Assembly: GCA_030622125.1 (NCBI GenBank) | Contig: JAUXGM010000007.1 | Coordinates: 1 to 29,639 of the forward strand | DNA length: 29,639 bases | Reading direction: 5' to 3' | Origin: a bacterium | GTDB taxonomy: Bacteria > AUK180 | Shown here: positions 1 through 29,639 of the stretch, one piece after another | Layout of the letters: every line of letters starts with the position of its first letter | How positions within the stretch are numbered: position 1 is the first letter of the stretch | Notes under the pieces: model-generated | Told to the model about the DNA's origin: nothing | The model's input: the letters and a program-made list of their open reading frames with translations, nothing else | Databases searched by the model: none | Made by a program: the position numbers and the translations under genes

Positions 1-65
1 CCTAATAAGACAGGATTTAGAACAATAGAAATTAATTTTCTACTTTAAAAAAAAGATTTAATGAA

Positions 66-87
66 AAGTGATTTAGTAAAATCACTT
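66..87. terminator. Stem-loop, possible weak terminator of an upstream gene
   Basis: AAGTGATTT at 66-74 pairs perfectly with AAATCACTT at 79-87 around a 4-nt loop, giving a 9-bp stem. No clear U-tract follows, so an intrinsic terminator is only one reading. It may end transcription of a gene lying left of the window. Confidence 0.35.
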
Positions 88-113
88 AAACTGAAAATTT
101 AAAAGACTTTGGA

Positions 114-140
114 ATCCGTATAATCCATTAAATCCGTGGT
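114..140. repeat. Degenerate 9-nt tandem repeat, three units
   Basis: Three adjacent 9-nt units begin with ATCC: ATCCGTATA (114-122), ATCCATTAA (123-131) and ATCCGTGGT (132-140). They lie between the stem-loop at 66-87 and the promoter at 183-211, in non-coding DNA. Function is unknown. They resemble the 7- and 8-nt arrays in the other two large intergenic regions of this window. Confidence 0.5.
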
Positions 141-182
141 TAAGAAAATCTTATTTCGCAAAAAACTAAATTGTAAAAATAT

Positions 183-211
183 TTGAAAAAAATGGTAAAA
201 AATGATAAAAT
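183..211 (+). promoter_or_regulatory. Sigma-70-type promoter of the antitoxin-like gene
   Basis: TTGAAA at 183-188 and TAAAAT at 206-211 are separated by 17 nt, close to the housekeeping consensus. The predicted start of transcription near 218 leaves a leader of about 60 nt that contains the inverted repeat at 227-254 and the ribosome binding site AAAGGAG at 264-270. Confidence 0.6.
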
Positions 212-226
212 ACAAAATATAAAAAG

Positions 227-254
227 GTATAAAAAAATAATTAGTTTTTTATAC
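227..254. promoter_or_regulatory. Perfect 10-bp inverted repeat in the leader, possible operator
   Basis: GTATAAAAAA at 227-236 is the exact reverse complement of TTTTTTATAC at 245-254, with 8 nt between them. It lies between the promoter and the ribosome binding site of the antitoxin-like gene. Antitoxins commonly repress their own promoters through such palindromes, so an operator is a reasonable inference. The arms are very AT-rich, so chance or a weak RNA hairpin is also possible. Confidence 0.4.
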
Positions 255-277
255 AATTTAAACAAAGGAGATTTAAG

Positions 278-514
278 ATGAATAAAAAAGAATACGCACA
301 ACAAATTGTTAATGAATTACTCACCTTAACCAAAGGTGAGATTATCGAAGTAGCAGATTTTGTTCACTTTTTAATAGAAAAAACAAAAAATAAAGGTATT
401 CCGTTACATCAAGCAGGTTTGACACAAGAAGAGGCATTAGATTTACGGAGACGTTTGACAACCTTTGAAAGTGATTGGAATGTACCTGGAATGGAGGCTT
501 ATGATAACTTATAA
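278..514 (+). CDS. DUF2281-like small protein, antitoxin-type
   Basis: This 78-residue soluble protein has an N-terminal stretch of the DUF2281 kind (around residues 10-35, including EVADFVHFLIEK). It ends in a segment rich in LTQEEALDLRRRL and DWNVPGMEAYDNL. In families I know, similar C-termini occur in small proteins encoded next to MazF/PemK or PIN toxins, where they act as antitoxins. The start follows AAAGGAG at 264-270 with good spacing. No toxin follows: the next gene encodes a membrane protein. It may therefore be an orphan antitoxin or a stand-alone regulator. The antitoxin role is inferred. Confidence 0.6.
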   Translation: MNKKEYAQQIVNELLTLTKGEIIEVADFVHFLIEKTKNKGIPLHQAGLTQEEALDLRRRLTTFESDWNVPGMEAYDNL

Positions 515-537
515 ACAATGATAGCGGAGAGAGAAAA

Positions 538-1089
538 ATGAAGAGAAATTCGATATATGCGATTGCTTGGTGCATATTTATTATCGTACTTATTTTTCAT
601 CGTGAAATTGGTTTTGTATCCGGTTTTCTTCTTTTGATCATTATCAGTTTTTTATTTGAAAAAGATAAACTATGGGTATGGATACCCGCAATTATTATTT
701 CATGGATATGGGTATACATTGCTCGGGATATTTATTCCGGATACAATACATTCAATCTTTCAATAATGAATATTTCTCTCTTTCCGGTAATTATATGGCC
801 AACCGGACTTGTTTTCGGATACTATTTTTTATTTCCCAAAGTTAGAGGAAGAAATTGGATGATCAAATGGGTAAAGATGTTTATTATATATTCTTTTGCT
901 CTCATTATGTTTGAATCAATCGGATATAATTTATTTGGAATTTGTCTTGATTACGGCAAATCGAATATGTATCACGGATGGCCTGTATTAAATTGTTTTC
1001 ATAGTCCACAGTGGATGCAGTTTGGATATTTTTTGAATGGTCTGGTCTTTTACGGAGTTGCATCGTTTTTCAGTGAAAGAAAACAATAG
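538..1089 (+). CDS. Unknown integral membrane protein
   Basis: This 183-residue protein has about six hydrophobic segments, near residues 6-20, 24-40, 46-62, 78-98, 112-130 and 160-178. I do not recognise the family. The most distinctive stretch is residues 126-163, rich in Gly, Cys and aromatic residues (GICLDYGKSNMYHGWPV, then two further Cys/His/Pro-containing turns). A conserved-looking acidic residue, E126, lies in the fifth segment. It starts 23 nt after the antitoxin-like gene behind GGAGAG and probably shares its transcript. There is no homology to a toxin that I can see. Lycopene-cyclase-like or carotenoid-type membrane proteins are a weak alternative suggested only by the topology. 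Confidence 0.7.
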   Translation: MKRNSIYAIAWCIFIIVLIFHREIGFVSGFLLLIIISFLFEKDKLWVWIPAIIISWIWVYIARDIYSGYNTFNLSIMNISLFPVIIWPTGLVFGYYFLFPKVRGRNWMIKWVKMFIIYSFALIMFESIGYNLFGICLDYGKSNMYHGWPVLNCFHSPQWMQFGYFLNGLVFYGVASFFSERKQ

Positions 1090-1114
1090 AATTTATTTAA
1101 CCACAAACATTTTA

Positions 1115-1143
1115 TTGCTTTTTTTTTAAAAATATGCTAAATT
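1115..1143 (+). promoter_or_regulatory. Sigma-70-type promoter of nadK
   Basis: TTGCTT at 1115-1120 and TAAATT at 1138-1143 are 17 nt apart, with a T/A-rich spacer. The pair lies in the 80-nt gap before nadK, whose ribosome binding site AAGGAAGG is just upstream of the ATG at 1170. Confidence 0.45.
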
Positions 1144-1169
1144 AAATCATAAACAAGGAAGGTTTTAAA

Positions 1170-2000
1170 ATGATCGGAATATTTATCAATCCAAAAAAAG
1201 TTGATTACAAGACAAAGTTAGAAGAACTTTTTAAAAAGATAGAGAAGAACAATATCGAATTTTCTCTCAACAATGAAGTAAGGCAATTTTTTTCCAAAAG
1301 TTATCATTATGAGGATAAAAATCATTTAGTTAAAAATAAGGAACTTATTATAATTGTTGGCGGAGATGGAACATTTTTGAAACTGCTTCATGAAACCGGA
1401 ATGATAGAGGGTAAATATATTTTAGTTAATATCGGTTATATTGGTTTTTTATCATCTTTTACCTATAAGGAATTTTATAAAAACTTTGACGGGATTATTA
1501 GCAATAAAAATAAGTATATTGAACTGTCGATCTTATCTATAAAAAGTGAAAAAAATAATTACTTCGCTATAAATGATATTGTATTTGAAAACATGGGACC
1601 GACAAAACTTCTGAATTTTAATCTATATGTTGATAATGAGTTTTATCATAATCTCCGTGCGAGCGGACTGATATTAAGTACCACAACGGGTTCTTCCGCT
1701 ATTTCATATTCAACCGGCGGTCCAATAGTTGAGATTGGTCTTCCGTTGATCATTTACAGGTCCATAAGCCCGCAATTTAATTGTGATCCATCTGTTATCT
1801 TTAAAGGTAATCATACATTTAAGGTGGAAAATAGCAATTCTTTCCCAATTATATACACTATTGACGGTGCGGAAACAATCGAAATGAAACCAAACGAATC
1901 GGTAGAAGCAACACTTTTCAAAGAAAAGAAATGTCACCTTGTTCTTTACAAAAGCAAAAAGATCAGCACAATACTTAAAGAAAAGTTGTTTAAAAAATAG
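1170..2000 (+). CDS. nadK: NAD kinase
   Basis: This 276-residue cytoplasmic enzyme phosphorylates NAD+ to NADP+ with ATP or polyphosphate. The diagnostic GGDGT motif is at residues 64-68 within IIIVGGDGTFLKLL. The family's second block appears as NIGYIGFLSSF near 87-97, and the glycine/threonine-rich ligand loop as LILSTTTGSSAISYSTGGPI at about 167-186. In the canonical loop the segment reads DGLIVSTPTGS; here the Asp before Gly is Ser, a minor divergence. NDIVF at 135-139 is the usual substrate-binding turn. Length is normal for the bacterial family. It appears monocistronic: a promoter precedes it, and the next gene has its own. Confidence 0.93.
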   Translation: MIGIFINPKKVDYKTKLEELFKKIEKNNIEFSLNNEVRQFFSKSYHYEDKNHLVKNKELIIIVGGDGTFLKLLHETGMIEGKYILVNIGYIGFLSSFTYKEFYKNFDGIISNKNKYIELSILSIKSEKNNYFAINDIVFENMGPTKLLNFNLYVDNEFYHNLRASGLILSTTTGSSAISYSTGGPIVEIGLPLIIYRSISPQFNCDPSVIFKGNHTFKVENSNSFPIIYTIDGAETIEMKPNESVEATLFKEKKCHLVLYKSKKISTILKEKLFKK

Positions 2001-2018
2001 GGACGGAGGTTGCAAAAG

Positions 2019-2100
2019 TTGCATTATTGTGGAATAAATACCCAAAAATCTTGCATTTTTAGGGAATAGAAATAAAAAATATTTGCATTTTTATGGAATA
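2019..2100. repeat. Three 18-nt direct repeats at exact 32-nt period
   Basis: The units are TTGCATTATTGTGGAATA (2019-2036), TTGCATTTTTAGGGAATA (2051-2068) and TTGCATTTTTATGGAATA (2083-2100). The 14-nt spacers differ in sequence but not in length, so the units recur every 32 nt, about three turns of B-DNA. The third unit contains the -35 box and most of the spacer of the promoter for the downstream ATPase gene. A regulator stacking on one face of the helix would fit this geometry. There is no CRISPR character, because units and spacers are too short and no cas gene is nearby. Confidence 0.75.
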
Positions 2101-2111
2101 TATGGTACAAT
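2083..2111 (+). promoter_or_regulatory. Sigma-70-type promoter of the DUF4143 ATPase gene
   Basis: TTGCAT at 2083-2088 and TACAAT at 2106-2111 are separated by 17 nt. The -35 box is the start of the third 18-nt repeat. A short palindrome, ACAAT-GA-ATTGT at 2107-2118, overlaps the -10 box and could add an operator half. The ATG at 2145 follows about 27 nt after the expected transcription start, with AGGAG near 2133. Confidence 0.6.
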
Positions 2112-2144
2112 GAATTGTGTTAAGACACTTATAGGAGCATTAAG

Positions 2145-3485
2145 ATGCAGTTTTTACCGGAAAAAACAAGATTGATAGAAATTTTAAGTAAGTGGAATCT
2201 CTGGAATGATAATCAATATGAACTCGGAGTAATAAGACCTGATTATATTAATAAAATGAGTGCTTTTTTAAAAGCAGGAAAGATATTGACCATAACAGGT
2301 GTTAGAAGGAGTGGAAAATCAACTATTATGAAGCAATATGCAAGCAAATTGGTAAATGAAGGAATTCCTCAAAACAATATTCTCTTTGTGAATTTTGAAG
2401 AAGCGGAATTTGACAATCCTAATCTAATCCTTTTATTAAAAATATATGAGGCATACAAAGAAATATTGAAACCCACAGATAAACCGTACATTTTTCTTGA
2501 TGAGATTCAAAATGTTCCCAGATGGGAAAAATTTGTTCGTTCAATAAATGAAAGAAAAGAAGCTCATATAATAATTTCCGGCTCAAATGCAAAAATGCTA
2601 TCTCAGGAATTTGCTACTATTTTAACGGGGAGACAATTGGTTTTAAGTGTTTTTCCGTTATCATTTAATGAATTTCTTTTGTTTAATGATATTCCAAAAA
2701 TTGATGATAAAATTATTGCTTTAAATTCGGAAAAGATTAGAGAATTATTCAGGTCGTATATTAATTATGGCGGTTTTCCCGAGGTTACAATTTCTAATGA
2801 AGATGACATAAAGATACGACTTCTTAATACCTATCTTGATGATATTATCCAAAGAGATATTGTTGCAAGGCATAAAATACGAAAAATTCAAGAATTGCAT
2901 TCCCTTGTAAAATATTATATAAATAATTTTTCCAATCAAATTACCTATAACAGTATTCGCAAATTTATTGACCTTGAAATAAAAACAATAAAGGAGTATT
3001 CACATTATTTTGTCGAAACAAATCTAATCTTTTTTATTAAACGGTTTTCATATAGTTTAAAAACTCAAGAAAAAAATTCCAGGAAGCTCTATCTAATAGA
3101 TACGGGATTATCTCTTGCCAATAAAATAAAAACATCAAAAAATGTAGGAAGAATCATAGAAAATCTGGTTGCAATAAAATTAAAGTTTGAAGAATTTAAA
3201 AACCCTGGTAATAATACTTACTACTGGAAGGATAATTATAATCGGAAGGAAGTTGATTTTATAGTGCAAAATGGGAATGAAATATGTGAAGTAATTCAAG
3301 TATGCTGGGATATTAGTGATGAAAAAACTCGAAAACGTGAAATATCCGCTATGTTATCGGCTATGGAAGAATTTCAATTAAAAGAAGGATTGATCATTAC
3401 CGAAGATTTAGAATATACCGAGAGTATAAATGGATATATAATTTATTATAAACCTATTTGGAAATGGTTACTGTCAAGCAGTTGA
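2145..3485 (+). CDS. AAA ATPase with C-terminal DUF4143 nuclease-like domain
   Basis: This 446-residue protein has an N-terminal P-loop with Walker A GVRRSGKST (52-60), Walker B IFLDE (116-120) and a sensor-like ISGSNAK (144-150). This is the AAA_14 type of the archaeal-ATPase-like STAND relatives. The C-terminal third carries the DUF4143 signature KEVDFIVQNGNEICEV at about 368-383, where D371 and E382 fit a PD-(D/E)XK-like fold. The family is widespread in anaerobes, often in many paralogous copies, and its cellular role is not settled; defence or toxin-like functions have been proposed. It is monocistronic, with an unusual repeat-bearing promoter, and recN has its own promoter immediately downstream. 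Family assignment is firm, function is not. Confidence 0.9.
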   Translation: MQFLPEKTRLIEILSKWNLWNDNQYELGVIRPDYINKMSAFLKAGKILTITGVRRSGKSTIMKQYASKLVNEGIPQNNILFVNFEEAEFDNPNLILLLKIYEAYKEILKPTDKPYIFLDEIQNVPRWEKFVRSINERKEAHIIISGSNAKMLSQEFATILTGRQLVLSVFPLSFNEFLLFNDIPKIDDKIIALNSEKIRELFRSYINYGGFPEVTISNEDDIKIRLLNTYLDDIIQRDIVARHKIRKIQELHSLVKYYINNFSNQITYNSIRKFIDLEIKTIKEYSHYFVETNLIFFIKRFSYSLKTQEKNSRKLYLIDTGLSLANKIKTSKNVGRIIENLVAIKLKFEEFKNPGNNTYYWKDNYNRKEVDFIVQNGNEICEVIQVCWDISDEKTRKREISAMLSAMEEFQLKEGLIITEDLEYTESINGYIIYYKPIWKWLLSSS

Positions 3486-3510
3486 AAAAAAGTAGAAAAT
3501 ATACTAAAAT
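3482..3510 (+). promoter_or_regulatory. Sigma-70-type promoter of the recN operon
   Basis: TTGAAA at 3482-3487 and TAAAAT at 3505-3510 are separated by 17 nt, an almost consensus pair. The -35 box overlaps the stop codon of the ATPase gene. AGGAG at 3526-3530 precedes the recN ATG at 3542. This is the only convincing promoter I see before the run of genes that extends to 16863. Confidence 0.65.
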
Positions 3511-3541
3511 AATACAAAGATAATTAGGAGAAGATTACGAG

Positions 3542-5173
3542 ATGTTAAACTATCTAAGGGTAAAAAATTTCGTTTTGATCAAAGATCTTAAACTTGATCT
3601 TTCGGATAACTTAAATGTTTTTACAGGTGAAACAGGTGTAGGAAAGACGATTCTTGTAAACGCCGTAAAGGTCTTGCTCGGTGATAAGATCATAACTAAA
3701 TTGGTATCGGGGAATGATCAAGCTGATATTGAAGGTGTTTTCTCACTCAGAGATGAAAATGCAAAAAAACCTCATCAGTATGGATTTGAAGGAGATGAAA
3801 TTATTTTAAGACGCATCATCAGTAAAAAGAAAAGAGGGAGATATTTTGTAAATGATACCATTGTAACTCAAAAGACCTATCAAGATATAGCAAAGAATCT
3901 TATTGATATTCATAGTCAAAATGAAAATCAAACGCTTCTCGATGAAAATATTCAAAAGGAGCTCTATGATAACTACATTAAGGTTGATAAAAGTGATTAT
4001 TACGATACTTATAAAAAATATAATGAACTAAAATTCGAGATTGCATCAATGGAGGAAGAGAAGGGAAAAATAAGTAAGGAATATGATTATATTAAATTCC
4101 AATATGATGAGATTAAACGAATAGATCCGATGCCCGGAGAAGATGAGGAATATCGGGAAAAATTAAGAATATTAAAAGGAATAGAAGAATATAAATCTAC
4201 GGTATTCGGACTAAAATCGATCCTCTACGAAGATGAGAACAGTATCCTTACTTTATTGGAACGGGGTTCGAAATTGCTTTCGGAGATCTCTAAATTCTCT
4301 CATGAGATAGGTAAATCGGCTGCTGATATTGAGGATATGAAGGAGAAGATCATAACACTTTACCGTTCACTTGATATGGCTGAGAATATAGAAAATGAAG
4401 ATATAACAATTGATGATATTCAAGAGAGGTTATCGCAGATAGAAAAACTCTATAAATATGGTAAAACGATAGAGGAGATCATCAATTATGAAAAGGAACT
4501 TGAGAAGAAACTTTCCTTTTTCGACGGTTCAAAATTTGATATTAAAGGTAAGAAAGAAGAGTTAAAAAATATCAAGGACGATCTTACAAAAAAAGCATCT
4601 CAAATCCATAACCACAGGGTAAAATGGAAGGTAAAATTTCAAGAAAAGGTAAATAAAGAACTTGAAAATGTTGCGATGAAGGGATCAAAATTTTATGTTG
4701 ATATAGATGAGGATAAAGAGACCTTCAAGTCCGATGGTTTTGATAATGTCCGATTTTTAATTGATACGACGGGAAAGGGAAAATTCCCATTAAATATGAT
4801 TGCATCGGGTGGTGAACTTTCAAGGATAATGCTTGTTTTAAAGGAAATATTTATTGATGATGATTCCGTTGAAACATTGATATTTGACGAAATAGATATG
4901 GGTATCGGCGGGCAAACCGCATTAAGTGTCGGTGCCAAGATAGAAAAAATATCTAAAAAAAAGCAGGTTATTACCATTACCCATCTTCATCAGATTGCAA
5001 AATTTGCCGATTACCATTTCAGTGTTGAGAAAAAGAAAAATAAGGCGGAAACCTATACAACTATTAACAAATTGGATCAAAAGCAAAAAATAGAAGAGAT
5101 AGCAAGAATGCTCGGCGGAACAAAAATGTCCGAAAATACAGTTAAACTTGCCAAGGATCTTTTAAAAAAATGA
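3542..5173 (+). CDS. recN: DNA repair ATPase RecN
   Basis: This 543-residue SMC-like protein acts in recombinational repair of double-strand breaks. Walker A is GETGVGKT (29-36), preceded by the family's N-terminal LRVKNFVLI. A long central region (about 150-390), rich in Glu and Lys, forms the predicted coiled coil. The ABC signature SGGELSR lies at 422-428, Walker B LIFDEIDMGIGG is near 446-457, and the H-loop THLHQIA begins at 480. The canonical form is THLPQVA, so Pro is replaced by His here. RecN contains a HSQNE(N) block, seen as DIHSQNENQTLL near 122-133. It opens the large operon and overlaps the next gene by 4 nt (ATGA). Confidence 0.93.
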   Translation: MLNYLRVKNFVLIKDLKLDLSDNLNVFTGETGVGKTILVNAVKVLLGDKIITKLVSGNDQADIEGVFSLRDENAKKPHQYGFEGDEIILRRIISKKKRGRYFVNDTIVTQKTYQDIAKNLIDIHSQNENQTLLDENIQKELYDNYIKVDKSDYYDTYKKYNELKFEIASMEEEKGKISKEYDYIKFQYDEIKRIDPMPGEDEEYREKLRILKGIEEYKSTVFGLKSILYEDENSILTLLERGSKLLSEISKFSHEIGKSAADIEDMKEKIITLYRSLDMAENIENEDITIDDIQERLSQIEKLYKYGKTIEEIINYEKELEKKLSFFDGSKFDIKGKKEELKNIKDDLTKKASQIHNHRVKWKVKFQEKVNKELENVAMKGSKFYVDIDEDKETFKSDGFDNVRFLIDTTGKGKFPLNMIASGGELSRIMLVLKEIFIDDDSVETLIFDEIDMGIGGQTALSVGAKIEKISKKKQVITITHLHQIAKFADYHFSVEKKKNKAETYTTINKLDQKQKIEEIARMLGGTKMSENTVKLAKDLLKK

Positions 5174-6582
5174 AACTGATCGTTGATATAAATCTTGGGA
5201 AACTTACAAAATGGCTTCGTATACTCGGATATGATACGAAAATATATAAAGATAAAGAATTTTTAGATTATCTTGATAAGGACGAATTTATCATCTGTAC
5301 AAAAAATTATTCTGTATATGAGTCGTATAAAGACCGTAAAAATATTATCTATATTCCTTATGATGATTATGAGGTGCAACTTTTTTTTCTTGCAAAAAAA
5401 GGCATAATTACGAAAACAGAAAATTTTTTCAAAAGATGCCCTCTTTGCAACAGTGAACTCATTGATATAGAAAAGGAAAAGATCAAAGACCTTGTACCGC
5501 CATTTATTTATAAGGCACATAATCAATTCAAAAAATGCCCTAACTGTAATAAAATATATTGGCAGGCAACACATACATATCAAATCAAAAAGAAGCTGAA
5601 TAAAATATTTGAGGATAAAAAGCCGTTTAATATCGGAATAACAGCAGGAGATATGAATGGTATCGGACCGCAGATAATTTTGAAGCTCTATATAAAAAGG
5701 AAGGATCTTTTTAGACAAAATAGGATCTTTATAATAGGATCAAGGGAGGTCTTTGAGTTTTACATAAAATATTATAAAAAATTTTCAAAGAAATTAAGTA
5801 AAATAGAATTGAACATTGTAAAAAACAGTGATAAATATGATCCGCAAAAATTGAATCTTTTTGATGTCGGACTTAGAAATAAGGAAAAATTTGCTCCTGG
5901 GAAGCCGACGGAACATTCAGGTGAATTGACCTTTCGCATACTCGAGAGATCGGTTAAATTATTCTATGCAAATGAGATAGATCTCATTGTTAATACACCG
6001 AATTCAAAAGAGGCGTTAAACCTTGCCGGTCATAAACTAACAGGTGCCACGGAGTTCTATTCAAAGGGAAAGAAAGCCCTTATGACCTTCTATTCCGATG
6101 AAATGATCATTGCACTTTTAACAAGGCATATTTCTATAAGCGAGGTCTCAAAAGCAATTACCGTTGATGAAATATTATGGGCACTGAATATATTAAGATC
6201 CTACGGAAAAATAGGTGTTATGGGATTGAATCCGCATGCATCGGAAGGGGGATTGATCGGTGATGAAGAAAATGAGATCATAAATCCTGCAATTGAAAAA
6301 GCAAAAGATGCGGGAATTGATGCCGTCGGTCCGCTTGTTTCGGATACATTTTTTATGGGAGAAAAATGCAATGCCTATTTATCAATGTATCATGACCAGC
6401 TCTTACCGCTTTTTAAAAGGCTCTACCTTAAAAGATCATTTCAAGCATCACTTGGACTTGATATTAAGAGGGTATCGGTATCTCATGGAACGGCATGGGA
6501 TAAGGTAAAAGATTTTAGTGCAAGCTGCGAATCTCTGGAATTTATTCTTGATAAAGGTATCAAACTTGTTAAATGGGAATAA
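5170..6582 (+). CDS. Mut7-C RNase/PIN-like domain fused to a PdxA-family dehydrogenase
   Basis: This 470-residue protein has two domains in one uninterrupted frame. Residues 1-148 are Mut7-C (DUF82): VDINLGKLTKWLRILGYD (5-22) with acidic D6, then a zinc-ribbon with CPLC at 90-93 and CPNC at 123-126 and the trailing IYWQATH. This domain resembles PIN-type RNases. Residues 152-470 are PdxA-like: GITAGDMNGIGPQI (156-169), metal-ligand histidines H320, H355 (LNPHASEG) and H408 (MYHDQ), and a C-terminal VSHGTAWD. PdxA oxidises 4-hydroxythreonine-4-phosphate in pyridoxal phosphate synthesis. Two substitutions stand out: the usual GHTEF is GATEF (A293), and VDHGTA is VSHGTA. The substrate may therefore differ, as in PdxA2 relatives. 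No start codon lies at the domain border. It overlaps rsmA by 10 nt. Confidence 0.85.
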   Translation: MKLIVDINLGKLTKWLRILGYDTKIYKDKEFLDYLDKDEFIICTKNYSVYESYKDRKNIIYIPYDDYEVQLFFLAKKGIITKTENFFKRCPLCNSELIDIEKEKIKDLVPPFIYKAHNQFKKCPNCNKIYWQATHTYQIKKKLNKIFEDKKPFNIGITAGDMNGIGPQIILKLYIKRKDLFRQNRIFIIGSREVFEFYIKYYKKFSKKLSKIELNIVKNSDKYDPQKLNLFDVGLRNKEKFAPGKPTEHSGELTFRILERSVKLFYANEIDLIVNTPNSKEALNLAGHKLTGATEFYSKGKKALMTFYSDEMIIALLTRHISISEVSKAITVDEILWALNILRSYGKIGVMGLNPHASEGGLIGDEENEIINPAIEKAKDAGIDAVGPLVSDTFFMGEKCNAYLSMYHDQLLPLFKRLYLKRSFQASLGLDIKRVSVSHGTAWDKVKDFSASCESLEFILDKGIKLVKWE

Positions 6583-7349
6583 AAAGAGGTCTCGGGCAAA
6601 AATTTATTCTTGATAAAGAATATTTAAGATCACTTGTTGCTCTGTCGGAAGTTACCGATAAAAATATTTTAGAGGTCGGTAGCGGTAAGGGAACATTAAC
6701 CGAGATATTACTTGATAAAGGAAAGAAAATAATATCGGTTGAGATTGATAACAGACTTTGTGAAGGGCTTAAAAATAAATTCTCGGATGAATTAAAACTT
6801 CTCATTGTACCTGCTGATTTTTTGAAGCTGGATATTAGTATGTTAAAAGGTGAAAATTGGGTCTTTTTTGCGAATATCCCTTACTATATAACAACACCGA
6901 TAATTGAAAAATTGATAGAAAATAATAAATATTTTGAAAATTATTACTTAATGGTACAGTATGAGGTTGCCCGCCGTCTATTTGCATCTGAGGGGAATAA
7001 GGATTACGGTTCGCTTTCCATCTTTTTTTCAACATACTTTACAGGAAGAATATTAAAGAAGGTGCCGAGAACGGTTTTTAGCCCTATTCCAAAGGTTGAT
7101 TCTGCATTTATTACCTTTAAAAATGATATAAAAGCAGATGTAGATGAGGATTTTTTTAGAATGATCCGATTCATATTTTCCCAGCGGAGAAAAATGATTG
7201 TAAATAGTTTGACCAATTATTTTAAAAATCTTGATAAAAATGATATAATAAAAATATTTAAAAAGGTAAAAATAGATGAGAACCAAAGACCTGAACAAAT
7301 CCCTTATAAAAAGTTTCTTGATCTTTACAATGTTATTAACAGCAATTAA
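6573..7349 (+). CDS. rsmA: 16S rRNA dimethyladenosine transferase
   Basis: This 258-residue SAM-dependent enzyme (KsgA/RsmA) dimethylates two adjacent adenines in the 3' terminal helix of 16S rRNA during 30S maturation. The N-terminal KRGLGQKFILD (4-14) matches the family's opening. The SAM loop is EVGSGKGTLT (34-43), the acidic SAM ligand follows in VEID (56-59), and the catalytic motif is NIPYYI (101-106). The length is standard. Translation starts inside the end of the preceding fusion gene, so the two are probably translationally coupled. A neighbouring pdxA-rsmA pair is known in Proteobacteria, which supports reading the upstream C-terminal domain as a true PdxA relative. Confidence 0.95.
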   Translation: MGIKRGLGQKFILDKEYLRSLVALSEVTDKNILEVGSGKGTLTEILLDKGKKIISVEIDNRLCEGLKNKFSDELKLLIVPADFLKLDISMLKGENWVFFANIPYYITTPIIEKLIENNKYFENYYLMVQYEVARRLFASEGNKDYGSLSIFFSTYFTGRILKKVPRTVFSPIPKVDSAFITFKNDIKADVDEDFFRMIRFIFSQRRKMIVNSLTNYFKNLDKNDIIKIFKKVKIDENQRPEQIPYKKFLDLYNVINSN

Positions 7350-8733
7350 CTGTTATGGAATTGGAGAGATAAGATCGGGTAGTGAGATCGCTTCCTACAC
7401 GGTAGCCGGGAATTTTGAGTATCTTCCTAAAAATCTTGCTTTTTATAACTATGAGATAATATTTTCACGAATAGATCATTCCAAGATCGCAATTGAGGTT
7501 CATAATTATTTTAAACAGATAAAGGATATACCTCTTTCTTCTGATATTGAAAATAAGCAAAAGATCAAAAAACATTATTCCGTAATTGATAATTACTTTA
7601 AAGAAAATGTTTTTTCAGAAAAAGATACTTATTTGGAAAGGGCATTTAAGATATTCAACTGGGTAAACAAAAACATAGACTATAAGATCTCTCCTGAGAA
7701 TAAATTAGAAACCCCTCTCTCTGTATTTACACAAAAAGAGGGTGATTGCTACGGTTATACCGTTTTGACCGTTTATCTTTTGAGATTAAGCGGTATCCCT
7801 GCGAAATCGGTCTTTTCGTACCTTTATAATAAAAGTAGGGTTACAGGCATTTCCGGGGATTATTATCATTCTCTTGTTTCAGTTCACCATCCTCTTTATG
7901 GATGGATACTTTGTGAACCGCAAAAGATGTTCTTCTGTGTAACTACCAATCATATTCCTATCTTTACAGAGGATAATTCACCGAAATCAACGGTAAGATA
8001 TTATGAAAAAGCGGGAGAAATGGAGTTCGCAACAGATAAGGATGAAGAGAGTTATCAAAAAAATAAATTCCTTGAGATATTTATAAAAAGCGACAAAAGC
8101 GGAGAGAAAAGAATAATTGAAAGTAATATAAAGATTAAAGGGATAACAAATATTGTGGAATTTAAATTTATCAGTGGAATGAACAGATTGTATGATGGTT
8201 ATCTTTTAGATGAGGTAGAACTTCCCGTAAGTAGTGAAAACAGTAGTTTCATTGTGATGAACAGAGATACAAATCTTACATTTAAGCTCGTTTATGAGGC
8301 GGATAAACAGTTGATCCACTATCAAAATGAACAAAATGAACTTTATACGGCGGATAATGGAAATAAATTTATATTCGGGCTGAAAAAGGGCGATTATAAT
8401 GTCTTTTATCTTAGAAGAGATATTCCTGTTGAGATTTACAGATTAAGAGTAGAAAACGGTATTCCGAATTTTTCGCCTTCGGAGGTTAATTTTCTTTTAG
8501 AGAAGGGAGATTTCAAAAAAGCAGTAGTTTCAATACCCGATCTTGGAGAGATGGAGATAACAAAGGAGCAAACGGGTTATATCTTTTCAAAGGAACTTCA
8601 ATACGATGAAAAAACGCCGATCTATATTGATTACAATGATGGCTATTTTTATATCTTCGGACTGAAGAAGCGATCTATGAGTATTACACTTCATAGCCAC
8701 AGTGGAAAAAAGGTTATAAGGGATTTAAAATAA
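7276..8733 (+). CDS. Exported transglutaminase-like protein
   Basis: This 485-residue protein begins with a signal peptide: basic residues at 2, 4, 8 and 12, then a hydrophobic core around 11-25. A transglutaminase-like cysteine-protease fold covers about 115-220, with candidate catalytic C158 (EGDCYGYT), H198 (YYHSLVSV) and an acidic residue, E214 (WILCEP). The usual third residue is Asp, so Glu here is a variation. The remaining 260 residues look beta-rich and match nothing I recognise. The first ATG gives the full signal peptide and a 74-nt overlap with rsmA. A later ATG at 7330 would destroy the signal peptide, so I prefer 7276. The role is probably periplasmic peptide or peptidoglycan processing, by inference only. 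Confidence 0.75.
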   Translation: MRTKDLNKSLIKSFLIFTMLLTAINCYGIGEIRSGSEIASYTVAGNFEYLPKNLAFYNYEIIFSRIDHSKIAIEVHNYFKQIKDIPLSSDIENKQKIKKHYSVIDNYFKENVFSEKDTYLERAFKIFNWVNKNIDYKISPENKLETPLSVFTQKEGDCYGYTVLTVYLLRLSGIPAKSVFSYLYNKSRVTGISGDYYHSLVSVHHPLYGWILCEPQKMFFCVTTNHIPIFTEDNSPKSTVRYYEKAGEMEFATDKDEESYQKNKFLEIFIKSDKSGEKRIIESNIKIKGITNIVEFKFISGMNRLYDGYLLDEVELPVSSENSSFIVMNRDTNLTFKLVYEADKQLIHYQNEQNELYTADNGNKFIFGLKKGDYNVFYLRRDIPVEIYRLRVENGIPNFSPSEVNFLLEKGDFKKAVVSIPDLGEMEITKEQTGYIFSKELQYDEKTPIYIDYNDGYFYIFGLKKRSMSITLHSHSGKKVIRDLK

Positions 8734-10091
8734 TGCAGGGTGAAGGTAAGATATACAAGATAACTGAACTTGTTCAGAATATCAACAATTTTTTCGAGAC
8801 AAATTACAGTAATATTTATGTTGAAGGTGAAATATCGGAACTCCGTCCCGCCCGTTCGGGACATATCTATCTAACCTTGAAAGATGACAGGGGATCAATA
8901 TTGCGAGGTGTAATATTTAAGTGGGCATCTCAAAGGATCAGGAATATTGAGGATTTAAAGATTGGGAATTGCGTTATTGCAGAGGGAAACCTAAATATTT
9001 ACAGCGGTTCGTCCAATTTTCAGATGATCATAGTAAATATATTCTCTATGGATGAAAAAGGAAAATGGCAGCAGGAATTCGAAAAATTAAAAAAGGTATT
9101 GGGTTCAAAAGGCTATTTTGATCCGGAAAGAAAAAGAAAACTGCCGAAGGTAGTAAAAAATGTAGGCGTTATAACCTCATCAACCGGAGCAGCAATAAAA
9201 GATCTGGTATCGGTTTTAAAAAGGCGAATGTCGGATGTTAAGATCGTTTTATATCCGGCGACCGTACAAGGTAAAAAAGCACCGAAAGAGATAATCAGAG
9301 GTATTGATTTTTTTAACACAATATACAAAGATGATCTGGATGCCATTATAATCGGTAGAGGCGGTGGAAGTATGGAGGATCTCTGGTGCTTTAATGATGG
9401 GAAACTTGCGGATACGATCTTTGGATCAAGGTTACCGATTGTTTCGGCAGTCGGTCATGAGAGAGACTTCACGATCTCCGATCTCGTTGCCGATGTTAGA
9501 GCAGCGACACCGACAGCAGCAGCAGAACTGATATCCATTGATCAGAGCGATATGTTTTTTAGGACAAGAGAATCTCTACTTAGAACCTACACGATAATTA
9601 ATAATAGATTTAATCTTATCGAGCTTAGATTTGGTAAGATAAGAGAGTATATCTTCCGATATGAGAACCGTATAAACACCTTATCACAAAGATTTGATAC
9701 AGCAGTCATTCAAATCGGTGATGCCACATTAAAAAAGTTTGATAAAATAAGGAATATTTATTCCGAACTAAAAAATAGATTGTATTCCAATTTTTCTATG
9801 GAAAAGGTTGAACTATTACAAGAAAAATTATCAAGTTTTACCGTAAATTTACTTCGGAGCATGAAAAATCGATTTAAGATCACACAAAATATTATTATTC
9901 AGATGGGAAACCGTCTCTCGGGACTCTCTCCATTTTCAATATTAGAGAGAGGGTATTCTATTATTTATAAGGATGATAGTATTGTAAAAAAATATATGGA
10001 TGTTGAAAAAGGCGATAAATTAAGAGCAATTTTACATAATGGTGAATTAGACCTGGAGGTTTTAAATGGTAGAGAAAGAAAAAAAATATGA
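8733..10091 (+). CDS. xseA: Exodeoxyribonuclease VII large subunit
   Basis: This 452-residue protein is the catalytic subunit of exonuclease VII, which degrades single-stranded DNA. An OB-fold nucleic-acid-binding domain covers about 8-105 (YVEGEISELRPARSGHIYLTL). The catalytic domain has GVITSSTGAA (145-154), GRGGGSMEDLW (208-218), GHERD (241-245) and ADVRAATPTAAAE (253-265), all diagnostic. A coiled-coil region follows (about 270-400), then the C-terminal ILERGYSII element. Its ATG shares one base with the stop codon of the preceding gene (TAATG). xseB follows with a 26-nt overlap. Confidence 0.95.
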   Translation: MQGEGKIYKITELVQNINNFFETNYSNIYVEGEISELRPARSGHIYLTLKDDRGSILRGVIFKWASQRIRNIEDLKIGNCVIAEGNLNIYSGSSNFQMIIVNIFSMDEKGKWQQEFEKLKKVLGSKGYFDPERKRKLPKVVKNVGVITSSTGAAIKDLVSVLKRRMSDVKIVLYPATVQGKKAPKEIIRGIDFFNTIYKDDLDAIIIGRGGGSMEDLWCFNDGKLADTIFGSRLPIVSAVGHERDFTISDLVADVRAATPTAAAELISIDQSDMFFRTRESLLRTYTIINNRFNLIELRFGKIREYIFRYENRINTLSQRFDTAVIQIGDATLKKFDKIRNIYSELKNRLYSNFSMEKVELLQEKLSSFTVNLLRSMKNRFKITQNIIIQMGNRLSGLSPFSILERGYSIIYKDDSIVKKYMDVEKGDKLRAILHNGELDLEVLNGRERKKI

Positions 10092-10320
10092 AGATCTTAC
10101 GCTTGAACAACTTTTGGAAAAGTTAAACAAGATCCTAACTTCTTTGGAAGACGAGGATCTGCCGTTGGAAAAAGCAGTTGAACTTTTTTCGGAAGGTGCA
10201 AAGATAAACAAGATCTCGCAAAAAAAGATTGATGCCCTGCAACAGAGGGTAAAGATCATTAGAGATGACCTTAAAGGGAATTATGAGCAAGAGGATTTTT
10301 TAAAAACAGATGATGAGTAA
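10066..10320 (+). CDS. xseB: Exodeoxyribonuclease VII small subunit
   Basis: This 84-residue helical protein has the classic XseB pattern: YEDLTLEQLLEKLNKIL (8-24), LPLEKAVELFSEG (36-48) and KKIDALQQRV (56-65). It binds several-fold to the XseA coiled coil to make exonuclease VII. The ribosome binding site TGGAGG (10054-10059) lies within xseA. The reading frame overlaps xseA by 26 nt and the next gene by 11 nt, which fits tight co-translation. The order xseA-xseB-ispA-dxs is conserved in many bacteria. Confidence 0.95.
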   Translation: MVEKEKKYEDLTLEQLLEKLNKILTSLEDEDLPLEKAVELFSEGAKINKISQKKIDALQQRVKIIRDDLKGNYEQEDFLKTDDE

Positions 10321-11113
10321 TATCCTGCAAAATTATAAGGAATTCATTGATAAGAAATTGGCAAATTACATAGAAGAACGCCTTAACGGTTCTCTTTATT
10401 CTGCTTTAAAATATGCAGTAATAGTTGGCGGCAAACGCCTAAGACCGATAATAATGCTTGGACTATCCAATGAATTCGGATTAAATGAACAGATGATAAT
10501 TTCCGGACTTATCGGAATAGAATTTATCCATAATTACTCATTGATACAGGATGATCTTCCCTCTTTTGACGATGACGATCATAGAAGAGGAAAAAAGACC
10601 GTCCACAAAAAATTTAAAGAGGATACCGCAATACTTGCAAGTGATGTACTTTTAACGGAGGGAATGTATCTTTTTTCGCGGTTACCTGAAAATGAAAAAA
10701 TTATGAACCTCGTAAATAATTCTATCGGTATAAAAGGACTTTTAAGCGGTCAATATCTGGATATGGAAGAAGATATAAAAGATTTTGAACAACTGATAAA
10801 TATATATAAGTTAAAAACCTCTTCTCTTTTTAAGGTATCATTTTTACTACCTGTTATATTAGCAAAAAAAGTTGAATATGAAGAAAAAATACAAGACATT
10901 GCACAAGATTTCGGTATTGCTTTTCAGATATATAATGATCTGAGATCAACAAAAAAAGAGAATAAAGGAATATTGAAACTACATACCCATAAAAAGGCAA
11001 ATGAAATATTCGGCGAATATCTTGATAAAGCAAGAAATATCTTTGGTATAATTAAAAAAAATGATACAAGAAAATTATTTGATGGGATATTTTCTCTATT
11101 GGAGGAAAAATGA
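10310..11113 (+). CDS. ispA: Polyprenyl diphosphate synthase, IspA-like
   Basis: This 267-residue trans-isoprenyl diphosphate synthase condenses isopentenyl diphosphate with an allylic diphosphate. GGKRLRP (40-46) binds diphosphate. The first Asp-rich motif is DDLPSFDDDDHRRG (81-94), with the two-residue insertion typical of bacterial farnesyl or geranylgeranyl synthases. The second Asp-rich motif is unusual: the expected FQIxDDxLD reads FQIYNDLRS (205-213), so two of three Asp residues are lost. The protein is also shorter than the usual 290-300 residues. Activity may be altered, or it may be a subunit or a specialised synthase. Two adjacent ATGs (10310 and 10313) are both usable. It overlaps dxs by 4 nt. 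The position after xseB and before dxs supports the name. Confidence 0.85.
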   Translation: MMSNILQNYKEFIDKKLANYIEERLNGSLYSALKYAVIVGGKRLRPIIMLGLSNEFGLNEQMIISGLIGIEFIHNYSLIQDDLPSFDDDDHRRGKKTVHKKFKEDTAILASDVLLTEGMYLFSRLPENEKIMNLVNNSIGIKGLLSGQYLDMEEDIKDFEQLINIYKLKTSSLFKVSFLLPVILAKKVEYEEKIQDIAQDFGIAFQIYNDLRSTKKENKGILKLHTHKKANEIFGEYLDKARNIFGIIKKNDTRKLFDGIFSLLEEK

Positions 11114-12981
11114 TACTTGATAGATTAAACCATCCTTCCGATGTAAACAAATTGAATGAACAGGAGTTGCAAAGATTGTGTGGAGAACTTAGATGGACGA
11201 TAATCAAGACAACATCAAAAAATGGTGGTCATCTTGCTTCCAATCTCGGTAGTGTTGAACTTACCGTTGCACTTATTAGAGCATTGGACCTTGAAAATGA
11301 TGATATAATATGGGATGTTGGACATCAAGCCTATGCCTTTAAATTATTAACAGGAAGATATAAGGATTTTCATACATTAAGAAAATTTGGCGGGATAAGC
11401 GGATATCTTAAAAGAAGTGAATCGCGATACGATGTATTTGGTGCCGGACATTCTTCTACATCTCTGTCTGCTGCCTATGGGATCAAGGTCGGAAAGGAGA
11501 AAAAAGGAGACAACGGCAATGTCGTTGCCGTGATCGGTGACGGTGCACTTACAAGTGGTATTGCACTTGAAGCGTTGAACAACATCGGAAATTCTGCCGA
11601 AGATATACTTATTATACTGAATACCAATGAGATGTCAATATCAAAAAACACGGGAGCAATTGCAAAATACCTTTCAAAGTTAATTACAAACTCAACTTAC
11701 AATAAGTTGGTAGGCAAAGTTGTTGGGATACTCACCCCATACAAGAATCGCGGTGAAACGATGGTCAATGCTTTTTTCAGATTTATTGAGACCTTGAAAT
11801 TGATGCTCGTTCCGGGAAAGCTCTTTGAGAGTTTCAATATAAGATATTTCGGACCATTGGATGGACATAATGTCGAACTTTTAGAAAAAACGATAAGAAA
11901 AATAAATAAACTTCACGGACCGAAGATATTAAATGTGGTTACTAAAAAAGGATTCGGTTATAAACCTGCTTATGAAAATCCGATGAAATATCATGGTGTT
12001 ACACCATTTAATATAGAAACGGGACTTTCCTTGAAGAAGAAAAAGATAAGCTGTTCCAGGGTCTTTGGTAATATCATAGGAAAAATTGTTGAAAGGGATA
12101 AAGATGTTATCGGAATTACCGCTGCAATGGGTTACGGTACAGGATTGGATGAATTCGGAAAAAAATTTCCCGATAATTTCTTTGATGTGGGGATTGAAGA
12201 GGAACATGCAGTAACCTTTGCCGCGGGAATGGCTGCGAAATCATTAAAACCATTTGTGGCGATCTACTCGACTTTTTTGCAAAGAGCTTATGATATGATC
12301 ATCCACGATGTTGCCCTTCAGAATTTACCTGTTAGATTTTTCCTTGATAGAGCAGGTATCGTCGGGGATGACGGAGAAACGCATCACGGCGTATTTGATC
12401 TTTCTTATCTCAATCTTATTCCTAATATGAAGATAATTGCCCCATCCGATATGGAGTCGCTTGAGCGTTCTATTATAACTGCTTATGGATATAATGCCGG
12501 ACCGATTGCAGTTAGATATCCAAGGGGTGCATTAGAAGGGGAGATCAAGGACTATGAGGAATTATCTCCGCTTGATATCGGAAAAGGTAGGGCGGTCATC
12601 TCATCAGAGAAAGATGAGATTCTCATGATCGGTATCGGGAGAATGGTTTCCAATTGTAAAAAATGGGCATCGGAATTAAAGAAAAATGATGGCATAAGAG
12701 CATCGGTCTTCGATGCACTCTGGCTCAAGCCGATAGATGAAGATAGTATAATAAGATTAGCAAAAGGCAAAAAAGCAGTAGTTACAGTTGAGGACAATAC
12801 GGTGATCGGGGGATTCGGAGATGCGGTTATCAATGTCTTAAATAAAAATAAGATCAATATTCCCGTTATTAAGATCGGCTGGCAGGACACCTTTCCCGTT
12901 GCAGGAGAGATAGATCAATTATTTGAACATTATGGTATAGATTATGCTGCTATTTTAAAAAAGATCAAGGAGGTTATATGA
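11110..12981 (+). CDS. dxs: 1-deoxy-D-xylulose-5-phosphate synthase
   Basis: This 623-residue thiamine-diphosphate enzyme joins pyruvate and glyceraldehyde-3-phosphate to make DXP. DXP is the first intermediate of the MEP isoprenoid pathway and also a precursor of thiamine and pyridoxal. H41 lies in HLASNLG, and GDGALTSG (143-150) with N171 forms the ThDP/Mg site. The usual NDN there reads NTN. YFGPLDGH (246-253) and EEEHAVTFAAGMA (363-375), with E364 as the cofactor-activating Glu, are diagnostic. The transketolase C-terminal domain follows around 490-615. The length is typical. It lies directly after the prenyl synthase, so the two isoprenoid steps are co-expressed. Its last codons are part of an exact 18-nt duplication with the exbB start. 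Confidence 0.95.
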   Translation: MILDRLNHPSDVNKLNEQELQRLCGELRWTIIKTTSKNGGHLASNLGSVELTVALIRALDLENDDIIWDVGHQAYAFKLLTGRYKDFHTLRKFGGISGYLKRSESRYDVFGAGHSSTSLSAAYGIKVGKEKKGDNGNVVAVIGDGALTSGIALEALNNIGNSAEDILIILNTNEMSISKNTGAIAKYLSKLITNSTYNKLVGKVVGILTPYKNRGETMVNAFFRFIETLKLMLVPGKLFESFNIRYFGPLDGHNVELLEKTIRKINKLHGPKILNVVTKKGFGYKPAYENPMKYHGVTPFNIETGLSLKKKKISCSRVFGNIIGKIVERDKDVIGITAAMGYGTGLDEFGKKFPDNFFDVGIEEEHAVTFAAGMAAKSLKPFVAIYSTFLQRAYDMIIHDVALQNLPVRFFLDRAGIVGDDGETHHGVFDLSYLNLIPNMKIIAPSDMESLERSIITAYGYNAGPIAVRYPRGALEGEIKDYEELSPLDIGKGRAVISSEKDEILMIGIGRMVSNCKKWASELKKNDGIRASVFDALWLKPIDEDSIIRLAKGKKAVVTVEDNTVIGGFGDAVINVLNKNKINIPVIKIGWQDTFPVAGEIDQLFEHYGIDYAAILKKIKEVI

Positions 12982-13067
12982 GTTTCAAAAAGACATTTGC
13001 AATATTTTTTTTATGGAATAAAAAATTAACATTTTGACATTTAAATAACAGGAGGTTATATGAGTTT
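12968..13067. repeat. Exact 18-nt direct repeat flanking a 64-nt insert between dxs and exbB
   Basis: AGGAGGTTATATGAGTTT occurs at 12968-12985 and again at 13050-13067, an offset of 82 nt. Each copy holds a strong Shine-Dalgarno, an ATG and the codons for MSL/MSF. The first copy overlaps the dxs stop in ATGA fashion, and the second starts exbB. The 64 nt between them contain TTGCAAT (12997-13003) and TTTTTATGGAATA (13008-13020), close to the 18-nt repeat units found at 2019-2100. The arrangement looks like a small insertion with target duplication, or a local tandem duplication that later diverged. Confidence 0.75.
12978..13037 (+). CDS. 19-residue ORF at the duplicated start, possible leader peptide or relic
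   Basis: The first copy of the duplicated Shine-Dalgarno and ATG opens a short frame, MSFKKTFAIFFLWNKKLTF, ending at TGA 13035-13037. The initiation signal is as good as that of exbB, so ribosomes finishing dxs would probably reinitiate here. The peptide is hydrophobic and basic, signal-like. I cannot tell a functional leader from a by-product of the duplication. Confidence 0.3.
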   Translation: MSFKKTFAIFFLWNKKLTF

Positions 13068-13689
13068 GGGAGCTTTAAAATTACTTTCCGCAGGTGGACT
13101 AATAATAATTTTTATACTTATTCTATCCATCATTGCACTTGCAATTATCATTGAAAGATTTTTTTATTATAAAAAGATAAAGTCAAAAATGGATGAGATG
13201 TATAAATCGTTAAGGAATGCACTGATCCAAAAAGAATATGATAAGGTTGAAGGATTATTAAAATCCAATAGAAAATTGCCGCTTTCAAAGATATTAAGCA
13301 ATGCAATAAGCTCGGCATCATATCTAAATATTGATGAGTTAAAAGAGGCGGTCGAAGATGAAGGTTACCGACAATCATACTATTTGAAAAAACGCCTTCT
13401 TACACTTTCTACGATAGGTACTATTTCTCCGTTATTAGGACTTTTGGGTACTGTATTCGGCATGATAAAATCCTTTATGGTCATTGCATCAACAGGAGGA
13501 AATCCGGAAGCACTTGCCGGCGGTATATCGGAAGCCCTTTTAACGACAGCGGCGGGGCTTGTTGTGGCAATCCCGGTTATCATTTTCTATAATATCCTTG
13601 CCAATAAAAATAAGTTGTTAACAATAGACATTGAGGAGAAGATGGGAAGATTGATGAGATACTTGAAGGGAATAAAGCTAAAGGTGTAA
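13060..13689 (+). CDS. exbB: ExbB/TolQ-family proton channel protein
   Basis: This 209-residue inner-membrane protein has three membrane helices, at about 9-32, 114-140 and 158-182. The signature LSTIGTISPLLGLLGTVFGMI (116-136) and ISEALLTTAAGLVVAIPVIIFYN (156-178) are typical of the MotA/TolQ/ExbB family, in which these helices form the proton path with the ExbD Asp. It starts at the second copy of the duplicated AGGAGG-ATG. exbD follows after 5 nt and a tonB-like gene follows that. The set probably energises outer-membrane transport. A Tol-Pal role is the alternative, but no tolB or pal is visible. Confidence 0.9.
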   Translation: MSLGALKLLSAGGLIIIFILILSIIALAIIIERFFYYKKIKSKMDEMYKSLRNALIQKEYDKVEGLLKSNRKLPLSKILSNAISSASYLNIDELKEAVEDEGYRQSYYLKKRLLTLSTIGTISPLLGLLGTVFGMIKSFMVIASTGGNPEALAGGISEALLTTAAGLVVAIPVIIFYNILANKNKLLTIDIEEKMGRLMRYLKGIKLKV

Positions 13690-13694
13690 TTAAA

Positions 13695-14111
13695 ATGAGA
13701 TTTGAGAAGAATAGTACAGACAGTGATACCGTAAGATTTGATCTCACCCCACTTGTAGATGTTGTCTTTTTACTGATAATATTTTTTATGGTCACAACCA
13801 CTTATGTCTATCAGCCGACAATAAAAATAAACCTTCCCGGAAGTTCCCAGCCGGTTTCCGTAAATAGAAATTATATAACTATAACTATTGACAGCATCGG
13901 TAATATTTTCCTTTTTGAAAGACGGGTTGATAATTTAGACGAACTTTTTACTACACTGCGGCGAGAATATGAAAAAAACTCCGACAGAATCGTTTTGGTC
14001 AGAGGCGACAGAGATACGAGATATGAAAACATTGTAAATATTATTGATACAATTAAAAAGACCGGTTTGAGGAGGGTTTTGATCGCTACAAGATCAAATT
14101 ATGGAAGATAG
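13695..14111 (+). CDS. exbD: ExbD/TolR-family biopolymer transport protein
   Basis: This 138-residue protein has one N-terminal membrane helix (about 18-38) inside DLTPLVDVVFLLIIFFMV. D22 is the conserved membrane Asp that carries protons with ExbB. The periplasmic part (residues 45-138), with the end RRVLIATR, matches the ExbD/TolR fold. It starts 5 nt after exbB and overlaps the following tonB-like gene by 11 nt. Confidence 0.9.
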   Translation: MRFEKNSTDSDTVRFDLTPLVDVVFLLIIFFMVTTTYVYQPTIKINLPGSSQPVSVNRNYITITIDSIGNIFLFERRVDNLDELFTTLRREYEKNSDRIVLVRGDRDTRYENIVNIIDTIKKTGLRRVLIATRSNYGR

Positions 14112-14823
14112 ATTTGGTAAATACATCTTAATTTCAATACTTCTACATATAATAACGATCCTTCTTGGATTACAAGTTATAAATTTTAATAAGATAGAGA
14201 TGATCGAATCCAATGAGATTGAACTTCTTGCGCTTAATGATATTACATTTCCTGCCGTATCAAAAGGGGATATTCCGCGAAATAATTATCTTGAAAAAGA
14301 AGGATTAAGGGATTATCATGTTAAGGTATTTGATAATAACTTAATTAACGGAGGGGTTACCGATAAGAATCACATCTTTCCGAGGGAAGAAAAATCCATT
14401 CCAATATTAGGACTGCATTCCAACATTGAAAAAAGTAAAACAAAAATAAAATCGGAAAAAAATTCCAAATTTAAACTTCCGAGGGTAGAAAATGAATTTT
14501 CAAAGATAGAATCCGAATACGAAAAAGGAAAGAAAGCAAAAGAAAAGAATAATTACGAGATCATTTCAAAAGACCTTGAAGGCAGGAAAATAGAAAAAAA
14601 AGGAGCGATTCCAAAGAATTTGCATTTTTCAAAAAGTGAAAAGATCATTCTAAATTTTAAGGTAAATAGTGAAGGAAAGGTTGAAGATATTATTCCTGAA
14701 ACGATAACTTCAAATGAAAATCTGGATATTGCAATAAATATATTAAATCAGTTCCGTTGGGAAAAGGTTGAAAACGAGGAATTTGTTAAAGCAAAAATAA
14801 TTTTTTATTTTAAGGTTCAATAG
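14101..14823 (+). CDS. TonB-like energy transducer
   Basis: This 240-residue protein has one N-terminal membrane anchor (about 8-26), a charged linker (about 85-165, rich in Lys and Glu rather than the Pro-rich linker of classic TonB) and a C-terminal domain from about 168. That domain holds ILNFKVNSEGKVEDIIPE and FRWEKVENEEFVKAKIIFYFKV, typical of TonB/TolA C-terminal folds. It would carry energy from ExbB/ExbD to outer-membrane receptors. Its place directly after exbB-exbD is the strongest support. No TonB-dependent receptor is encoded in the window. Confidence 0.75.
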   Translation: MEDRFGKYILISILLHIITILLGLQVINFNKIEMIESNEIELLALNDITFPAVSKGDIPRNNYLEKEGLRDYHVKVFDNNLINGGVTDKNHIFPREEKSIPILGLHSNIEKSKTKIKSEKNSKFKLPRVENEFSKIESEYEKGKKAKEKNNYEIISKDLEGRKIEKKGAIPKNLHFSKSEKIILNFKVNSEGKVEDIIPETITSNENLDIAINILNQFRWEKVENEEFVKAKIIFYFKVQ

Positions 14824-14831
14824 GAGGAATT

Positions 14832-15752
14832 ATGAAAAGAACTTTTTTTGTAGCAGTTCTTATTTTTTGCGGTTTGGCATTTGCTATGAATCTCTATGAA
14901 GTAGAGGGTGAGATCTATTTAAAACAGGGAAATACCCCCTCAAAGATCGGATTGAACAAGGATTCATCCGGTTTGATGCTGCTTGAAAAAGATATTCTTG
15001 AGGTTACAAAGGGTTCAAAAGCAACGATAGGCGATGAAGATTCTTATATGGAGATCTATGAAAATTCCGAGATACTTTTCAGAGAGAAGGATATTAAAAT
15101 AATCAGAGGTAATTTCTTTGTAGATTCGTTTAATCTTCCCATTGTTATACAGGGGAAAAAATTTGATTTTTCTAATGTTAGAGGCTTAATAAGTGATGGT
15201 GTATTTGAGGTTATAGATGGCTGTTTCACATTAAGATCAAAAAAATATAAGATGGGCGATTTTGTCGACCTTTTTGCGAATGACAGAAAGGAGAATGCAG
15301 AGAGGGAAGATGTGTTGGCAGAGATCAAGATACCGCCAAAGAGGGAAAAAGAGGAAAAAAAAGATCTTCTGGATATAGAAAAGAAAAACGGTATAAATAA
15401 AAAAGTGTTGATTCTTGCAAAAGCAGGGGAGATAGAGGAAGCAATAAATATTTTGCAGGATGGACTTGAAAAATCCTCCGAAGAGACCAGTTTCTTGAAT
15501 AATCTTGGTGTTTTATACCTAAAAAAAGGTGAAGAAAATAAAGCAATGAGGTGCTACAAAAAGATCTTGCTTTTAAAATCGGATGATCCATCTGCTTACT
15601 ACAATATTATCTGTATCTTTTCCATTAAAAGGGATGATGTTAATACAAAGTTATGGTATAGGCAGGCAAAACCTTATCTTACAAAGGAATATTTAAAAGC
15701 AATGGAAACGGATCCCGACCTTGAATTTTTTAGAAAAATTATAAATGATTAA
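14832..15752 (+). CDS. Exported FecR-like and TPR-containing protein
   Basis: This 306-residue protein has a signal peptide (KR, a hydrophobic stretch 5-16, predicted cut after AFA at 18). Residues 19-150 resemble a FecR-type beta domain: it opens with a VEGEIYLKQG-like strand and has repeated short strands (DILEVTKGSKATIGDEDSYM). A charged Lys/Glu linker (about 153-186) leads to tetratricopeptide repeats (about 187-290), for example FLNNLGVLYLKKGEENKAMRCYKKIL. It probably sits in the periplasm as a protein-binding scaffold. It follows the tonB-like gene by 8 nt and overlaps the O-antigen ligase-like gene by 8 nt. FecR similarity is by eye only. The TPR part is more certain. Confidence 0.7.
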   Translation: MKRTFFVAVLIFCGLAFAMNLYEVEGEIYLKQGNTPSKIGLNKDSSGLMLLEKDILEVTKGSKATIGDEDSYMEIYENSEILFREKDIKIIRGNFFVDSFNLPIVIQGKKFDFSNVRGLISDGVFEVIDGCFTLRSKKYKMGDFVDLFANDRKENAEREDVLAEIKIPPKREKEEKKDLLDIEKKNGINKKVLILAKAGEIEEAINILQDGLEKSSEETSFLNNLGVLYLKKGEENKAMRCYKKILLLKSDDPSAYYNIICIFSIKRDDVNTKLWYRQAKPYLTKEYLKAMETDPDLEFFRKIIND

Positions 15753-16863
15753 ATTAAAAAAAAGAGAGATACTATTTTCACTTTTACTATTTTATGCACT
15801 GTGTGCATCTATTATATTTCTTGCCGAGACATTTACGATTTTGGCAATGGTTCTTTTTCTAATTATGGTAAGGAAAGACGATATAGATAGTGCTCAAAAA
15901 AAGTTTTTCTATTTTTTGGTTGCGGCATTCATAATTAGAATAATTACTTCTATGTCCTCATTAAATCCCTCTCTTTCCATTAAAAAAATACATGAGCCAT
16001 TCTGGTTCATCACCTTTTTCCCTGTCTATTTTTTTAAAAGAGAAGAAGAAAAAATGAAATTGATAAGATCACTTTTAATTGGAATGAGTGTGCTTACAAT
16101 TTATGCGATATTTATGCATATTGTTATTAAGGAGGAGCACCTCTTTCAAAATAGAATGGCACCAATATCAGGTATAATGACCTATTCCTCACTCTGTTCA
16201 ATGGCATTGATCTTAAATGTAGCATTACTTTTAAAAGGGAGAGGCCATCTTATTTACTTTTTAACATTCATAATTTTGTTTTGCGGACTTTTATTTACGG
16301 TTGGAAGGAGTGGCTGGGTAGGATTTTCAATTGGAATTTTTGTATTTTTCTTGATTAAAAAACCAAAATATCTAATTGTTTTACTATTATTTTTTGTTTC
16401 TTTATTTCTTATATCAAAAGGTGTCCGTTCAGGAGTATATTCCATATTTGATAAAACACATCCGAGTAATAAACTTCGGCTTGAAGCGTGGCGTTGGGGA
16501 GTGAGAAAATTTTCTTCAAGACCGATTACGGGAACAGGACCCAACACAATTAAATTTTGTAAAAAAACGGATACCGAAGGACTTTCACAGATAACGATTG
16601 ACGGTATGTGTCATCTGCATAATGCTCCGCTTCAATTTCTTGCCACAATGGGTATTTTCGGTATAATAATGTATCTTTTTTATCTCTATGCGTTTTTCTC
16701 GATTCCGATCCTTTCATATAAAAAAACAAAAAGCGTTATTTCGCTTGGAGTTCTTTGTGCAGTAATCTCGGTAACCATTGTCGGATTCTTTGAGTGCAAT
16801 CTTTTTGATTCGGAGGTTACAATGCTCGCCGGCTTTATGCTTGGATTGACACAAAAGCAGTGA
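15745..16863 (+). CDS. O-antigen ligase/polymerase-family membrane protein
   Basis: This 372-residue polytopic inner-membrane protein has about ten hydrophobic segments. The Wzy_C/WaaL core shows VGRSGWVGFSIGIFVFF (around 188-204), then a periplasmic loop with RLEAWRWGVRKFSSRPITGTG and HLHNAPLQFLATMGIFG. The R...E-W...G.G and H.HN pattern is characteristic of the family, which joins O-antigen or other glycans to lipid A-core or polymerises them. Which of these substrates is used cannot be told. It ends the first large operon. The LPS genes of the second operon support an envelope role. Confidence 0.85.
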   Translation: MIKLKKREILFSLLLFYALCASIIFLAETFTILAMVLFLIMVRKDDIDSAQKKFFYFLVAAFIIRIITSMSSLNPSLSIKKIHEPFWFITFFPVYFFKREEEKMKLIRSLLIGMSVLTIYAIFMHIVIKEEHLFQNRMAPISGIMTYSSLCSMALILNVALLLKGRGHLIYFLTFIILFCGLLFTVGRSGWVGFSIGIFVFFLIKKPKYLIVLLLFFVSLFLISKGVRSGVYSIFDKTHPSNKLRLEAWRWGVRKFSSRPITGTGPNTIKFCKKTDTEGLSQITIDGMCHLHNAPLQFLATMGIFGIIMYLFYLYAFFSIPILSYKKTKSVISLGVLCAVISVTIVGFFECNLFDSEVTMLAGFMLGLTQKQ

Positions 16864-16894
16864 ATAAAATAATAAGGGAATAAGGGAATGCAGA

Positions 16895-17054
16895 GGTTAG
16901 AGGCAGTAGATAGTTGAGAATTCCTGCCTGTGCGTTGCACGCAGACAGGGAGAATTGAGAGTTGGAAATCAGTACCCAGTATACCGTATTCCGTGTTGAG
17001 TAAATAGAAATGGAATTACTTAAACTCAGTACGAAAAACTTAGTACTTAGTACG
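16895..17054. repeat. Degenerate heptamer-periodic array
   Basis: Units in a single 7-nt register can be read from 16895 to 16922 (GGTTAGA, GGCAGTA, GATAGTT, GAGAATT). After a 27-nt insertion the register resumes at 16950 and runs to 17054 (GAGAATT, GAGAGTT, GGAAATC, AGTACCC, AGTATAC, CGTATTC, CGTGTTG, AGTAAAT and so on, ending TAGTACT, TAGTACG). Units are degenerate, and AGT or AGTA recurs in phase over several of them. Short tandem heptanucleotide arrays (STRRs) are known from some cyanobacterial intergenic regions; these are similar in form. Function is unknown. Confidence 0.55.
16916..16956. mobile_element. 27-nt palindromic insertion flanked by GAGAATT direct repeats
   Basis: CCTGT (16927-16931) pairs with ACAGG (16945-16949) and GCGT (16932-16935) pairs with ACGC (16939-16942), with a 3-nt loop and a 2-nt bulge. 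The element is GC-rich against an AT-rich background. GAGAATT lies on both sides (16916-16922 and 16950-16956). Removing the insert and one GAGAATT restores the heptad register, as expected for insertion with a 7-nt duplication. It has the size and shape of a REP-like element. Alternatively, the flanking match is simply two neighbouring heptamer units. Confidence 0.45.
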
Positions 17055-17060
17055 ATTACT

Positions 17061-17100
17061 CCTTGAACCTTTGAACTTTTGAACCTTTTAACCTTTTTTT
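17061..17100. repeat. Octamer tandem array, five units
   Basis: Five consecutive 8-nt units follow one register: CCTTGAAC, CTTTGAAC, TTTTGAAC, CTTTTAAC and CTTTTTTT. The pattern is much more regular than chance, with GAAC or AAC closing four of five. It is non-coding. The terminal T-run is not preceded by a hairpin, so I do not call a terminator. Confidence 0.65.
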
Positions 17101-17101
17101 C

Positions 17102-17129
17102 GGTGTGTCCCGGATTCGAGGATCGGGAC
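17102..17129. repeat. Hairpin carrying a 16-nt string repeated near the window end
   Basis: GGTGTGTCCCGGATTC at 17102-17117 recurs exactly at 29519-29534. Here GTCCC (17107-17111) pairs with GGGAC (17125-17129), extended by GAT/ATC inside, giving about 8 bp. It lies just before the -35 box of the downstream promoter. At the other site the same string closes a 16-bp palindrome, so this copy may be a partial or rearranged element. Confidence 0.55.
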
Positions 17130-17158
17130 TTGAAAAAATAGTGAAAATCTGGTAAGAT
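17130..17158 (+). promoter_or_regulatory. Sigma-70-type promoter of the LPS-rpoN-PTS operon
   Basis: TTGAAA at 17130-17135 and TAAGAT at 17153-17158 are 17 nt apart. The expected transcription start near 17165 coincides with the ATG of the 46-residue ORF at 17164 and lies about 150 nt before the ABC ATPase gene. This is the only clear promoter before the 12-kb run of genes. Confidence 0.6.
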
Positions 17159-17163
17159 ATGTT

Positions 17164-17304
17164 ATGAAAGCAAAGAGTATCTCAAATAACTTATCTGATC
17201 CGGATCCTGTTGTTGTATTTGATTGCAATGAAGAAGTGACAATCGGATTGATTGAGGGGAATAGTAACAAAATGTTATTTTTTGGAAATAAAGAGGAAAG
17301 ATAG
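17164..17304 (+). CDS. 46-residue ORF in the operon leader, possibly leaderless
   Basis: The frame runs ATG 17164 to TAG 17302-17304 and its stop overlaps the ribosome binding site of the next gene. The composition looks protein-like in the middle ([20 protein letters not shown]), unlike the repeat DNA upstream. The predicted transcription start falls on or next to its ATG, so it would need leaderless initiation, or it is just a 5' untranslated region. I do not recognise the sequence. It could act as a coupled leader for the ABC ATPase gene 10 nt downstream. Confidence 0.35.
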
Positions 17305-17314
17305 GAGAGCAAAT

Positions 17315-18421
17315 ATGTCAAAAGTAGTTTTGGAAAATGTAACAAAACAATATGAAAATGGTTTTGTCGCCGTTGAAAAAATTAATCTTGAAATGCCTGA
17401 TAAACAATTTACCGTTATTGTGGGACCATCAGGCTGTGGAAAGACGACAACATTAAGAATGATCGCCGGGCTTGAGGAGATCACAGAGGGAAATGTATAT
17501 ATCGGGGATAAGGTTATGAATAACATTTCACCGAAGGACAGAAATATTGCCATGGTCTTTCAGAATTATGCACTCTATCCACATATGACGGTATATGAAA
17601 ATATGGCATTTGGGTTAAAACTTAGAAAATATCCCAAAGTAGAGATAAAAAAAAGGGTAGAAGACGCAGCAGATATATTGGGCATAGAGCCTCTATTAGA
17701 TAGGAAACCAAAAATGCTCTCAGGTGGACAGAGACAAAGGGTTGCAGTTGGAAGAGCAATTGTCCGAAAGCCCAGTGTTTTTTTATTTGATGAACCACTA
17801 TCAAACCTTGATGCAAAATTAAGGGTACAGATGAGAACGGAAATACAATCACTTCATCATAAATTAAAATCCACAATGATATATGTAACACATGATCAAA
17901 TAGAAGCAATGACAATGGGAGATCAAATTATTATTATGGATAAGGGAAAGATCATCCAGAATGCAAAACCGATTTCAATGTATGATAATCCGATCAATAA
18001 ATTCGTGGCAGGCTTCATTGGTTCTCCTTCTATGAATTTTATTGAGGGAAAGATAGCAGCGGAAGGCAATAATATTTACTTTACAAATGATGATTCCGTT
18101 AAATTGATAATTTTTAAAGGACATAAAAACATAATGGAAAACTATATTGACAGAGAAGTAACACTTGGATTCCGTCCCGAAAATGTGGAAGATAAACTCT
18201 TTGTTCCCGATGCAAAACCATATACATCAATAAAGTCGTATGTTGATGTTATAGAACCGATGGGTTCGGAATTATTCATTTATTTTAAAAATCCTTCACA
18301 CAACTTCGTAGGAAGATTTTCACCCAAATTAAAGACAACGAACGGAGATATAATTGAGGTTGTAATTGATATGGAACGCGTGCATTTCTTTAATAATGAA
18401 ACGGAAGATGTAATTGTATGA
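17315..18421 (+). CDS. ugpC: Sugar ABC transporter ATPase, UgpC/MalK type
   Basis: This 368-residue ATPase is of the carbohydrate-uptake class. Walker A is GPSGCGKTT (37-45), the Q-loop is [11 protein letters not shown] (82-92), the signature is LSGGQRQR (135-142), Walker B is VFLFDE (155-160) and the H-loop H193 lies in [16 protein letters not shown]-type C-terminal domain covers about 230-368 (GFRPENVED). The start at 17315 is chosen because AGGAGAGC precedes it and [13 protein letters not shown] is the standard opening; an in-frame ATG at 17252 would add 21 unlike residues. No permease or binding-protein gene is near, so it may be a shared ATPase (MsmK-like) serving several sugar importers. 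It overlaps kdsC by 4 nt. Confidence 0.9.
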
Positions 18422-18891
18422 GATTCGATACCGTAAAGATCATATTTACCGATGTGGACGGTGTCTTAACGAATGGGGATCTCCTTGTCTTAAATAATGG
18501 ACTATACGGCAAAATATTCAATACGAGAGATGGACTCGGAATTGAAAAGGCTATTGCATACGGAATCAAGATATATTGGATAACCGGAAGATCGGATTAT
18601 GCCACAAAGATACGTGCGGAAGAACTTGGCTGTAAATATGTATTCACAAATGGTAGAACAAAGGAAGATTTAATAAAAAATATCCTAAATGAGGCAAAAT
18701 TAAAAAAAGATAATGCTATCTTTGTCGGTGATGATATCACTGATGTTCGAGCAAAATCAGTAGTAAAATATTTTTTAGTTCCACAGGATGGACATAAAAA
18801 GGCAAGGGAAAGTGCCGATCTTATCATCAATAAAAACGGGGGGAAAGGTGTATTACGAGAGGTAATAGATCTGATCTTAAATGAAGAATGA
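18418..18891 (+). CDS. kdsC: 3-deoxy-D-manno-octulosonate-8-phosphate phosphatase
   Basis: This 157-residue HAD phosphatase of the small C0 type releases phosphate from Kdo-8-phosphate on the way to CMP-Kdo for the inner core of lipopolysaccharide. The nucleophile D12 and acid D14 are in [23 protein letters not shown] (35-46) is the family's substrate block, T58 is in WITGRSD, and the Mg-binding GDDITD spans 105-110. The length is typical of KdsC. lptC overlaps its end by 11 nt, the same neighbour order as in enterobacterial kdsC-lptC operons. Confidence 0.92.
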
Positions 18892-19402
18892 TTTTTTTTT
18901 GATCTTACTATTAATTCTTATCGGATGTCAAAAAGTGGATAGGGGGATAAAAGATAGGATCGATGCCGATTATCGGATAGATCATCTATCCATAGCTTCC
19001 ACCTATAAGAATAAGTCAAATTGGGACTTTTCGGGAGAAGATATAATCATCAAAAAAGATAATATTAGCGGCAAAAATTGTAAGGTCGTTATGAATAACA
19101 GATCCGGCAAATCAACAATTATCGGCAGGCAGGGTGAAATGATAATTGATAAAAATATGAAAATTAAAGGAAATGTAATTTATGACGACAGGGATTATAA
19201 ACTTGTTTGTGAATATTTGGATTATGATATAAAGAGTGATAAATTAACGGTACCGAATACATTTCAATTCTATATAAAGAAAGAAAATAAAAAAATTGAG
19301 GGTAAAAAATTGACAAGTGAGGAAAATTTTACTAAAATTTATATAGAAGAGGTTGATAGAATGAGATTTGAGGTAAATAATAAGGCATTAAAAAATGAAT
19401 GA
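18881..19402 (+). CDS. lptC: LPS export protein LptC, lipoprotein form
   Basis: This 173-residue protein has a hydrophobic N-terminus and a lipobox, LIGC, with C16. Lipidation is thus predicted, whereas E. coli LptC keeps an uncleaved membrane helix. The rest forms a run of short beta strands (IIIKKDNISGKNCKVVMNN, MIIDKNMKIKGNVI, LVCEYLDYDIKSDKLTV) expected of the LptC/OstA-like jellyroll. In the Lpt bridge it accepts lipopolysaccharide from LptB2FG and passes it to LptA. It lies between kdsC and lptB. No separate lptA gene is present here. Sequence similarity is weak by eye and context carries much of the call. Confidence 0.75.
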   Translation: MKNDFFLILLLILIGCQKVDRGIKDRIDADYRIDHLSIASTYKNKSNWDFSGEDIIIKKDNISGKNCKVVMNNRSGKSTIIGRQGEMIIDKNMKIKGNVIYDDRDYKLVCEYLDYDIKSDKLTVPNTFQFYIKKENKKIEGKKLTSEENFTKIYIEEVDRMRFEVNNKALKNE

Positions 19403-20117
19403 GTTAAGAGCAGAACATTTAAAAAAGTCGTATAAAAAACGAACAGTAGTAAAAGATGTTTCGATCACTGTAAAAAAAGGAGAGATCATAGGATTGCTCG
19501 GACCGAATGGTGCAGGTAAAACAACAACATTTTATATGATAGTCGGACTTATCAAACCCAATGGAGGCAACATATTTTTAGATAACCGTAATATATCTAA
19601 GTTACCGATGTATGAAAGGGGGAAATTGGGAGTAACTTATCTTCCACAAGAAAAATCCATATTTAGAAATCTAACTGTTTACGAAAATATTATGTCGGTC
19701 TGTGAATTCAAGATAAAGGATAAAAAGAAAAGAGTAGAAGAAACGGAAAGATTGCTTGAAGAATTTAATATTACAAGATTAAAGAACAATCTCGGCTTTC
19801 AACTTTCAGGAGGCGAATCAAGAAGAGTGGAAATAGCGAGAGCTCTTGCAGCCGATCCATCGTTTATATTACTCGATGAACCGTTTACAGGAGTTGATCC
19901 GAAATCAATTGAAGATCTGCAAGAAATTATATTAAAACTAAAAGAACGAAATATCGGCATACTTATTACAGATCATAATGTAAGAGAAACATTAAGGATC
20001 ACGCAGTATTCATATATTATCTTTGACGGCAATATATTGACCAGTGGAGAAATGGAGACATTGATAAATGATGAAACTGTAAAAAGTAGCTATCTTGGGA
20101 GTGCTTTTGATATATGA
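19395..20117 (+). CDS. lptB: LPS export ABC transporter ATPase LptB
   Basis: This 240-residue ATPase drives lipopolysaccharide extraction from the inner membrane with LptF and LptG. Walker A is GPNGAGKTT (36-44). The family-typical TYLPQEKSIFRNLTVYENI lies at 81-99, the signature LSGGESRRVEIARAL at 137-151, Walker B ILLDEPFTGVDP at 158-169 and the H-loop in ITDHNVRETL. The LSGGE-RR variant and FTGVDP are LptB hallmarks. It overlaps lptC by 8 nt and rpoN by 4 nt. Confidence 0.95.
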   Translation: MNELRAEHLKKSYKKRTVVKDVSITVKKGEIIGLLGPNGAGKTTTFYMIVGLIKPNGGNIFLDNRNISKLPMYERGKLGVTYLPQEKSIFRNLTVYENIMSVCEFKIKDKKKRVEETERLLEEFNITRLKNNLGFQLSGGESRRVEIARALAADPSFILLDEPFTGVDPKSIEDLQEIILKLKERNIGILITDHNVRETLRITQYSYIIFDGNILTSGEMETLINDETVKSSYLGSAFDI

Positions 20118-21535
20118 GCGGAAATAAAAATCTCGGACTTAATTTAGAGATAAAACAGAAATTAAGGCAGGAATTGCGGCTTACCCCGATATTGATCCAA
20201 ACAATGAAACTTATGGAACTTTCAACCCTTGAATTACAAGAAAAATTGGAAGAGGAATACGAGATCAATCCATTTTTAAAGATCAATACCGAGGGAAAAA
20301 AGCAAGAAGAAAAAATAGATAGAAGTGATGATAATCTACCTAATATAAATATTGATTACTACGAAGATACGATGATGTCATCGGAATTTACAAGATCAGA
20401 AGAACCGGAAAATACACCTTATGAGAATATACTTACCTATTCGGAAACATTGGAAGAACATTTGACAAAACAGATCAGGGAACAATTTGATAATATCAAT
20501 GAAGAAAAAATAGCATTTTTTATGGTTGGAAATCTTGATGAAAAGGGGTTTCAACAGCTCTCTCCCTTTGACCTAAAATTGGAATTCAAAAAAGATCATA
20601 AAGATATTACCCTTGCGGAAATAGAACGGATCAGAAAAAAAATTATGCTGCTGAAACCTATCGGCTGCAGTGCTTACAATGTAAAAGAAACGGTCCTGAT
20701 CCAGATAGAAATGGAAAAAGGCAAAAAAGACATTGCCTATAAGATCGTTGATAAATATTGGTCACTTTTGTTACGGCTCAAATATGAAGAAATTGCAAAA
20801 GAAATTGATCTAACAGTTGAGGAAGTTCAAAAATTCATCCTTGGTTTAAAGAAATATGAGATCTACCCTGGACGGCAATTCTCCGATATTGATAATCGTT
20901 CTATAATCCCCGATGTTATTTTATTTTTAGATGAAAAAAATGAGATCGTTATCATATTAAATGATCTCGGTTTTTCAAAGTATACTCTAAATAGCGGTTA
21001 TTACGAAAAAGTTAATAATGAAAAATTTTTTTCACGGAAGGAGATTGGAAGAATGAAGAGTAAATATGAAAATGCACTCTTTCTTATAAAAGGCATATAT
21101 CAACGAAGAAGAAGCTTATATTTAGTTACCAAGGCAATATTTGAGGTACAGAAACGATTTCTAACCGAGGGTGTTAAAGGACTTAAACCTTTAACCTTAA
21201 AAGAAATAGCTGAAAAGGTAGATATGCATGAGTCAACGATAAGTAGAATAACAAGAAATAAATTCGTCCAAACTCTAAACGGCATATTCAGGTTGAAATT
21301 TTTCTTTTCCAGTAAATTATCAGGAAAGAATGATGATGATGTTTCTTCAAAGGTCGTAAAGGAAAATATAAAAAAACTTATTGCAGACGAAGTAAAAGGT
21401 TTTCCTTTAAGCGATCAAGCATTATCCGATATGATATTGGAAAAATACAATATAAAAGTTGCTCGTAGAACCACTGCCAAATATAGAGAGGCATTAGGTA
21501 TTCCTCGAGCATCAATTAGAAAAAGAATTATATAG
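20114..21535 (+). CDS. rpoN: RNA polymerase sigma-54 factor
   Basis: This 473-residue sigma factor directs transcription from -24/-12 promoters with AAA+ activators. Region I (about 8-55) is the Leu/Gln-rich activator-interacting segment (LRLTPILIQTMKLMELSTLELQEKL, split here as LRLTPILIQ then MKLMELSTLELQ). The core-binding domain covers about 100-290, and a helix-turn-helix lies around 352-375 (LKEIAEKVDMHESTISR). The diagnostic RpoN box is ARRTTAKYRE at 450-459; the usual form has Val at the fifth position. The lptB-rpoN-hpf order is conserved in many Proteobacteria. I saw no convincing -24/-12 site in the intergenic regions of the window. Confidence 0.95.
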   Translation: MSGNKNLGLNLEIKQKLRQELRLTPILIQTMKLMELSTLELQEKLEEEYEINPFLKINTEGKKQEEKIDRSDDNLPNINIDYYEDTMMSSEFTRSEEPENTPYENILTYSETLEEHLTKQIREQFDNINEEKIAFFMVGNLDEKGFQQLSPFDLKLEFKKDHKDITLAEIERIRKKIMLLKPIGCSAYNVKETVLIQIEMEKGKKDIAYKIVDKYWSLLLRLKYEEIAKEIDLTVEEVQKFILGLKKYEIYPGRQFSDIDNRSIIPDVILFLDEKNEIVIILNDLGFSKYTLNSGYYEKVNNEKFFSRKEIGRMKSKYENALFLIKGIYQRRRSLYLVTKAIFEVQKRFLTEGVKGLKPLTLKEIAEKVDMHESTISRITRNKFVQTLNGIFRLKFFFSSKLSGKNDDDVSSKVVKENIKKLIADEVKGFPLSDQALSDMILEKYNIKVARRTTAKYREALGIPRASIRKRII

Positions 21536-21544
21536 GAGGCATTT

Positions 21545-22069
21545 ATGCAGATAAAGATCGTTGGAAATTTTCATGTTGCAAATTACATTAAGGACTATCT
21601 TGTGAAGAAACTTGATAAGATAGATAAGATGATAGGTAGTGCTGCTTCCTGTCAAGCTAATGTTATCCATGAAGGTAAGACAAAGGACAAAAGTTATTCA
21701 ATAGAATTGACACTTTTCTCGGATAAAAAAACATACCACCTTGAATTGGACGGAAAAGACCCCCTTGAGATCATTGATCTTTTGATGGATAAATTAGAGA
21801 GGCAGATAATAAAGCATAAAGAGATCACAAAGATGCGAAAACGCAGACCCAATATCAAAAATATACCATTTCAGGAAGAACCGGAGGAAAAAACCATTAT
21901 TATTCAACACATAAATCCTAAACCTCTCACAGTAAAAGAAGCAATAATGATCCTTGAAGGTGATAAATATGATTTTTTACCGTTCATTAACGATGATAGA
22001 GGGCAGTTGAATGTAATTTTCAAAAAGAAAAACGGGGATTATGGACTCTACATCAAAAAAAACAAATAA
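21545..22069 (+). CDS. hpf: Ribosome hibernation promoting factor, long form
   Basis: This 174-residue protein has an N-terminal S30AE domain (about 1-100; MQIKIVGNFHVANYIKDYLVKKL) that binds the 30S decoding site. A short linker leads to a C-terminal dimerisation domain (about 122-174; KPLTVKEAIMILE, then DFLPFINDDRGQLNVIFKKKNGDYGLY). The long form makes 100S dimers by itself. It starts 9 nt after rpoN with AGGAGG upstream, and its 3' end overlaps hprK by 29 nt. Confidence 0.92.
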   Translation: MQIKIVGNFHVANYIKDYLVKKLDKIDKMIGSAASCQANVIHEGKTKDKSYSIELTLFSDKKTYHLELDGKDPLEIIDLLMDKLERQIIKHKEITKMRKRRPNIKNIPFQEEPEEKTIIIQHINPKPLTVKEAIMILEGDKYDFLPFINDDRGQLNVIFKKKNGDYGLYIKKNK

Positions 22070-23051
22070 AAGTTTAACTTTAAGTAAGTTTTTAGAGGAA
22101 CTTCGTGGATTCATTCTTTTGGATGATCTTACAAAAATAGGAGATTCGGAAAAAAGAACGATATGTCGTCCGGAATTCGGGCAGTTGGGGCTTCTTTTCC
22201 TAAGGTATTTCAAAAATTATAAAGGTGGACAATTTTATATTACGGAAAATCAATCCGATTCATACTATTACAATCTTTCTTATGAGAAAAAAGAAGAATT
22301 TTTAAGTTCAATCAAACACTTGGATATACCTGCTTTTATAATTTGCGGTAAAAAACCATTAAAAAAAGAGATCGAATTATTTAAAAAATATAATTTTCCA
22401 CTTATTTATTCTTATGAAAAACGAATTGAAACAATAAATAAGATCGAGATCTATCTTAACTTTATTTTCGCAGAAAAAAAACATATTCATGGTGTTTTGA
22501 TGGATGTTTTAGGTATAGGTATATTGATAAAAGGAAAGAGCGGGATTGGCAAAAGCGAGGTGGCACTTGACCTTCTTGAAAGAAAACATCGGCTGGTAGC
22601 GGATGACCTTGTTGTTGCTCATAGACGTTCCGAATTCTTGATCGGATACAGTTTGGATAGTCCCTATTCACATTATATTGAAGCAAGAGGTATAGGGCTT
22701 ATTGATATAAGATCACTTTTTGGGATTCAATCAATAAGACATAAAAAAAGGATAGAGATATTAATTGAACTCATAAAGGGCGATGATATTGATTATAAGG
22801 AGTTTGACAGAATAAGGGTGAAATCTCTTTATGAGAAAATACTCGGTATTAAGATACCAAAATACATAATTCCCGTTACCTATTCTAAAAACCTTGCGAA
22901 TTTAATTGAAGTAATTGCACTTGCACATATTGCAAACATAATGGGTGAAAGTCCTATTAACAGTATAAACGAAAGTATTGCTAAATCACCTAAATCCAAA
23001 GTTAATACCTCGTATATTGATACCTTCTATTTTATCTCGGATAATGAGTAA
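22041..23051 (+). CDS. hprK: HPr kinase/phosphorylase
   Basis: This 336-residue bifunctional enzyme phosphorylates and dephosphorylates the regulatory Ser of HPr. The N-terminal domain (about 1-140) is regulatory. The catalytic domain has HIHGVLMDVLGIG (148-160, with H150 in the place of the catalytic His), Walker A GKSGIGKS (165-172), ADDLV (187-191) and the HprK signature EARGIGLIDI (214-223). The length is slightly above the usual 310. The start within hpf follows a GGGGAT-type site. EIIA begins within its last codons (8-nt overlap). Its cognate Ser is present in the HPr encoded downstream. Confidence 0.93.
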   Translation: MDSTSKKTNKSLTLSKFLEELRGFILLDDLTKIGDSEKRTICRPEFGQLGLLFLRYFKNYKGGQFYITENQSDSYYYNLSYEKKEEFLSSIKHLDIPAFIICGKKPLKKEIELFKKYNFPLIYSYEKRIETINKIEIYLNFIFAEKKHIHGVLMDVLGIGILIKGKSGIGKSEVALDLLERKHRLVADDLVVAHRRSEFLIGYSLDSPYSHYIEARGIGLIDIRSLFGIQSIRHKKRIEILIELIKGDDIDYKEFDRIRVKSLYEKILGIKIPKYIIPVTYSKNLANLIEVIALAHIANIMGESPINSINESIAKSPKSKVNTSYIDTFYFISDNE

Positions 23052-23433
23052 ATTTAAAGTATTTATATTGACTCATGGTGATCTATGTAAGGAGTATTGC
23101 AACCTTTTCAAGTATGTCGCCGGTGAAGAACTGAGTAAATATGTAATTCCACTGCCCTTGAAAGAGAATATGAGACCAAAAGGGTATATGGCGGATATAA
23201 GAAAAGTTTTAGATGATGCCTTTCCATTTTTTCTAACCGATATTTGCGGTGGAACTCCGGATAACATAGCAAAATTACTCGTTAATGAGATCGGTAAAGG
23301 GTTTGTGATATCCGGTGTAAATATTCCAATGCTGATGGAGGTATTAAAAATTGAAACTTATAAATCCCCGGAAGAACTTAAAGATAAATTCATTAATTCA
23401 GGTAGAAATGGAATTCGGGAATTTTGTCTTTAG
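23044..23433 (+). CDS. PTS EIIA component, mannose family
   Basis: This 129-residue protein takes phosphate from HPr and passes it to EIIB. H11 in FILTHGDLCKEY is the phosphorylated His expected of the mannose-class EIIA. FFLTDICGGTPDNIAKLL (around 60-77) matches the conserved GG(S/T)P block, and GFVISGVNIPMLMEVL follows. I start at 23044 (ATG overlapping the hprK stop by 8 nt) because the protein fold begins at MSKFKVFILTHG. Starting at 22978 would add 22 residues read out of hprK. Confidence 0.9.
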   Translation: MSKFKVFILTHGDLCKEYCNLFKYVAGEELSKYVIPLPLKENMRPKGYMADIRKVLDDAFPFFLTDICGGTPDNIAKLLVNEIGKGFVISGVNIPMLMEVLKIETYKSPEELKDKFINSGRNGIREFCL

Positions 23434-23908
23434 GGTAGATGATCGCTTAATTCATGGTCAGGTAAATGTTGGCTGGTTACAGCCGTTATCGCTTAAAAAT
23501 GCCTATGTAGTGAATGATGCTGCTGCTTCTGATTCATTGGCAATACATTTATGGAGAATTGCAATACCGGATGGAATAAGGCTTTTTGTTTACAATGTAA
23601 AGGAGTTCATTGAAAAGAAAGATACTGATCTTTCCAGTTCAATACTTATTGTTGAAGGACTTGCAGATGCCTATACAATTTTAAGTAGTGTAAAGATCCC
23701 ATTTAAGAATATTACAATTGGCGGATTGCATTATAAAAAAGATGCGATGGAGATATTTCCTTACTTATCTCTGTCAAAAGCGGATATTGAACTTCTACAA
23801 AAAATACTGGATATGAATATTTCAATATCTATTCGTGTTTTATACAACTCAAAACAAATAAAAATAAACGATGAATTTTTGAGAGGTATTAGAGAGAAGA
23901 TAAAATGA
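23408..23908 (+). CDS. PTS EIIB component, mannose/sorbose family
   Basis: This 166-residue protein carries phosphate on H16 in FRVDDRLIHGQVNVGW, the diagnostic EIIB motif, and delivers it to the sugar translocated by EIIC/EIID. NAYVVNDAAASDSL (about 32-45) and the end of the fold, ISIRVLYNSKQI, are typical. The start at 23408 (26-nt overlap with EIIA) gives the standard N-terminus; 23351 would add 19 extra residues. It overlaps the GH57 gene by 4 nt. Confidence 0.9.
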   Translation: MEFGNFVFRVDDRLIHGQVNVGWLQPLSLKNAYVVNDAAASDSLAIHLWRIAIPDGIRLFVYNVKEFIEKKDTDLSSSILIVEGLADAYTILSSVKIPFKNITIGGLHYKKDAMEIFPYLSLSKADIELLQKILDMNISISIRVLYNSKQIKINDEFLRGIREKIK

Positions 23909-25812
23909 CTACAAAATTGATCTTATGCTTTCATAACCATCAGCCCGTAGGCAATTTTGATTTTGTTATAGAAGATGCCTATCAAAAAAGTTATAAACCA
24001 TTTATTGAGGTCTTAAGATCGTTTCCAAAGATAAAGGTCTCTTTGCATTTCAGCGGTTATCTGTTGGAATGGATGGAAATACACCATCCGAATTATATTG
24101 ATGAGTTACGAAGATTGATAGAAAATGGAAATTTAGAAATTCTTAATGGGGCATACTATGAGCCGATATTGAGTAATATTTCCAGCCGAGATGCAATTGA
24201 TCAGACAAACCTCTACAGAAACAAACTTATGAGAACATTCGGTAAGGTATCCGACGGATATTGGCTTGCCGAAAGGGTTTGGGAACCGCATTTTCCGATG
24301 ATATTATCCGCTGCAGGAATCAAATATCTTTCATTGGACGAATATCATTTTCAATACGCAGGTATTGAAGGTGATGATCTAACAGGGTATTACAGAACGG
24401 AAAGTGGTAATTCGGCGATAAATGTTTTTCCAATAAGCAAAAAATTACGGTATTATATGCCGTATCATTCCGTAGATGAGGTGATACATTTCTTGAATCA
24501 ATTTAATGGAAAGATCATTACCATGGCAGATGATGCAGAGAAATTCGGTGTTTGGCCCGGGACATACAAATTGGTATATGAAAAAAAATGGCTTTCTAAT
24601 TTCTTTGATAATCTATCCAAGTCCGATCTTATAGAAACAATTTTTTATGAGGAGGCACTTAAAAGTAAACCGGAAGGCAGAATATTTCTCCCAACTTGTT
24701 CATATCCGGAAATGATGGAATGGGCACTTCCGGCTCACTTGGAAGAAGAGGTAATAAATTTCAAAAACAGCCTCGATGAAGATAAGAAAAACTTTGTAAA
24801 AGGCGGTTTCTGGAGTAATTTCTCCGTTAAATATCCCGAGATAAATATTATGACAAAGAGAATGCAGGAGATTAGCCTGAACTGTAAAGACCTTGCCCCG
24901 AGAGAAAAAATAGATCTTTACAAAGGACAATGTAATTGTGCGTATTGGCATGGTATATTCGGTGGTGTTTATCTTCCTCATCTTAGACATTCGATATTTG
25001 AACATCTCATAAAAATGGAAAAGAAACATATCAAAAAAGGTATCTATAAAAAAGATCATTTGGATATTGGTACCGATGAAATAATATTAAAAAATGATAA
25101 CATTGCTTTATATTTGGAGGAGTATGGCGGATCGATCTTTGAACTTGATCTATACGATAAAAATAGAAATATTCAATCTGTAATGTCAAGAAGATTTGAA
25201 TACTACCATAATAAGATCAATATGAATGATACCTCCGGGGTTAAGACCATTCATTCCGGATTTTATTTGAAAGAAAAAAGCGTCGAACTGATATACGATA
25301 ATTTTATTAGAAATTCATTGAATGATTTTGTTGTTCAAGAGAATATTACAAAAGAAGACCTTTATTACAATCGAAATATAGATGAAAATCTAACGGGCAT
25401 TCCATATCTTTTGGAGATTGACGGATCTTCTACCGTAAGAATGGAGCTTAAAGGCAAAATTACAAAAAAAATTATTGTTGACAAAAATAAATTAGTAGTG
25501 GGAAATAGCAACATAGCAGAAAATATAGTTCAACAGTGGAATATCGCCGTATCCTCTAAAAACGAAAAAGTAGTTATTAGTGACGGCAAAAAATTTAATG
25601 TAGATACTATTACCGATCTTTTTGTGAGTTCCTTTGTTATTTATGATACCCCTTTTGATCTTTCGATAAAATTTGACCTCGGAAAGGAACATAGGGTAGT
25701 TTTTTATCCCATTAGAACGGTGTCCAATTCCGAATCGGGGGTTGAAGAGATATTGCAGGGAATATCAATAAACATTTTTATAGATGATTTACCTTATAGT
25801 GTGGAATTATGA
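23905..25812 (+). CDS. GH57 glycoside hydrolase, 4-alpha-glucanotransferase/alpha-amylase type
   Basis: This 635-residue intracellular enzyme has no signal peptide. The GH57 conserved regions are visible: HNHQP (10-14), YWLAERVWEPHF with nucleophile E123 (119-130), and TMADDAEKFGVWPGT (206-220) supplying the acid/base Asp at 209 or 210. The position of E123 matches that of the Thermococcus litoralis 4-alpha-glucanotransferase. Its length (659 in that enzyme) and the C-terminal beta-sandwich segment (about 390-635, DUF1925/DUF1926-type) also fit. It would rearrange or hydrolyse alpha-1,4-glucans. It sits between EIIB and EIIC with 4-nt overlaps on both sides, an uncommon place. Amylase and glucanotransferase activities cannot be separated by eye. 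Confidence 0.88.
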   Translation: MTTKLILCFHNHQPVGNFDFVIEDAYQKSYKPFIEVLRSFPKIKVSLHFSGYLLEWMEIHHPNYIDELRRLIENGNLEILNGAYYEPILSNISSRDAIDQTNLYRNKLMRTFGKVSDGYWLAERVWEPHFPMILSAAGIKYLSLDEYHFQYAGIEGDDLTGYYRTESGNSAINVFPISKKLRYYMPYHSVDEVIHFLNQFNGKIITMADDAEKFGVWPGTYKLVYEKKWLSNFFDNLSKSDLIETIFYEEALKSKPEGRIFLPTCSYPEMMEWALPAHLEEEVINFKNSLDEDKKNFVKGGFWSNFSVKYPEINIMTKRMQEISLNCKDLAPREKIDLYKGQCNCAYWHGIFGGVYLPHLRHSIFEHLIKMEKKHIKKGIYKKDHLDIGTDEIILKNDNIALYLEEYGGSIFELDLYDKNRNIQSVMSRRFEYYHNKINMNDTSGVKTIHSGFYLKEKSVELIYDNFIRNSLNDFVVQENITKEDLYYNRNIDENLTGIPYLLEIDGSSTVRMELKGKITKKIIVDKNKLVVGNSNIAENIVQQWNIAVSSKNEKVVISDGKKFNVDTITDLFVSSFVIYDTPFDLSIKFDLGKEHRVVFYPIRTVSNSESGVEEILQGISINIFIDDLPYSVEL

Positions 25813-26615
25813 TAGTGATCATCATTGTATTAGCCGTTATAGCAGGATTGCTTTCCATTGAAAATCTTCTTTGGGGGCAATTTATGTTTTCAAGGATGAT
25901 CATTTTTATACCGATCTTAACGATAATATTTTTATTGTTCGACTTGATCCCGTCCAATTACAGATACATTCTTTTCGGCGGGGCGATAATTCTTGAACTT
26001 TACTTTTTATTTGCGTTTCCAATCGGTAGTAGTTATGTCCCCGATACGGTTGCCTCCGGAATTATGTTTATTATAATTGTTTTATTTTTGAACAAAAACT
26101 ATAACATAATTATCAGTAAAAATAATTGGGCGGTCTTCCTTGTGGTATCACTTATTATTTCAATTCTTTCTTCTTATGCAGGGGCTTACTTTGATATTCT
26201 GTTAAGGAGATTTGATATTTATATAGTGGAATATGCTAAAAAGGATATTGTGGCTGGGAATTTTCATCATTTTGAACAGATATCAAAATACGGTTACATT
26301 TTATTTTTTACCGTCAACTTTTTTGAGATATTATTGTATTCTTTGATCATCTTTTTTTTATTAAAACCTATAACTTTATTAATTAAAATTGGTCCATTGA
26401 ATAAAATAATGATCCTCTTTTTACTGAGTTTTTTTGCATACACGATATTAGGTATTATTATACGAATAAGGCGTATAAAATTCCCGATATTTCAAATTAT
26501 CTTTTTACTTGCATTAACGATCCTAACAAGATTCGGTATCATGTGGAATCTTGTGATAATAATTATTGCCGTTATCTTTATATTAAACGAAAAGAAAAAA
26601 TTAAAAAATGGATAA
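25809..26615 (+). CDS. PTS EIIC component, mannose/sorbose family, divergent
   Basis: This 268-residue polytopic membrane protein has about eight hydrophobic segments. The stretch ILFGGAIILELYFLFAFPIG, followed by VPDTVASGIM (around 54-88), follows the GATLEL...PPD...G pattern of mannose-family EIIC, which forms the sugar channel with EIID. The rest of the sequence is much changed and very rich in Ile and Phe. The order EIIB-GH57-EIIC-EIID and the 8-nt overlap with EIID make the assignment solid despite the divergence. Transport competence and substrate are unknown. Confidence 0.75.
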   Translation: MIVIIIVLAVIAGLLSIENLLWGQFMFSRMIIFIPILTIIFLLFDLIPSNYRYILFGGAIILELYFLFAFPIGSSYVPDTVASGIMFIIIVLFLNKNYNIIISKNNWAVFLVVSLIISILSSYAGAYFDILLRRFDIYIVEYAKKDIVAGNFHHFEQISKYGYILFFTVNFFEILLYSLIIFFLLKPITLLIKIGPLNKIMILFLLSFFAYTILGIIIRIRRIKFPIFQIIFLLALTILTRFGIMWNLVIIIIAVIFILNEKKKLKNG

Positions 26616-27369
26616 AGCAAGATTTTCAAAGGCATTGAATAAGGTAATATTCAGGATGTTTTCTATTCAAAATCTATGGAATTATAGATATATGCAGCTT
26701 TATGGATATATATATTCTCTTCTACCTATCTATAAACTTTTATTTTACAAAAGCGAGATACAAAAGCGATTACAGAAGGAATGGAACTACTTTAATACCC
26801 AGCCCTATATGAGTTCTTTTATCCTTGCCATACATTCAAAAATGCTTTTATTAAGAGAAGATGAGGAAAATATAGTCAATATGAGAAATCGTTTAATGGC
26901 ACCGCTTGCTTCTATCGGTGATGCTTTTTTTTGGTTAAGTTTAAAAACATTTCTTGTTGCATTTTCAATAATTTCAATTATTATTTTTGGTAATTGTTCC
27001 CTTATCGGACTTTTGATATGTCTTGCCGTGATCCTTATTTTTTTTAATGTAATTCACCTTTATTATCGGATCGGCGGTTTTAAAAGAAGCTTTAATGAAA
27101 GTCAGCTTGCATTGAAATTTACCAGAAAATTCTTTTTCTGGGAAAGGGTTATGGATTTTACATCATACTTACTCTTTATTTCCGCATTTTCCATTCTTTT
27201 TTCAGGGCTATTTAAAGCATTGAGTTTAAGATATTGGAACTATTTTTTTATATTTTTGGCTTTTATAATTGTGGATTATCTAATTTTACACTTTTTAAAA
27301 AAGAAATGGTTGATCTTTTTAATAAATCTGTTTATCAGTGTAGGATTGGTTTTCTGGAAGGTTGTATGA
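26608..27369 (+). CDS. PTS EIID component, mannose/sorbose family
   Basis: This 253-residue membrane protein matches EIID: an N-terminal amphipathic helical part with FNTQPYMSSFILAIHSKM (about 62-79), then the diagnostic NRLMAPLASIGDAFFWLSLKTF (about 93-114, equivalent to LMGPLAGIGDPIFWGTLRP), and several membrane helices to the C-terminus. The typical length is 270-280, so it is a little short. The stop overlaps the HPr start (ATGA). Confidence 0.85.
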   Translation: MDKARFSKALNKVIFRMFSIQNLWNYRYMQLYGYIYSLLPIYKLLFYKSEIQKRLQKEWNYFNTQPYMSSFILAIHSKMLLLREDEENIVNMRNRLMAPLASIGDAFFWLSLKTFLVAFSIISIIIFGNCSLIGLLICLAVILIFFNVIHLYYRIGGFKRSFNESQLALKFTRKFFFWERVMDFTSYLLFISAFSILFSGLFKALSLRYWNYFFIFLAFIIVDYLILHFLKKKWLIFLINLFISVGLVFWKVV

Positions 27370-27620
27370 GAAAACAATTTGTTGTAAAAAACAGACACGG
27401 ATTACATTTAAGACCCGCAACGGAATTTGTCAAGTTGACGAGCAATTACAACGGCGAAATAATACTAAAAAAAGATGATGTTGAGGTTAATGCAAAATCC
27501 ATACTCGGCATTCTTTCTCTTGGGATAGAATTTGGAACTAAAATAATTATCGAACTTATTGATAAGGATGATGAAAAGTTTATGGATCAATTGAAGGCTT
27601 TTTTTGATAAGAAGGAGTAG
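27366..27620 (+). CDS. ptsH: Phosphocarrier protein HPr
   Basis: This 84-residue HPr has the active-site H14 in NRHGLHLRPATEFV (9-22), which accepts phosphate from enzyme I, and the regulatory S45 in NAKSILGILSLG (42-53), the target of HprK. The presence of both sites, with hprK in the same operon, supports dual control. The start at 27366 overlaps the EIID stop by 4 nt and gives the exact HPr length. The in-frame ATG at 27234 would add 44 residues read from EIID. Confidence 0.95.
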   Translation: MRKQFVVKNRHGLHLRPATEFVKLTSNYNGEIILKKDDVEVNAKSILGILSLGIEFGTKIIIELIDKDDEKFMDQLKAFFDKKE

Positions 27621-27628
27621 ATAAAATT

Positions 27629-29401
27629 ATGGGTCAAGATTTAAAAAATGAAGATATTTTAAAAGGGATCGGCATATCACCTGGAATTGCTATAGGTAGG
27701 TCCTATCTATTGCATAAACCTAATGAAATAACTTATGCAAAAAAACTTGGAAGTGAAGACATTCCGAATGAACTTAAAAGACTCTATAAGGCGATTGAAG
27801 GTGCAAAAGACAGGGTTCTTGCAATGAAAAGTGACCTGAATAATAAACTCGATAAGGAGAATCTTAAAATATTTGATAGTCAATATATTATTTTAAGTGA
27901 TCCGATATTTATTGAAGAGATCATCTCCAACATTAAAGAACGTCTGGTAAATGCCGAATACTCAGTCAAGGTAACAGCTGAAAATTGGACATATAAATTG
28001 TCTAAGATTCCCAATCAATATCTTGTTGAAAGAGCAACCGATATTCGTGATATTGCTCTTTTGATCATTGAAGAACTGTTACTATTCGGGGAAGAAAACA
28101 AATTTTGTTTAATTGAACCCACGATCATCGTTTCAGAATTTTTAACACTTACCGATATTGCACGATTGGAAAAGGAAAAGGTCCTTGCTTTTGTTATCAC
28201 GCATGGAGGCTACACATCCCATGCCGCAATAGTTGCAAGGTCACTGAATATTCCTGCTGTGAGTATGATAAAAAATGCTCATATCGATATAAAGAACAGA
28301 TCTAATATTATTGTTGATGGGATCAGAGGCTACTGTATAGTTGAGCCTTCTAAAAAAGCAGTGACATTATATACTAAAAAAAGAGATTATTATAAAAATA
28401 AATTAGAACAATTGGAAAAATTAAATAAGTACGATGCGGTTTCAATTGATGATATACCCATTGAACTTCAAGCCAACCTTGAGATCGTAGAGGAACTGCC
28501 TCTCATCAAAAAGTATAATACGGGGGGCATCGGGCTTTTTAGAACGGAATATTTAATAGATTATTCACAAAACCTTCCGGGTGAAAAGCTGCAGACCACC
28601 TATTATTCCAGGGTTTTGTCTGCGGATAAAAAACTACCGGTCACGATAAGAACTTTTGATGTCGGTGGAGACAAAATGATCCGTAGAATAGAGGAATACA
28701 ATGAAGCAAATCCCTTTTTGGGATTAAGGGCGATAAGATTTCAATTATTGCACCCCAATTTGCTTAGGGTACAACTTCGATCCTTATTGAAAGCAAATAA
28801 ATACGGTAATCTTAAAATAATGTTCCCGATGGTAACGACTATTGATGAGATCAAATCCCTGAGAAAGATCACAAAAGAAGAAGCAGAGGAAATAAAAAAA
28901 GAAGGGGGAGTTATCCGCCCGTATAAATTCGGAATAATGGTTGAGGTTCCCTCCATCATATTTGTTGCTGATAAAGCAGCAAAATATGTTGATTTTTTTT
29001 CGATCGGTACAAATGATCTACTCCAATATACACTCGCAGTGGATAGAGGGAATGAGCAGGTAAGTTATCTTTACAATAACTTTGATCCCGCTTTTGTGAG
29101 ATTGTTAAAATTATTTATGGAAAAGGTGGAAGGTTTTAATAAAGATGTTTCCGTTTGTGGTGAAATGGCAGGAGATTCTCTGGGTTTTATTCTTCTTTTG
29201 ATACTCGGTGTCCGAAGTTTCTCGATGGTTCCATGGAAGATACCTATTATTAAAAAGCTCCTGTCCACATTAAAGATCAGTGAATTAAAAGAGCATTATA
29301 AAAAAATAAAGGATATTGAGACAGCAGGCAAAGTGGAACAATATCTTAAAAATGAATTCAAAGAAAACCTACGATCAATAAAAGAATTTGGGTTTAGGTA
29401 G
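27629..29401 (+). CDS. ptsI: PTS enzyme I
   Basis: This 590-residue phosphoenolpyruvate-protein phosphotransferase starts the relay. The N-terminal domain opens with LKGIGISPGIAIG (11-23). The phosphohistidine H198 is in THGGYTSHAAIVARSLNIPA (191-210). The PEP-binding TIM barrel shows FRTEYL, TFDVGGDKM, FLGLRAIRF and SIGTNDLLQYTLAVDRG, and the active-site Cys C510 is in VSVCGEMAGD. The length is slightly above the usual 570-580. It starts 8 nt after ptsH. The ribosome binding site AAGGAG overlaps the ptsH stop. This is the last gene of the operon. Confidence 0.95.
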   Translation: MGQDLKNEDILKGIGISPGIAIGRSYLLHKPNEITYAKKLGSEDIPNELKRLYKAIEGAKDRVLAMKSDLNNKLDKENLKIFDSQYIILSDPIFIEEIISNIKERLVNAEYSVKVTAENWTYKLSKIPNQYLVERATDIRDIALLIIEELLLFGEENKFCLIEPTIIVSEFLTLTDIARLEKEKVLAFVITHGGYTSHAAIVARSLNIPAVSMIKNAHIDIKNRSNIIVDGIRGYCIVEPSKKAVTLYTKKRDYYKNKLEQLEKLNKYDAVSIDDIPIELQANLEIVEELPLIKKYNTGGIGLFRTEYLIDYSQNLPGEKLQTTYYSRVLSADKKLPVTIRTFDVGGDKMIRRIEEYNEANPFLGLRAIRFQLLHPNLLRVQLRSLLKANKYGNLKIMFPMVTTIDEIKSLRKITKEEAEEIKKEGGVIRPYKFGIMVEVPSIIFVADKAAKYVDFFSIGTNDLLQYTLAVDRGNEQVSYLYNNFDPAFVRLLKLFMEKVEGFNKDVSVCGEMAGDSLGFILLLILGVRSFSMVPWKIPIIKKLLSTLKISELKEHYKKIKDIETAGKVEQYLKNEFKENLRSIKEFGFR

Positions 29402-29409
29402 GAACAAAA

Positions 29410-29444
29410 AATAGTGAATAGTAAATCGTTAATAGTAAATAGTA
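29410..29444. repeat. Heptamer tandem array, five units
   Basis: In one register: AATAGTG (29410-29416), AATAGTA (29417-29423), AATCGTT (29424-29430), AATAGTA (29431-29437) and AATAGTA (29438-29444). Three units are identical and the others differ by one to three bases. It starts just after ptsI and shares the AGTA core with the degenerate heptads at 16895-17054. Confidence 0.7.
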
Positions 29445-29482
29445 AAGTAAAACAATATCAATCTCCGCACCCCATAAAAAGA

Positions 29483-29528
29483 GGGACATTACCTCAACTT
29501 TCTGATTTTTAAAGTTGAGGTGTGTCCC
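29483..29528. repeat. 16-bp interrupted palindrome, REP-like element or terminator
   Basis: GGGACA (29483-29488) pairs with TGTCCC (29523-29528), and CCTCAACTTT (29492-29501) pairs with AAAGTTGAGG (29511-29520). A small internal loop (3 nt against 2) separates the two helices and the apical loop is 9 nt. GGGACA/TGTCCC ends are seen in palindromes linked to REP-associated tyrosine transposases in some bacteria. It is also the first strong hairpin after ptsI, so it could terminate that transcript, but no U-tract follows. The 16 nt at 29519-29534 recur at 17102-17117. Confidence 0.65.
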
Positions 29529-29584
29529 GGATTCTTCATTAGATAACGATAACCCACCCGAGAACAGTATAGACAAGGTAATAC

Positions 29585-29616
29585 GGAAATAAGTTAATAA
29601 GGAAATAAGTAAAAAA
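29585..29616. repeat. Octamer-periodic stretch at the window end
   Basis: GGAAATAA (29585-29592), GTTAATAA (29593-29600), GGAAATAA (29601-29608) and GTAAAAAA (29609-29616) follow an 8-nt register. With the heptamer array and palindrome it makes up most of the 238-nt non-coding tail after ptsI, in which I see no gene. Confidence 0.5.
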
Positions 29617-29639
29617 ATATTAAATTCAGAAAACAAGCG

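Follow-up and report, generated by a model that had tools for sequence, protein, structure and literature searches.

Background

The function of Mut7-C in prokaryotes is unknown (PMC11347159). An earlier study held that the domain has catalytic residues arranged as in PIN nucleases (PMC1779556), and the structure solved for the worm Mut7-C has little likeness to PIN domains (PMC11347159). RNA binding has been shown or predicted for the Ubl-Mut7-C proteins and for animal MUT-7/EXD3 (PMC1779556, PMC11347159, PMC7052010): the animal MUT7-C contributes to RNA binding (PMC11347159) and the mycobacterial Rv0579 co-purifies with RNA (PMC7052010), and neither PMC11347159 nor PMC7052010 shows RNase activity for a prokaryotic Mut7-C. 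Here we describe a lineage in which Mut7-C is fused to PdxA, a combination for which no description was found in the open literature searched; this agrees with the earlier note on this DNA, which had presented the fusion as not commonly described.

A single reading frame encodes Mut7-C and PdxA

The window (the whole 29,639-nucleotide stretch of DNA analysed) contains at 5170-6582 on the + strand one open reading frame of 470 amino acids, which joins a Mut7-C domain to PdxA as the earlier note had claimed; the PdxA is full length. Both Pfam matches are far above their cut-offs, with Mut7-C (PF01927) matching residues 1-142 (E 4.7e-33, 114.8 bits versus a gathering score of 23.3) and PdxA (PF04166) matching residues 184-456 (E 2.8e-64, 217.7 bits versus a gathering score of 27). 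The PdxA part extends over residues ~154-468, as the TIGR00557 match starts at residue 155, and by fold the model matches E. coli PdxA from residue 150 to 470. Based on Pfam, column conservation and an AlphaFold2 model, the Mut7-C (DUF82) domain was assigned to positions 5170-5616 (+), and consists of an N-terminal lobe (residues ~1-82), a Cys4 zinc ribbon with C90/C93/C123/C126 (residues ~86-135) and a C-terminal helix (residues 134-147) running almost straight into PdxA. The PdxA domain (residues ~150-470) was assigned to 5617-6582 (+), including the stop codon, from Pfam, the alignment with E. coli PdxA and the fold match. Structure prediction of both parts, one of the checks suggested previously, gave a confident model (mean pLDDT 89, pTM 0.73) with a PdxA fold in the PdxA half and pLDDT values of ~83-97 across most of Mut7-C; the first PdxA strand (154-158) follows almost directly after the Mut7-C helix, and in two stretches of the active site, 357-362 and 440-442, pLDDT is lower than 50.

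From the zinc ribbon of Mut7-C to the start of PdxA, the window reading frame contains no in-frame ATG, GTG or TTG, and the first in-frame ATG is codon 162, within PdxA, which confirms that there is no internal start at the junction. The junctions of three other fused members (G001, G002 and G004) also lack any of these in-frame codons, and G003 has a single in-frame ATG there which is not conserved; an internal start yielding a separate PdxA was rejected, as no start codon is conserved at the junction.

Conservation and origin of the fusion

The phylum of the window genome is represented by seven genomes in our collection, five from the family of the window and two (G005 and G006) from a sister family. 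A domain-architecture search across these related genomes, also suggested previously, found the fusion in all five window-family genomes. Four carry it intact in one frame, with the relatives being 53-58% identical to the window protein, while the G002 fusion is in two pieces, broken exactly at two contig ends, and hence the joined frame is not the base error that the earlier note had allowed for. Among the best 80 of 519 confirmed relatives in named genomes, three were fused, being those of G001, G003 and G004. No PdxA was found near other Mut7-C loci, and no Mut7-C near other PdxA loci, within the locus DNA examined. A scan for fusions with the window protein alone as query found none, and rare fusions could be missed in the scan of the named genomes, because this relied on only two peptide patterns. 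The fusion of these two known domains is thus real and lineage-wide, and was not found elsewhere among the loci and literature searched.

In both sister-family genomes the Mut7-C and pdxA genes are separate and overlap by 8 nt (ATGCATAG and ATGAATAA), and rsmA follows the pair in G005, where the contig continues. The gene order is pdxA-rsmA in E. coli, Mut7-C/pdxA/rsmA in the sister family and recN/fusion/rsmA in the window family, with pdxA-rsmA common to all three. In the window, a recN-like gene (3542-5173, +; weak Pfam SMC_N/AAA_23 matches) is located directly upstream and overlaps the fusion start by 4 nt, an order also seen in G001, G002 and G003, and the fusion end is overlapped by rsmA (ksgA), encoding the rRNA dimethyltransferase (6573-7349, +; Pfam RrnaAD E 1.6e-53, BLASTP to E. 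coli RsmA). The same gene cluster includes dxs (11110-12981, +; Pfam DXP_synthase_N E 1.2e-105), and the Dxs product DXP is the co-substrate of PdxJ. The PdxA parts of both families group together in a phylogenetic tree (support 92/90). The Mut7-C tree, from a short alignment, did not at first group the two families, but when constrained to do so it was 25.7 log-likelihood units better and was not rejected (p-AU 0.81). Fusion of the neighbouring Mut7-C and pdxA genes would be the simplest origin, because the sister family has them as separate genes with the 8 nt overlap; a small insertion or deletion within such an overlap could have merged the two frames.

Two further features were noted in this neighbourhood. 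The window has an AAA_14/DUF4143 ATPase gene (2145-3485) between nadK and recN, which looks like an insertion in its lineage because recN adjoins nadK (within 3 nt) in G001 and G003. In G005, the region upstream of the Mut7-C/pdxA pair (698-3374 of locus L037) contains three similar tandem genes for secreted or lipoprotein-like proteins, which by eye resemble tetratricopeptide-repeat proteins.

The dN/dS ratio between G001 and G004, a single close pair analysed with a simple counting method, was 0.16 in the N-terminal lobe of Mut7-C, 0 in its zinc ribbon and 0.08 in PdxA. By this estimate both halves are under purifying selection, and the low values in each indicate that both have been retained.

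We favour, with moderate confidence, a reading of these sequences in which fused overlapping genes have given rise to a diverged but working B6 dehydrogenase with a non-catalytic Mut7-C module. Mut7-C and pdxA, as overlapping neighbours upstream of rsmA, would have fused in a single family of this small, uncultured phylum. The PdxA half most likely continues to feed PdxJ in the DXP-dependent route to vitamin B6, although its phosphate site and its cofactor loop have diverged. Mut7-C would most likely have lost any nuclease activity and been retained under selection as a zinc-stabilised module, which may bind RNA or another partner, or may brace the enzyme.

The PdxA half and vitamin B6 synthesis

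All three metal-binding histidines are kept in the PdxA half (H320, H356 and H408, equivalent to E. coli 166, 211 and 266), as claimed previously, except that the second is H356 and not H355. Also kept are D247, D267, T137, K274 and R292 (E. coli numbering). The substrate site, which from the annotation of E. coli PdxA we take to consist of H136, T137, K274, N283 and R292, has therefore retained T137, K274 and R292, with the alignment to E. coli PdxA placing A293 at the position of H136 and Q425 at that of N283. Positions conserved at 93-100% elsewhere have been changed from Thr to N275, His to A293, Gly to S358 and Ala to G463, the nucleotide-loop motif is replaced by HGTAWDKVKDFSA, and the conserved DIAGKG-type loop is gone in all fused members. 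In the related dehydrogenase superfamily the loop after HGTA holds the adenosine of NAD, and so cofactor binding may be changed in the fused PdxA.

The two motif changes reported in the earlier note, GHTEF to GATEF and VDHGTA to VSHGTA, are both present and family-wide, with VNHGTA in one member, but the second is not specific to the fusion: the unfused sister PdxA already has this Asp-to-Ser change, as well as N283Q. H136A, T275N, G358S and the altered loop after HGTA are not found in the unfused sister. Judged by this comparison, the Asp-to-Ser change and N283Q are older than the fusion, and H136A is not. The TIGR00557 equivalog cut-off (290.35 bits) is reached by the unfused sister PdxA (310.7) and by none of the fused members (232.4 for the window, 215-232 for the others), and the fold of the PdxA half matches solved PdxA structures with Z-scores of 33.4 and 32.7.

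The fused PdxA is the only one in the window genome, where a second canonical pdxA was looked for as suggested previously. The search for pdxJ elsewhere was positive: PdxJ is present in six of the seven genomes of the phylum, including all five of the window family, where it retains almost every residue that is invariant elsewhere. SerC is likewise present in all five family genomes, above cut-off, and no PdxS was found in the window genome. With PdxJ and SerC present, PdxS absent and no other PdxA, the fused protein is the only PdxA candidate for the DXP-dependent route. No PdxH (TIGR00558) was found in the seven genomes of the phylum, and the final step to PLP is not explained by the genes found there. 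Beside the changes in the fused PdxA, the window-family PdxJ proteins (L149-L153) share the changes A19Q, I53T, A191I, Y197L and N213S at well-conserved positions.

These data also bear on the strongest alternative, in which the PdxA half has a new substrate or has lost its dehydrogenase activity, and is no longer a B6 enzyme. This would fit with the scores below the equivalog cut-off, with H136A, N283Q, T275N, G358S and the loss of the DIAGKG-type loop in all fused members, and with a PdxJ which is also altered near conserved sites (e.g. A191I, Y197L); however, the genome has PdxJ and SerC without another PdxA or a PdxS, the metal ligands are retained along with T137, K274 and R292, and purifying selection is strong, and we consider this alternative rather unlikely. 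As stand-ins for the non-phosphorylated diol-dehydrogenase class we used PdxA-like proteins encoded beside aromatic-ring dioxygenases, and these lack H136/T137, N283 and R292. Both T137 and R292 are present in the fusion, which disfavours a substrate of the diol-dehydrogenase type, and the fused protein more closely resembles an enzyme acting on a phosphorylated compound because the dioxygenase-neighbour proteins have lost these residues altogether. The new substrate proposed in the earlier note is hence conceivable but not favoured, with PdxJ and SerC kept, no PdxST, and most phosphate-site residues in place.

The Mut7-C half

Each genome has one Mut7-C. The zinc-ribbon cysteines C90, C93, C123 and C126 are kept together with Y130, W131 and H135 in all five fused members, R17, D22 and R89 are also kept, and G133 is changed to Ala. 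The fused Mut7-C does not have the full PIN-like residue set of D6, R40 and the Asp of LTRD (position 46), positions which were chosen from conservation in the present alignment. R40 is missing in 5/5 fused members and kept in 91/93 unfused Mut7-C proteins, a set collected with a pattern over residues 15-22 which biases those columns, with residues 6, 40 and 46 and the zinc ribbon lying outside them. At position 46 the five fused members carry N, N, N, C or S, the two sister proteins carry E or D, and 66/92 unfused Mut7-C carry Asp; loss of this Asp alone is not diagnostic because the other 26/92 also lack it. The D6 and two CxxC pairs reported in the earlier note are present in the window, but D6 is kept in only 3/5 fused members, being Gly in G001 and G004. 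No solved structure matching the Mut7-C half by sequence was found.

The loss in every fused member of residues that are near-universal in unfused proteins makes a working RNase unlikely: the fused Mut7-C is probably not a nuclease, any cutting activity having presumably been lost. Here our results depart from the earlier note, which had described the domain as RNase-like and had missed that R40 and the LTRD Asp are gone in all fused members. An RNA-binding or structural role appears more likely, given the residue losses, the work on the worm domain and the retention of RNA by Rv0579. It is improbable that an active RNase and an active B6 dehydrogenase have been joined by gene overlap alone, without a functional link. 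The overlapping gene pair of the sister family, purifying selection on both halves and D6 in three of the five members are all consistent with such a protein, but R40 and D46 are missing from all five and D6 from two, and no RNase activity is shown for prokaryotic Mut7-C in PMC11347159 and PMC7052010.

It is quite improbable that a Mut7-C without nuclease activity holds the B6 dehydrogenase on RNA or places it under RNA control, which would link the synthesis of B6 to RNA or to the maturation of ribosomes via the neighbouring rsmA. The corresponding RNA-bound enzyme or sensor, in which Mut7-C would tether PdxA to RNA (such as the mRNA of its own operon, or the part of the rRNA on which RsmA acts) and couple B6 synthesis to RNA state, we rate as very improbable: the rsmA neighbourhood is conserved, the zinc ribbon, R17 and R89 are kept and related Mut7-C proteins bind RNA (PMC11347159, PMC7052010), but pdxA-rsmA is an old order that is also found in E. 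coli, without Mut7-C. Finally, the possibility that two genes were joined by an artefact of sequencing or assembly, or by a frame error, was rejected with a negligible residual probability, as the same frame is found in four independent genomes, the fifth is split at contig ends, and dN/dS is low.

A diverged B6 dehydrogenase carrying a non-catalytic Mut7-C thus remains our preferred reading. The lineage as a whole ties Mut7-C to a defined metabolic enzyme, and fused and unfused forms can be compared directly because the sister family keeps overlapping separate genes. If the Mut7-C part does bind RNA, this would give the domain a metabolic context, and if it does not, it would be a clear-cut example of how a nuclease-like domain has lost conserved residues and been retained within an enzyme. 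The fusion protein is confidently modelled and amenable to simple tests.

Comparison with known systems

Compared with PdxA (PF04166/TIGR00557), the PdxA half has the fold of the E. coli enzyme (1ps6, Z 32.7, 2.3 Å over 307 residues), the metal-binding His triad, D247, D267, T137, K274, R292 and the gene order with rsmA, but differs in the N-terminal Mut7-C, H136A, N283Q, the changed cofactor loop and a score below the equivalog cut-off. It also shares the superfamily fold of terephthalate 1,2-cis-dihydrodiol dehydrogenase (4aty, 8zhy; Z 26-30), although the Z-score of the PdxA half to terephthalate diol dehydrogenase (29.6) is lower than that to true PdxA (~33). The Mut7-C half resembles stand-alone prokaryotic Mut7-C (PF01927) in its Pfam match, Cys4 zinc ribbon, W131, H135, R17, D22 and R89, whereas R40 and D46 are absent from all fused members, D6 is lost in two, G133 is Ala and the partner is a metabolic enzyme. 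Joining of Mut7-C to another domain is shared with the Ubl-Mut7-C proteins (TM_0779, Rv0579) and animal MUT-7/EXD3, but there the partners are ubiquitin-like or exonuclease domains, whereas here the partner is a B6 dehydrogenase.
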